Below, one piece after another: positions 1-64,000 of a DNA stretch of 64,000 nucleotides. This DNA is from Methylophilus sp. 14 (GTDB lineage Bacteria; Pseudomonadota; Gammaproteobacteria; Burkholderiales; Methylophilaceae): positions 124,001 through 188,000 of the forward strand of contig NZ_JADKYS010000001.1 in assembly GCF_015354345.1 (NCBI RefSeq), read 5' to 3'. The notes beneath the pieces were generated by a model that saw only the letters and a program-made list of their open reading frames with translations, was not told the origin of the DNA and did not search any database. Every line of letters begins with the position of its first letter. Position 1 is the first letter of the stretch. The translations under genes were made by a program, and so were the position numbers.

Positions 1-1305
1 CTGTCGTTCCGCGCCAATATGACCTTGCCGGAAGGCGAGCGCGATAATGTGGCGTTTGTGCGTGTGCGTGATGGTTACCTGGTGCAGGATTTGCCATTTA
101 CAGTAGCGCTCAAGGATTTTCGCATTGAGCATTACGCGACCGGCATGCCGAAGTCGTTTGAGAGTGATATCGTCATCACCGATTCTGAGTTGAGCAAGCC
201 GATCGAAGCGACGATACGCGTCAACCATCCTTATATCTATAAAGGCATTGCCATTTACCAGTCTGACTTTCAGGATGGTGGCTCTGAACTCAAATTCAAA
301 TTATGGGATTTGGCCGCCAGCAACCAGGATGGCTTTGATGTCGATGGCGTCGTGTCGCAAAAAGGCTCGCTGGGCGACGGTGCGCAAAAAATGACAGTGG
401 AATTTAACGAGTTCCGCCAGTTTAATATTTTGAATTTGTCTGCCGATGGCAAAGGCAAACCGCATAATGTAGGCCCCAACACGACCTTGAAACTGCGTAA
501 CGCCAGCGGCCAGGCACGCGAGTACATGAGCTATATGCAGCCATTACAACTGGATGGCCGTTCTTATTTTGTCTCTGGTATGCGCGAAACCGTGCAGGAT
601 GAGTTCAAATATTTGCGGATTCCGGCAGATGATGCACTGGAAATCAATGGCTTTATGCATTTGCGCCAAACCTTGCGTAACGAGCAGGCGATCCGTGATA
701 TTGCCAGTCAGGTGGCCAAGCAAATGCCGGGCGATAATGCGGCGTTGAGGGCTCAGTTTGAGCAAAGCCTGCAACATTTGCTGGTGACATTTAAACAGGG
801 CGGGTACAGTGAGTTATCGCGCATTATTGAAAGTGCTGTCCCGAAAGACCAGCGTGAGCAGGCTGCGCAAACGTATTTGAAGTTGCTGAACCGCGCCGCG
901 CTGCAAGGCTACCAGATGAGCCGCGCCCAGCGCCAGTTGCCACCTGTGCCAGAAACCCAGGAAACGGCGATGTTTATTCAGGATAGCCTGAATGCCATGA
1001 ATGATTTGTTTTTTTATGGCACGCCATATTATTTCCAGCTCAAGAATTACACGCTGAAACAGGCCAGTGGCTTCCAGTTGACACGCTCACCTGGCCAGAA
1101 CTGGGTATATTTCGGCTCAGTGATGCTGGTGTTGGGTATTTTTGCCATGTTCTATATCAAGGAACGTCGCCTGTGGTTATTGATCAAACCTGCACAGCAA
1201 GAAGTATTGCTGGCAATGTCGTCTAACCGTAAAAATATGGATCTGGATCAGGACTTTGCGCGTGTACAGCAGCAATTGACGGCGCTGCTGCACACGACAG
1301 CCTGA
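1..1305 (+). CDS. resB: Cytochrome c biogenesis protein ResB (5' partial)
   Basis: ResB (Ccs1) works with CcsB/CcsA in system II cytochrome c maturation, carrying heme across the membrane and keeping apocytochrome thiols reduced. The reading frame is open from base 1, so the N-terminal membrane helices lie outside the window. The visible 434 residues are the large periplasmic domain followed by one membrane helix near the C-terminus (around WVYFGSVMLVLGIFAMFYI) and a short cytoplasmic tail. ccsB follows after 21 bases, which supports the assignment. The ATG at 19 is internal to the gene, not its start. Confidence 0.9.
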   Translation: MSFRANMTLPEGERDNVAFVRVRDGYLVQDLPFTVALKDFRIEHYATGMPKSFESDIVITDSELSKPIEATIRVNHPYIYKGIAIYQSDFQDGGSELKFKLWDLAASNQDGFDVDGVVSQKGSLGDGAQKMTVEFNEFRQFNILNLSADGKGKPHNVGPNTTLKLRNASGQAREYMSYMQPLQLDGRSYFVSGMRETVQDEFKYLRIPADDALEINGFMHLRQTLRNEQAIRDIASQVAKQMPGDNAALRAQFEQSLQHLLVTFKQGGYSELSRIIESAVPKDQREQAAQTYLKLLNRAALQGYQMSRAQRQLPPVPETQETAMFIQDSLNAMNDLFFYGTPYYFQLKNYTLKQASGFQLTRSPGQNWVYFGSVMLVLGIFAMFYIKERRLWLLIKPAQQEVLLAMSSNRKNMDLDQDFARVQQQLTALLHTTA

Positions 1306-1326
1306 CGGAATGAAGAGGGGAATACG

Positions 1327-2466
1327 ATGAGTACATTATCAGTGAAGCCAACATCGTTTTGGCAATCATTAAGCAAGTTTGACTGGATTTATGCCGTGCT
1401 GTTGCTGGCGGGCGGAATTTTCTCTTACCAGCGTTATGCAGGCTTTATGGATATCTATGAAGTCAGTTTTCTGTTTGGTGCGGTCGCCTTGTTTAGTTAC
1501 CTGGGCTGGCGCTGGTCAGCGATTGCACGGCTGGTACTGGGCGTGGCCGTATTGAGTTTAATCGGCGTCTATAGCTACCACGGTGACCTGGCGAATGGTG
1601 GTCAGCGCTTTCTGCTGAAGTTTTTGCTGGCGAGCCAATCGGCGGTTATGTGGATGAATGTGCTGTTTGTGCTGGCCATGCTGACCTATTGGCTGGCGCT
1701 GTTCCAGAAGTCGGCGTTTACGGCAAAAGTGGCGTCTGCACTGACGTGGGCAGCGACTCTGTTCGGTTTTGTCGGTCTCATGGTGCGCTGGTATGAATCT
1801 TACCTGATTGCGCCGGACGTCGGCCATATCCCAATCAGCAATCTGTATGAAGTCTTTATCCTGTTTTGCCTGATCACGTCTTTGCTGTATTTGCATTACG
1901 AAAAATTGTTCAATACACGCCAATTGGGCGGCTTTGTGCTGGTGGTGATTAATGCCGCGGTGGGGTTTATCCTCTGGTACACCTTTGACCGTCATGCCAA
2001 TGAGATTCAACCGTTGGTGCCTGCTTTGCAAAGCTACTGGATGAAGATACACGTGCCCGCCAACTTTATTGGTTACGGTGCGTTCTCGCTGGCGGCCATG
2101 GTGGCCGGTGCTTACCTGCTGGCAAAGCATGGTGTGCTGACCAGCCGCCTGCCTGCACCGCATGTGTTAGATGATTTGATGTACAAGGCGATTGCGGTTG
2201 GTTTTGCATTCTTTACTATTGCCACTATTTTGGGCGCGATGTGGGCAGCTGAAGCCTGGGGTGGTTATTGGTCATGGGACCCTAAAGAAACCTGGGCGTT
2301 GATTGTCTGGTTGAACTACGCCGCCTGGTTGCATTTGCGCTTAATGAAGGGCCTGCGCGGCACTGTACTGGCCTGGTGGGCGCTGGTTGGTTTGCTGGTC
2401 ACGACCTTTGCTTTCCTTGGTGTCAATATGTTCCTCAGTGGTTTGCACTCCTACGGCACGCTCTAA
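1327..2466 (+). CDS. ccsB: Cytochrome c biogenesis protein CcsB/CcsA, heme handling
   Basis: This is the membrane partner of ResB, which exports heme and presents it for covalent attachment to CXXCH motifs on the periplasmic side. The 379-residue protein is highly hydrophobic with about eight membrane segments. Near the C-terminus it has the tryptophan-rich WWD signature (WGGYWSWDPKETWAL) that binds heme in this family. A GAGGGG ribosome site lies just upstream of the ATG. The protein is likely needed to mature cytochrome c1 encoded downstream by petC and the c-type cytochrome partners of methanol oxidation; the latter is inference. Confidence 0.93.
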   Translation: MSTLSVKPTSFWQSLSKFDWIYAVLLLAGGIFSYQRYAGFMDIYEVSFLFGAVALFSYLGWRWSAIARLVLGVAVLSLIGVYSYHGDLANGGQRFLLKFLLASQSAVMWMNVLFVLAMLTYWLALFQKSAFTAKVASALTWAATLFGFVGLMVRWYESYLIAPDVGHIPISNLYEVFILFCLITSLLYLHYEKLFNTRQLGGFVLVVINAAVGFILWYTFDRHANEIQPLVPALQSYWMKIHVPANFIGYGAFSLAAMVAGAYLLAKHGVLTSRLPAPHVLDDLMYKAIAVGFAFFTIATILGAMWAAEAWGGYWSWDPKETWALIVWLNYAAWLHLRLMKGLRGTVLAWWALVGLLVTTFAFLGVNMFLSGLHSYGTL

Positions 2467-2486
2467 GTATTAATAGTTGATTAATG

Positions 2487-2526
2487 ACGGGCGGATGCGG
2501 ATGCATCTGCCCGTTCTCTTTTGTTT
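2487..2526 (+). terminator. Intrinsic terminator after ccsB
   Basis: A 12-bp stem (2487-2498 with 2503-2514, one G-U pair) has a four-base loop and is followed by a T-rich run to 2526. It ends the resB-ccsB unit. Confidence 0.75.
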
Positions 2527-2660
2527 TTCCTGAACCCCATCCATCAAGTAATATTAATATTTATTAATTAATGTTAATATTTCCCAAGTCGGCTTCGTAT
2601 GAATGCTGATGCCGGCAAGGTGATGCTTCTTACAATGATTCGGTAACAGGAGGATTCAAA

Positions 2661-3302
2661 ATGAAAAAGCCATTAGGATTTAGCTTGATTGAATTGGCCA
2701 TCGTGCTGGTGATTGCAGGGTTGTTACTCGCCGGGGTGATGCGAGGGCAAGAGTTGATTGCCAATGCCAAAGTGAAAAGTCTGGCCAGTGATTTCAGAAA
2801 CATACCCACTTACTTTTATGGCTATCAGGACAGGTTCCGCGTGCTGCCTGGTGACGACCATGCAGCAGCTACACATGTCGCAGGCACCAATGCTAGCACC
2901 AATGGACAAACGCAGAATGGCTTGATACAAGGTGGCTGGAACTCGACGACCGATACGGACGAGTCATTTTTGTTGTGGCAGCACTTGCGGCTGGCGGGAT
3001 TGGCAACTGGTACGACTGATATTACTAACCCGGCGCAATATGTGCCGCGCAATAGCGAGGGCGGTCAGTTGGGAGTCACTAGTGTTGCGGCGCTGGCGGC
3101 CGTCACTGCGGGCACCTTTAACACCGCACATGCTATGTGTTCAGATGCTATTCTGGGGCGCTACGCGCTGCAACTGGATACCATGCTGGACGATGGCGCA
3201 GGTAATACCGGCGTTATGCGCATACTGGTGAATGGGACGCCGGGTAGTGGGGAGGCGGCTCCTGCGGCGGCAAGCCCATATTTAGTCTGCATGAGTTTTT
3301 AG
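2661..3302 (+). CDS. Type IV pilin-like / pseudopilin protein, orphan
   Basis: The N-terminus MKKPLGFSLIELAIVLVIAG is a type IV prepilin signal: a short basic leader, a predicted cleavage site between Gly6 and Phe7, Glu at position 5 of the mature chain, then a hydrophobic helix. The remaining 190 or so residues are a Gly/Ala/Thr-rich globular part with two cysteines, one near residue 160 and one four residues from the end, which could form the C-terminal disulfide typical of pilins. AGGAGG lies 7 bases before the ATG. No pilus or type II secretion gene is near, so its assembly system is unknown. It could be a minor pilin or a stand-alone pseudopilin. Confidence 0.75.
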   Translation: MKKPLGFSLIELAIVLVIAGLLLAGVMRGQELIANAKVKSLASDFRNIPTYFYGYQDRFRVLPGDDHAAATHVAGTNASTNGQTQNGLIQGGWNSTTDTDESFLLWQHLRLAGLATGTTDITNPAQYVPRNSEGGQLGVTSVAALAAVTAGTFNTAHAMCSDAILGRYALQLDTMLDDGAGNTGVMRILVNGTPGSGEAAPAAASPYLVCMSF

Positions 3303-3330
3303 TGTAGAATACAACATAAATTTGACACAA

Positions 3331-3358
3331 AAGGCCTGATTTTTTCAGGCTTTTTGTT
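3331..3358 (+). terminator. Intrinsic terminator after the pilin-like gene
   Basis: The stem GCCTGA/TCAGGC (3334-3339 with 3345-3350) is extended by A-T pairs and followed by TTTTTGTTTT. It isolates the pilin-like gene from the mla operon. Confidence 0.75.
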
Positions 3359-3402
3359 TTATGTCGGATACATTCAACGTTTGAGACACATTCTGTTTTA
3401 GA

Positions 3403-4236
3403 ATGGTAGCCGTTTTAGATCACCCACTTCCTATGGCAAACGCAATTGTAGAAATTCAAGACCTGTCTTTTGGGTATAAAGGCCGCTTGTTGCATAAAGG
3501 CATCAATATGACCTTTCCTAAAGGTAAGGTAGTTGCCATTATGGGCGGCAGCGGCAGCGGCAAGACCACCTTGCTGCGCCTGATTGGCGGCCAGCTCAAG
3601 CCCACCAAAGGTCAGGTGCAGGTGGGTGGCGAAGTGGTCCATCAGCAGGACCGTGAAGGCATTTACCGTTTGCGTCGCAAAATGGGCATGCTGTTTCAAC
3701 ACGGCGCCTTGTTCACGGATTTATCCGTGTTTGAAAATGTGGCGTTCCCGATGCGCGAGCATACCAATCTGCCTGAGAGCATGATTCGTGACCTGGTGTT
3801 GCTTAAGTTGAACGCCGTCGGTTTGCGTGGCGCACACGCCTTGATGCCGACCGAGCTTTCTGGCGGCATGGCAAGACGTGTCGCCCTGGCGCGCGCGATT
3901 GCGCTGGATCCCAGCATTATCATGTATGACGAACCCTTTGCCGGTTTGGACCCGATTTCAATGGCAGTGATTTGTGATCTGATCCGCAGCCTGAATGACG
4001 CGTTGGGCGCGACCTCAATTATCGTGACACACGATGTTGAGGAGACTTTTCAGTTTGCCGACTATGTGTATTTTGTGGCAGATGGCGTCGTGGCTGCTGA
4101 AGGCACGCCAGATGACCTGCGCAATTCTGAGTTACCGTTTGTACACCAGTTTGTGCATGGCGAAAAAGATGGCCCGGTGCCATTCCATTATGCGGCGCCT
4201 GAATATCACGCCAGTTTGTTAAGAGGGGCGCGTTAA
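3403..4236 (+). CDS. mlaF: Phospholipid ABC transporter ATPase MlaF
   Basis: This is the ATPase of the inner-membrane MlaFEDB complex, which moves phospholipids between inner and outer membranes to keep outer-membrane asymmetry. It has Walker A GGSGSGKTT, the ABC signature LSGGMARR, Walker B IIMYDEP and the switch His in VTHD. mlaE, mlaD, mlaC and mlaB follow in the classical order. The start is uncertain: ATG 3403 gives 277 residues and ATG 3433 (MANAIVEIQ) gives 267, the more usual family N-terminus. Neither has a clear Shine-Dalgarno sequence. Confidence 0.93.
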   Translation: MVAVLDHPLPMANAIVEIQDLSFGYKGRLLHKGINMTFPKGKVVAIMGGSGSGKTTLLRLIGGQLKPTKGQVQVGGEVVHQQDREGIYRLRRKMGMLFQHGALFTDLSVFENVAFPMREHTNLPESMIRDLVLLKLNAVGLRGAHALMPTELSGGMARRVALARAIALDPSIIMYDEPFAGLDPISMAVICDLIRSLNDALGATSIIVTHDVEETFQFADYVYFVADGVVAAEGTPDDLRNSELPFVHQFVHGEKDGPVPFHYAAPEYHASLLRGAR

Positions 4237-5030
4237 TGGTGCTGCATAAATTAAAGCGCATGCTGAGCAAATTAGGCGCAGGCTGCATCAATAAAATCTG
4301 GCGACTGGGTGCCGGTGGCCGTTTGTTCTGGCTGACGCTGATTTCATCTGGTGAAAGCTTCCGTCGTTTTAGATTAACTATCCGTGAAGTGTATTTCACC
4401 GGCGTATTGTCGCTGATTATTATCCTGGTTTCTGCGTTCTTTGTCGGCATGGTGCTGGCGTTGCAGGGCTATCATACTTTGCAAAAATATGGCTCGTCGG
4501 AAGCCATTGGTGTGCTGGTGGCATTGGCGCTGGTAAGAGAACTGGGGCCTGTAGTCACTGCGCTGCTGTTCGCAGGACGCGCCGGGACGGCGATTACGGC
4601 AGAAATTGGCCTGATGAAGGCGACCGAGCAGTTGTCTGCCATGGAGATGATGGCAGTGAGCCCGATTGCGCGTGTGATTGCGCCACGCTTTTGGGCGGGT
4701 GTGATTGCCATGCCTGTGCTAGCGACCTTATTTTCCATGGTCGGTATTTTGGGCGGCTATCTGGTGGCTGTGCCTTTAATCGGGGTCGATGCCGGTGCAT
4801 TCTGGTCGCAAATGCAGGCCAATGTTGACTGGGAATACGATATTTTGAATGGCGTATTTAAAAGTGTGGTGTTTGGCGTGGCCTGTACCATGATTGCCTT
4901 GTTTGAAGGCTATGACGCACCACCAACAGCGGAAGGCGTGAGCCGTGCTACGACCAGGACAGTCGTGACTTCATCACTGGCCGTATTGGGGCTGGATTTT
5001 ATATTAACGTCGTTCATGATCGCGGTTTAG
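4236..5030 (+). CDS. mlaE: Phospholipid ABC transporter permease MlaE
   Basis: This is the permease subunit of the Mla complex, of the MlaE/YrbE family, with 264 residues and five to six hydrophobic segments. It has the conserved core around ALALVRELGPVVTALLFAGR and the following GTAITAEIG. The ATG overlaps the mlaF stop in TAATG, implying translational coupling, with AGAGGGG at 4222-4228 as ribosome site. The N-terminal 40 residues before the conserved domain are basic and variable. Confidence 0.94.
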   Translation: MVLHKLKRMLSKLGAGCINKIWRLGAGGRLFWLTLISSGESFRRFRLTIREVYFTGVLSLIIILVSAFFVGMVLALQGYHTLQKYGSSEAIGVLVALALVRELGPVVTALLFAGRAGTAITAEIGLMKATEQLSAMEMMAVSPIARVIAPRFWAGVIAMPVLATLFSMVGILGGYLVAVPLIGVDAGAFWSQMQANVDWEYDILNGVFKSVVFGVACTMIALFEGYDAPPTAEGVSRATTRTVVTSSLAVLGLDFILTSFMIAV

Positions 5031-5066
5031 CATCAGGGCGTACGGGTTACTCGCGGGGAATAAACA

Positions 5067-5612
5067 ATGGAAAGAACAACAATTGATTTGTGGGTGGGCA
5101 TTTTTGTTGCGCTCGGATTTGCAGCTTTACTTGGCCTGGCCATGAAAGTGGGTAATCTGACCACCAGCAGTATCGGCCAGACGTATCTGGTAACTGCGAA
5201 CTTTGAGAATATTGGTGGTCTGAAACCACGTGCGCCAGTGAAAAGTGCCGGCGTGGTCGTGGGTCGCGTGAGTGAAATTGTGTTTGATCCGAAAACTTAT
5301 GAGGCCGTCGTGAGTCTGAACATCGACACGCGCTACAACTTCCCTAAAGATACATTTGCCAATATCTATACGGCTGGCCTGTTAGGTGAGCAATATATCG
5401 GTCTGGAAGCAGGTGGTGACGAGGTTAACCTCAAAAATGGCGACAAGATTTCACAAACGCAGGATGCGGTGGTGCTGGAAAAACTGATTAGCCAGTTTCT
5501 TTACAGCAAGGCGACTGAAAGTGATGATAAACCTGGTAAAACGGCAGCTACATCAACCGAATCTGGGGTTGATGCGTTAGATGCCAGTCCATTAGACAAA
5601 ATTGGTAAGTAA
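5067..5612 (+). CDS. mlaD: MCE-domain lipid-binding protein MlaD
   Basis: MlaD is anchored in the inner membrane and forms a hexameric MCE ring through which lipids pass between MlaE and periplasmic MlaC. The protein has an N-terminal membrane helix (about residues 8-28), an MCE domain with the typical NIGGLKPRAPVKSAGVVVG core, then the segment ending in LLGEQYIGLE. The last 40 residues are Ser/Thr/Asp-rich and probably disordered. Its 181 residues match the usual family length. GGGGAA lies six bases upstream of the ATG. Confidence 0.94.
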   Translation: MERTTIDLWVGIFVALGFAALLGLAMKVGNLTTSSIGQTYLVTANFENIGGLKPRAPVKSAGVVVGRVSEIVFDPKTYEAVVSLNIDTRYNFPKDTFANIYTAGLLGEQYIGLEAGGDEVNLKNGDKISQTQDAVVLEKLISQFLYSKATESDDKPGKTAATSTESGVDALDASPLDKIGK

Positions 5613-5638
5613 TTCAATCAATTGATAAAGGGAACACA

Positions 5639-6241
5639 ATGAAAAAGTGGTGGATGGCAGTTGCCATGTGGCTGTTAAGCAGTGTGGCAATGGCTGGCAT
5701 GACGCCGGATCAACTGGTGAAAAAAACTGCGGATGATGTGATTGAAGTCATTAAAAATGACAAAGACATCCAGGCGGGTAACCAGCAAAAGATTTTTGCC
5801 TTGGCAGAAGAGAAAATCCTGCCTAACTTTGACTTTGAGAAAGTGTCTCGCCTGGTGCTGGGTAAAAACTGGACCAATGCAACACCAGAGCAAAAAACCG
5901 CTTTCCAGGCTGAGTTCAAGACCTTGTTGCTGCGTACTTACGCCACGGCTTTGTCTAAATATAAAAATCAGACGATTGAGTACAAGCCTTTCCGTATGGA
6001 AGCAGGTGCTGAGTCTGCGACCGTGAAAACGGCGATTCAGCAACCTGGTGGTGATCCAATCAGCGTGGATTACAGCCTGGGTAAAAAAGCAGATGACTGG
6101 AAAGTATTTGATATCGTGATTGAAGGTGTGAGCCTGGTCACCAACTACCGTAGCCAGTTTGCGCAGGAAATCCGCCAGAATGGTCTGGACAGCCTGACCA
6201 AGAAACTGGCTGATAAAAACAAGGCGGCCACTGGTAAGTAA
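5639..6241 (+). CDS. mlaC: Periplasmic phospholipid-binding protein MlaC
   Basis: MlaC is the soluble shuttle between the MlaFEDB complex and the outer membrane. It has a clear Sec signal peptide (MKKWWMAVAMWLLSSVAMA, likely cleaved after AMA) followed by the Tol-Tol-Ttg2 family domain, including FDFEKVSRLVLGKNW and a C-terminal half with VTNYRSQFAQ. Its length of 200 residues is normal. AAAGGGAA precedes the ATG. It sits in the mla operon 26 bases after mlaD. Confidence 0.94.
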   Translation: MKKWWMAVAMWLLSSVAMAGMTPDQLVKKTADDVIEVIKNDKDIQAGNQQKIFALAEEKILPNFDFEKVSRLVLGKNWTNATPEQKTAFQAEFKTLLLRTYATALSKYKNQTIEYKPFRMEAGAESATVKTAIQQPGGDPISVDYSLGKKADDWKVFDIVIEGVSLVTNYRSQFAQEIRQNGLDSLTKKLADKNKAATGK

Positions 6242-6278
6242 TTACCCGGACGGCATTCAGGCAGACTTGGAGAATTTT

Positions 6279-6572
6279 GTGGCTCAAATTACGCAACAGG
6301 AAAACACTTTGCAGTTTAGCGGTAACTTGCTGATTACGAATGTCAGCGAAACCCTGAACCAGTTGCAAACCTTGCGCCTTGAGCCGCCGTTAACCCTGGA
6401 TTTTTCCAAGGTGAATGAGGTCGATACCGTCGCTGTGAGTTTGATTCTTGAAATCCAGCGACAACTGCATCATCAGCATACCGAAGCCAGTGCAGTGTCG
6501 GTGATTGGGGTGCCGGAAAATCTGCGAAGTCTGATGCAACTTTACGGTGTCGACGGATTCTTGTTGAATTAG
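6279..6572 (+). CDS. mlaB: STAS-domain protein MlaB
   Basis: MlaB is the small cytoplasmic STAS subunit that binds MlaF and is needed for assembly and activity of the complex. The 97 residues show the STAS pattern of beta strands and helices, with LTLDFSKVNEVDTVAVSLIL around the loop that in related proteins carries the regulatory Ser/Thr. GTG 6279 is chosen because TTGGAG at 6267-6272 would be its ribosome site; the longer frame starting at that TTG would have no ribosome site of its own. Confidence 0.87.
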   Translation: MAQITQQENTLQFSGNLLITNVSETLNQLQTLRLEPPLTLDFSKVNEVDTVAVSLILEIQRQLHHQHTEASAVSVIGVPENLRSLMQLYGVDGFLLN

Positions 6573-6592
6573 TTGAAAATCAAGTCTAACAG

Positions 6593-6626
6593 CCCCAGCT
6601 CTGACGAGGTGGGGTTTCGTTTTTTG
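6593..6626 (+). terminator. Intrinsic terminator after mlaB
   Basis: The stem 6593-6601 with 6606-6614 (nine positions, one mismatch, TGAC loop) is followed by TTTCGTTTTTT. It lies inside the frame that would extend the next gene upstream, so that gene should start at 6648. Confidence 0.75.
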
Positions 6627-6647
6627 TGGGATAGCGAAAGGTCATAC

Positions 6648-7562
6648 GTGGCTGCAGCCATTGAGATTTCAGGCATTACCAAGCGCTTCGGCGAGTTCGA
6701 GGCGCTACGGGGCGTCGATTTGCGTATTGAGCAAGGCGAGTTTTTTGCCTTGCTGGGCCCGAATGGCGCGGGCAAATCAACCTTGATTAACCTGCTGGCG
6801 GGTTTGTTGCAGCCTACCAGCGGCAGCATACGTATCATGGGCCATGATGTGCAGACTGACTATCAGCGTGCGCGCAGTGCCTTGGGCGTGGTGCCGCAAG
6901 AGCTGGTGTTTGACCCGTTTTTTAATGTACGCGAAATGTTGCGCTTTCAGGCGGGCTATTTTGGCCGTGGTCCTGAAAATGATGCCTGGGTCGATGAAGT
7001 GATTGAAGGGCTGGGCCTGACGGATAAAGCGCATACCAATATGCGTAAACTGTCTGGAGGCATGAAGCGCCGGGCGTTGATTGCGCAAGCCTTGGCGCAT
7101 AAGCCGCCAGTGATTGTGCTTGATGAGCCGACGGCCGGTGTAGATGTTGAGTTACGGCAAATGCTGTGGGCGTTTATCCAGAAGCTCAATCAGCAAGGGC
7201 ATACCATTATTTTGACGACGCATTATCTGGAAGAAGCGGAAACGCTGTGTGAGCGCGTCGCCATGATGAAGCAGGGCAAAATCGTTGCGCTGGATACCAC
7301 GCGTGCTTTGCTCAAGAGTCATGCCGCCAAGCAGCTTTCCTTGCGCCTGGCGGGTGCGTTGCCAACGCAGTTGCAATCTTTGCTCAAGCAGCAGAATGGT
7401 GACGAAGTCGTGCTGGCATTATCCGAGTTGTCGCAGGTGGAGATGGTGTTGAGTGTATTGCGTGAAGCCAATGTGGCCATCCAGGATATGCAATTGCAGG
7501 AGGCGGATTTGGAAGACGTCTTTTTAAATCTGGTCGGCAACCAGAAAGGGGTGCAAGCATGA
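6648..7562 (+). CDS. ABC-2 type exporter, ATP-binding subunit (YadG-like)
   Basis: This is the ATPase of an ABC-2 exporter. It has Walker A GPNGAGKST, Q-loop VVPQE, signature LSGGMKRRALIAQAL, Walker B VIVLDEPTAGVD and the switch His in LTTHYLEEAE. GTG 6648 (VAAAIEISG) is chosen over the in-frame TTG at 6573 because an intrinsic terminator occupies 6593-6626 and GAAAGG precedes the GTG. This gives 304 residues, normal for the family. It overlaps its permease gene by four bases (ATGA). The substrate is unknown; the pair resembles YadGH rather than a dedicated drug exporter. Confidence 0.87.
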   Translation: MAAAIEISGITKRFGEFEALRGVDLRIEQGEFFALLGPNGAGKSTLINLLAGLLQPTSGSIRIMGHDVQTDYQRARSALGVVPQELVFDPFFNVREMLRFQAGYFGRGPENDAWVDEVIEGLGLTDKAHTNMRKLSGGMKRRALIAQALAHKPPVIVLDEPTAGVDVELRQMLWAFIQKLNQQGHTIILTTHYLEEAETLCERVAMMKQGKIVALDTTRALLKSHAAKQLSLRLAGALPTQLQSLLKQQNGDEVVLALSELSQVEMVLSVLREANVAIQDMQLQEADLEDVFLNLVGNQKGVQA

Positions 7563-8365
7563 AATGGCTAAATCCTTTCTTCTGGCTGGATGACAAAATC
7601 AGTCCGCGCTGGCGCGGGGTGTATACGCTGTTCAAAAAAGAGTTGCTGCGCTTTTGGCGTGTGGCGTTTCAAACCATCGCGTCACCTATCCTGACCGCTT
7701 TGTTGTACCTGCTGATTTTTTCGCATGTGCTAGAGTCACACGTCAAGGTATATGACCAAGTCAGTTATACCGCTTTTCTGGTGCCTGGCCTGATGATGAT
7801 GTCTTTGTTGCAAAATGCCTTTGCCAATAGTTCATCCAGCCTGATCCAGTCCAAAGTGATGGGCAATATTGTTTTCTTGCTGCTGACGCCGATTAATACG
7901 CTGGAGTTTTTTGCCGCGTTCCTGGCTGCATCGATGATTCGCGGATTGCTGGTTGGCCTGAGTATTTACCTGGTGGCGTTGTGTTTTGTCAGTGTGCCTA
8001 CGGTTTATCCCGGCTGGATTTTTGCCTTTGCTTTATTGGGCAGCGCCTTGCTGGGGACGTTTGGCATCATTGCCGGTATTTGGGCCGATAAGTTTGACCA
8101 GATGGCGGCTTTCCAGAACTTTGTCATTATGCCGCTGACTTTTTTGTCCGGCGTGTTTTACTCTATTCACTCTTTGCCGCCGTTCTGGCAAGCCGTGTCG
8201 CAATTGAATCCGTTTTTCTACATGATAGATGGCTTCCGTTACGGCTTCTTTGGCCATGGTGATGTTTCTCCCTGGCTTAGCCTCGCGGTCGTGGGCAGCT
8301 TCTTGCTGGCATTAGCGTGGCTATGCCTAAAGATGTTAAAATCCGGTTATAAATTACGCAGTTAG
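7559..8365 (+). CDS. ABC-2 type exporter, permease subunit (YadH-like)
   Basis: The 268-residue membrane protein has six predicted helices and the ABC-2 membrane domain, including the conserved stretch around MPLTFLSGVFYSIHSLPP and the following LNPFFYMIDGFRYGF. It is the partner of the ATPase just upstream, with ATGA overlap. It probably exports a lipid, glycan or small molecule; the position between mla and murA suggests an envelope role, but the substrate cannot be read from sequence. Confidence 0.87.
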   Translation: MKWLNPFFWLDDKISPRWRGVYTLFKKELLRFWRVAFQTIASPILTALLYLLIFSHVLESHVKVYDQVSYTAFLVPGLMMMSLLQNAFANSSSSLIQSKVMGNIVFLLLTPINTLEFFAAFLAASMIRGLLVGLSIYLVALCFVSVPTVYPGWIFAFALLGSALLGTFGIIAGIWADKFDQMAAFQNFVIMPLTFLSGVFYSIHSLPPFWQAVSQLNPFFYMIDGFRYGFFGHGDVSPWLSLAVVGSFLLALAWLCLKMLKSGYKLRS

Positions 8366-8429
8366 CTGATTCAGCAGGACACGTCTTCCTGCTGAATCGC
8401 TCTGTATTTTGTTGAATAAGTGAGGTTTT

Positions 8430-8675
8430 GTGTTAACAGCAGCGCAACTTGAAGCATACATCCGCAGCGGACTGGAGTGCGACTACCTGAAAGTGAACGG
8501 TGATGACGGCACCCATTTTGATGCGGTGATTGTCAGCCCGGCTTTTGAAGGTAAGCGCATGGTTCAGCAGCATCAGCTGGTCTACGCAGCGTTGGGCGAC
8601 CGTATGCGTGCCGAGATTCACGCGCTGTCTATGCAAACCTATACCCCGACGCAATGGCAGCAACAGCAAGCCTAG
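8430..8675 (+). CDS. ibaG: BolA-family protein (IbaG/YrbA-like)
   Basis: This small 81-residue BolA-fold protein has the conserved DGTHFDAVIVSPAFEGKRMVQQHQLVYAAL region and the His used for Fe-S binding with glutaredoxin. The GTG start at 8430 has GTGAGG upstream. In E. coli the ibaG gene also lies between mla and murA. Here a CGFS glutaredoxin gene follows directly, the classical partner with which BolA proteins form [2Fe-2S] heterodimers. Predicted role: iron-sulfur cluster trafficking or acid-stress response. Confidence 0.87.
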   Translation: MLTAAQLEAYIRSGLECDYLKVNGDDGTHFDAVIVSPAFEGKRMVQQHQLVYAALGDRMRAEIHALSMQTYTPTQWQQQQA

Positions 8676-8706
8676 CGTTTTAATGAATATTTTTGGAGTC
8701 AGTCAC

Positions 8707-10283
<1,577 letters not shown>

Positions 10284-10285
10284 TC

Positions 10286-10927
10286 ATGATTACTATTGCA
10301 CTCAGCAAAGGGCGCATTTTTGAGGAAACGACACCGTTGTTGGCGGCGGCTGGCATACACGCGTTGGAGGATCCAGAATCTTCCCGCAAGCTGATTCTGC
10401 CGACTAACCGTGATGATGTGCGCCTGGTGATTGTGCGCGCGACCGATGTGCCAACCTATGTGCAATATGGCGCGGCAGATTTGGGCATTGCCGGTAAGGA
10501 TGTGCTGGATGAGCATGGCGGTGAAGGTTTGTACCAGCCGCTGGACCTGAATATTGCCAAGTGCAAAATGATGGTGGCCGTGCGTGAAGACTTCGACTAT
10601 GAGGCCAGCATCCGCCAGGGCGCACGCCTGAAAGTCGTCACCAAGTATGTGAAAACGGCGCGCGAACATTTTGCTGCCAAAGGCATGCATGTGGACTTGA
10701 TCAAACTGTATGGCTCAATGGAGTTAGGGCCGTTGGTTGGTTTGGCAGATGCCATTGTCGACTTGGTCAGCACGGGTGGCACCTTGCGTGCCAACAAACT
10801 CAAAGCGGTTGAAGATGTAGGCGCGATTAGCTCGCGTCTGGTGGTCAATCAGGCTTCTTACAAAGTGAATCGCCCGCTGTTGCAACCGATTATTGACAGT
10901 TTTGCGCGCGCCATTCGTAAAGAGTAA
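10286..10927 (+). CDS. hisG: ATP phosphoribosyltransferase catalytic subunit (short form)
   Basis: HisG catalyses the first step of histidine synthesis, ATP + PRPP to phosphoribosyl-ATP. The 213-residue protein is the short HisG form, which lacks the C-terminal ACT-like regulatory domain and requires HisZ for activity in characterised systems. No hisZ is in this window. It has the N-terminal [15 protein letters not shown], the [10 protein letters not shown] loop and the PRPP-binding segment [14 protein letters not shown]. Confidence 0.95.
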
Positions 10928-10939
10928 TTGATAGAAATC

Positions 10940-12235
10940 ATGAATATTAAACGTTTAAATACACGCGACACCGGGTTTGATGCTGAATTAAAGGCATTGC
11001 TGGCTTTTGAAACTGCGCAGGATGACACCATCGACCAGGTGGTCGCCAATATTCTCAAGGATGTCAAAGCCCGTGGTGATGCGGCGGTGCTCGAATACAC
11101 CAATCGTTTTGATAAAACCAACGCTGCCAGTCTGGCGGCATTGGAGATTCCGCAGGCCGAATTGCATGCCGCTTTAAATGGCCTGCCAGCGGCGCAACGT
11201 GAAGCCTTGCAGGCGGCCGCTGATCGTGTGCGCAGTTATCACGAAAAACAAGTGATGCAATCGTGGCAATATACCGAAGCGGACGGTACGCTGCTCGGCC
11301 AGCAGGTGACGGCGCTGGACCGTGTTGGTTTGTATGTGCCTGGCGGCAAAGCAGCCTACCCATCCTCGGTGCTGATGAACGCCATTCCGGCCAAAGTCGC
11401 GGGTGTGCAAGAGCTGGTGATGGTGGTGCCAACGCCTAACGGTGAAAAAAATCCGCTGGTGCTTGCCGCTGCGGCTGTTTGTGGCGTGGATCGGGTATTC
11501 TGTATTGGCGGCGCGCAAGCCGTGGGTGCCTTGGCTTATGGTACTGAGACTGTGCCGCAAGTCGATAAAATTGTCGGCCCGGGTAATGCGTATGTGGCCG
11601 CGGCTAAACGACGTGTGTTTGGCGTGGTTGGCATTGATATGGTGGCAGGCCCGTCAGAGATTTTGGTCATCAGCGATGGCCATAGCAATCCGGACTGGAC
11701 GGCGATGGATTTGTTCAGCCAGGCCGAGCACGATGAATTGGCGCAAGCGATCTTGCTGTCACCGAGTGCGGAGTTTCTTGACCAGGTGCAGGCAAGTATT
11801 GAGCGCCAGGTCGGCGAGATGCCGCGCCAGGAAATTATCCGTACCTCGCTGCAAAATCGGGGCGCCTTGATTCAGGTAAAGGATTTGGCCGAGGCTGCCG
11901 AGATTTGTAACTTTATTGCGCCCGAGCACTTGGAATTGTCTATGGATGATGCCTTGACGTTCAGCAAGCATATCAAACACGCCGGTGCGATTTTTATGGG
12001 TCGCGATACCTGTGAGGCACTGGGTGATTATTGCGCCGGGCCTAACCACGTGCTGCCAACCTCGCGTACCGCGCGCTTCAGCTCGCCGCTGGGTGTGTAT
12101 GATTTCCAGAAGCGCTCTAGCCTGATTATGGTGTCATCCGCCGGTGCGCAAACGCTAGGCAAAATTGCCGCCACCCTTGCTTATGGCGAAGGCCTGCAGG
12201 CGCACGCCCGCAGTGCGGAATATCGCTTGAAATAA
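10940..12235 (+). CDS. hisD: Histidinol dehydrogenase
   Basis: HisD oxidises L-histidinol to histidine in two NAD-dependent steps and is a zinc enzyme. It has the family signatures [28 protein letters not shown], the metal-site AEHDE, and [22 protein letters not shown] 10940 ([10 protein letters not shown]) is chosen; a TTG at 10928 right after the hisG stop would add only four residues. Its 431 residues are normal for the family. Confidence 0.95.
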
Positions 12236-12259
12236 CTGGCTGAATTTAAGAGTAATGCG

Positions 12260-13324
12260 ATGAGTCAATATTGGAGTAGCCTGGTACACAACCTGACCCC
12301 TTATGTGCCGGGCGAGCAGCCCAAACTGCAAAACCTGGTCAAGCTGAATACCAATGAGAATCCTTATGGGCCTAGCCCAGCGGTGATCGCTGCGTTGCAG
12401 GCTGAGGCGGCAGACAGTTTACGTTTATACCCAGACCCGGATTCCAGTCGCCTGAAGGCGGCGATTGCCGAATATCATGGCCTGCAAAGCAATCAGGTGT
12501 TTGTGGGTAACGGCTCGGATGAAGTGCTGGCGCATGTGTTCCAGGCTTTGCTCAAACATGATTTGCCGCTGCTTTACCCGGATATCACCTATAGCTTCTA
12601 CCCGGTTTATTGCGGCCTTTACGGCATTGCGTTTGAAACAGTGCCATTGAATGCGCAGTTTGAGATTGCGATTGACGATTACCTGCGTCCCAATGGCGGC
12701 ATTATTTTCCCTAACCCCAACGCACCCACCGGTATGCCGTTGGCATTGAGCGAAATAGAACGTTTGTTAAAAGCCAATACGCAATCAGTGGTGGTGATTG
12801 ATGAGGCTTATGTCGATTTCGGTACCGAATCAGCGGTGGCATTGGTCAATCAATATCCCAATTTGCTGGTGACACATACCTATTCAAAATCACGTTCGCT
12901 GGCTGGTTTGCGCGTGGGCTATGCCGTCGGTGATGCGGCCTTGATTGAGGCCTTGATTCGCGTGAAGGATAGTTTCAATTCTTATCCGATTGACCGCTTT
13001 GCCGAGGCGGGCGCGATTGCTGCCCTGCAAGACGAAGCCTATTTTCAGCAAACCCGTCAGCAAGTGATTGCATCGCGTGATCAGTTGGTGCTGGATTTGC
13101 AAAATCTGGGCTTCGAAGTGCTGCCCTCCGGCGCCAACTTTATTTTTGCACGCCATCCAAATTACGCGGGCGAGCAATTAGCCGCCAGTTTGCGTGCGCA
13201 GGCGGTGATTGTGCGTCACTTCAAAAAACCGGCGCGTATTGCCGACTTTTTGCGCATTACGATAGGCAATCCTGCTCAAAATCAGGCCTTGATGCAGGCA
13301 TTGCGTACCTTTCTGTCGGCTTGA
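12260..13324 (+). CDS. hisC: Histidinol-phosphate aminotransferase
   Basis: This PLP-dependent class I/II aminotransferase converts imidazole-acetol phosphate to histidinol phosphate. It has 354 residues with the N-terminal [13 protein letters not shown] motif of His[11 protein letters not shown], the NPNAPTG loop and the PLP lysine at residue 210 in [19 protein letters not shown]. It is the last his gene before the hps insertion. Confidence 0.94.
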
Positions 13325-13412
13325 TGTCGCTAAAATCAAAGTATTTGCCGTAATTTGCTCGCTAATGTGCTGCAAATGATTGCATTGTGGCGTAAAAAAA
13401 ATCGTCGCAATA

Positions 13413-13442
13413 TTGTCATTTTTTTGAAAATGCGGTTATGAT
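13413..13442 (+). promoter_or_regulatory. Promoter P1 of hps
   Basis: TTGTCA (13413-13418) and TATGAT (13437-13442) are separated by 18 bases. Each hexamer has one mismatch to the sigma-70 consensus. The implied leader is about 90 bases. Confidence 0.65.
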
Positions 13443-13465
13443 GCACGCTATTGTACATAATGTGC
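13443..13465 (+). promoter_or_regulatory. Imperfect palindrome at the P1 start point of hps
   Basis: Half-sites of the form GCACnnTAT face each other across 23 bases directly after the P1 -10 box, where transcription should begin. This is a candidate operator or the base of a leader hairpin; no known regulator motif is recognised. Confidence 0.35.
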
Positions 13466-13487
13466 AGTGAGGGTTGCGTTTGCATAA

Positions 13488-13516
13488 TTGCTGCGCATTG
13501 ATTCATTGGATTTAAA
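13488..13516 (+). promoter_or_regulatory. Possible second promoter P2 of hps
   Basis: TTGCTG (13488-13493), 17 bases, TTTAAA (13511-13516). It is weaker than P1, and the start would lie close to the strong CGGAGGAAG ribosome site at 13529-13537. Confidence 0.4.
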
Positions 13517-13541
13517 ATAGAGCAAACTCGGAGGAAGAAAA

Positions 13542-14420
13542 ATGGCACAAACCCAGATGGCATTGGACTCATTAGATTTCGACGCAACGATCGCCTTGGC
13601 AGCTAAAGTAGCGCCATACGTTGATATTTTGGAAATCGGTACACCTTGCATCAAGCATAACGGTATCGAATTGTTGAAAGCATTGCGTTCAAAATTCCCT
13701 AACAACAAAATTCTGGTTGACCTGAAAACCATGGATGCTGGCTTCTACGAAGCTGAGCCATTCTACAAAGCAGGTGCTGACATTTGTACCGTTTTGGGTA
13801 CTGCAGATATCGGTACGATCAAAGGCGTGATCGACGCTGCCAACAAGTATGGCAAAGAAGCGCAAATCGACCTGATCAACGTTAAAGACAAAAAAGCCCG
13901 TACGCTGGAAGTGGTTAAACTGGGTGCACACATTATTGGTGTACACACTGGTTTGGACCAACAAGCGGCTGGTCAAACTCCATTTGCTGACCTGGGTCTG
14001 GTATCCGGTCTGAAAACAGGCGCTAAAGTGTCTGTGGCTGGTGGCGTTAAAGCTGCAACCACTAAACAAGTAGTGGACGCTGGTGCTGATATCGTTGTAG
14101 CTGGTGCTGCAATCTACGGTGCTGCTGATCCTGCTGCTGCTGCAACTGAAATCACTAAAATTGCTCACGGTGCTGGCACTGCGACTAAAGGTGGTAACAA
14201 ATTGCTGCCATGGATCATTGCTGCTGTTGCTGCAGTATTGGTATTCTCCCTGTTGGGCAAAAAATCTGAAGAAGCTGCGCCTGCTGCTGAAGCACCAGCT
14301 GCGGAAGAAGTTGCTCCAGCCGATGCAGCACCTGCTGCTGAAGCGCCAGCGGCCGAAGAGGCTGCTCCAGCTGAAGCTGCACCTGCAGAAGCTGCGCCAG
14401 CAACTGAAGAAGCTAAATAA
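13542..14420 (+). CDS. hps: 3-hexulose-6-phosphate synthase with C-terminal membrane anchor
   Basis: HPS condenses formaldehyde with ribulose 5-phosphate to hexulose 6-phosphate, the carbon-fixing step of the RuMP cycle. Residues 1-213 are a full OMP-decarboxylase-type barrel: MALDSLDF at strand 1, Glu31, the DLKTMD motif (Asp60, Lys62, Asp65), HTGLDQQ and the phosphate-site VSVAGGVKA. Usual HPS proteins end there at about 210 residues. This one adds a hydrophobic helix at about 219-238 (LLPWIIAAVAAVLVFSLLG), then KK and a 51-residue tail of Ala, Pro and Glu repeats. The SD is near ideal and codon use looks biased as in highly expressed genes. It has its own promoters and terminator inside the his cluster. 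The phosphohexulose isomerase gene is not in the window. Confidence 0.92.
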   Translation: MAQTQMALDSLDFDATIALAAKVAPYVDILEIGTPCIKHNGIELLKALRSKFPNNKILVDLKTMDAGFYEAEPFYKAGADICTVLGTADIGTIKGVIDAANKYGKEAQIDLINVKDKKARTLEVVKLGAHIIGVHTGLDQQAAGQTPFADLGLVSGLKTGAKVSVAGGVKAATTKQVVDAGADIVVAGAAIYGAADPAAAATEITKIAHGAGTATKGGNKLLPWIIAAVAAVLVFSLLGKKSEEAAPAAEAPAAEEVAPADAAPAAEAPAAEEAAPAEAAPAEAAPATEEAK

Positions 14421-14454
14421 TCGACTGCTATCCTTACGGATCGCTTTCTGATTT

Positions 14455-14491
14455 AAAAAAAGCAGCCCGTGCGGGCTGCTTTTTTGTTTTT
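14455..14491 (+). terminator. Intrinsic terminator after hps
   Basis: The perfect 9-bp stem AGCAGCCCG/CGGGCTGCT (14461-14469 with 14472-14480) is flanked by A and T runs. It is strong and makes hps a closed transcription unit. Confidence 0.88.
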
Positions 14492-14503
14492 GATAACAGC
14501 TTT

Positions 14504-14533
14504 TTGCCAGTGTGGCAGGACTTGCTGTAAAAT
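14504..14533 (+). promoter_or_regulatory. Possible promoter of the hisB operon
   Basis: TTGCCA (14504-14509) is followed after 16-18 bases by the overlapping -10 candidates TGTAAA/TAAAAT (14526-14533). Some promoter is expected here because a strong terminator ends hps just upstream. Confidence 0.4.
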
Positions 14534-14579
14534 GAACGCAATATTTGCAAACTCTCTGTGATCACCTTTCCTCTCTTAT

Positions 14580-15170
14580 ATGTCACGTCAAGCTGAAGTC
14601 ACGCGTAATACGCTAGAAACACAAATTACCGTCTCGATTAACCTCGATGGCACCGGTCAATCCGAGTTGCACAGTGGTTTGGGCTTTTTGGACCATATGC
14701 TGGATCAAGTTGCCCGTCATGGTATGGTTGATTTGAAAGTGCACGCTAAAGGCGATTTGCATATTGATGGCCACCACACGGTAGAAGATATCGGCATTAC
14801 GCTGGGCCAGGCCTTTGCCAAGGCGCTGGGTGATAAAAAAGGGTTGACCCGCTATGGCCACAGCTATGTGCCACTGGATGAGGCTTTGAGCCGTGTCGCA
14901 CTCGACTTGTCTGGCCGTCCAGGGCTGGCGTTTGATTGCACCTTTACGCGTGCCATGATCGGTGAGTTTGATGTCGATCTGTTCCATGAGTTTTTCCAGG
15001 GCTTTGTTAATCATGCCTTGGTGACGCTGCACATCGATAACCTCAAAGGTCATAATGCCCATCACCAGGCTGAGACCATATTCAAAGCCTTTGGTCGTGC
15101 GCTGCGTATGGCCGCGACCCCAGATCCACGTATGGCTGGATTAATGCCGTCAACCAAGGGTGCGTTATAA
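14580..15170 (+). CDS. hisB: Imidazoleglycerol-phosphate dehydratase
   Basis: HisB converts imidazole glycerol phosphate to imidazole acetol phosphate. The 196 residues hold only the dehydratase domain; the histidinol-phosphatase domain fused to it in E. coli is absent, so that step must be encoded elsewhere. The metal-binding motifs [26 protein letters not shown] and [15 protein letters not shown] are intact. It begins the second his transcription unit, downstream of the hps terminator. Confidence 0.95.
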
Positions 15171-15186
15171 CGCCTGATTGCTTATC

Positions 15187-15831
15187 ATGAGTCGCTTGCA
15201 AGTTGCCATTGTAGATTATGGCATGGGTAATTTAAGATCGGTGGCCAACGCTTTTAAAGCGGTGGCCCCTTCCATTTCTGTCGCCGTCACCAGCGATCCT
15301 GAGCAGATTGCACAGGCTGAGCGCGTGGTGTTTCCTGGCCAGGGCGCGATGCCGGATTGTATCCGTGAGCTCGATGCGCGCCATTTACGCCAGGCCGTCG
15401 TCGATGCCACACAGCAAAAGCCGTTTCTGGGCATTTGCATCGGTTTGCAAATGCTGTTTGAGCATTCTGAAGAAGGGGATGTCCCCGGCCTAGGTGTCTA
15501 CCGAGGTGAGGTCAAGCGCTTTCCTGCAGACAAAATGCATGATGAGCAGGGTGCCAAGCTGAAAGTACCGCATATGGGCTGGAGCCAGGTACATCAAACG
15601 CAGGCACACCCGCTGTGGTCAGAGATTCCGGATCTGGCACGTTTCTATTATGTGCACAGTTATTATGTCGCACCAGAAGAAGCTGCGTTAACTGCTGCGA
15701 CAACGGCTTATCCGTTTGATTATACGGGGGCGATCGCACGCGATAATGTATTTGCAGTGCAGTTTCACCCGGAAAAGAGCGCTAATGCAGGCTTGCAACT
15801 TTTGCGTAATTTTGTAAACTGGAAACCCTAA
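15187..15831 (+). CDS. hisH: Imidazole glycerol phosphate synthase, glutamine amidotransferase subunit
   Basis: HisH hydrolyses glutamine and feeds ammonia to HisF. It is a class I glutamine amidotransferase with the nucleophile elbow [18 protein letters not shown] and the His-Glu pair in [11 protein letters not shown] 15187 ([15 protein letters not shown]) gives 214 residues; a TTG at 15178 would add only three residues. Confidence 0.95.
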
Positions 15832-15884
15832 ACGGATTTTCAGTCGTTTTAGTCACCACTCGTTATTTATCTATTGAAAACAAC

Positions 15885-16628
15885 ATGTTAATTATTCCAG
15901 CAATTGATTTAAAAGATGGCCACTGCGTCCGTTTGAAGCAGGGCCTGATGGAAGAGTCCACAGTATTTTCCGAAGACCCGGGCGCCATGGCCAGACATTG
16001 GGTAGATAAAGGCGGTAAACGTTTGCATCTAGTGGATTTGAATGGTGCTTTTGCTGGTAAGCCAGTCAATGAGGATGCCATCAAGTCTATCGTTGCCGCA
16101 GTGGGTGGAGATATCCCTATCCAGTTGGGTGGTGGTATTCGTGACCTCGACACCATTGAACGCTACCTCGATGATGGCATCAGCTATGTCATTATTGGCA
16201 CAGCAGCGGTGAAGAACCCAGGTTTCTTGCACGAAGCCTGCTACGCTTTCCCTGGCCAGATCATGGTCGGGCTGGATGCCAAAGATGGCAAAGTGGCCGT
16301 CGATGGCTGGTCAAAACTGACAGGGCATGACGTGATTGACCTGGCGAAGAAGTTTGAAGACTACGGTGTCGAAAGTATTGTTTATACAGATATTGGCCGT
16401 GATGGCATGTTGACTGGTGTCAACATTGAAGCCACTGTTGCCTTGGCGCAGGCATTGACCATTCCTGTGATTGCCAGTGGCGGCGTGACTAACCTGGATG
16501 ATGTGCGCAAACTGTGTGCGGTACAGGATGAAGGTATTATCGGCAGCATTACCGGTCGCGCCATTTATGAGGGCACGCTGGATTTCGCAGCGGCACAACA
16601 GCTGGCTGATGAGCTGAGCAGTCGATAA
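15885..16628 (+). CDS. hisA: Phosphoribosylformimino-5-aminoimidazole carboxamide ribotide isomerase
   Basis: HisA performs the Amadori isomerisation of ProFAR to PRFAR. It is a 247-residue half-repeat (beta/alpha)8 barrel with the catalytic Asp8 in IPAIDLKDG, the first phosphate site LGGGIRDL and the second half-barrel acid in [10 protein letters not shown]. The final A of its stop codon is the first base of the hisF start (TAATG), which couples the two. Confidence 0.96.
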
Positions 16629-17392
16629 TGGGTTGTGCCAAACGCATTATTCCTTGTCTGGATGTGACCGATGGCCGCGTGGTCAAAGGCGTGAACTTCC
16701 TTGAGTTGCGCGATGCCGGGGATCCGGTAGAAATTGCGCAACGTTACAATGACCAGGGCGCGGATGAGCTGACATTTCTGGATATTACGGCCAGTTCTGA
16801 TAACCGTGACCTGATCTTGCATATTATCGAGCGTGTTGCCGAGCAGATATTTATCCCGCTGACGGTTGGTGGTGGGGTGCGTAAGGTTGAAGATGTCCGC
16901 CGCCTGTTGAATGCGGGTGCGGATAAGGTCAGCATCAATACCACGGCAGTGCTCAATCCGCAGGTGGTTGAAGATGCAGCCAGCCGCTTTGGTTCGCAAT
17001 GTATCGTGGTGGCGATTGATGCTAAAAAAGTCGATAACCAGCCGTTTGAGTGGGAAGTCTTCACGCATGGCGGCCGAAATGCCACAGGCCTGGACGCCGT
17101 GAAATGGGCGCAGAAAATGGTGAGCCTGGGCGCTGGCGAATTGCTAGTGACCAGCATGGACCGTGATGGTACTAAAATAGGTTTCAATAACCCGCTGAAT
17201 AAAGCGATTAGCGACGCCGTAGATGTGCCGCTGATTGCTTCGGGTGGCGTCGGTAATTTGCAGCACCTGGTGGATGGCGTGACCTTGGGTGGCGCTGATG
17301 CCGTGTTGGCCGCGAGTATTTTTCACTATGGTGAATTCACGGTGCAACAGGCCAAAGACTATATGCGCGAACACGGGCTGGAAGTAAGATGA
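16628..17392 (+). CDS. hisF: Imidazole glycerol phosphate synthase, cyclase subunit
   Basis: HisF uses ammonia from HisH to turn PRFAR into imidazole glycerol phosphate and AICAR. It is a 254-residue half-repeat barrel homologous to HisA. The two catalytic aspartates are visible in [15 protein letters not shown] (Asp11) and VVAIDAKK (about Asp130). It overlaps hisI by four bases (ATGA). Confidence 0.96.
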
Positions 17393-17772
17393 GCTGGCTA
17401 GATCAAGTTGCCTGGACTGCGGAAGGCCTGGTGCCTGTGATTGCGCAGGAAAAAGACACCGGCAAAATTCTCATGTTTGCCTGGATGAACCGTGAGGCGT
17501 TACAGTTGACGCGCGATACCGGCCACGCCGTGTATTTCTCACGTTCCCGCAACAAGTTATGGCACAAGGGCGAAGAGTCTGGCCATACCCAAATCGTGCA
17601 TGATATTCGCCTCGATTGCGACGACGATGTTGTTTTAATTACCGTCGAACAACTCGGAGGCATTGCCTGTCATACCGGTCGACACAATTGCTTTTTCCAG
17701 CAGTTGCAAGACGATGCCTGGGTCACCGTAGAGCCGGTCATCAAAGATCCGAAAGCGATTTACCATGAGTGA
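17389..17772 (+). CDS. hisI: Phosphoribosyl-AMP cyclohydrolase
   Basis: HisI opens the adenine ring of phosphoribosyl-AMP, the third pathway step. The 127-residue monofunctional cyclohydrolase has the metal-binding DCDDD and Cys/His positions ([14 protein letters not shown]) and the HKGEESGH segment. HisE is encoded as a separate overlapping gene rather than fused as in enterics. Confidence 0.95.
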
Positions 17773-18082
17773 TGTATTAAATCGACTGTCCGAGTTGATG
17801 GAGCAGCGTAAAGCAGCCGATCCGTCTTCTTCTTACGTGGCTAAACTCTATGCCAAAGGCATGGACAGCATCCTGAAAAAAATTGGTGAAGAAGCCACTG
17901 AAACCGTGATTGCAGCTAAAGGCGGCAAAGCGGATGAAATTATTTATGAAACGGCCGATTTGTGGTTTCATACCTTGGTCATGTTGAGTCACGCCGGCCT
18001 GAGTGCACAGGATGTGCTGGATGAGCTGGCACGCCGTGAAGGCTTGTCGGGCATTGCCGAGAAAGCGAGTAGAACAGAATGA
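17765..18082 (+). CDS. hisE: Phosphoribosyl-ATP pyrophosphatase
   Basis: HisE hydrolyses phosphoribosyl-ATP to phosphoribosyl-AMP, the second pathway step. The 105-residue MazG-like all-alpha protein has the metal-binding [11 protein letters not shown] and [13 protein letters not shown] motifs. The start overlaps hisI by eight bases and the stop overlaps the HIT gene by four, so the whole block is one message. Confidence 0.95.
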
Positions 18083-18408
18083 GTGCGGATTGTATTTTTT
18101 GCAAAATCGCTGCTGGCACTATTCCGTCTAAAACGCTGTACGAGGACGACGATGTTATTGTGTTTCATGATATTCGTCCCTTGGCAAAAACACATTTTCT
18201 GATTGTGCCTAAAGCACATATCGAAACCTTGAAAGACTGTACTGCAGCGCATCAGTCGCTGTTGGGGAAAATGATGTTGTTAGCTGCCAAGTTGGCTGCT
18301 GAACAAGGTTTGGTTGGCTATAAAACCATGATGAATGTGGGTCGCGAAGGCGGACAGGAAGTATTTCATATTCATCTACATGTGTTTGGCGGCGGTGCGG
18401 TTGCTTAA
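18079..18408 (+). CDS. hinT: HIT-family nucleotide hydrolase (HinT-like)
   Basis: The 109-residue histidine-triad protein has N-terminal [14 protein letters not shown] and the triad [11 protein letters not shown]. HinT-type enzymes are purine nucleoside phosphoramidases. Cotranslation with hisE (ATGA overlap) is a common proteobacterial arrangement; whether it has a role in histidine metabolism is unknown. Confidence 0.92.
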
Positions 18409-18437
18409 TATCGCCGGACAAGATAAAGGAGATTATC

Positions 18438-18620
18438 ATGGGTTCATTTAGTTTGTGGCATTGGCTGATTGTGTTGCTGATTGTGGTGCTGGTATTTGGT
18501 ACCAAGAAATTGCGTAATATTGGCGGCGATGTCGGCGGTGCGGTGAATGAATTTAAAAAAGCGGTCAATGAAGGCAAGGCCGAGTCCAAGCCTGAAGAGT
18601 TGTCTGATAAAAACAAATAA
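18438..18620 (+). CDS. tatA: Twin-arginine translocase subunit TatA
   Basis: TatA forms the variable-size pore component for export of folded proteins. It has 60 residues: a short N-terminus, a membrane helix ([15 protein letters not shown]), the [10 protein letters not shown] hinge and an amphipathic helix followed by a charged tail. AAAGGAGA precedes the ATG. Likely clients include the petA Rieske protein encoded 3.5 kb downstream. Confidence 0.95.
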
Positions 18621-18633
18621 GTGCTGACGCATT

Positions 18634-19149
18634 GTGTTTGATATTTCATTCTCAGAATTGCTAGTCATTGCTTTGGTTGCCCTGGTGGTGATCGGGCCGG
18701 AAAAATTACCAAAAGTCGCCCGCACTGCGGGCGCTTTTTTTGGTCGCTTGCAACGTTTTGTCACGCAGGTGAAGGACGAAGTGAATCGCGAAACACGTTT
18801 TGCCGAACTGCAAACATTGCAACAGGAAGTGCAGTCCGGCTTGCGGCAGGGCTATGATGAAATTGAGCAAAGCATTTTGCCTGACCCAGTGCCAGAGGCT
18901 GTGCCTGCGATCATAGAGGCTGAAGTTGTTGCAGTAAAAAAGCCACGTAAACCACGTGTGCGCAAGGCGGCTCCGCCGGTTGCGGAGAGTGCTGCGCAAG
19001 CTGATGAGCCATCGCTAGTGCATACGGATCCACAAGCGCAATTGTTTGCGGTGCCTGTCGATGAGAACAAAAAAGGTCGTCGTGCGCGCAAGACTGTTAA
19101 AAAAGACGATGACGTCGTGCCTGCGGCGGAACAAAAGCCGCTTGCTTAA
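18634..19149 (+). CDS. tatB: Twin-arginine translocase subunit TatB
   Basis: TatB forms the substrate receptor with TatC. It has N-terminal [20 protein letters not shown] with the TatB-type Glu in the membrane helix, then [10 protein letters not shown] and an amphipathic helix. The 171-residue length and Lys/Arg- and Ala/Pro-rich C-terminal tail distinguish it from TatA. It starts with GTG 18634. Confidence 0.94.
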
Positions 19150-19164
19150 GACTTTCCGGATTGC

Positions 19165-19908
19165 ATGATCATGACCCCCACCGAGAGCTTCATTTCACAC
19201 CTGATCGAATTGCGTAACCGCTTGCTGCGTGCCATTGTTGGTTGGTTGCTGGTGTTTGTGGCCTTGTTCCCGTTTGCCGATAAACTCTATAGCTTGCTGG
19301 CGGCGCCGTTGCTAAGCAAGTTGCCGCAAGGGGCGCAAATGATTGCGACGGCGGTGACCACGCCGTTTTTCGTGCCGATGAAAGTCACCATGTTAACGGC
19401 ATTCCTGATTGCGCTACCCTGGATGATTTATCAGTGCTGGGCATTTGTTTCCCCAGGTTTGTATACGCATGAGAAGCGCCTGATCCGCCCTTTGCTAGCC
19501 GCTGCCATCGTGCTGTTTTTTGTCGGCATGGCGTTCGCCTATTTTGTGGTGTTTCCGGTGGTGTTCAGCTTCCTGGTCGGGAGTGCCCCGCAAGGCGTGA
19601 CCGTGATGACGGATATTGCCGAATACCTGGATTTCGTCATCGGCCTGTTTGTGGCATTTGGCTTTGCGTTTGAAGTGCCGGTCGCTGTGGTGTTGATGGC
19701 GCTCATGGGGTGGGTCACGCTGGCGCAGCTGAAAGAGTCACGTTCTTATGTGATTGTGGGCGCTTTTGTGCTGGGGGCAATTTTTACGCCACCGGATATT
19801 GTTTCCCAGTGTATGCTCGCCATCCCGCTGTGGCTGCTCTATGAAATTGGATTGCTGGTGGTGCGCTGGCTGCCGCAAGCGCCAGCCAGCGACTCTGCTA
19901 AAAGCTAA
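19165..19908 (+). CDS. tatC: Twin-arginine translocase subunit TatC
   Basis: TatC is the six-helix membrane core that recognises the twin-arginine signal. It has the family start SFISHLIELRNRLLRAI, the conserved FVSPGLYTHEKR loop and IFTPPDIVSQ. It could start at ATG 19165 or ATG 19171 (MTPTESF). The stop codon abuts the stop codon of the convergent protease gene with no base between. Confidence 0.95.
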   Translation: MIMTPTESFISHLIELRNRLLRAIVGWLLVFVALFPFADKLYSLLAAPLLSKLPQGAQMIATAVTTPFFVPMKVTMLTAFLIALPWMIYQCWAFVSPGLYTHEKRLIRPLLAAAIVLFFVGMAFAYFVVFPVVFSFLVGSAPQGVTVMTDIAEYLDFVIGLFVAFGFAFEVPVAVVLMALMGWVTLAQLKESRSYVIVGAFVLGAIFTPPDIVSQCMLAIPLWLLYEIGLLVVRWLPQAPASDSAKS

Positions 19909-21063
19909 TTATTGCGGGATCTTGTTGGGTAGTGGGCGCTTACCTACCACCAGCGCGATATTCACTTTTTTACCCGCGCGTATGATAGACAAGGTGGCTT
20001 TTTCACGTGGCTTGAGCATGGCAATGATGTTCAGCATGGATTGACTGTCTGCCACCGGCTTGTCATCAATGCCTACCAAAATATCCCCAGGGCGCAAACC
20101 GGCATGATCAGCCGGGCTGTCCAGCAATACACCGGCAATCAACGACCCGTTAGCTGATTTCAGGTTAAATGACTCTGCCAGTTCTGGCGTGATGTCTTGT
20201 GCTTCAATGCCAATCCAGCCGCGGGTGACGGTGCCGCTGGAACTGATTTGTTCCATCACCTGTTTGGCAATGCTGACCGGAATGGCAAAGCCTATGCCCA
20301 TGCTGCCGCCGTTGCGCGAATAAATCGCACTGTTAATGCCTATGAGGTTGCCGTTGACGTCTATCAGCGCACCACCGGAGTTGCCAGGGTTGATGGAGGC
20401 ATCGGTCTGGATAAAGTTTTCAAAGGTATTGATACCTAAATGGTTACGGCCCAAAGCGCTGATAATGCCTTGAGTCACCGTCTGGCCGACGCCGAACGGG
20501 TTGCCAATGGCCAGCACCACGTCGCCGACTTTCATCTGGTCGCTATTGCTAAACGTAATCGCTGGCAGGTCTTTACGGTCAATTTTAAGCACTGCCAGAT
20601 CGGTGTCCGGGTCTGTGCCTACAACCGTCGCAGAAGACTTGCTGCCATCGCTGAGCGCCACCTCAATCTGGTCGGCAGAGCTGATCACATGGTTGTTGGT
20701 TAAAATCAGGCCGTCAGCACTGACAATCACACCGCTACCCAGGCTGTTTTCCGGCTGCTCATCTTCCTCTTCCATTTCATCGCCAAAAAAATGACGGAAT
20801 AATGGGTCATTCTTGAGGGCATGGTGCGGGTCCTGGCTGATACGTGCCGTAGTGAATATATTGACCACTGAAGGCATGGCTTTGCTCACTGCCGTGCGGT
20901 AGCCGTTTTTGGCAATGGCGGCCGTGGTGTTGGTTGCGACTTGTTTGCTGGCTGGCTGACTGGCGGGTTGTGTGAGCACGCCAGGGTAAAATAGTTTCAA
21001 CACAAACAAAATGCCCAGGCAAACGGTGACGGCTTGTGAGAAGATAGACCAGAGATGTCGCAT
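19909..21063 (-). CDS. HtrA/DegS-type periplasmic serine protease
   Basis: This trypsin-like protease of the HtrA family has an N-terminal membrane anchor or signal (about residues 8-24). The catalytic triad is His125 in LTNNHVISS, Asp155 in DTDLAVLKID and Ser229 in INPGNSGGALID. One C-terminal PDZ domain follows (AGVLLDSPADHAGLRPGDIL). A single PDZ domain with an uncleaved-looking anchor resembles DegS, a stress sensor that cleaves anti-sigma-E factors, but a general quality-control role is equally possible. ATG at 21063 is chosen; a TTG ten codons upstream is less likely. Confidence 0.9.
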   Translation of the reverse strand: MRHLWSIFSQAVTVCLGILFVLKLFYPGVLTQPASQPASKQVATNTTAAIAKNGYRTAVSKAMPSVVNIFTTARISQDPHHALKNDPLFRHFFGDEMEEEDEQPENSLGSGVIVSADGLILTNNHVISSADQIEVALSDGSKSSATVVGTDPDTDLAVLKIDRKDLPAITFSNSDQMKVGDVVLAIGNPFGVGQTVTQGIISALGRNHLGINTFENFIQTDASINPGNSGGALIDVNGNLIGINSAIYSRNGGSMGIGFAIPVSIAKQVMEQISSSGTVTRGWIGIEAQDITPELAESFNLKSANGSLIAGVLLDSPADHAGLRPGDILVGIDDKPVADSQSMLNIIAMLKPREKATLSIIRAGKKVNIALVVGKRPLPNKIPQ

Positions 21064-21118
21064 AATTGCAAAAGTAAGTGAATGTCTTAACAATGCCTAG
21101 TATATATGAGAGTCAGAG

Positions 21119-21865
21119 ATGGAATTAAATCTTCTTGTCACAGAGCTGGCCAATTTTTTACAAGTTGGCAAATTTCAAGATTATTGCCCAAATGGGTTGC
21201 AGGTAGAAGGGCGGCCGCAGGTGCGGCGTATCGTTAGCGGTGTCACGGCCAGCCAGGCGTTGATTGAGGCGGCGATCGCTGCAGATGCCGATGCGATTCT
21301 GGTGCACCATGGCTACTTCTGGCGTGGAGAGGCGGCCGAAGTGACCGGGCTCAAGCGCAATCGCCTCAAACGTTTGCTGACGCATGACCTGAGTCTGCTG
21401 GCTTATCACTTGCCGCTGGATGCGCATGCTGAAGTCGGCAATAACGTGCAGCTGGGGCACGTATTCGAGTGGCCCATCACACATTATCTCGATGATAAGA
21501 ATATGCTGCCCATGGCTCAGTTGCCGCAAGCAATGACGCTCGCGCAACTTGGCGAGCATGTGAGTGAGTGCCTGGGTCGGCAGGCGCAATTGCTGGGGGA
21601 TCCGCAAAAGCAGGTGAAAACGGTAGCCTGGTGCACCGGCGCTGCGCAATCCTATATTCAGCAGGCCGTGAATGCCGGGGTGGATGTGTTTATCAGTGGC
21701 GAAGTTTCAGAGCAGACCTGGCATACCGTGTGTGAAACCGAGACCGCTTATATCAGTGCTGGCCATCACGCGACTGAGCGCTACGGCGTACAGGCATTGG
21801 GTCAGTGGATCGCCGAAAAATATGGTATAGAACACATTTACGTTGAGCTGGATAACCCCGTTTAA
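21119..21865 (+). CDS. Nif3-like dinuclear metal-centre protein
   Basis: A YbgI/NIF3 family protein of 248 residues. These form hexameric toroids with a two-metal site; the biochemical role is uncertain (GTP cyclohydrolase I type 2 activity has been proposed for some members). Metal ligands are visible in LVHHGYFW (His-His) and near the end in AGHHATERYGV. It is divergent from the HtrA gene, with about 55 bases between the starts. The N-terminus contains the family signature DYCPNGLQVEG. Confidence 0.9.
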   Translation: MELNLLVTELANFLQVGKFQDYCPNGLQVEGRPQVRRIVSGVTASQALIEAAIAADADAILVHHGYFWRGEAAEVTGLKRNRLKRLLTHDLSLLAYHLPLDAHAEVGNNVQLGHVFEWPITHYLDDKNMLPMAQLPQAMTLAQLGEHVSECLGRQAQLLGDPQKQVKTVAWCTGAAQSYIQQAVNAGVDVFISGEVSEQTWHTVCETETAYISAGHHATERYGVQALGQWIAEKYGIEHIYVELDNPV

Positions 21866-21879
21866 TTGATTAATATCAA
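21866..21879 (+). promoter_or_regulatory. FNR/ANR-type box upstream of petABC
   Basis: TTGAT-TAAT-ATCAA matches the FNR consensus TTGAT-N4-ATCAA at all ten defined positions. Its centre (21872.5) is about 61 bases before the predicted start point of the petA promoter, the position used by class I activation by CRP/FNR proteins. It begins directly after the stop codon of the Nif3-like gene. Confidence 0.7.
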
Positions 21880-21897
21880 TGACTTATTGAATTAAAT

Positions 21898-21926
21898 TTG
21901 GCTTGTTTCTGCGAAAAATGTATAAT
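21898..21926 (+). promoter_or_regulatory. petABC promoter
   Basis: TTGGCT (21898-21903), 17-base spacer, perfect TATAAT (21921-21926). The predicted start is near 21933, about 50 bases before the petA ATG. Confidence 0.75.
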
Positions 21927-21981
21927 CGCGACTCAAGTTTTGATCACACTGTTACCCCAAAAGGGTAGATTAAGGAAGCCA

Positions 21982-22602
21982 ATGTCAGAAAACAAAATTG
22001 ACAACAACTGTTTGTCGTTTTGCCAGCCATCTGAGGTGGATTTGCAAAAACGCGATTTCTTGGTAAAAGCCACCGCTGCTACAGGCGCTGTGGGTGTTGC
22101 CGCTGTCGCGGTGCCGTTTGTCGGCAGCATGCTGCCGAGTGAGCGCGCCAAAGCGGCCGGTGCACCCGTCGAAGTGGATATCAGCAAGCTGAAACCGGGT
22201 GAAAAAATGACGGCCGAATGGCGCGGTCAGCCGGTATGGATTGTGCGTCGTACCCCAGAAATGCTGGCCAAGCTGGTCAAGCACGACGATCAGTTGTCTG
22301 ATCCAAACCTGGAAGTGCCACAACAGCCTGAATACTGTAAAAACAAAGATCGTTCGATCAAGCCTGAGTTCGCTGTGATGTTGGGTACATGCACGCATTT
22401 GGGTTGCTCACCAAACGACAACTTTGTTGCAACAGCAGAGTGGGATGGCGGTTTTGTCTGCCCATGCCACGGCTCTAAATTCGATTTGTCCGGTCGTGTG
22501 TTCAAGGGTTCTCCAGCACCAAAAAACCTGCTGATTCCTCCACACCAATACCTGACAGACACAACGCTGCTGATTGGCGAAGACAAAAAGGCGGAGGCTT
22601 AA
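21982..22602 (+). CDS. petA: Ubiquinol-cytochrome c reductase iron-sulfur (Rieske) subunit
   Basis: This is the Rieske protein of the cytochrome bc1 complex, which takes an electron from ubiquinol at the Qo site and passes it to cytochrome c1. The [2Fe-2S] ligand boxes are CTHLGC and CPCHGS. The N-terminus has a Tat-type signal anchor, but with Lys-Arg ([10 protein letters not shown], residues 22-31) in place of Arg-Arg, followed by a hydrophobic helix. ATG 21982 is chosen with AGGA upstream; an in-frame TTG at 21898 falls on the -35 box and is not a start. It has 206 residues. Confidence 0.95.
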
Positions 22603-22605
22603 TTC

Positions 22606-23892
22606 ATGGCAACTAATAAAAAAACAATTGCCGCTGGTGTGTTGGACTGGGTTGATGCCAGATTTCCACTGACCAGTACTATCAAGGGACACCTGACCGA
22701 ATATTACGCGCCAAAAAACTTCAATTTCTGGTATTTCTTTGGTTCATTGGCTTTATTGGTGCTGGTGCTGCAAATCGTCACCGGTATCTTTTTAACCATG
22801 AACTACAAGCCAGATGCTGAATTGGCATTTGCTTCTGTTGAATACATCATGCGTGATGTGTTTGGTGGCAACATTATTCGCTACATGCACTCTACCGGTG
22901 CCTCCATGTTCTTTGTGGTGGTTTACCTGCATATGTTCCGAGGCATCATTTACGGCTCATACAGAACGCCACGTGAACTGATCTGGCTCTTTGGTGTAGG
23001 TATTTTCCTGGTGTTAATGGGTGAGGCTTTCTTCGGCTACCTGCTGCCATGGGGTCAAATGTCCTACTGGGGTGCACAAGTGATTGTGAACCTTTTCTCT
23101 ACCGTGCCATTTATCGGTCCTGACTTGTCCGAGTGGTTGCGTGGTGACTACCTGGTGTCTGATGCCACATTGAACCGTTTCTTCGCTTTCCACGTGATTG
23201 CTTTGCCGCTGGTCTTGTTGGGCCTAGTGGCTGTGCACATTGTGGCTTTGCATGAAGTGGGTTCCAATAACCCTGACGGCGTTGAAATTAAAGCCACGAA
23301 AGATAAAGCCACCGGTATTCCGTTGGACGGTATTCCTTTCCATCCTTACTACTCAGTGAAAGACCTAGTGGGTGTGGTGGCGTTCCTGATGGTGTTCTTT
23401 GCCATCGTGTTCTTTATGCCTGAAATGGGCGGTTACTTCCTGGAAGCCAATAACTTTGTGCCGGCTGACCCGCTGAAAACACCTGCGCACATTGCACCGG
23501 TCTGGTATTTCACGCCTTACTACTCCATTTTGCGTGCTGTGCCGCCGATCGGTATTTCACAATTCCCTGGCGTGGTGGCGATGGGCTTGTCTGTGGTCGC
23601 CTTTGCTTTCCTGCCTTGGCTGGACAAGAGTCCGGTGAAATCTATCCGTTATCGTGGCAAATTGTACAAGCGCTGGTTAGCTGCGTTTGTGGTGAGTTTC
23701 GTGATCCTGGGTTATCTGGGCACGGTGCCAGGGGATATCTGGGGTCAATTCGGATCGTGGTTAGGTCGTGCTGATCGTGCAACAGTGCTTGCCCGTATTT
23801 GTAGCGTGGTGTACTTCGCATTCTTTGCCTTGATGCCTTGGTACACTAAAAAAGATCAAACCAAGCCAGTGCCAGAAAGGGTGACATACTAA
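22606..23892 (+). CDS. petB: Cytochrome b of the bc1 complex
   Basis: This is the membrane core of the bc1 complex, carrying hemes bL and bH and the Qo and Qi sites. At 428 residues it is a full-length cytochrome b, not the split b6/subunit IV form. Paired heme-ligand histidines are visible in RYMHSTGASMFFVVVYLHMF and in FHVIALPLVLLGLVAVH. The Qo signature reads PVWY (residues 298-301) where many organisms have PEWY. GGAGG within the end of petA serves as ribosome site. Confidence 0.96.
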   Translation: MATNKKTIAAGVLDWVDARFPLTSTIKGHLTEYYAPKNFNFWYFFGSLALLVLVLQIVTGIFLTMNYKPDAELAFASVEYIMRDVFGGNIIRYMHSTGASMFFVVVYLHMFRGIIYGSYRTPRELIWLFGVGIFLVLMGEAFFGYLLPWGQMSYWGAQVIVNLFSTVPFIGPDLSEWLRGDYLVSDATLNRFFAFHVIALPLVLLGLVAVHIVALHEVGSNNPDGVEIKATKDKATGIPLDGIPFHPYYSVKDLVGVVAFLMVFFAIVFFMPEMGGYFLEANNFVPADPLKTPAHIAPVWYFTPYYSILRAVPPIGISQFPGVVAMGLSVVAFAFLPWLDKSPVKSIRYRGKLYKRWLAAFVVSFVILGYLGTVPGDIWGQFGSWLGRADRATVLARICSVVYFAFFALMPWYTKKDQTKPVPERVTY

Positions 23893-24602
23893 TGATGAAG
23901 AAAATGTTTTTGCAGGCTTTTGCTAGCCTGACACTGCTGGTTTCTGGCGTGGCATTGGCCAACGAAGTGCACATTGACGTGAAAGCGCCAATCAGCATGA
24001 GCGATAAGGCCTCTTTGCAACGTGGTGCCAAAAACTTTGTGAACTACTGCTTGAACTGCCATAGCGCGAACTACATGCGTTATAACCGTTTGCAGGACAT
24101 CGGCCTGACCGACAAACAGATTAAAGAGAATTTGCTGTTTGCTGGTGAAAAAGTCGGTGAAACCATGCGCGTCAGCATGAATCCTAAAGATGCCAAGAAA
24201 TGGTTTGGTGCTGCACCGCCTGACTTGAGCGTTGAAGTGCGTGCGCGTGGTGCGGACTGGGTGTATGCCTACTTGCGTAGTTTCTACAAGGATGACACCC
24301 GTCCAACCGGCTGGAATAACCAGGTGTTTGACAAAGTGGCGATGCCGCACGTGCTGTATGAGTTGCAAGGTGTGCAGGTGCTGGATCATGAAACACACAC
24401 ACTGAAGCTGGAAAGGGCTGGTAAATTGAGCCCTCAAGAGTATGACCAGTTTGTGGGTGATCTGACCAACTTCCTAGCCTTTATGGCTGAGCCAGCCAAA
24501 CAATCCCGTTTGTGGATTGGTGTCGTGGTGTTGCTGTTCCTGTCTGTGCTGTTCGTCTTGGTGAAGAAAATCAAAACCGAATACTGGAAAGATATTCGCT
24601 AA
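23892..24602 (+). CDS. petC: Cytochrome c1
   Basis: This is the cytochrome c1 subunit of the bc1 complex, passing electrons to soluble cytochrome c. It has a Sec signal peptide (about residues 1-23, ending ALA), the heme c motif CLNCH (within NYCLNCHSANYMRYN), the distal Met-ligand region and a C-terminal membrane anchor (WIGVVVLLFLSVLFVLVKK). The start overlaps the petB stop in TAATG. Its heme needs the ResB/CcsB system encoded at the left edge of the window. Confidence 0.95.
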   Translation: MMKKMFLQAFASLTLLVSGVALANEVHIDVKAPISMSDKASLQRGAKNFVNYCLNCHSANYMRYNRLQDIGLTDKQIKENLLFAGEKVGETMRVSMNPKDAKKWFGAAPPDLSVEVRARGADWVYAYLRSFYKDDTRPTGWNNQVFDKVAMPHVLYELQGVQVLDHETHTLKLERAGKLSPQEYDQFVGDLTNFLAFMAEPAKQSRLWIGVVVLLFLSVLFVLVKKIKTEYWKDIR

Positions 24603-24617
24603 CTGCAAACCAAGTCC

Positions 24618-24651
24618 GACACCAAGGCGTGAGGCCTTGGTGTCTTTTTTT
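24618..24651 (+). terminator. Intrinsic terminator after petABC
   Basis: A perfect 11-bp stem (24618-24628 with 24634-24644) with a five-base loop is followed by seven T. Confidence 0.9.
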
Positions 24652-24667
24652 ATAGGGAAAATAAATT

Positions 24668-25267
24668 ATGATGAGATTGTATTCGGGTACTGTCGATCCT
24701 TACAGTCACCGTTGCCGTATCGTATTGTTCGAAAAAGGCATGGACTTTGAAGTCATTGATGTTGATCTGACCAATAAGACCGAAGATTTGGCCATTTTGA
24801 ATCCGTATGGTGAAGTGCCGGTGTTGGTTGAGCGCGACCTCGTGTTGTCGGAAGCCAATATCATCAATGAGTATATTGATGAGCGTTTTCCGCATCCGCA
24901 GTTGATGCCAGCGGATCCTGTGATGCGTGCGCGTGCGCGACTGTTCCTCTACAACTTTGAAAAAGACTTGTTTAGCCATATCAGGGACATTGAGTCCAGC
25001 GATGAAGAAACGGCAGACAAGGCGCGTAAAGTGGTACGTGATAACTTGACGCAACTGGTGCCGATTTTTGGCAAGCAAAGCTACCTGATGGGTGATGAGT
25101 ACTCCATGCTTGACGTGGCCATCACGCCATTGTTGTGGCGCTTGGGTCACTATGGCATTGAGTTGCCTAACCAGGCTTCACCATTGCTGAAATACGCAGA
25201 GCGTCTGTTCTCGCGTCCAATGTACGCTGAAGCCATGACGCCTTCTGAAAAGGCCATGCGTAAATAA
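24668..25267 (+). CDS. sspA: Stringent starvation protein A, GST-fold
   Basis: SspA is a glutathione-S-transferase-fold protein that binds RNA polymerase and affects stationary-phase and stress transcription. It has 199 residues, an N-terminal thioredoxin-like domain (LYSGTVDPYSHRCRIVLFEKG) and a helical C-terminal domain. The Cys/Ser needed for glutathione chemistry is not evident, as in other SspA proteins. It is followed by sspB, the classical pairing downstream of petABC in beta- and gammaproteobacteria. Confidence 0.92.
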   Translation: MMRLYSGTVDPYSHRCRIVLFEKGMDFEVIDVDLTNKTEDLAILNPYGEVPVLVERDLVLSEANIINEYIDERFPHPQLMPADPVMRARARLFLYNFEKDLFSHIRDIESSDEETADKARKVVRDNLTQLVPIFGKQSYLMGDEYSMLDVAITPLLWRLGHYGIELPNQASPLLKYAERLFSRPMYAEAMTPSEKAMRK

Positions 25268-25285
25268 CGTCAGTCAGTCCCCAGG

Positions 25286-25315
25286 CAGCGCGAATACCCT
25301 TCGCGCTGTTTTTTT
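25286..25315 (+). terminator. Hairpin terminator between sspA and sspB
   Basis: A 9-bp stem CAGCGCGAA/TTCGCGCTG with a TACCC loop is followed by seven T. It lies only 13 bases before the sspB start and covers its upstream region, so it probably acts as a partial terminator lowering sspB relative to sspA. Confidence 0.75.
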
Positions 25316-25327
25316 AAGGAAAGTCGT

Positions 25328-25741
25328 ATGAGCACTTTGATCCCTACCACCGCTTACCTGATACGCGCCATTCATGAGTGGTGTGTTGATAATGGACTCA
25401 CGCCACATTTGCTGGTGAAGGTTGATGCGCATACGCGGGTGCCTATGGCTTATGTGAAAAATGGCGAAATCGTACTCAACATGAATTACACGGCAGTGAA
25501 AGACTTGCATATCGATAATGATGCAGTGGTATTTTCTGCCCGTTTCAGCGGCGTTGCGCAGCATATTTATGTGCCGATTAACCGTGTCGGCGGCGTGTTC
25601 GCCCGCGAGAATGGCCAGGGCATGTTCTTTGAGGTGGTTGATGGTCAGGCGCCCGAACCTAAAACCCGCACGGATGCTGCTGCAGGCGCCGCGCCGGAAG
25701 GGCCTGCAGCTAAAAAGTCCCACCTCAAAGTAGTGAAGTAA
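25328..25741 (+). CDS. sspB: ClpXP specificity-enhancing factor SspB
   Basis: SspB delivers ssrA-tagged and other substrates to ClpXP. The 137 residues comprise a folded substrate-binding domain (about residues 1-105, with TPHLLVKVDAHTRVPMAYVK), a flexible Ala/Pro-rich linker and a short C-terminal ClpX-binding tail ending [17 protein letters not shown] precedes the ATG. Confidence 0.93.
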   Translation: MSTLIPTTAYLIRAIHEWCVDNGLTPHLLVKVDAHTRVPMAYVKNGEIVLNMNYTAVKDLHIDNDAVVFSARFSGVAQHIYVPINRVGGVFARENGQGMFFEVVDGQAPEPKTRTDAAAGAAPEGPAAKKSHLKVVK

Positions 25742-25883
25742 TGCCGCTAGCTTGTCATGCTTTGTGGTGTGATTGGCCTGTGAAGATTGGTCCGATAGCC
25801 TTTTTTCAGTAAAAAATAAAAAATTCTTAAAAAGCACTAGATTACTTCTCAAAAAAAGTGATATAGTTGCGCCTTCCTGAAAT

Positions 25884-25959
25884 GCCGGGTTAGCTCAGTT
25901 GGTAGAGCAGCGCACTTGTAATGCGAAGGTCATCAGTTCGATTCCGATACCCGGCACCA
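25884..25959 (+). tRNA. tRNA-Thr (TGT)
   Basis: A 76-base cloverleaf: acceptor GCCGGGT/ACCCGGC, D-loop TAGCTCAGTTGGTAGAGCA, anticodon TGT, T-loop TTCGATT and encoded CCA. First of four tRNAs in the same order as the E. coli thrU-tyrU-glyT-thrT-tufB operon. Confidence 0.95.
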
Positions 25960-26021
25960 AATTTATGTTTGCTGACATTGACGTCAGTGGCATTAACCGC
26001 GATAATCGCGGTCGATTTTTT

Positions 26022-26106
26022 GGAGAGGTGGCCGAGTGGTTAAAGGCGACGGACTGTAAATCCGTTCTCTCTGAGTACGCTGGTTCGAATCCAGCCCTCT
26101 CCACCA
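26022..26106 (+). tRNA. tRNA-Tyr (GTA)
   Basis: An 85-base class II tRNA with a long variable arm, acceptor GGAGAGG/CCTCTCC, anticodon GTA, T-loop TTCGAAT and encoded CCA. Confidence 0.95.
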
Positions 26107-26176
26107 AAAAATGATTGCCTGTAGGTATTGCTGTAAAGCGGGTCGGTGAGAGCCCTCCTTGGGTGTTCTGCATAGT

Positions 26177-26252
26177 GCGGGTGTAGCTCAGTTGGTAGAG
26201 CACTTGCCTTCCAAGCAAGATGTCGCGAGTTCGAACCTCGTCGCCCGCTCCA
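26177..26252 (+). tRNA. tRNA-Gly (TCC)
   Basis: A 76-base cloverleaf with acceptor GCGGGTG/CGCCCGC (one G-U), anticodon TCC, T-loop TTCGAAC and encoded CCA. Confidence 0.95.
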
Positions 26253-26272
26253 ACAATAACAATAGGCAAAAC

Positions 26273-26347
<75 letters not shown>

Positions 26348-26449
26348 GATTTGCTCTGTAGCATACGGGGCTTGGTAAGTAGTCGCGTGCAAGGGTGCTG
26401 TCATCCGCGTCGCATAATTGGCTTTATTTAGTACTAATAAAGGAAAAAC

Positions 26450-27644
<1,195 letters not shown>

Positions 27645-27657
27645 AGTTGATGTATGT

Positions 27658-27690
27658 GAAAGCTGCGCTACAACCCGTGCAGCTTTCGCT
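27658..27690 (+). terminator. Hairpin after tuf copy 1
   Basis: A 9-bp stem GAAAGCTGC/GCAGCTTTC with a 12-base loop and only a poor T run. It may be a weak terminator or an RNA processing/stability hairpin before tRNA-Trp. Confidence 0.5.
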
Positions 27691-27701
27691 TTAAAGAGTA
27701 C

Positions 27702-27777
27702 AGGCCAATAGCTCAATTGGTAGAGTATCGGTCTCCAAAACCGAGGGTTGGGGGTTCGAGACCCTCTTGGCCTGCCA
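27702..27777 (+). tRNA. tRNA-Trp (CCA)
   Basis: A 76-base cloverleaf with acceptor AGGCCAA/TTGGCCT, D-loop TAGCTCAATTGGTAGAGTA, anticodon CCA, T-loop TTCGAGA and encoded CCA. Its position between tuf and secE is conserved in many beta- and gammaproteobacteria. Confidence 0.95.
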
Positions 27778-27820
27778 AACACCCAGAATAAACTGAGGTG
27801 TTAATCATAAAGTTAAGTAT

Positions 27821-28168
27821 ATGATCGATAAAATCAAACTGGCTTTATCCCTGTTGTTACTAGCTTTAGGGATCGCCGGTTTTTATCTTTTTGAAGATAA
27901 AGCAATGGTTATCAGGATACTTGCCGTTTTGGCAGGTATTGTCGCGTCTGTAGCAGTGGCGTGGACTGCGCCACAAGGCAAGCAGGCGCTAGGCTTTTTT
28001 AATGAGTCTGTTGCTGAAGCCAAGCGTGTTGTCTGGCCAACGCGTCAGGAAACCCTGCAAACCACACTGGCGGTTGTTGTGCTGGTCGTGATCATGGCGG
28101 CTTTCCTGGCGTTGGTAGATATCAGCTTCGCCTACATGGTGCAATGGATTATGGGTAAAGGAGCTTAA
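27821..28168 (+). CDS. secE: Preprotein translocase subunit SecE
   Basis: SecE clamps SecY in the SecYEG channel. This is the long three-helix form (115 residues): two N-terminal membrane helices, then the conserved [20 protein letters not shown] amphipathic helix and the essential C-terminal membrane helix. The last base of the stop is the first of nusG (TAATG). Confidence 0.95.
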
Positions 28169-28704
28169 TGGCTATGCGTTGGTATGCAGTTCAAGCTTTC
28201 TCCGGCATGGAAAAATCCGTGAAAGCCGGTTTGGAAGAGCGCATCATCAGATCTAACTTGCAAGATCAGTTCGGTGACATTCTGGTGCCTGTTGAAGAAG
28301 TGGTCGAGTTGAAGAATGGTCAGAAGACTATTTCTGAGCGCCGCCTGTATCCTGGCTATGTCCTGGTGCAAATGGAAATGACAGACGAGAGCTGGCACCT
28401 GGTGAGAAGTACGCCAAGAGTGACCTCGTTCATCGGTGGTACGGCGCAGCGCCCAACCCCGATTAAAGATAAAGAAGTAGAAATCATTCTGCGCCGCATG
28501 GATGACAGCAAGTCGAATCCAACGCAGAAGATGACGTTTGAAAAGGGCGAAAGCGTACGCGTGATCGATGGCCCATTCAAGGATTTCTCTGGTAGCGTTG
28601 AAGAAGTGAATTACGACAAAAACAAACTGCGTGTTTCCGTGGTGATTTTTGGTCGCGCGACACCAGTTGAACTGGATTTTGCACAGGTAGAAAAAGAAGT
28701 CTAG
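28168..28704 (+). CDS. nusG: Transcription termination/antitermination factor NusG
   Basis: NusG binds RNA polymerase through its NGN domain and Rho or ribosomal S10 through its C-terminal KOW domain. It has 178 residues, with N-terminal [23 protein letters not shown], the [10 protein letters not shown] strand and the KOW segment [17 protein letters not shown]. It is translationally coupled to secE. Confidence 0.96.
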
Positions 28705-28716
28705 TTGTGCATTGTT

Positions 28717-28746
28717 CGACTGCCGTGAACGGTAGTCGATATTTTT
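28717..28746 (+). terminator. Hairpin with T run between nusG and rplK
   Basis: A 9-bp stem CGACTGCCG/CGGTAGTCG (one G-U) with a TGAA loop, then ATATTTTT. Probably a terminator of the secE-nusG unit or a leaky attenuator before rplK. Confidence 0.6.
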
Positions 28747-28748
28747 AA

Positions 28749-28781
28749 CGGGGAGCCTGCCTCAGGCGCTATTACCCATTT
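28749..28781 (+). promoter_or_regulatory. Candidate L1-binding leader of rplKA
   Basis: Just upstream of rplK, GGGGAGC, a small GCCTG/CAGGC hairpin and GCTATTACCC resemble the L1-binding motif of the L11 operon leader, by which L1 represses its own operon. The assignment is from pattern and position only. Confidence 0.45.
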
Positions 28782-28793
28782 TAGGAGTCAAAC

Positions 28794-29225
28794 ATGGCAA
28801 AGAAAGTCATTGGCTACATTAAGCTGCAGATCCCTGCAGGTAAAGCCAACCCAAGCCCACCAGTCGGTCCAGCACTGGGTCAACGTGGTCTGAACATCAT
28901 GGAATTCTGTAAGGCGTTTAACGCTGCAACGCAAGGTGTAGAGCCAGGCTTGCCAATTCCAGTGGTGATCACTGCATTTGCAGACAAGAGCTTCACGTTT
29001 GTGATGAAAACCCCACCAGCGACCGTGCTGATCAAAAAAGCGGCCAAGCTGGAAAAAGGCTCTGCACGTCCTCATACAGACAAAGTTGGTAAGATTACTC
29101 GCGCACAAGCTGAAGAGATCGCCAAAACAAAACAGCCTGACCTGACGGCTGCTGACCTGGATGCCGCTGTACGCACCATCGCTGGTAGCGCACGTAGCAT
29201 GGGTATCGAAGTGGAGGGTGTATAA
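28794..29225 (+). CDS. rplK: 50S ribosomal protein L11
   Basis: L11 binds 23S rRNA in the GTPase-associated centre and is needed for stringent-factor activation. It has 143 residues, N-terminal [20 protein letters not shown] and the conserved [26 protein letters not shown] precedes the ATG. First gene of rplKA. Confidence 0.97.
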
Positions 29226-29226
29226 C

Positions 29227-29913
29227 ATGGCTAAAAGAATTGATGCATTGCGTGCAAAAATCGACCGCAACAAATTATATCCAGTGACTGAAGCCCTCAG
29301 CCTGGTTAAAGAAGGCGCAAATGCCAAATTTAACGAATCTGTGGATGCTGTGATTAACCTGGGTATTGATCCACGTAAATCTGACCAACTGGTTCGTGGC
29401 GCAATCGTATTGCCTAACGGTACTGGTAAAACAACTCGCGTGGCTGTGTTTGCACAAGGCGCGCAAGCTGAAGCTGCTAAAGCGGCGGGTGCTGATATTG
29501 TTGGTTTCGAAGATCTGGCTGAGCAAGTTAAAGGCGGCATGCTGGACTTTGACGTAGCGATTGCAACCCCTGATGCGATGCGTATCGTGGGTGCGTTGGG
29601 TCAAGTGTTGGGTCCACGTGGTTTGATGCCAAACCCAAAAGTGGGTACCGTGACGCCTGATGCAGCGACTGCTGTTAAAAACGCCAAAGCTGGTCAAGTA
29701 CAATACCGTACTGACAAAGGTGGTATCGTGCATTGCACAATCGGCCGTGCTTCTTTCACCACGGAGCAATTGCAAGGCAACTTGTCTGCGTTGGTTGATG
29801 CATTGAACAAAGCCAAGCCAACCAGCTCAAAAGGAGTCTACCTGAAGAAATTGTCCGTTTCCAGCACCATGGGTCCTGGCGTACGTGTCGATCAAGCATC
29901 AGTTGTAGCGTAA
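29227..29913 (+). CDS. rplA: 50S ribosomal protein L1
   Basis: L1 forms the L1 stalk near the ribosomal E site and is the translational repressor of rplKA. ATG 29227 ([13 protein letters not shown]) gives 228 residues; the same frame is open upstream into rplK but without a plausible start. The [16 protein letters not shown] signature is intact. Confidence 0.97.
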
Positions 29914-30179
29914 TTGAAAGCCCCGGACGTCATCGTCCGGGCAAAGAACTTTGGGCTTGAGTGCCTGTGATAAGCAAGCACTCAAGAGCATCAAAGACCG
30001 TTGGTGGTTAACTTAATAGAGCGTTGAATGTAAATGGGTGAGCAATCCTCTGTTTGCAGCAATGTGAAACCAACGCAGATGGCGATCCCCAGCACAGGAT
30101 ATTTCCATGCCCTGCACAAGGACGCCGTGAGTGGCCAGGTTATTTGACCTGGCTTTCATTAACGGAAGGAGAACAGACC
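29914..30179 (+). promoter_or_regulatory. L10 leader region of rplJL
   Basis: The 266 bases between rplA and rplJ hold no gene. A strong hairpin (CCGGACG/CGTCCGG near 29931-29949) opens the region. The remainder is a structured, stop-rich leader at the place where the L10(L12)4 complex represses rplJL translation in other bacteria. No promoter close to consensus was found, so rplJL may be partly read through from rplKA. Confidence 0.55.
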
Positions 30180-30677
30180 TTGAGTCTTAATCTTACAGAG
30201 AAAAAAGAAGTCGTTGCCGAGGTGGCCGCTCAAGTGGCTAACGCACAAGCAATCGTACTTGCTGAGTATCGTGGTATTGGCGTAGCCAATATGACGAAAC
30301 TGCGTGCTGATGCACGTAATGCAGGTGTGTATCTGCGTGTGTTGAAAAACACCCTGGTTCGTCGTGCAGTAGAAGGTACGCCTTTTGCAGCATTGGCTGA
30401 CGACATGGTTGGGCCATTGGTATACGGCATTTCTGCCGATCCAGTTGCAGCTGCCAAAGTATTGAACAACTTCGCTAAAGAAAACGAATTGTTCGTACTG
30501 AAAGCAGGCGCAATGCCTAATGAGCGTCTTGATGTTGCTGGCGTACAAGCGTTGGCATCTACATTGAGCCGTGATGAGTTGCTGTCCAAACTGGCTGGCA
30601 TGCTCAACGAAATCCCAACCAAGTTTGCTCGTGCCGTTGCAGCAGTACGCGACGAACAAGAAAAGCAAGCGGCTTAA
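30180..30677 (+). CDS. rplJ: 50S ribosomal protein L10
   Basis: L10 anchors the L7/L12 dimers to form the ribosomal stalk. TTG 30180 ([16 protein letters not shown]) with GGAAGGAG upstream gives 165 residues, the normal length. Upstream in-frame extension to 30054 would lie in the regulatory leader and is rejected. It has the typical [20 protein letters not shown] segment. Confidence 0.95.
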
Positions 30678-30710
30678 TTTTTAATCAAACTATTTTAGGA
30701 AATTTATATC

Positions 30711-31088
30711 ATGGCAATTTCTAATGCTGACATCTTAGATGCAATCGGTGGCATGACCGTATTGGAACTGACTGCATTCATCAAAGAAATCGAAGAGAAG
30801 TTCGGTGTTTCTGCTGCTGCTGTTGCAGTAGCTGCTGGCGGCGCTGCTGCTGGTGCTGCTCCAGCTGCTGCTGAGCAAACTGAGTTCAACGTTGTGTTGA
30901 ACGGCGCTGGCGACAACAAAGTGAGCGTGATTAAAGCTGTTCGTGAACTGACTGGCCTGGGCTTGAAAGAAGCTAAAGACCTGGTTGACGGCGCACCAAA
31001 AGCAGTTAAAGAAGGCGTAAGCAAAGCTGACGCTGAAGCAGCTGTGAAGAAATTGATCGAAGCGGGCGCAACTGCTGAGATGAAATAA
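30711..31088 (+). CDS. rplL: 50S ribosomal protein L7/L12
   Basis: L7/L12 is the multicopy stalk protein that recruits translation factors. It has 125 residues: an N-terminal dimerisation domain, an Ala/Gly-rich hinge (about residues 35-55) and the C-terminal factor-binding domain with [30 protein letters not shown] precedes the ATG. Confidence 0.97.
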
Positions 31089-31102
31089 TTCACAATTGTG
31101 AA
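31089..31102 (+). repeat. 14-base perfect palindrome after rplL
   Basis: TTCACAATTGTGAA starts at the first base after the rplL stop. It could be the foot of an RNA structure or a protein site; function unknown. Confidence 0.5.
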
Positions 31103-31110
31103 TCTGGCTG

Positions 31111-31132
31111 GGCTGACGGGAGACCGTCGGCC
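31111..31132 (+). terminator. Attenuator hairpin between rplL and rpoB
   Basis: A 9-bp stem GGCTGACGG/CCGTCGGCC (one G-U) with a GAGA loop and no long T run. A partial terminator or RNase processing site in the rplL-rpoB gap is known in E. coli; this is the likely counterpart. Confidence 0.6.
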
Positions 31133-31318
31133 TTCGCCATTTCTGGCGCATGCAGATTATCAACGCGCTGACTTGCCAGAAAAAATGTTGTAAATCCGGT
31201 GTTATGGCCACAATATGTGAAAACTAAGTGGTTGATTTTTAATCGAAGTTAGATGTCAAAACATTGCAGTGGATGAAAAGTGTTTTGTCTTCTACCCTCA
31301 AAAATTTCAGGAGACGCT

Positions 31319-34300
31319 ATGAGCTATTCCTTTACCGAAAAGAAACGCATCCGCAAAAGCTTTGCCAAGCGCGACAGTGTTCAAGAGGTACCTTACCTGC
31401 TAGCCATGCAGTTGGAATCCTACAAATCATTCCTGCAGGAAAACGTTCCACTCGACCAACGTAAAAACGAAGGTCTGGAATCGACTTTCCGTTCCATTTT
31501 CCCTATCGTTAGCCATTCTGAGAATGCACGTCTGGATTATGTGAGCTATCAATTAGGCGCTGAGCCATTTGATGTCAAAGAGTGTCAACAACGTGGTTTG
31601 ACTTATGCCGTGCCTTTGCGCGTCAAAGTCCGTTTGACCATCATGGACCGCGAAGCGTCCAAACCAACCGTGAAAGAAGTCAAAGAACAAGAAGTGTACA
31701 TGGGCGAATTGCCGCTCATGACCGAAAACGGTTCTTTCGTGATCAACGGTACTGAGCGTGTGATTGTGTCTCAATTGCACCGCAGTCCAGGCGTGTTCTT
31801 TGAGCATGACCGTGGTAAAACCCACAGCTCCGGCAAGTTGCTGTTCTCAGCACGTATCATTCCTTACCGTGGTTCCTGGCTGGATTTCGAATTCGATCCA
31901 AAAGATTACCTGTACTTCCGCGTTGACCGTCGTCGCAAGATGCCAGTCACTATTTTGCTGAAGGCCTTGGGTTATAACCCTGAACAAATCCTGGAAACTT
32001 TCCACGATACAGACACTTTCCACATTGGCCCGAAAGGCGTGGAATTTACACTGGTTGCTGACCGTCTGCGTGGCGAAGTGGCCAAGTTTGATATTACAGA
32101 CAAAGACGGTAATGTGCTGGTCGCTAAAGACAAGCGTATTACAGTCAAACACATCCGCGATATCGAAAAAGCGGGCGTGACCACCATGGCTGTGCCGACC
32201 GACTTCATGATGGGGCGTGCGGTTGCTAAAAATATCATCGATACAGAAACCGGTGAGTTGATTGCCAATGCCAACGATGAAATTACACCTTCATTGCTGG
32301 AAAAACTGGTCGCTGCCAAGATTGCTGAAATCGATACGATTTACACCAACGATCTGGATCACGGTAACTTCATTTCGCAAACCTTGCGCAGTGATGAAAT
32401 TCCTGACCAGTACAGTGCACGTGTCGCGATTTACCGCATGATGCGCCCAGGCGAGCCACCAACCGAAGAAGCCGTAGAAGCGTTGTTTAAAGGCTTGTTC
32501 TTCACAGAAGATCGCTATGACCTGTCTGTGGTTGGCCGCATGAAGTTTAACCGCCGTGCTTACCCAAGCAAGCTGGAAGACCGCACTGCCGCCTGGATGC
32601 GCCGTTTCTATGAAAACGTTGGTGCACAAGGCGATACCGGCAGCAATGTGCTGTCTAACGAAGACATCCTGGCCGTGATTGGCGTGTTGATCGAGTTGCG
32701 CAATGGTCGCGGCGAAATCGACGATATCGATCACTTGGGTAACCGTCGTATCCGTTCCGTGGGTGAATTGGCAGAGAACCAGTTCCGTGCCGGTTTGGTG
32801 CGTGTTGAGCGTGCAGTGAAAGAGCGTTTGTCTCAGGCTGAGTCTGAGAACCTGATGCCGCACGACTTGATCAACGCGAAACCAGTGTCCAGCGCGATCC
32901 GTGAATTTTTCGGTTCCAGCCAGTTGTCACAGTTTATGGACCAAACCAACCCATTGTCAGAGATTACGCACAAGCGTCGTATTTCTGCCCTTGGCCCAGG
33001 CGGTCTGACACGTGAGCGTGCTGGTTTTGAGGTGCGTGACGTACATACCACCCACTATGGCCGTGTGTGTCCAATTGAAACACCGGAAGGTCCAAACATT
33101 GGTTTGATCAACTCATTGGCGCTGTATGCACGCACCAATGAATACGGTTTCCTGGAAACTCCATACCGTCTGGTTGAAGAGAACAAGGTATCCGGCAAGA
33201 TTGATTACCTGTCTGCGATTGAAGAGAGCCAGTATGTGATTGCACAGGCCAACACCGAAGTGTCTAAAGAAGGTGGCTTCAAAGAAGATCTGGTGTCAGC
33301 GCGTTTCCATAACGAATTTACCATGACGCAACCTGGTCGCGTACAGTACATGGACGTGGCCCCAGGCCAGATCGTGTCTGTGGCGGCTTCGCTGATTCCG
33401 TTCCTGGAACACGATGACGCGAACCGTGCATTGATGGGTGCCAACATGCAACGTCAAGCGGTGCCATGTCTGCGTGCTGAAAAAGCCGTGGTGGGTACAG
33501 GTATTGAGCGTACGGTAGCGGTTGACTCCGGTACTGTCGTGACTGCCCGTCGTGGTGGTGTGGTTGACTATGTGGACTCAGGCCGTATCGTGGTCCGCGT
33601 GCATGATGCGGAAGCATTGGCAGGCGAAGTCGGTGTGGACATCTACAACCTGACCAAATACACCCGTTCTAACCAGAACACCAACATCAACCAGCGTCCG
33701 CTGGTTAAAGTGGGCGACATCATTTCCCGCGGTGACGTGGTGGCGGATGGCGCATCAACTGACATGGGTGAATTGGCGCTGGGCCAGAACATGCTGGTAG
33801 GCTTTATGCCATGGAACGGTTATAACTACGAAGACTCGATCTTGATCTCCGAGCGCGTGGTGGCTGATGACCGTTACACGTCTATCCATATTGAAGAACT
33901 GTCAGTGGTTGCCCGTGACACCAAGCTGGGACCTGAAGAGATTACACGCGATATTTCCAACCTGTCCGAGCGTATGCTGGGCCGTTTGGATGACTCCGGT
34001 ATTATCTACATTGGTGCTGAAGTAGAAGCTGGTGACGTACTGGTGGGTAAAGTGACACCAAAAGGTGAAACCACTTTAACGCCAGAAGAAAAATTGCTGC
34101 GTGCGATTTTCGGTGAAAAAGCGTCTGACGTAAAAGACACTTCACTGCGCGTGCCATCAGGCATGACAGGTACAGTCATCGACGTACAAGTCTTCACCCG
34201 TGAAGGCATAGACCGCGATGCACGTGCACAGCAGATTATTGACGACCAGTTGTCTCACTACAAAAAAGATCTGGGCGACCAGATGCGTATTGTAGAAGAC

Positions 34301-35491
34301 GATACCTTTGGCCGTATCAGCCGTTTGCTGGCTGGTAAAGTGGCGACCGGTGGTCCGAACAAGCTGAAAAAAGGCGACACGCTGAACCAGGAATACCTGG
34401 AAAGCGTTGGCCGTTATGACTGGTTTGATATTCGTTTGAGCGATGAAGAAGCCGCACGTCAACTGGAGCAACTGAAAGACAGCTTGAGCCAGGCACGTGT
34501 TGAGTTCGACAACAAGTTCGAAGAGAAGAAACGCAAACTGACGCAAGGTGACGAATTGCCACCAGGCGTACAGAAAATGGTGAAAGTATATCTGGCGGTA
34601 AAACGCCGCATTCAACCTGGTGACAAGATGGCTGGTCGTCACGGTAACAAGGGTGTGATCTCCAAGATTTGCCCGGTTGAAGATATGCCGCACATGGCTG
34701 ACGGTACACCGTTAGACATCGTGTTGAACCCACTGGGCGTGCCTTCACGTATGAACATCGGTCAGATTCTGGAAACCCACCTGGGTTGGGCTGCTAAAGG
34801 CTTGGGCAAACGTCTGGGCGACATGTTGCAAGCCGAAGCCAAAGTGGCTGAAATCCGTGGCTTCCTGGACAAGATCTACAACAGCAGCACCGGCAAGAAA
34901 GAAGACATTGCTGGCCTGACTGACGTCGAAGTGATCGATTTGGCAACCAACCTGAAACACGGTGTGCCATTTGCAACGCCGGTGTTTGACGGTGCTGCCG
35001 AGTCTGACATTCGCGCCATGCTGGATCTGGCGTTCCCGGATGAAGACGAACACACCAAGAAATTGCAGTTCCATGCAGGTAAAACACAGGTCAAACTGTT
35101 TGACGGCCGTACTGGTGATGCCTTTGAGCGTCCGGTCACCGTTGGTTACATGCACGTACTGAAACTGCACCACTTGGTCGACGACAAGATGCACGCACGT
35201 TCTACCGGTCCTTACAGCCTGGTGACACAACAGCCGTTGGGTGGTAAAGCCCAGTTCGGTGGTCAGCGCTTCGGTGAGATGGAAGTTTGGGCACTGGAAG
35301 CGTATGGTGCGTCATACACCTTGCAAGAGATGTTGACAGTGAAATCAGATGACGTGAATGGCCGTACCAAAGTGTACGAAAACATCGTCAAAGGTGAGCA
35401 CAAAATTGATGCGGGTATGCCTGAATCATTCAACGTGTTAGTGAAAGAAATCCGTTCACTGGCCATTGATATTGATTTGGACCGTAACTAA
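31319..35491 (+). CDS. rpoB: RNA polymerase subunit beta
   Basis: This is the catalytic beta subunit of RNA polymerase, 1390 residues. ATG 31319 ([19 protein letters not shown]) has CAGGAGA upstream; thirteen more in-frame codons upstream are not part of the protein. It has the rifampicin-pocket region [21 protein letters not shown] and the [17 protein letters not shown] active-centre lysine motif (as [15 protein letters not shown]). The rif-pocket residues visible are the wild-type ones. Confidence 0.98.
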
Positions 35492-35515
35492 TTCCCGCCA
35501 TTAAGGAGAGTCTCT

Positions 35516-39775
<4,260 letters not shown>

Positions 39776-39800
39776 TTCGATCACTGTTGTCTCTGTGTGC

Positions 39801-39837
39801 AAGGGGTGTCAAGTATGAATAATGCTTGACACCCCTT
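39801..39837 (+). terminator. Hairpin at the end of rpoBC
   Basis: A perfect 13-bp stem (39801-39813 with 39825-39837) with an 11-base loop follows rpoC. There is no clean T run. Its 3' arm contains the -35 hexamer of the rpsL promoter. Confidence 0.7.
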
Positions 39838-39854
39838 GACTCATTTATTAAAAT
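39826..39854 (+). promoter_or_regulatory. Promoter of the str operon (rpsL)
   Basis: Perfect TTGACA (39826-39831), 17-base spacer, TAAAAT (39849-39854). The best sigma-70 match in the window; the -35 lies inside the terminator stem. Confidence 0.8.
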
Positions 39855-39908
39855 GCCGGGTTTCTCAGAATAGCCTTATTGTCTCAATAGGGCGTTATTG
39901 TTGATATG

Positions 39909-39948
39909 CCGCCAAACTTGAGTCTTCCTGCTCAAATGGTGGTTTTTT
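39909..39948 (+). promoter_or_regulatory. Attenuator-like hairpin in the rpsL leader
   Basis: The outer stem CCGCCA/TGGTGG (one G-U) and inner stem TTGAG/CTCAA are followed immediately by TTTTTT. It has terminator form but sits between the str promoter and rpsL, so it would act as attenuator. Confidence 0.55.
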
Positions 39949-39969
39949 AAAGGTGAAGAGGTTAAGGCA

Positions 39970-40353
39970 ATGCCAACCATTAATCAGTTAATACGTAAGC
40001 CACGCGTTAAAGTGGTTACCAAGAGCAAGGTTCCAGCCCTGGAAGCTTGTCCTCAAAAGCGTGGTGTATGTACTCGTGTATATACAACAACGCCAAAAAA
40101 ACCAAACTCCGCGTTGCGTAAGGTTGCTAAAGTGCGCCTGACCAACGGTTACGAAGTAATTAGCTACATCGGCGGTGAAGGCCACAACCTGCAGGAGCAC
40201 TCTGTTGTGCTGTTGCGCGGCGGTCGTGTAAAAGACTTGCCGGGTGTGCGTTACCACATGGTGCGCGGTAGCTTGGATACGGCTGGCGTGAAAGATCGTA
40301 AACAGTCCCGTTCCAAATACGGTGCTAAGCGTCCTAAAGAAGCTAAAGCTTAA
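39970..40353 (+). CDS. rpsL: 30S ribosomal protein S12
   Basis: S12 is at the decoding centre and is the target of streptomycin-resistance mutations. It has 127 residues, with the conserved [18 protein letters not shown] and [12 protein letters not shown] loops; the lysines mutated in resistant strains are wild-type. First gene of rpsL-rpsG-fusA-tuf. Confidence 0.97.
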
Positions 40354-40451
40354 TTTATTAGGTGCAAGCGGACAGTTTGTCCATTTTTATAGCGGCTGAA
40401 ATGCCTTGCGAGTGTCATTGCTAGCAAAAATTTAATTGAAAAGAGAATCAT

Positions 40452-40922
40452 ATGCCTAGACGTAGAGAAGTCCCCAAACGTATTATCTTGCCGGATCCAA
40501 AATTTGGTAGCCAGGAAGTATCCAAGTTTGTAAATGTGCTGATGACAGGTGGTAAAAAATCTGTTGCCGAGCGTATCATTTACGGTGCCTTTGATCAGGT
40601 GGCCAGCAAGAGCGGTAAGGACCCGCTGGAATTATTCACCACAGCGTTGAATAATCTGCGTCCTGTGGTTGAAGTGAAGAGTCGCCGTGTGGGTGGTGCA
40701 AACTACCAGGTGCCTGTTGAAGTGCGTCCTAGCCGTCGTAGCGCGTTGGCAATGCGTTGGTTGCGTGATGCTGCCCGTAAGCGTGGCGAAAAGTCTATGG
40801 GTCTGCGTTTAGCTGCCGAGTTGATCGAAGCTTCTGAAGGCCGTGGTTCTGCAATGAAAAAACGTGAAGAAGTTCACCGTATGGCAGAAGCTAACAAGGC
40901 TTTCTCACACTTCCGTTTTTAA
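40452..40922 (+). CDS. rpsG: 30S ribosomal protein S7
   Basis: S7 nucleates assembly of the 30S head and contacts E-site tRNA. It has 156 residues, with [20 protein letters not shown] at the N-terminus and [14 protein letters not shown]. In E. coli S7 is the repressor of this operon, acting in the rpsL-rpsG gap; here that gap is 98 bases with a small hairpin. Confidence 0.97.
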
Positions 40923-40977
40923 TTAAACGACCTCGTTCTTTAATAATTAGTTGAATTGATAGCAAAGGTAAAGCATC

Positions 40978-43071
40978 GTGGCACGTAAAACCCCTATTGA
41001 ACGCTACCGTAACATTGGTATTTCTGCGCACATTGACGCAGGTAAAACAACCACGACAGAACGTATTCTGTTCTACACTGGTGTAAACCATAAGATTGGT
41101 GAAGTGCACGACGGTGCAGCGACCATGGACTGGATGGAGCAAGAGCAGGAGCGTGGTATTACCATTACTTCTGCAGCGACGACCTGTTTCTGGAAAGGTA
41201 TGGACCTGTCTTTGCCTGAGCATCGATTCAACATTATTGATACCCCTGGGCACGTTGACTTCACGATTGAAGTTGAGCGCTCTATGCGTGTGCTGGATGG
41301 CGCTTGCATGGTGTACTGTGCGGTAGGCGGTGTACAGCCTCAGTCTGAGACTGTTTGGCGTCAAGCAAACAAATACAAAGTGCCACGTCTGGCCTTTGTG
41401 AACAAAATGGACCGTTCCGGTGCCGACTTCTTTAAAGTAGTAGACCAGATGAAAACTCGCCTGCGTGCGAGCCCGGTGCCTATCGTGATTCCAATTGGTC
41501 GCGAAGATACTTTCACTGGCGTGGTTGATCTGATCAAAATGAAAGCCATCATCTGGGATGAGGCTTCACAGGGGATGAAATTCACCTACGGTGATATTCC
41601 TGCGGATCTGGTGGAGACTGCTGCAAAATGGCGTGAGCAGATGGTTGAATCTGCTGCTGAAGCCAGCGAAGAGTTGATGAACAAGTACCTGGAAAATGGT
41701 GATCTGGAAGAAAAAGACATCGTTTTTGGCATCCGTACACGTACGATTGCTGGTGAAATTCAGCCAATGTTGTGCGGTTCAGCATTTAAGAACAAAGGTG
41801 TGCAACGGATGTTGGACGCGGTTGTTGACTTCTTGCCATCTCCGATCGACATTCCTGATGTTACCGGTGAAGATGATGATGGTAAACCAGCTAGCCGTAA
41901 AGCCGACGACAAAGAAGGTTTCTCTGCACTGGCATTTAAATTGATGACAGACCCGTTTGTTGGTCAGCTGACATTTATCCGCGTTTACTCTGGCGTGTTG
42001 AACAAAGGTGATACTGTGCTCAACTCTGTGAAGGGTAAGAAAGAGCGTATCGGCCGTATCGTACAGATGCACGCTAACAACCGTGAAGAGGTTGAAGAGG
42101 TGTTGGCAGGTGACATCGCCGCCTGTATCGGTCTGAAAGACGTGACTACAGGTGAATCCCTGTGCTCACCAGACAAGCCTATCATTCTGGAGCGTATGGT
42201 GTTCCCAGAGCCAGTGATTCACGTGGCTGTAGAACCAAAAACCAAGAGCGACCAGGAAAAAATGGGCTTGGCATTGGGCCGTTTGGCACAAGAAGACCCT
42301 TCTTTCCGTGTGCGTTCGGATGAAGAGTCTGGCCAGACCATTATTTCCGGTATGGGTGAATTGCACCTGGAAATTCTGGTAGACCGTATGCGTCGTGAGT
42401 TTAACGTTGAAGCCAACGTAGGTGCGCCACAAGTGGCTTACCGTGAAGCGATCCGCAAATCTGTTGAAGTTGAAGGCAAGTTCGTTAAGCAGTCCGGTGG
42501 TAAGGGTCAATACGGTCACGTATGGCTCAAAATGGAGCCTAACGAAGCTGGTAAAGGCTTTGAGTTCGTTGATCAGATTAAAGGTGGTACCGTGCCACGT
42601 GAATTCATTCCAGCGGTTGAAAAAGGTCTGCGTGAAACCATTCCTGCAGGTATCCTGGCTGGCTTCCCGGTCGTTGACGTAAAAGTAACGTTGTTTGATG
42701 GTTCATACCATGACGTTGACTCCAACGAAAACGCCTTCAAGATGGCTGCTTCTATCGGCTTTAAAGATGGTATGCGTAAAGCAGATCCAGTCTTGCTGGA
42801 GCCTATGATGGCCGTTGAAGTTGAAACGCCTGAAGAGTACATGGGTGATGTGATGGGTGACTTGTCATCTCGTCGCGGTATCATCCAGGGCATGGATGAC
42901 ATGCCTGGCGGTGGTAAAGCGATTAAAGCTGAAGTGCCACTGTCTGAAATGTTTGGTTACTCCACTGTAGTGCGTTCCTTGTCACAAGGTCGCGCCACTT
43001 ACAGCATGGAATTCAAGCATTACGCTGATGCGCCGAAAAACGTTGCTGATGCAATCATCAACAAAAAATAA
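40978..43071 (+). CDS. fusA: Elongation factor G
   Basis: EF-G is the translocase GTPase. It has 697 residues, start GTG 40978, G1 [16 protein letters not shown]3 [13 protein letters not shown]4 NKMDRSGAD, followed by domains II-V. It lies between rpsG and the second tuf as in other str operons. Confidence 0.97.
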
Positions 43072-43105
43072 TTGATCTATTACAGTATTGAATTAAAGGA
43101 AAACA

Positions 43106-44300
<1,195 letters not shown>

Positions 44301-44310
44301 TATCGTTATG

Positions 44311-44337
44311 AGCGGCAGGGTTATCCTGCCGCTTTTT
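44311..44337 (+). terminator. Intrinsic terminator between tuf and rpsJ
   Basis: A perfect 9-bp stem AGCGGCAGG/CCTGCCGCT with a five-base loop, followed by TTTTT. No promoter is visible between it and rpsJ 20 bases later, so rpsJ must depend on read-through. Confidence 0.75.
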
Positions 44338-44357
44338 GCTCTTTTTAAGGAAAAAAC

Positions 44358-44666
44358 ATGGCAGCTCAAAAAATTCGTATCCGTCTGAAAGCATTTGACT
44401 ATCGTTTGATCGACCAATCTGCTTTGGAAATCGTAGATACTGCGAAACGTACTGGTGCAGTTGTTAAAGGTCCAGTGCCATTGCCAACACGTATCGAGCG
44501 CTTTGACATTCTGCGTTCACCACACGTGAACAAAACTTCCCGTGACCAGTTTGAAATCCGTACCCATCAGCGTTTGATGGACATCGTGGATCCAACAGAC
44601 AAAACTGTTGATGCATTGATGAAGCTGGATCTGCCAGCTGGCGTGGATGTAGAAATCAAGCTTTAA
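44358..44666 (+). CDS. rpsJ: 30S ribosomal protein S10
   Basis: S10 is a 30S head protein that also binds NusB/NusG in antitermination. It has 102 residues with [19 protein letters not shown] and [20 protein letters not shown]. It sits between the str-operon terminator and a separate promoter for rplC, so it appears not to be the head of the S10 operon here. Confidence 0.97.
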
Positions 44667-44683
44667 TTTTAAAGCTGATATTG

Positions 44684-44714
44684 CAATAAACCTTTTCGAA
44701 AGAAAAGGTTATTG
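44684..44714 (+). terminator. Hairpin after rpsJ
   Basis: A stem of 13 pairs with one bulged A (44684-44697 with 44702-44714) and a GAAA loop. Its last bases form the -35 of the rplC promoter. There is no T run, so termination is uncertain. Confidence 0.55.
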
Positions 44715-44740
44715 TCAAATCTAGAATAGTTCGGTATAAT
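44712..44740 (+). promoter_or_regulatory. Promoter of the rplC (S10-type) operon
   Basis: TTGTCA (44712-44717), 17 bases, perfect TATAAT (44735-44740). A leader of about 55 bases with a GTGGACG/CGTCCAC hairpin (44753-44778) follows, a possible L4 autoregulation site. Confidence 0.78.
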
Positions 44741-44802
44741 CCGCGCTCTTCGGTGGACGGTCAATTGTAATCGTCCACTTTAACTATTATAAGGAACTGA
44801 TC

Positions 44803-45453
44803 ATGAGCTTAGGGCTTATTGGTCGCAAAGTGGGCATGACCCGCATTTTTACAGATGAAGGCGCAAGCATTCCTGTAACAGTGCTGGAAGTGATTCCTAA
44901 CCGCGTGACACAAGTTAAGACAGTCGCAACGGATGGCTATACAGGCCTGCAGGTTGCTTACGGTGAGCGTCGTGCCAGCCGTATCAACAAAGCGTTGACT
45001 GGTCACTTTGCCAAGGCTGGCGTAACTGCTGGTGCTGGTATCAAAGAATTCAATGTGGCTGAAGATGTATTGGCTAACTTCCAAGTAGGTGGAAATGTCA
45101 CTGTTGATATTTTCTCTGTTGGTCAGTTGGTTGATGTGACAGGTACTTCCATCGGTAAAGGTTTTGCCGGTGCGATCAAGCGTCATAACTTCTCCTCTAA
45201 CCGTGCTTCTCACGGTAACTCACGTTCGCACAACGTACCAGGCTCTATCGGTATGGCGCAGGATCCGGGTCGAGTATTCCCTGGTAAGCGCATGCCTGGC
45301 CATTTGGGTGATGCTAAAGTCACTACCCAAAACCTGGAAATCGTTCGTGTAGACGCAGAGCGTAACCTGTTGTTGATTAAAGGTTCCGTACCTGGCTCCA
45401 AAGGTGGCAATGTCGTTGTACGTCCAGCCATCAAAGCGAAAGGGGCTAAATAA
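44803..45453 (+). CDS. rplC: 50S ribosomal protein L3
   Basis: L3 is an early 23S rRNA-binding protein reaching the peptidyl-transferase centre. It has 216 residues, [20 protein letters not shown] at the N-terminus and [17 protein letters not shown] in the extended loop. TAAGGAAC precedes the ATG. The stop overlaps rplD in TAATG. Confidence 0.97.
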
Positions 45454-46079
45454 TGGAATTGAAATTAATCGATCAAAACGGCAAAGTAGCTAAAAAAGGC
45501 GTTGATGCGTCTGACGTTACTTTTGGTCGTGAGTTTAACGAGTCTTTGGTGCATGAAGTGGTTGTTGCCTACATGGCAAATGCCCGTACTGCGACTCGCG
45601 CACAAAAAACACGTGCTACCGTTGCTCACACGACACATAAGCCATATGCACAAAAAGGCACTGGTAACGCCCGTGCCGGTATGGCATCCAGCCCGATCTG
45701 GCGCGGAGGCGGTCGTGCATTCCCAAACAGCCCTAACGAAAACTACAGCCACAAAGTAAACCGTAAGGCTTACCGTGCTGGCATGCAGACTATTTTGTCT
45801 GAGTTGGTTCGTCAGGACCGTTTGAAGGTAGTAGACAACTTTACAGTTGATACGCCTAAAACAAAACAATTCGTACAAAAAATCAATGCTCTGGGCATCG
45901 ATGGCGGTGTATTGCTGTTGACTGACGGTTTTGATGAGAACTTGTACTTGTCTTCCCGTAACCTGCCAAACGTATTGGTGGTTGAAGCGCAGTATGCTGA
46001 TCCAGTAAGTCTGGTGCGTTTCCCTAACGTTTTGGTCACAGCCAATGCTGTGAAAAAACTTGAGGAGATCTTGGCATGA
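45453..46079 (+). CDS. rplD: 50S ribosomal protein L4
   Basis: L4 lines the exit tunnel and in enterics represses the S10 operon at its leader. It has 208 residues, with the tunnel loop around [20 protein letters not shown]. It is translationally coupled to rplC and overlaps rplW by four bases. Confidence 0.97.
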
Positions 46080-46390
46080 TTACCGCAGCAACTAAAACAC
46101 AAGATCGTTTATTGCAAGTGATTTTGGCGCCTCAGATTACTGAAAAAGCAACTTTCATTGCTGACAAACATCAGCAAATTGCTTTCAAGGTACGCACTGA
46201 CGCGACTAAGCCAGAAATTAAAGCGGCTGTTGAACTGGTGTTCAAAGTCGAAGTGGCTTCTGTATCTGTGATTAACGTCGCAGGTAAAGTGAAGCGTGCT
46301 GGTCGTCGTATCGGTAAGCGTAACGACTGGAAGAAAGCTTATGTAAGCTTGAAACCAGGTCAAGAAATTAACTTTGCAGCTGGCGAATAA
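46076..46390 (+). CDS. rplW: 50S ribosomal protein L23
   Basis: L23 sits at the tunnel exit and docks trigger factor and SRP. It has 104 residues with [19 protein letters not shown] and [15 protein letters not shown]. It starts inside the rplD stop (ATGA). Confidence 0.97.
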
Positions 46391-46401
46391 GGAGAGAAGA
46401 C

Positions 46402-47235
46402 ATGGCATTAGTTAAAGTCAAACCAACTTCCCCCGGTCGTCGCGGTGTATTGAAAGTTGTTACACCAGATTTGCACAAAGGCAAACCTTACGCGCCACTG
46501 TTGGAAAGTCAAAGTAAAAACGCAGGTCGTAACAACAACGGCCGCATTACAACCCGTCACCAAGGTGGTGGTCATAAGCAGCATTACCGTATTGTTGACT
46601 TCCGTCGCAATAAAGATGGTATCCCTGCGACTGTTGAGCGTATTGAGTACGATCCAAACCGTACGGCGAACATTGCACTGTTGTGCTACGCCGATGGTGA
46701 GCGTCGTTACATCATTGCACCACGTGGCATTGCTGCCGGTGCACAGTTGATCAGCGGTTCTGAAGCGCCTATCCGTGCTGGTAATGCATTGCCTTTGCGC
46801 AACATTCCAGTGGGTAGTACGATTCACTGCATCGAAATTCAACCAGGCAAAGGTGCTCAAATCGCCCGTTCAGCAGGTACTTCAGTACAGTTGCTGGCGC
46901 GTGAAGGTTCCTACGCTCAGTTGCGTTTGCGTTCCGGTGAAGTTCGCCGTGTGCACGTTGACTGCAAAGCCACATTAGGCGAAGTAGGTAACGAAGAGCA
47001 CTCACTGCGCTCTATCGGTAAAGCTGGTGCAATGCGCTGGCGCGGTGTTCGTCCTACCGTTCGCGGTGTGGTGATGAACCCGGTTGATCACCCACACGGT
47101 GGTGGTGAAGGCCGTACAGCTGCTGGTATGAACCCTGTGTCACCATGGGGTCAGAAAACTAAGGGTTATCGTACTCGTAAGAATAAGCGTACTGATAACA
47201 TGCGTGTAAGTCGTCGTCCGAGAAATGTAAGGTAA
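46402..47235 (+). CDS. rplB: 50S ribosomal protein L2
   Basis: L2 is essential for subunit association and near the peptidyl-transferase centre. It has 277 residues with the conserved GRRGVLKVV start region and the C-terminal [12 protein letters not shown] containing the functionally important His. Confidence 0.97.
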
Positions 47236-47240
47236 TCGCT

Positions 47241-47516
47241 ATGGCACGTTCTATTAAAAAAGGTCCATTTGTGGACGCTCACTTGGCTAAGAAAGTCGAA
47301 ACTGCCACTGCGAACCGCGACAGAAAACCAATCAAAACTTGGTCTCGTCGTTCGACTGTATTGCCAAACTTTATTGGTTTAACCATCGCAGTGCACAACG
47401 GTAGACAGCATGTGCCTGTGTTGATTTCTGAAAACATGGTTGGTCACAAACTCGGTGAATTTGCGTTGACACGTACGTTCAAGGGTCACGCGGCTGATAA
47501 AAAAGCGAAGAAGTAA
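47241..47516 (+). CDS. rpsS: 30S ribosomal protein S19
   Basis: S19 is a 30S head protein near the A site. It has 91 residues, [18 protein letters not shown] at the start and [16 protein letters not shown] near the end. It lies five bases after rplB. Confidence 0.97.
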
Positions 47517-47526
47517 GGGGCTGATT

Positions 47527-47865
47527 ATGCAAGTTACTGCAGTTTTAAAAGGCGTACACCTTTCTCCGCAAAAAGCGCGTCTGGTGGCTGACCTGGTCCG
47601 TGGCAAAAAAGTAGATCAAGCACTGAACATTTTGGCATTCACTCCTAAGCGTGGTGCCGAGATCATCAAAAAAGTGGTTTTGTCTGCGATTGCTAACGCC
47701 GAACATAACAATGGTGCTGATATCGACACATTGAAGGTCACTTCAATCTATGTGGATAAAGGCTTGGTGATGAAGCGTATCCGTGCACGTGCAAAAGGTC
47801 GCGCTGGTCGTATTACGAAACCAACCTGTCATATTCATGTGACAGTCGGTGACTCAAAGGAATAA
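47527..47865 (+). CDS. rplV: 50S ribosomal protein L22
   Basis: L22 is an exit-tunnel protein whose beta hairpin is a site of macrolide resistance. It has 112 residues, with [18 protein letters not shown] and hairpin [17 protein letters not shown] (wild-type form). Confidence 0.97.
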
Positions 47866-47866
47866 T

Positions 47867-48580
47867 ATGGGACAGAAAATTCATCCAATTGGGTTCCGTT
47901 TGAGCGTTCAGAAAAACTGGGCCTCACGTTGGTACTCTAATAGCCAGAACTTCCCTGCGATGTTGCAAGGCGACATCAAAGTGCGCGAGTTCTTGAACAA
48001 GAAACTGGCAAGCGCTGCTGTGAGCCGTATCGTGATTGAGCGTCCTGCTAAAAACGCTAAAATCACGATTCACAGTGCACGTCCAGGTGTTGTGATTGGT
48101 AAGAAAGGCGAAGATATCGAATCTTTGCGTTCTAGCCTGCAAGGCCTGATGGGCGTGCCAGTGCACCTGAACATCGAAGAAGTGCGTAAACCAGAATTGG
48201 ACGCTACTTTGATCGCACAATCCATTGCTCAGCAATTGGAAAAACGCGTGATGTTCCGCCGTGCCATGAAACGTGCCATGCAAAACGCAATGCGTTTGGG
48301 CGCACAAGGTATCAAGATCATGAGTTCCGGTCGTTTGAACGGTATCGAAATTGCACGTACCGAGTGGTACCGTGAAGGCCGTGTGCCTTTGCATACACTG
48401 CGTGCTGATATCGACTACGGTGTGGCTGAAGCTTCAACCACCTATGGTATTATCGGAATTAAAGTTTGGGTATTCAAAGGCGAGATCTTCGGTGACAACG
48501 CTGCTAACGCTGCCGTTGCTGATGCTGAGCCAGAGAAAAAAGTAAGAAAGCCGAGGGCTAAAGATGCTGCAACCAGCTAG
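47867..48580 (+). CDS. rpsC: 30S ribosomal protein S3
   Basis: S3 forms the mRNA entry with S4 and S5. ATG 47867 ([14 protein letters not shown]), one base after the rplV stop, gives 237 residues. It has the KH-domain [14 protein letters not shown]. It overlaps rplP by 17 bases. Confidence 0.97.
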
Positions 48581-48980
48581 ACAGAAATACCGTAAGATGC
48601 AAAAGGGTCGCAATAAAGGTATTGCGACTACTGGTAACAAGGTGAGCTTTGGTGAATTTGGTTTGAAAGCGATCGGTCGCGGTCGTTTGACAGCACGCCA
48701 GATTGAAGCTGCACGTCGTGTGATGACTCGTCACATTAAACGTGGTGGCCGCGTTTGGATTCGTGTGTTCCCGGATCAACCGATCTCTAAGAAACCTGCT
48801 GAAGTACGTATGGGTAACGGTAAGGGTAGCGTGGACTACTACATCGCCCAGATTCAGCCAGGCAAAATGCTGTACGAAATGGATGGCGTGAGCGAAGAGC
48901 TGGCACGTGAGGCTTTCAGATTGGCTGCTGCCAAGCTGCCAGTCGAAACTACATTCATGACCCGTCAAATTGGCAGTTAA
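48564..48980 (+). CDS. rplP: 50S ribosomal protein L16
   Basis: L16 contacts A-site tRNA. It has 138 residues beginning [19 protein letters not shown], with [20 protein letters not shown]. The start is embedded in the end of rpsC, implying coupling. Confidence 0.97.
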
Positions 48981-48992
48981 GGAGTAGTAACG

Positions 48993-49187
48993 ATGAAAGC
49001 TTCTGAATTGAGAGCAAAGTCAGCAGATGAGCTCAACAACGAGTTGGTTGAGTTGCGCCGTGCGCAGTTTTCTCTGCGTATGCAAGTAGCCACCCAACAA
49101 TTGAACAAAGTAGATCAGCTGGGTAAAGTGCGCAAGGATATCGCTCGCGTGAACTCTGTATTGGCTGAGAAAGCGAAACAGGCATGA
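48993..49187 (+). CDS. rpmC: 50S ribosomal protein L29
   Basis: L29 lies at the tunnel exit next to L23. It has 64 residues, two helices, with [20 protein letters not shown] and the [14 protein letters not shown]-terminal helix. Its stop overlaps rpsQ by four bases. Confidence 0.95.
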
Positions 49188-49441
49188 TGACTGAAAAAGC
49201 GAAAGTAGTACGCAGTTTCACGGGTCGCGTGGTAAGCAACAAGATGGATAAAACCGTGACTGTGCTTGTCGAGCGTAAAGTGAAGCATCCTCTGATTGGT
49301 AAAGTGGTTGTTAAATCGAACAAGTTCCATGCACATGATGAAGCAAATGCATGCAACGAAGGCGATGTAGTAACTATCACAGAGACCCGCCCATACTCCA
49401 AGACTAAAACTTGGATTGTAAGCAAAATCGAAGCTAAATAA
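49184..49441 (+). CDS. rpsQ: 30S ribosomal protein S17
   Basis: S17 is a 30S body protein with an OB fold. It has 85 residues (or 84 from the second ATG), with [20 protein letters not shown]. Last gene of the S10-type operon here; a terminator follows at once. Confidence 0.96.
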
Positions 49442-49462
49442 GGCTTCACTCTATAAAACCGG

Positions 49463-49489
49463 AAAAACGCTTGTCACAAGCGTTTTTTT
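49463..49489 (+). terminator. Intrinsic terminator of the S10 operon
   Basis: The stem AAACGCTTG/CAAGCGTTT (49465-49473 with 49477-49485), three-base loop, with seven T from 49483. It separates the S10 and spc operons. Confidence 0.85.
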
Positions 49490-49500
49490 GGTTGTATAAT
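49471..49500 (+). promoter_or_regulatory. Promoter of the spc operon (rplN)
   Basis: TTGTCA (49471-49476), 18 bases, perfect TATAAT (49495-49500). The -35 is formed by the loop and stem of the S10 terminator. The leader to rplN is about 125 bases and includes a GGTGCC/GGCACC pairing. Confidence 0.75.
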
Positions 49501-49632
49501 GTTGGACTTTTCGGTGCCCGCCTTAGTTGGCATGTAGCTGGCACCCCAATACTGACCGTGGTCTATTGGCCGAAATTGTGAAAGCAAGCGGCTGGTAGTG
49601 GTTATAACGGATTAAGTTGGAGATTATTTCTC

Positions 49633-50001
49633 ATGATTCAAATGCAATCTCGGCTGGAAGTAGCCGACAACACTGGTGCGCGTTCCGTTCAGTGTATCAA
49701 AGTCTTGGGTGGTTCCAAGCGTCGTTATGCCAGCATTGGCGACATCATCAAGGTCAGCATTAAAGATGCTGCGCCGCGTGGTCGCGTCAAGAAAGGTGAA
49801 ATCTACAACGCTGTGGTTGTGCGCACTGCTAAAGGTGTTCGCCGTCCAGACGGTTCGTTAGTTAAATTTGATGCCAATGCTGCAGTCTTGTTGAATAACA
49901 AGCTTGAGCCTATTGGTACGCGTATTTTTGGCCCTGTGACACGTGAATTGCGTAGTGAGCGCTTCATGAAGATTGTTTCACTGGCGCCTGAAGTGTTGTA
50001 A
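49633..50001 (+). CDS. rplN: 50S ribosomal protein L14
   Basis: L14 is at the subunit interface. It has 122 residues: [20 protein letters not shown] and the C-terminal [19 protein letters not shown]. First gene of the spc operon with a long leader. Confidence 0.97.
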
Positions 50002-50020
50002 TCGGCTTGGAGACAATCAA

Positions 50021-50338
50021 ATGAGCAAAATTCGCAAAGGTGACCAGGTCATTCTGAATACAGGTAAAGATGCAGGTAAAACAGGTGCTGTTTTAAGCGT
50101 CTTGCCAACAGGCCATGTAGTGGTTGAAGGTTTGAATGTGGTTAAAAAACACACTCGCCCAAACCCGATGCGTGGTATCACTGGTGGCATCATCAGCAAG
50201 GAAATGCCGGTAGACGGCTCCAATGTGGCAATCTTCAATGCTGCAACACAAAAAGCTGATCGTGTTGGTTTCAAGGTACTGGAAGATGGTCGCAAGATTC
50301 GTGTATTCAAATCTAGCGGCGAGTCTATCGACGCATAG
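50021..50338 (+). CDS. rplX: 50S ribosomal protein L24
   Basis: L24 is an assembly initiator with a KOW domain. ATG 50021 ([20 protein letters not shown]) gives 105 residues; the same frame extends upstream into rplN without a ribosome site. TTGGAGA precedes the ATG. Confidence 0.96.
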
Positions 50339-50346
50339 GATAATAT

Positions 50347-50886
50347 ATGGCACGTTTAAAACAGTATTATAACGATAGCGTGGTTGCCAAATTGACAGAA
50401 CAATTTGGTTACACCTCAGCAATGCAGGTTCCACGTATCGAAAAAATTACCCTGAACATGGGTGTGGGCGAGGCTGTGGCTGACAAGAAAGTCATGGAAA
50501 ACGCAGTGGCTGACATGCAGAAAATTGCAGGTCAAAAACCAATCGTTACCAAGGCTAAGAAGTCGGTCGCTGCATTTAAAATTCGTGACGACTATCCTGT
50601 TGGTTGCAAAGTAACGCTGCGTCGTGAGCGCATGTACGAATTCCTGGATCGCCTGATCACTGTGGCAATTCCACGTATTCGTGACTTCCGTGGTATCTCT
50701 GGCAAGTCTTTTGACGGCCGTGGTAACTACAACATGGGCGTGAAAGAGCAAATCATTTTCCCAGAAATCGAATACGATAAAATCGATGCGCTGCGCGGGA
50801 TGAACATCACGATTACTACAACTGCGAAAACAGACGAAGAAGCGAAAGCTCTTTTGGCTGCGTTCAGTTTCCCTTTCAGAGGTTAA
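50347..50886 (+). CDS. rplE: 50S ribosomal protein L5
   Basis: L5 binds 5S rRNA and contacts P-site tRNA. It has 179 residues, [18 protein letters not shown] and [20 protein letters not shown]. Confidence 0.97.
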
Positions 50887-50889
50887 GTC

Positions 50890-51195
50890 ATGGCAAAAGT
50901 ATGTATGACAGAGCGCGAGCAAAAGCGTCGCGAAACCGTTAAAAAATATGCAGCTAAACGTGCTGAATTGGTTGCTGCTAGCAACGATCAGTCTGCCAGC
51001 GTCGAAGATCGCATGGCTGCACGTTTGAAGTTGCAAAGTCTGCCACGCAACTCCAGTCCTGTTCGCACACGTAACCGTTGTGCTTTGACTGGTCGTCCAC
51101 GTGGTGTGTTTAGTAAATTTGGTATCGCACGTAACGAGTTGCGTAAATTGATGATGGCTGGTCACGTGCCAGGTGTCACCAAGGCCAGCTGGTAA
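50890..51195 (+). CDS. rpsN: 30S ribosomal protein S14 (zinc-free form)
   Basis: S14 is a 30S head protein. The 101-residue form lacks the CXXC-CXXC zinc motif, with [23 protein letters not shown] at the core. It lies three bases after rplE. Confidence 0.96.
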
Positions 51196-51209
51196 CGGAG
51201 GAATAGAAC

Positions 51210-51605
51210 ATGAGTATGAGTGATCCGATTGCCGATATGTTGACCCGTATTCGTAACGCGCAACGTACGAATAAAACAACCGTTTCAATGCCTGCTTCTA
51301 AAGTAAAAGGCGCGATTGCAAACGTGTTGAAAGATGAAGGTTACATCGATGATTTCAACGTTCAAAACAATGACGGTAAGCCAGTTTTGAACATTAGCCT
51401 GAAATACTATGCCGGTCGTCCAGTAATTGAGAAGATCGAGCGCGTATCCAAGCCAGGTTTGCGTATTTATAAAGGTAGTCAGAATCTGCCTAAAGTGATG
51501 AACGGTTTAGGTGTGACTATCGTTTCCACTTCTAGAGGCGTGATGACTGATCGTAAAGCACAAGCTGCCGGTATCGGTGGTGAAGTTTTGTGCATCGTGG
51601 CCTAA
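51210..51605 (+). CDS. rpsH: 30S ribosomal protein S8
   Basis: S8 binds the central domain of 16S rRNA and represses spc translation in E. coli. It has 131 residues, [16 protein letters not shown] and [19 protein letters not shown]. Confidence 0.97.
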
Positions 51606-51616
51606 GGAGAATCAAT

Positions 51617-52150
51617 ATGTCACGTGTTGCTAAAAACCCGATTGCGATTCCTGCGAAAGTGGAAGTTGTAATTTCTGCTTCAGAGATCTCCGTGAGCGGT
51701 CCTCTGGGCAAATTAAGCCAAGCACTGGTTTCAGAGATTTCTGTTTCCCGTGAAGGTGAAGAGTTGTTGGTAAAAGCGAACAGCGAAACACAACACGCAA
51801 GAGCGATGTCAGGTACGACGCGCGCCTTGCTGGCCAATATGGTCGTAGGTGTTTCTACTGGCTTTACCCGTAAATTGTCACTGATTGGCGTTGGCTACAA
51901 AGCAAATGCTCAAGGTTCTACCCTGAACCTGGAGTTAGGCTACTCTCACCCGATTAACCACAAAATGCCTGAAGGCGTGACTGTGCAAACACCTACTCCT
52001 ACAGAGGTGATTTTGACTGGCGCTAACAAGCAAGTGGTTGGTCAAGTGGCTGCACAGATTCGTGCTTACCGCGCACCAGAGCCATACAAAGGCAAAGGTG
52101 TTCGTTACGCTGATGAAGTGGTCACCATTAAAGAGACCAAGAAAAAATAA
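51617..52150 (+). CDS. rplF: 50S ribosomal protein L6
   Basis: L6 lies near the factor-binding site. ATG 51617 (MSRVAKNPIAIPAKVEV) with AAGGAGAA upstream gives 177 residues. The C-terminal signature YRAPEPYKGKGVRYADE is intact. Confidence 0.97.
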   Translation: MSRVAKNPIAIPAKVEVVISASEISVSGPLGKLSQALVSEISVSREGEELLVKANSETQHARAMSGTTRALLANMVVGVSTGFTRKLSLIGVGYKANAQGSTLNLELGYSHPINHKMPEGVTVQTPTPTEVILTGANKQVVGQVAAQIRAYRAPEPYKGKGVRYADEVVTIKETKKK

Positions 52151-52225
52151 CTAAGGCACTTGCAGCTTAATGCTGCAAGGTTAGACACTGGCCTTAACAG
52201 TGAATCAACATTAAAGGTAAATTCA

Positions 52226-52579
52226 ATGAAAAACGTAAATAACCGCTTGCGCAGAGCACGTAAAACCCGTGCCAAAATCGCCGAGTTAAAAGTTACACGT
52301 TTGAGTGTACATCGCACCAATACCAATATCTACGCACAGATCATTGCTGAAACTGGCGATCGCGTATTGGCGAGTGCATCCACCGTTGAGGCTGAAGTGC
52401 GTCAACAACTGAAAAATGGCGGCAACATCGAAGCTGCAACCCTGATTGGTAAGCGTATTGCTGAAAAAGCAGCACAAGCTGGCATTACCACTGTTGCATT
52501 TGATCGTTCAGGCTACAAGTATCACGGTCGTATCAAGGCTTTGGCCGAAGCTGCCCGTGAAACCGGTCTCAAATTCTAA
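52226..52579 (+). CDS. rplR: 50S ribosomal protein L18
   Basis: L18 binds 5S rRNA with L5. ATG 52226 ([20 protein letters not shown]) with AAAGG upstream gives 117 residues; the 75-base gap after rplF is non-coding. Confidence 0.96.
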
Positions 52580-52593
52580 GGGTGAGATAAAGA

Positions 52594-53100
52594 ATGGCTA
52601 AAGATATTGAACAGCAGCAAACCGACGGTTTGCGCGAAAAGATGATCACCGTTAACCGTGTAAGTAAAACGGTTAAGGGCGGTCGTATCATGAGCTTCGC
52701 TGCATTGACCGTGGTTGGTGATGGTGATGGTGCCGTTGGTATGGGTAAAGGTAAAGCACGTGAAGTGCCAGTGGCTGTACAAAAAGCCATGGACGAAGCC
52801 CGTCGCAACATGGTTAAAGTCAACCTGAACAACGGTACATTGCATCACGCAGTGACTGGCGTTCACGGTGCAGCCAAAGTGCTGATTCAGCCAGCTTCTG
52901 AAGGTACTGGTATTATCGCCGGTGGTGCTATGCGCGCGATCTTCGAAGTGATGGGTGTGACTAACGTGGTTGCAAAAAGTATTGGTTCTACCAATCCTTA
53001 CAACCTGGTTCGCGCAACTTTGAACGGTTTGGCATCCATGAATACGCCGGCTGAAATCGCCGCTAAACGTGGTAAGACCGTAGAAGAAATCAGAGGTTAA
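52594..53100 (+). CDS. rpsE: 30S ribosomal protein S5
   Basis: S5 is at the mRNA entry and in translational accuracy. It has 168 residues: an N-terminal double-stranded RNA-binding-like domain with [15 protein letters not shown] and the [18 protein letters not shown] core. It is the site of spectinomycin-resistance mutations in other bacteria. Confidence 0.97.
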
Positions 53101-53102
53101 TC

Positions 53103-53297
53103 ATGGCTAAAGCAAAAAAAGAAAGCGCTACTTTAAAAGTAACGTTGGTTAGAAGTTTGATTGGTCGTATTGAAGCACACAAAGCCACTGTGCGTGGTCT
53201 GGGTCTGCGTCGTATGCACCACACTGTAGAAGTGCAGGACACTCCTGAAATTCGCGGCATGATCAATGCAGTGAGTTATCTTTTGAAGGTTGAATAA
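53103..53297 (+). CDS. rpmD: 50S ribosomal protein L30
   Basis: A 64-residue small ferredoxin-like ribosomal protein with [20 protein letters not shown] and [14 protein letters not shown]. It lies two bases after rpsE. Confidence 0.95.
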
Positions 53298-53299
53298 TC

Positions 53300-53737
53300 A
53301 TGCAATTAAACACGATTAAGCCTGCTGCAGGCGCAAAAAAAGCACCTCGTCGTTTAGGTCGTGGCATTGGCTCTGGTTTGGGTAAAACTGGTGGCCGTGG
53401 TCATAAAGGTCAAAAATCCCGTGCTGGCGGTTTTCATAAAGTCGGTTTCGAAGGCGGTCAAATGCCTTTGCAACGTCGTCTGCCAAAACGTGGTTTTAAC
53501 TCACTGACACAAGCTGACACTGCACGTATCCGTACGAGTGAGTTGGCTTTGGTAGATGCTGAAGTGATCGATATCTTGTCTCTGAAAGCAGCCAAATTGG
53601 TACCAGTTTCTGCAAAAGCAGTGAAGGTTTACCTGTCTGGTGAAGTTGCTGCCAAAGTACAGGTTCAAGGGTTGTTGTTGACTAAAGGTGCTCAAGCTGC
53701 CATCGAATCTGCTGGCGGAAAAGTACTGGAAGTGTAA
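53300..53737 (+). CDS. rplO: 50S ribosomal protein L15
   Basis: A 145-residue late assembly protein with a Gly/Arg/Lys-rich extended N-terminus ([20 protein letters not shown]) and a folded C-terminal domain. It lies two bases after rpmD. Confidence 0.97.
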
Positions 53738-53762
53738 TCAGTTGTAAGAAAAGAGTATCAGC

Positions 53763-55076
53763 TTGGCACAGGATAATATCTTAAGTTCCGTAAGCAAACT
53801 TGGCGAATTAAAAAGCCGTTTGTGGTTCTTGTTGGGCGCATTGGTGGTTTACCGCTTAGGTGCGCATATTCCAGTGCCAGGCATTGATCCAACTGTTTTA
53901 AAGCAGTTGTTTGATACGCAGAAAGATGGCATTTTGGGCATGTTTAACATGTTCTCCGGTGGTGCGTTGTCACGCTTCACCGTGTTTGCCCTCGGCATCA
54001 TGCCTTACATTTCTGCCTCAATTATTATGCAGTTGCTGACAGTGGTTTCACCACAGCTGGAGCAACTGAAAAAAGAAGGCGAAGCTGGCCGTCGTCAGAT
54101 CACCAAATACACCCGTTACGGTACGGTGTTGTTGGCAACTTTCCAGGCATTAGGCATTGCCATTGCGCTGGAAGGCCAGGCTGGTCTGGTATTGGATCCA
54201 GGCTTTGCATTCCGTATTACTGCCGTGACCACCTTGGTGGCTGGCACAATGTTTTTGATGTGGTTGGGTGAGCAGATTACCGAGCGTGGTATCGGTAACG
54301 GCATCTCAATCATTATTTTCGCGGGTATCGTGGCAGGTTTGCCGCACGCGATTGGTAGTACGCTGGATCTGGCAAAAACCGGTGCATTCTCCATTCCATT
54401 GGTGATGTTCCTGTTTGTAGCAGTGATTCTGGTGACTGCGCTGGTTGTGTTTGTTGAACGTGGCCAACGCAAGATTACCGTGAACTACGCCAAGCGCCAG
54501 GTAGGTAACCGTATTTATGGTGGTCAGTCTACGCACTTGCCACTGAAGCTGAATATGTCAGGTGTGATTCCACCGATTTTCGCTTCAAGTATTATTTTGT
54601 TCCCGGCCACATTGGCTGGCTGGTTTGGTAGCAGTGAACATATGTACTGGTTGAAGGATGTGAGTGCAAAACTCTCCCCAGGCCAGCCTTTATACATCTT
54701 GTTATTTGCTGCCGCGATTTTGTTTTTTGCCTTCTTCTACACGGCATTGGTATTCAATCCGAAAGAAACGGCAGATAACCTGAAGAAGAGTGGTGCGTTT
54801 GTCCCGGGGATTCGTCCTGGTGATCAAACCGCTAAATACATTGATCGCATCATGGGACGTTTGACGCTGATTGGTGCGCTGTACATTACGCTGGTTTGTT
54901 TGTTGCCAGAGTTTTTAGTGTTGAAGTTTAATACCCCGTTCTATTTTGGTGGTACTTCATTGTTGATTATCGTTGTCGTGACGATGGACTTTATGACGCA
55001 GGTGCAATCACATCTGATGTCACAACAGTATGAGGGATTGCTGAAAAAAGCCAATTTTAAAGGAACGGGCAAGTAG
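53763..55076 (+). CDS. secY: Preprotein translocase subunit SecY
   Basis: SecY is the channel subunit of SecYEG, 437 residues with ten membrane helices. It has [13 protein letters not shown] near the N-terminus, [13 protein letters not shown], and the cytosolic loop ending [17 protein letters not shown]. Start TTG 53763 ([18 protein letters not shown]). Its position at the end of spc is classical. Confidence 0.96.
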
Positions 55077-55078
55077 CA

Positions 55079-55297
55079 ATGGCACGAGAGGATCGCATTG
55101 AGATGCAAGGCGAGATTCTTGAAAACTTGCCCAATGCAACTTTTAAAGTGAAACTTGAAAACGGTCATACTGTGCTTGGTTATATTTCAGGCAAGATGCG
55201 CATGCACTACATACGTATCTTACCTGGTGACAAAGTCACAGTAGAAATGACCCCATATGATTTAACCCGTGCGCGAATTACATTCCGCGCAAAGTAA
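55079..55297 (+). CDS. infA: Translation initiation factor IF-1
   Basis: IF-1 occupies the A site during initiation. It is a 72-residue OB-fold protein starting [20 protein letters not shown] with [16 protein letters not shown]. It lies two bases after secY. Confidence 0.96.
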
Positions 55298-55321
55298 GTG
55301 AATTAAATAAAGGAAAGTAAG

Positions 55322-55435
55322 ATGAGAGTTCGCGCATCAGTTAAAACATTATGCCGTAACTGTAAAGTAGTAAGACGTCGCGGCGTTGTTCGTATTATTT
55401 GTACTGACCCACGTCATAAACAACGTCAAGGTTAA
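55322..55435 (+). CDS. rpmJ: 50S ribosomal protein L36 (zinc form)
   Basis: A 37-residue protein, start ATG 55322 with AAAGGAAAG upstream, beginning [20 protein letters not shown] and ending KQRQG. The CXXC pair plus a later Cys and His form the zinc ribbon of the C+ form. Typical position at the secY-infA-rpmJ end of spc. Confidence 0.95.
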
Positions 55436-55450
55436 TGGTAAAACATTTGC

Positions 55451-55479
55451 TTGTGAGAGTATTGATTGGCTGATATAAT
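55451..55479 (+). promoter_or_regulatory. Promoter of the alpha operon (rpsM)
   Basis: TTGTGA (55451-55456), 17 bases, perfect TATAAT (55474-55479), with a leader of about 60 bases to rpsM. No terminator is evident between rpmJ and this promoter. Confidence 0.65.
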
Positions 55480-55544
55480 ATGCGGCTTTTCTTTTCTACG
55501 CACAAGTTTGATCGTTAAAAACGATTGATTATTGGAGTTTAAGT

Positions 55545-55907
55545 ATGGCTCGTATTGCCGGGGTAAATATCCCAAACCACAAACATGCAGAAATTGCTTT
55601 GACCTCTATTTACGGTATTGGTCGCGATACTGCGCAGAAAATCTGTGCTGCGGCTGGTGTACTGACAACAGCAAAGGTAAAAGACCTGAGCGACTCAGAA
55701 GTTGAAAAGCTGCGTGACGAAGTGGCTAAATACACTGTAGAAGGTGATTTGCGTCGTGAAGTAACCATGAACATCAAGCGTTTGATGGACTTGGGTTGCT
55801 ATCGCGGTATTCGCCATCGTCGTGGCTTGCCAGTACGCGGTCAGCGTACCAAAACCAATGCGCGTACTCGCAAAGGTCCGGTTAAAGCCATCAAGCAAGC
55901 TAAATAA
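55545..55907 (+). CDS. rpsM: 30S ribosomal protein S13
   Basis: S13 forms bridges to the 50S and contacts P-site tRNA. It has 120 residues: [20 protein letters not shown] and the C-terminal [19 protein letters not shown]. First gene of the alpha operon. Confidence 0.97.
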
Positions 55908-55947
55908 TCTTTTATTGAACATCAGTAGATATTAAGGACAGTACAAC

Positions 55948-56337
55948 ATGGCAAAAGCTAATGTACGCGTTAGAAAAAAAGTTAAAAAGAATATTGCCGA
56001 GGGTATCGCTCACGTGCACGCTTCTTTTAACAACACGATTATTACGATTACCGATCGTCAAGGCAATGCGTTGTCATGGGCTACTTCCGGTGGTCAAGGT
56101 TTTAAAGGTTCACGTAAAAGTACTCCATTTGCTGCACAGGTAGCTTCTGAAGTGGCTGGTAAAGCTGCTCAGGAATCCGGTGTGAAAAATCTGGAAGTGC
56201 GTATCAAGGGTCCAGGTCCAGGTCGTGAATCCGCTGTGCGTGCGTTGAATGCTGCCGGTTTTAAAATCACCAGCATTACTGATGTGACCCCGGTGCCACA
56301 TAACGGCTGCCGTCCACCGAAAAAACGCAGAATTTAA
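55948..56337 (+). CDS. rpsK: 30S ribosomal protein S11
   Basis: S11 is a 30S platform protein. It has 129 residues with [20 protein letters not shown] and the C-terminal [15 protein letters not shown]. Confidence 0.97.
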
Positions 56338-56384
56338 TTCATTTCGCTTCGATAAATTAGCGAATCGATTACTGGAGAACTATT

Positions 56385-57014
56385 TTGGCTAGAAATTTAG
56401 ACCCTAAATGCCGTCAATGCCGTCGTGAAGGTGAAAAACTGTTTCTGAAAGCAGAAAAATGCTTTACAGACAAATGCGCAATTGAAAAGCGCAACTTCGC
56501 ACCAGGTCAGCATGGTCAGCGCCGCAACTCACGTCTGTCTGACTACGGCGTGCAATTGCGCGAGAAGCAAAAAGTACGTCGTATTTACGGCGTTCTGGAA
56601 GGTCAATTCCGTACTTACTACGCTGAAGCTGATCGTCAAAAAGGCATTACTGGTGAGAACCTGTTGCAATTGCTGGAGTCCCGTCTGGACAACGTAGCAT
56701 ATCGCATGGGTCTGGCTGGTTCACGTTCTGAAGCACGTCAAGTAGTGCGTCATAACAGCATTTTGGTTAACGGCAAGCGCGTAAACATCCCTTCATATCA
56801 AGTGAAGGCAGGTGACGTGATTACTGTGGCTGATAAATCAAAAACACAATTGCGTATTAAAGCTGCGGTTGAAGCGGCTGAACAACGTGGTTTCCCTGAG
56901 TGGTTGGAAGTCGACGTCAAAGCATTGTCTGGTAAGTTCAAGGCTAAACCTCAGCGTGATGAGCTGCCTGCTACCATCAATGAATCATTGATCGTTGAAT
57001 TGTATTCCAAGTAA
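56385..57014 (+). CDS. rpsD: 30S ribosomal protein S4 (cysteine-containing form)
   Basis: S4 is a primary 16S binder at the mRNA entry and the alpha-operon repressor in E. coli. It has 209 residues, start TTG 56385 ([20 protein letters not shown]) with CTGGAGAA upstream. Four Cys in the first 35 residues (CRQC and CFTDKC) could bind zinc, which the E. coli protein lacks. The S4 domain is around [20 protein letters not shown]. Confidence 0.96.
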
Positions 57015-57070
57015 TCGCTTAGCTTAGGCTAAGGATTACTTGTTACTACCCAATTACTTCAAGGAGTTGT

Positions 57071-58057
57071 ATGCAAAATAACCCTACAGATTATTTGAAG
57101 CCACGTGTTGTGGACGTTGAAGTGATTACTCCACTGCGTGCACGTGTGACTTTAGAGCCAATGGAACGTGGCTTTGGCTATACCTTGGGTAATGCGTTGA
57201 GAAGAGTGTTGCTTTCTTCCATCCCGGGTTTTGCCATTACTGAAGTAAAAATTGATGGTGTTGTACATGAGTACTCCACCATTGAAGGCGTACAGGAAGA
57301 CGTTGTTGACATCTTGCTGAACCTGAAAGGTGTTGCCTTAAAGCTGCACAACAAAACCGAAACCATTTTGGTATTGAACAAATCTGGTGAAGGCATTGTA
57401 ACTGCAGGTGACTTTGAAGTTGGTCATGATGCTGAGATCGTTAACCCGAACCACATTATTGCTAACATCACCAAAGGTGGCAAGTTGAACCTGGAAGTGA
57501 AAGTTGAAATGGGTCGTGGCTACCAGCCAGTGCCAGCCCGTCAAAAAGCCAACGATGAAGATCGTGTATTGGGCTTTATGATGGTGGATGCTTCTTTCAG
57601 CCCGATCAACAAAGTGAGCTACCATGTTGAGAGCGCACGCGTTGAGCAACGTACTGACCTCGACAAACTGATTATGGATGTTGAGACTAACGGCATTATT
57701 GAGCCTGAGCAGGCGATTCGTGATGCTGCACGTATCCTGATTGGTCAGTTGTCCGTGTTTGCAAATCTGGAAGGTGCTTCTGCTGATGTTGAAGTGAAAG
57801 CGGCTCCACAGGTAGATCCTATCCTGTTGCGTCCGGTTGATGACCTGGAATTGACAGTACGTTCTGCCAACTGCCTCAAAGCAGAAAACATTTTCTACAT
57901 TGGTGATCTGATTCAGCGTACAGAAAACGAATTGCTGAAAGCGCCTAACCTGGGTAGAAAATCATTGAATGAAATTAAAGACGTGTTGGCCTCTAAAGGC
58001 CTGACACTGGGAATGAAGCTGGAAAACTGGCCACCTGTTGGTCTGGAAAAAGCTTAA
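57071..58057 (+). CDS. rpoA: RNA polymerase subunit alpha
   Basis: The alpha dimer scaffolds RNA polymerase; the C-terminal domain binds UP elements and activators such as FNR. It has 328 residues: an N-terminal domain with [20 protein letters not shown], a linker, and a CTD with [24 protein letters not shown] precedes the ATG. Confidence 0.97.
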
Positions 58058-58090
58058 TTCCTGATCAGATAAATACTTAAGGAAATTACT

Positions 58091-58477
58091 ATGCGTCACG
58101 GTAATAGCAATCGTAAATTGAACAGAACCAGCAGCCACCGCGCAGCCATGTTCCGCAACATGGTGACCTCTTTGCTGCGTCACGAAGTGATCAAAACAAC
58201 TTTGCCTAAAGCAAAGGAACTGCGTAAATATGCAGAGCCATTGATCACGCTGGGTAAAACACCTACCTTGGCAAACCGTCGTCTGGCTTTCAGCCGTCTG
58301 CGTGACCGTGACATCGTTGGTAAATTGTTCGGTGAACTGGGTCCACGTTACAATGCACGTAATGGCGGTTACCTGCGCATTTTGAAGTGTGGTTTCCGTC
58401 AAGGTGACAATGCTCCAATGGCGTTCGTAGAGTTGGTTGATCGCCCAGAAGTGGCAGAAGCACCAGCAGCAGAATAA
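58091..58477 (+). CDS. rplQ: 50S ribosomal protein L17
   Basis: L17 is at the tunnel exit. It has 128 residues with [20 protein letters not shown] and an Ala/Glu-rich C-terminal tail after LVDRPEVAE. Last gene of the alpha operon. Confidence 0.97.
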
Positions 58478-58493
58478 GGCATGACGCATGTAT

Positions 58494-58521
58494 AAAAAAG
58501 CCAGCGAAAGCTGGCTTTTTT
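58494..58521 (+). terminator. Bidirectional terminator after rplQ
   Basis: The stem AAAAAGCCAGC/GCTGGCTTTTT with a GAAA loop carries A and T runs on both sides, so it can serve rplQ and the convergent glutaredoxin-like gene. Confidence 0.88.
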
Positions 58522-58539
58522 ATTTTCTAAAGTAGCTAT

Positions 58540-58779
58540 TTAGTTGCTCTCAAGCCAATGGCTAATCGTATCCGCGGTGAATGGCCAATACAGCTCTTTT
58601 GCGTTGCTGGGTGACTTCTGCATGAGCACGGGAATGCTGATTTCATAGCGCTGTAGCAATTTTTCGTCATCAATGATGTCTAGGTATTCATAAGGCAGGT
58701 TCAGTGCCTGTAACAGTTGCTCAGCATCCTCACAGAGATGGCAACCTTGGGTGCCGAATAATATCAATTGGTTTTGCAT
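58540..58779 (-). CDS. Thioredoxin-fold protein, DUF836/glutaredoxin-like
   Basis: A 79-residue protein with an N-terminal strand then TQGCHLCEDAEQLL (CXXC at Cys13-Cys16) and the cis-Pro segment ISIPVLM, as in the glutaredoxin-like DUF836 family. Probably a small thiol-disulfide protein; the substrate is unknown. It is convergent with rplQ and divergent from mgtE, sharing a 77-base upstream region. Confidence 0.83.
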   Translation of the reverse strand: MQNQLILFGTQGCHLCEDAEQLLQALNLPYEYLDIIDDEKLLQRYEISIPVLMQKSPSNAKELYWPFTADTISHWLESN

Positions 58780-58856
58780 AAAACTCTAGGTAGTGTCATC
58801 AACGCTTTGTACAATGATACCTGCAAAAATAACGCCTGCTCAACATTGGATAATGC

Positions 58857-60314
58857 ATGACAGAAATTCACGAACAAGATGAGAAAGTGACCGAAGGCAA
58901 GGAAAGCCTGAGCGAGACTTTGCAACAGGTGATCCACTTGCTGGATAAGCACAAGCTGGTTGAGCATGTCGTGCATAGGCAGGATATGCCTAAGCATGAT
59001 CTGGTCGAGAGCCTGGTTCACAAGCAAAACCTGAGTATTCTGCAGCACAAGCTGGATCAGTTGCATCCGGCTGACGTGGCCTACATCCTGGAATCCTTGC
59101 CATTAGATGATCGTTTAATGGTGTGGGATCTGGTGAAAGCTGATCGTGATGGCGAGATCCTGCTGGAAGCTTCCGACGCAGTTCGCCAAACCCTGATCGC
59201 GGACATGGATAGTGACGAGTTGCTGGCTGCTGCCGAGCAATTGGACACTGACGAGCTGGCGGACTTGGCGCCTGACTTGCCAAAAGACGTATTGCAGGAC
59301 TTGCTGTATAGCCTGGATACGCAACACCGCGAACGCTTGCAATCGGCACTGTCTTATCCTGACGATACGGTGGGCTCTATTATGGATTTCGATATCGTGA
59401 CCATCCGTGACGATATCACGCTGGAAGTTGTGTTGCGTTACCTGCGCCGGCTGCCAAAATTCCCCGACCATACCGATAAGTTATTTGTCATTAACCGCGA
59501 TGACATCCTGCAAGGCGTGTTGCCACTTAAACGCATTATTCTTAATGACCCGGAGACGCGGGTTGGCGACATTATGTCTAGCGATGCGGTGGTATTTCAT
59601 CCAGAAGACATGGCCGACCAGGCGGCGATGGCGTTTGAGCGCTATGACCTGGTGACGGCACCGGTGGTCGACAATAACCGTAAGCTGGTCGGGCGCATTA
59701 CCGTGGATACGGTCATGGATATTATCCGTGAAGAAGCTGAGGCGGACATGTTGTCCTTGGCCGGTTTGCGCGAAGAAGAGGACTTTTTTGCCTCGATCTG
59801 GAAGTCAGTGCAAAACCGTTGGGCCTGGCTGGCGATCAACCTGGTCACCGCATTGGTGGCTTCGCGTGTGATTGGTCTGTTTGAAGGCAGTATCGAGAAA
59901 ATCGTGGCGCTGGCTGCGCTGATGCCGATTGTTGCCGGCATTGGCGGAAACTCGGGTAATCAAACCACCACCATGATTGTGCGTGGTTTGGCCCTGGGGC
60001 AAATTTCCGGCTATCACATGAAGTCATTGCTGCAAAAGGAGATGGGGGTTGCCTTGCTCAATGGTCTGCTCTGGGGTGGGGTGTTGGGGCTGATTGCATA
60101 CTGGTTGTACCATAATGCGGCATTGGGCTTGGTGATGATGGCAGCGATGGCGCTCAACTTGTTGTTGGCGGCGATTATCGGCGTCATGATCCCGCTGGTC
60201 ATGAACAAATTGGGCCGTGATCCGGCAGTTGGCTCAAGTGTGTTGATTACTGCCTTGACCGACAGCGGTGGTTTCATGATCTTCCTTGGCCTGGCCACAA
60301 TCTTTTTGTTGTAA
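58857..60314 (+). CDS. mgtE: Magnesium transporter MgtE
   Basis: MgtE is a Mg2+ channel gated by cytosolic Mg2+. The 485 residues run as an N domain of helical repeats (about 30-160, with LHPADVAYILESLP), two CBS domains (about 160-290), a connecting helix, then five membrane helices with the pore-region GIGGNSGNQTTTMIVRGLA. The hydrophobic C-terminus ends FLGLATIFLL. Confidence 0.94.
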   Translation: MTEIHEQDEKVTEGKESLSETLQQVIHLLDKHKLVEHVVHRQDMPKHDLVESLVHKQNLSILQHKLDQLHPADVAYILESLPLDDRLMVWDLVKADRDGEILLEASDAVRQTLIADMDSDELLAAAEQLDTDELADLAPDLPKDVLQDLLYSLDTQHRERLQSALSYPDDTVGSIMDFDIVTIRDDITLEVVLRYLRRLPKFPDHTDKLFVINRDDILQGVLPLKRIILNDPETRVGDIMSSDAVVFHPEDMADQAAMAFERYDLVTAPVVDNNRKLVGRITVDTVMDIIREEAEADMLSLAGLREEEDFFASIWKSVQNRWAWLAINLVTALVASRVIGLFEGSIEKIVALAALMPIVAGIGGNSGNQTTTMIVRGLALGQISGYHMKSLLQKEMGVALLNGLLWGGVLGLIAYWLYHNAALGLVMMAAMALNLLLAAIIGVMIPLVMNKLGRDPAVGSSVLITALTDSGGFMIFLGLATIFLL

Positions 60315-60320
60315 AACGCT

Positions 60321-61616
60321 ATGATGGATAACGATATTAATATTCTCTGGAAAGAAATTGTTCAGGACCTGAGTACGGTGTCTGCCTTGTGGCAGTTGTT
60401 TGTATTTAGTGTGATTCTGGCTGTGAGCGGTTTGCTTAATTGGCACCTGCGCAAGCAGATTGCAGCAGGCAAAGTGAACACCGTTTATAAAATGCTGTTG
60501 GGTGGCATTGAGCGCCTGTTTTTCCCGTTTGTGGCTTTTCTGTTGTTGGTGATTGCGCGCTATTCGCTTGGAGGCTTTATGCATGTCGGCTTGTTGCGGC
60601 TAGCAGCGCGCATGCTGCTGGCGATGGTCATTATCCGCAGCCTGGTTTATGTGTTGCGTTATGTATTCTCGCCCAGCGCCTGGTTGCACTCGTTTGAGCG
60701 CGTGATTGCCTGGTGCGTATGGGTGGTGGTGGCGTTGCATATCAGCGGCTTTCTCGATCCTGCCTTGCAGATTCTGGAAGATGTGAAGTTTAGCGTTGGC
60801 AAACAGAAGTTGAATCTGTTGTTACTGATCCAGGGCGGGCTGACCATCGTCATTACCATGTTGGTCGCCTTGTGGTTAAGCCGAATGATTGAGTTGCGCT
60901 TAATGGCGTCGACCAATATCAATAGTAACTGGCGCGTGATTATGGTCAAGCTGGTGCGTATGGTGGCCATTGTCATTGCTCTGCTAATGTCTATGGCAGC
61001 AGTTGGTATCGATATAACGATGCTGTCGGTGTTTGGCGGGGCGCTTGGCGTAGGTTTGGGCTTTGGTCTGCAGAAAATTGCCAGCAATTATGTCAGTGGA
61101 TTTATTATTCTCATGGATAAGTCTCTGCATATGGGAGATATTGTCACAATCAGCAGTCATTACGGTATCGTGAAAGAGTTGCGTTCACGTTATATGATCC
61201 TGCGTAAGCTTGATGGAACTGAGGTAATTATCCCTAACGAAACCATGATTACAGACGTGGTGATAAACCATACCTCTGCTGCTCATAAAGCAAAAGTGCC
61301 TATTCCCATTCAAGTGTCCTATGAAAGTGATTTGGATGTGGCCATCAAGATTCTCAAAGAGGTTGGGCAGTCGCATCAGCGTACAATGAAAGAGGATTCT
61401 GCTGTAGATGTGATTATTAAAGCCTTTGGAGATAATGGAATCGATTTGCAACTCTCTGTTTGGGTGGCTGATCCAGAGGAAGGTTCGGCAAAACTGCAAA
61501 GTGAGATCTACTACGCTGTCTGGCAGCGCTTTAAAGCTGAAAATATTCAGATTCCATACCCACAGCGCGATGTGCGTATTATTTCCGCCCAAGGCGCATC
61601 AGTTGCTGCTGGTTAG
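60321..61616 (+). CDS. MscS-family mechanosensitive ion channel
   Basis: A 431-residue protein with about five or six membrane helices in the first 250 residues, then the MscS core: pore helix with FGGALGVGLGFGLQKIASNY, the beta domain (MGDIVTISSHYGIVKELRSR) and the C-terminal alpha/beta domain. It has more N-terminal helices than E. coli MscS. Probable role: release of solutes on hypo-osmotic shock. It starts six bases after mgtE and is probably cotranscribed. Confidence 0.9.
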   Translation: MMDNDINILWKEIVQDLSTVSALWQLFVFSVILAVSGLLNWHLRKQIAAGKVNTVYKMLLGGIERLFFPFVAFLLLVIARYSLGGFMHVGLLRLAARMLLAMVIIRSLVYVLRYVFSPSAWLHSFERVIAWCVWVVVALHISGFLDPALQILEDVKFSVGKQKLNLLLLIQGGLTIVITMLVALWLSRMIELRLMASTNINSNWRVIMVKLVRMVAIVIALLMSMAAVGIDITMLSVFGGALGVGLGFGLQKIASNYVSGFIILMDKSLHMGDIVTISSHYGIVKELRSRYMILRKLDGTEVIIPNETMITDVVINHTSAAHKAKVPIPIQVSYESDLDVAIKILKEVGQSHQRTMKEDSAVDVIIKAFGDNGIDLQLSVWVADPEEGSAKLQSEIYYAVWQRFKAENIQIPYPQRDVRIISAQGASVAAG

Positions 61617-61630
61617 TGGGAGATGACAAT

Positions 61631-61658
61631 AAAAAAGCCCGCATAGGCAGGCTTTTTT
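61631..61658 (+). terminator. Bidirectional terminator between the MscS gene and rpmG
   Basis: The perfect 9-bp stem AAAAAAGCC/GGCTTTTTT with a 10-base loop lies between two convergent genes. Confidence 0.8.
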
Positions 61659-61678
61659 ATTAATGCTTAAAACTAAAA

Positions 61679-61834
61679 TTATTTCAATTTAGTTTCTTTG
61701 TACATCACATGCTTACGAGCAACTGGGTCAAATTTCTTGATCTCCATTTTCTCAGGCATAGTACGTTTGTTTTTTGTGGTGGTATAGAAATGACCTGTAC
61801 CAGCACTGGATTCCAATTTGATTTTTTCACGCAT
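61679..61834 (-). CDS. rpmG: 50S ribosomal protein L33 (zinc-free form)
   Basis: A 51-residue protein read from ATG 61834: it begins [20 protein letters not shown], continues with the [17 protein letters not shown] region and ends MYKETKLK. It has no CXXC pairs, so it is the C- form. It follows rpmB by 32 bases, the usual rpmBG pair. Confidence 0.94.
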
Positions 61835-61866
61835 GATATTGTCCTTTTATCGACTAATGTCGCGAG

Positions 61867-62103
61867 TTAGATTTTTTCGCCAGCAGCGCGCAAATCAGCC
61901 AACACAGCGTCGATACCATTTTTGTCGATCGTACGCAAAGCAGCGTTGGTAATACGCAGGCTTACCCAGCGGTTTTCGCTCTCAACCCAAAACTTACGGT
62001 TTTGCAAGTTAGGCAAGAAACGACGTCTTGTTTTGTTTTGTGCGTGAGAAACATTGTTGCCCACCATTGGTTTTTTACCGGTTACCTGACATACACGTGC
62101 CAT
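61867..62103 (-). CDS. rpmB: 50S ribosomal protein L28
   Basis: ATG 62103 ([20 protein letters not shown]) gives 78 residues, the usual length; the frame extends four codons further upstream without reason. It has [26 protein letters not shown] precedes the ATG. Confidence 0.95.
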
Positions 62104-62143
62104 GGTTGTCTCCAAATACTTTTATCTTTTCAGAAAGAGCGAG

Positions 62144-62173
62144 ATTATAGATTGAATCGTATACACAAATCAA
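62144..62173 (-). promoter_or_regulatory. Promoter of rpmBG
   Basis: Read on the minus strand: TTGATT (62173-62168), 18 bases, perfect TATAAT (62149-62144). Confidence 0.6.
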
Positions 62174-62198
62174 GCGATTATTGTCATTTTTCAAACAA

Positions 62199-62651
62199 TT
62201 AGTGCTTGCCTGTGCTGCCAAAGCCACCTTCACCACGTTCGCTGCTGGTAAATTCGTCCACAATATGAAAATCTGCCTGCACCACAGGCACAATCACCAT
62301 CTGCGCCACACGCTCCATCGGGTTCAAAATAAATGGTTCTTTGCTGCGGTTCCAGCACGAGACCAATAACTGGCCTTGATAGTCAGAGTCGATCAGCCCC
62401 ACCAGGTTGCCCAGCACAATGCCGTGCTTATGGCCCAGGCCTGAGCGCGGCAGAATCATGGCCGCATAATAAGTATTGTCGATGTGTATCGCCATGCCGG
62501 TCGGAATCATAATAGTCTCGCCCGGCTGTATGGTTTGCGTGTGCTCAATACAGGCGCGTAAGTCAAGGCCAGCAGAACCTGGCGTGGCGTAGCTAGGCAT
62601 CATGTGATGCAAACGGGGGTCAAGAATCTTGAGGTCTACGGTAATCGACAT
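62199..62651 (-). CDS. dut: Deoxyuridine triphosphatase (dUTPase)
   Basis: dUTPase hydrolyses dUTP to dUMP, supplying thymidylate synthesis and keeping uracil out of DNA. ATG 62651 ([14 protein letters not shown]) gives 150 residues. All five motifs are present: [39 protein letters not shown] and the C-terminal GEGGFGSTG. Confidence 0.95.
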
Positions 62652-62732
62652 GCTGCATGCTCCAGAAAAATATTGCGCTATTAAACACGAAATATGGCTG
62701 AAAATCACTGATTACGATAATTAGTCAGCAAC

Positions 62733-62757
62733 AAAAAAGCCAGCAGCTGCTGGCTTT
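62733..62757 (-). terminator. Terminator of the TonB-dependent receptor gene
   Basis: A 22-base perfect inverted repeat (62736-62757) without a spacer is followed, on the minus strand, by a run of T (A at 62733-62738 on the + strand). It lies 18 bases after the receptor stop. Confidence 0.75.
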
Positions 62758-62774
62758 GCAAATAAGGACAATAT

Positions 62775-64000
62775 TTAGAATTTATATTGCGCGCTTAAAC
62801 CAAGTAGGTAGTTGCGGCCGGCGGCAGGTTCGAAGAAGCGTTGGTTGCCATCATTGATGCGGACAGAGCCAATGTATTCTTTATCAGAAAGGTTTTCGAT
62901 ACGAACATATTCTTTGAAATACCAGTTTTTCAGTGTTTGCTCAAAACCAGCTCTAATATTGAATATGGTATATGACGAAGCTGCATCTGTATTTCTATCA
63001 TTGACGTAGACCTTGCTGTTGTAGCGAGTTTCAAACGCCGTATGAAATCCCAATGGCTCATATCTCCAGCGAACTTCACCGTAAGCTTGATTGCTATATG
63101 TCCCTGGAATGCGATTGCCAGATTCAATCAGGCCATTTGCACCTGTGAAGTCAGAGTCAAACTTTGCGTTTAATAATGTATACGCAAAGTAGGTGGAAAT
63201 ATTATTTTCAAAGGTTGAGTCGATAGATAGTTCTGCACCCTTTCTTACGGTTTTGTTGGCGTTACTAAAGATGCTTCTGTTGAAAGCATCTGTAAAACTT
63301 GCCACAATTTCATCATCTGTCTTGATGTAGTAAAGCGCTAAGTTTGCACGTGTGTTATCAGTGATATATGCTTTTGTGCCGATTTCAAAGTTTTCGCTAG
63401 TGCTCGGTTTTAAACTTAAATTGGGTGTTGCACCACTTGTGGTGGAATTATAAGCGGCCTCAACGAACGTTGGAGTTTCAAAACCCTTGCCGTAGTTCGC
63501 ATAAAAATTCAATTCAGGTTTGGCTTTCCAAATGATGCCAATGACCGGGTTGGTTTTGTTGTAAGACACGGAGCCGCTATTGTCACCAAACCCGCTGAAG
63601 TTATCCTTCACTTTAAGGTTAACTTTAGTTCTTCTTAAGCCGGCATGAATATCGATTGAGTCTGTCGCCGATAGGGTACCTTGCATGTAGCGGTCGTAAT
63701 TCGTTGAGATATTTTCTTCATCGCGATTCAGCGTGTTGTTGATGACGCCATTGGTTGTATTAATGTCCAATCGATCGTCACTGGACTTTCCATAGTTCGC
63801 GCCAATATGGAAGTTATATTTTTTTCCTAATATTTCACCATTGTTGTTCCAACGTAAATCAGTCCCCCAAAATTCACGTGAGATTTGACTGGCGCGACCA
63901 GCAGCAGTGGTTGCACTGGTCGATAAGTATTGCAGGTTTTCTCTTGTGCCCACGTAGTTTACAAGGTTGATAGAGTTGTTCTCGTTGAAGGCGTGCTCTA
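62775..64000 (-). CDS. TonB-dependent outer-membrane receptor, C-terminal part (partial)
   Basis: The frame is open to the right edge of the window, so the N-terminus, plug domain and substrate clues are missing. The visible 407 residues are alternating beta-strand barrel sequence with family features such as PELNFYANYGKGFETPTFVE, LKPSTSENFEIGTK, and the ending YLLGLSAQYKF with the terminal aromatic residue recognised by the BAM machinery. The substrate (siderophore, cobalamin, other metal complex) cannot be told from this half. A GTG at 63953 is internal, not the start. Confidence 0.9.
   Translation of the reverse strand, partial: EHAFNENNSINLVNYVGTRENLQYLSTSATTAAGRASQISREFWGTDLRWNNNGEILGKKYNFHIGANYGKSSDDRLDINTTNGVINNTLNRDEENISTNYDRYMQGTLSATDSIDIHAGLRRTKVNLKVKDNFSGFGDNSGSVSYNKTNPVIGIIWKAKPELNFYANYGKGFETPTFVEAAYNSTTSGATPNLSLKPSTSENFEIGTKAYITDNTRANLALYYIKTDDEIVASFTDAFNRSIFSNANKTVRKGAELSIDSTFENNISTYFAYTLLNAKFDSDFTGANGLIESGNRIPGTYSNQAYGEVRWRYEPLGFHTAFETRYNSKVYVNDRNTDAASSYTIFNIRAGFEQTLKNWYFKEYVRIENLSDKEYIGSVRINDGNQRFFEPAAGRNYLLGLSAQYKF

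What the first reader, a model, noticed from the sequence alone, without database searches (positions are those of the whole stretch)
14196..14417. Hexulose-phosphate synthase carries a membrane helix and an Ala/Pro/Glu tail
Seen: after a complete HPS barrel (ending about residue 213) the frame continues, without a stop or frameshift, through 19-20 hydrophobic residues, KK, and 51 residues made almost only of Ala, Pro and Glu with repeated AAPAAEAPAAEE-like units. Known: HPS proteins are normally about 210-residue soluble enzymes. Inference: the enzyme is tethered to the cytoplasmic membrane, catalytic part inside by the charge pattern, close to where formaldehyde enters from periplasmic methanol dehydrogenase. 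The acidic tail could be a spacer, a periplasmic tail or a docking segment for other RuMP enzymes.
Basis: partly seen in the sequence, partly recalled or inferred. Interest (0 to 1): 0.75.

Follow-up and report, generated by a model that had tools for sequence, protein, structure and literature searches.

The report
Membrane-anchored copy of formaldehyde-fixing enzyme
Many methanol-eating bacteria of one family carry, besides an ordinary soluble formaldehyde-fixing enzyme, a second copy whose tail looks built to fasten it to the cell membrane, using either of two quite different anchors, which suggests that formaldehyde fixation is partly organised at the membrane.

Summary
In detail: the window gene (13542-14420, 292 aa, Methylophilus) is a full HPS barrel followed by a hydrophobic helix (residues 221-239) and a 51-residue Ala/Pro/Glu tail. 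It is not a one-strain oddity. Among HPS copies read from 141 Methylophilaceae genomes, 101 of 101 in the histidine cluster carry a C-terminal extension and 102 of 102 in the tal-hps-hpi locus do not. The extensions are of two kinds: a transmembrane helix with an acidic Ala-rich tail (50), or a Gly linker with a short amphipathic helix like LFGWLKKLFS (51). Both look like membrane anchors. One genome has two adjacent copies with near-identical cores and one anchor of each kind. Core trees mix the two loci, yet the extension stays off the operon copy. Of 67 distinct HPS genes read from two other families, none is anchored. Best reading: a membrane-tethered HPS beside a soluble one. Tethering is strongly suggested by sequence but untested; its purpose is inference, and a rough diffusion estimate speaks against simple proximity capture. 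I found no report of it in the papers searched.

The parts
13542..14420 (+). hps gene of the histidine cluster, 292 aa plus stop
   Evidence: TIGR03128 over its cut-off
13542..14168 (+). HPS catalytic core, residues 1-209 (TIM barrel)
   Evidence: AlphaFold2 model m1632c3cff5f0, best match 3ajx HPS, 48% identity, TM-score 0.90 on the target
14169..14201 (+). Gly/Ala/Thr linker with two Lys, residues 210-220
   Evidence: pLDDT under 50 at 213-218
14202..14258 (+). predicted transmembrane helix, residues 221-239
   Evidence: Kyte-Doolittle 2.47 over 19 residues; modelled as a helix 222-238
14259..14264 (+). Lys-Lys after the helix, residues 240-241
14265..14417 (+). 51-residue Ala/Pro/Glu tail, residues 242-292, predicted disordered
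14456..14485 (+). intrinsic terminator-like hairpin (13 pairs, then T run) between hps and hisB
   Evidence: 4 such sites found in the region against a mean of 2.0 in shuffles, so this one rests on its length and position
13325..13541 (+). 217-nt leader between hisC and hps, with a GGAGGA ribosome site; may hold its own promoter
   Evidence: the promoter-like match 13413-13442 is no better than chance

Best explanation
The gene encodes a membrane-tethered 3-hexulose-6-phosphate synthase, one of two HPS forms in the cell. The barrel is in the cytoplasm and joins formaldehyde to ribulose 5-phosphate. The C-terminal helix spans the inner membrane and the acidic Ala/Pro/Glu tail ends in the periplasm. 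Relatives reach the same end with a short amphipathic helix that would lie on the inner face of the membrane. The likely role is to place part of the cell's HPS activity at the inner membrane, where formaldehyde made in the periplasm enters, while the second, soluble HPS encoded beside hexuloisomerase does bulk assimilation. Shown by computation: enzyme identity, the extension, its conservation, its link to one of the two copies, two anchor types. Inferred: actual membrane insertion, topology, and purpose.
For: Of the copies read, 101 of 101 in the his cluster are extended and 102 of 102 at the tal-hps-hpi locus are not (99 and 70, 2 and 32; 141 genomes). Five more copies with no his or tal/hpi gene in the fetched stretch all have the short anchor. 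The named collection, fetched with the core alone as query, agrees: 64 of 64 his copies extended, 19 of 19 operon copies not (overlaps the first set). Two unlike membrane-type ends at the same position argue that membrane binding is what is selected: hydrophobic helix with Kyte-Doolittle maximum 1.67-2.66 in 50 of 50; amphipathic core with hydrophobic moment 0.59-0.75, reached by under 10% of shuffles in each of 17 variants. The short anchor evolves about as slowly as the enzyme (pN/pS 0.13 against 0.11) while its linker does not (0.59). Two adjacent copies in G021/L067 have identical core proteins and different anchors. Core trees mix the loci (16 label changes for operon copies, 17 for short-anchor copies) while the anchor does not appear on the operon copy. 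Charges favour N-in, C-out. Catalytic-type residues are kept: K62 and H135 align with K64 and H136 of KGPDC and are invariant in 40 of 40. Codon bias of this hps is third of 37 window genes, just after two EF-Tu genes and far from its his neighbours, so it is probably made in quantity.
Against: No localisation data. A rough reaction-diffusion estimate with assumed constants gives Damkoehler numbers 0.0025-0.1, so formaldehyde would spread through the cell before being fixed and tethering alone gains little. In 32 of 32 genomes read from two small-genome genera (g14, g16; 0.8-1.4 Mb) only the plain operon copy was found, and G125, of the window's own genus and 91% complete, likewise gave only a plain copy: the anchored form is dispensable or missing from some assemblies. 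Across 53 genomes the soluble copy has the stronger codon bias (median Nc 31.7 against 36.1; the his copy is lower in only 6 of 53), so the anchored copy is probably not the main one. The long tail and even its helix drift over the family (pN/pS 0.51 and 0.46 over 49 distinct genes). Soluble HPS has been purified from such bacteria (recalled, not checked).
Confidence: 0.8

Rival explanations
1. The tether serves to assemble HPS with partner proteins at the membrane (a metabolon, or the periplasmic tail touching methanol dehydrogenase or cell wall), and nearness to entering formaldehyde is incidental.
For: The diffusion estimate makes mere proximity weak; a long exposed tail is present in 50 copies; the only other place in this genome matching the tail encodes a probable lipoprotein, so such a tail sits outside the cytoplasm here.
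Against: The 51 short-anchor copies have no exported tail; tail sequence and length vary widely; no partner was identified.
Confidence: 0.35
2. The membrane copy is a formaldehyde guard for detoxification (cyclic oxidation through HPS) rather than assimilation.
For: A separate soluble copy sits with hexuloisomerase and transaldolase; the his-cluster copy has its own leader and a terminator-like hairpin; in one genome (G041) the anchored copy lies next to what look like formate dehydrogenase genes.
Against: Both copies have much the same core and would make the same intermediate; nothing here separates the two roles.
Confidence: 0.3
3. The C-terminal segment is a cargo or assembly peptide for a protein compartment, not a membrane anchor.
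For: A short amphipathic helix after a Gly linker is the general look of encapsulation peptides (recalled).
Against: No microcompartment shell protein (PF00936) or encapsulin (PF04454) match in 12 of 12 genomes searched for each, with controls ringing in 2 and 3 of 14 well-known genomes; a 19-residue hydrophobic helix does not fit.
Confidence: 0.03
4. The extension is neutral read-through sequence, or is clipped off after translation.
For: Tail length and sequence drift.
Against: Extension in 101 of 101 his copies and 0 of 102 operon copies read; pN/pS well under 1 in the helix within the genus (0.24) and in the short anchor (0.13). Clipping is not tested.
Confidence: 0.05

Closest known systems
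[quoted passage not shown] structure 3ajx)
   Same: Whole barrel, same fold and aligned residues
   Different: Ends near residue 207-211; no anchor in any of 67 distinct outgroup genes read (49 plain, 18 fusions; 72 rows with 5 genes fetched twice)
HPS-HPI fusion proteins (NF041755; structure 9lj9)
   Same: HPS barrel with a C-terminal addition in one frame
   Different: The addition there is the next enzyme of the pathway, not a membrane segment
The two-HPS arrangement of Methylophilaceae described in PMC4109929 (one copy in the histidine cluster, one beside HPI and transaldolase)
   Same: These two loci, copies about 90% identical within a genome (section 17 read, passages)
   Different: What I read of it does not mention any C-terminal extension or anchor; the rest of the paper was not read
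Amphipathic membrane-targeting ends such as that of MinD (recalled, no call)
   Same: Short C-terminal hydrophobic-basic helix after a flexible linker, for the short anchor type only
   Different: Different protein; no sequence comparison was made, because no MinD match over the family cut-off was found in any of 5 genomes searched
C-tail-anchored membrane proteins (recalled)
   Same: Soluble domain first, one membrane helix near the C end
   Different: 31-110 residues follow the helix, more than the usual short tail

Membership tests
3-hexulose-6-phosphate synthase (TIGR03128) | match over the curated cut-off | tested here: met
   248.7 bits against 200
3-hexulose-6-phosphate synthase (TIGR03128) | TIM-barrel fold of HPS | tested here: met
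   model best match 3ajx, 48% identity, rmsd 2.0
3-hexulose-6-phosphate synthase (TIGR03128) | suprafamily active-site residues | tested here: met
   D9, E31, D60, K62, D65, H135 invariant in 40 of 40; K62 and H135 align with KGPDC K64 and H136 (mutants named); roles recalled
3-hexulose-6-phosphate synthase (TIGR03128) | formaldehyde-fixing activity | not testable with these tools
   needs an enzyme assay
Integral membrane protein with one C-terminal helix | 19-residue segment above 1.6 on the Kyte-Doolittle scale | tested here: met
   2.47; 1.67-2.66 in 50 of 50, which were picked with a 1.6 threshold; HisD (1.83) and the unextended HPS2 (1.61) also pass it, so the threshold alone is not proof
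Integral membrane protein with one C-terminal helix | charge pattern N-in, C-out | tested here: met
   N-side net positive 48 of 50, C-side net negative 50 of 50; KK right after the helix in the window protein weakens it locally
Integral membrane protein with one C-terminal helix | found in membranes | not testable with these tools
   needs fractionation
Classic tail-anchored protein (helix within about the last 30 residues; definition recalled) | short segment after the helix | tested here: not met
   53 residues after the helix here; 31-110 in 50 copies
Compartment cargo protein (BMC or encapsulin) | shell protein in the genome | tested here: not met
   0 of 12 genomes for each

The most novel reading that the evidence does not exclude
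Methylophilaceae run a two-site RuMP entry: a soluble HPS for bulk assimilation and a membrane-docked HPS that, with its acidic periplasmic tail where present, couples cytoplasmic formaldehyde fixation to periplasmic methanol oxidation, so that formaldehyde is handed over at the membrane instead of mixing freely. The two anchor types would be independent solutions to that one need.
Probability: 0.15. Interest if true: 0.87.

Novelty: new variant of a known kind. Interest (0 to 1): 0.7.

Why it matters
How methylotrophs move toxic formaldehyde from where it is made in the periplasm to cytoplasmic fixation without poisoning themselves is an old open question (general knowledge). A conserved membrane-type copy of the first fixing enzyme, kept beside a closely similar soluble copy in the same cell, gives a clean genetic handle: much the same core, only the end differs, with two natural anchor versions to swap. 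It also offers ready-made anchors for engineered methanol users, and warns that annotations treating both hps genes as equal miss a difference.

Tried and rejected
Shared anchor on other enzymes: a DNA pattern for GW(x)KK(x)F in 23 short-anchor genomes gave 18 matches in 17 genomes: 17 at HPS genes by position and one (G040:C14) in a 20-residue frame that is not a protein end. The pattern fixes the KK pair, so forms such as LFGWLKGLFS were not covered, and a different anchor on another enzyme would be missed. Other tails in the own genome: one further match at E up to 10, a probable lipoprotein.

Compartment cargo: no shell or encapsulin match in the 12 genomes searched. MinD comparison in the same genomes: no MinD over the cut-off in 5 genomes, so that resemblance stays recalled.

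Papers: ten searches and passages of five papers (one section of PMC4109929) gave no report of a membrane-bound or C-terminally extended HPS in Methylophilaceae. The library holds open-licence papers only, and most hits were seen as listings. The 1974 paper on Methylococcus capsulatus HPS, which I recall as describing a particulate enzyme, is not held, so that lead is untested; the methanotroph-type HPS genes read here have no anchor.

Limits of the counts. One search drew 150 genomes; 143 matched; copies were read from 141 (109, 32; G024 had only a fragment and G091 only a marginal match). Not every copy was read: one search's list was cut at about E 2e-106, so for the window's genus (22 genomes) 21 his copies but only 9 operon copies were read. 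One search used the full protein as query, which favours extended copies, but unextended copies are plentiful in the same list and the core-only searches agree; one search kept 80 of 401 loci. Rows fetched twice were collapsed (185 to 174; L384 and L416 counted once); a few rows are partial at the N end (for example L141, L396, L414, L415). Fragments at contig ends in G028 and G082 were not read. Named and unnamed sets overlap and must not be added. The outgroup genes read are those for which the searches gave loci, not all matches. pN/pS in the low-complexity tail depends on its alignment.

Full report
What is there. The window lies in a Methylophilus genome (Methylophilus sp. QUAN, L033, has a core 100% identical). 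At 13542-14420 on the + strand is a 292-residue gene, between hisC (ends 13324) and hisB (starts 14580), in a cluster that runs hisD, hisC, hps, hisB, hisH, hisA, hisF, hisI, hisE (his names given from family knowledge, not from a family search). Residues 5-207 are a full HPS. The model gives a barrel, a low-confidence linker, a helix at 222-238 (block means about 74) and a disordered tail; the barrel matches solved HPS 3ajx best. The gene has a 217-nt leader and a strong terminator-like hairpin at 14456-14485, so it may be transcribed apart from the his genes; the promoter match is at chance level.

Two copies. The same genome holds a second HPS of 210 residues, 81% identical, between transaldolase and hexuloisomerase genes, with no extension. 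The existence and location of two copies in this family is published (PMC4109929, section 17 read); that section says nothing of a C-terminal difference.

How general. Together, of 101 copies in the histidine cluster 50 end in a hydrophobic helix plus a long acidic tail and 51 in a Gly linker plus a helix like LFGWLKKLFS; none is unextended. Of 102 copies at the tal-hps-hpi locus none is extended. Five further copies had no his or tal/hpi gene in the fetched stretch; all five have the short anchor. With wider stretches G011, G018 and G031 still show no his gene within the 12-16 kb held, so the anchor does not need the his cluster; G008 lies at a contig edge and G041 has other genes beside it. 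The collection with organism names, searched with the core only, gives the same split: his 50 helix and 14 short of 64, operon 19 of 19 plain. Named isolates with the helix form include M. methylotrophus, M. rhizosphaerae, M. aquaticus and Methylotenera versatilis 7; with the short form Methylobacillus flagellatus, Pseudomethylobacillus aquaticus and Methylovorus menthalis.

Who lacks it. In 32 of 32 genomes read from genera g14 and g16 (0.8-1.4 Mb) only a plain operon copy was found. One genome of the window's own genus, G125 (91% complete), also gave only a plain copy.

Outside the family. A class-wide draw of 369 genomes had 6 with a match over the HPS cut-off, the own genome included. In two further families and this draw, 72 HPS rows, 67 distinct genes, were read: 49 end within 8 residues of the barrel, 18 are HPS-HPI fusions, none has either anchor. 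These are the best-scoring matches, not all.

Why it looks selected. The helix form keeps its frame and has pN/pS 0.24 in the helix and 0.27 in the tail among 20 distinct genes of the genus; over 49 distinct genes these rise to 0.46 and 0.51, so the long form is held loosely. The short anchor has 0.13, like the enzyme (0.11), while its linker has 0.59. A tree of 98 cores needs 16 label changes for operon copies, 17 for short-anchor copies and 6 for helix copies (its bootstrap had not settled), and the his and operon cores of one genome are about as similar (median 0.879) as his cores of different genomes (0.882; 53 genomes). The simplest reading is that cores are exchanged between loci while the ends are not; only in 7 of 53 genomes is a genome's own operon copy the closest one to its his copy, so exchange is not constant. 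In G021 two adjacent his-cluster copies differ at 5 of 621 core nucleotides and have one anchor of each kind; their core proteins are identical over the compared columns.

Topology. In 48 of 50 copies the side before the helix is net positive and in 50 of 50 the side after it net negative, which favours the enzyme inside and the tail outside. The KK right after the helix in the window protein weakens this locally. The short anchor has a hydrophobic moment of 0.59-0.75 and net charge +1 or +2, as expected for a helix lying on the inner face; its modelled helix 217-223 has low confidence.

Expression. The window hps has an effective codon number of 34.4, third of 37 window genes, behind only two EF-Tu genes (33.5, 34.0), while its eight his neighbours have 42-54; the soluble copy has 35.3 against 35.9 for this core. 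Over 53 genomes the soluble copy is more biased (31.7 against 36.1), so the anchored copy is probably abundant but second.

What it does. I commit to a membrane-tethered HPS beside a soluble one, confidence 0.8 for tethering. For purpose, capture of incoming formaldehyde at the membrane is the natural idea, but with assumed constants (kcat/Km 1e5-1e6 per M per s, 50-200 uM enzyme, D 5e-10 m2/s, 0.5 um) the Damkoehler number is only 0.0025-0.1: formaldehyde would cross the cell many times before being fixed. So tethering probably pays through partners or handover, or for a reason not yet seen.

Novelty. HPS is known and the two-copy layout is known; the anchors, their tie to one of the two copies and the two alternative types I did not find in ten paper searches (listed under tried and rejected). 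I rate it a new variant of a known kind.

Noticed in passing
L115:1330-1701 (G000:C8 near 577301): A short probable lipoprotein (LTACGEKPAEEAPAAEAP...) in the same genome has nearly the same Ala/Pro/Glu tail as the HPS; the only other match in the genome at E up to 10.
   Followed up: partly
G021: L375:10340-12083 (same place as L067): Two hps copies side by side in the his cluster, 5 differences in 621 nt of core, one with the transmembrane tail and one with the short anchor.
   Followed up: yes
L027, L047, L052, L057, L061, L110, L154, L158: Some long tails end in an LVGAAKDATGxAK-like motif (10 of 101 rows match a loose form, 2 of them only partly; named and unnamed rows overlap), meaning unknown.
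   Followed up: no
L136, L137, L138, L139, L413 and tandem copies in L119-L122, L128, L383: Genera g6, g12 and g19 hold a second, divergent HPS lineage (about 62-67% identical); it occurs both unextended at the operon locus and with the short anchor elsewhere.
   Followed up: partly
L374:1474-2154 (G041): Anchored hps lies next to what look like formate dehydrogenase genes rather than his genes (names from family knowledge).
   Followed up: no
window 26453-27643 and 43109-44299: Two EF-Tu genes whose first 70 residues are identical, the most codon-biased of the 37 window genes measured.
   Followed up: no
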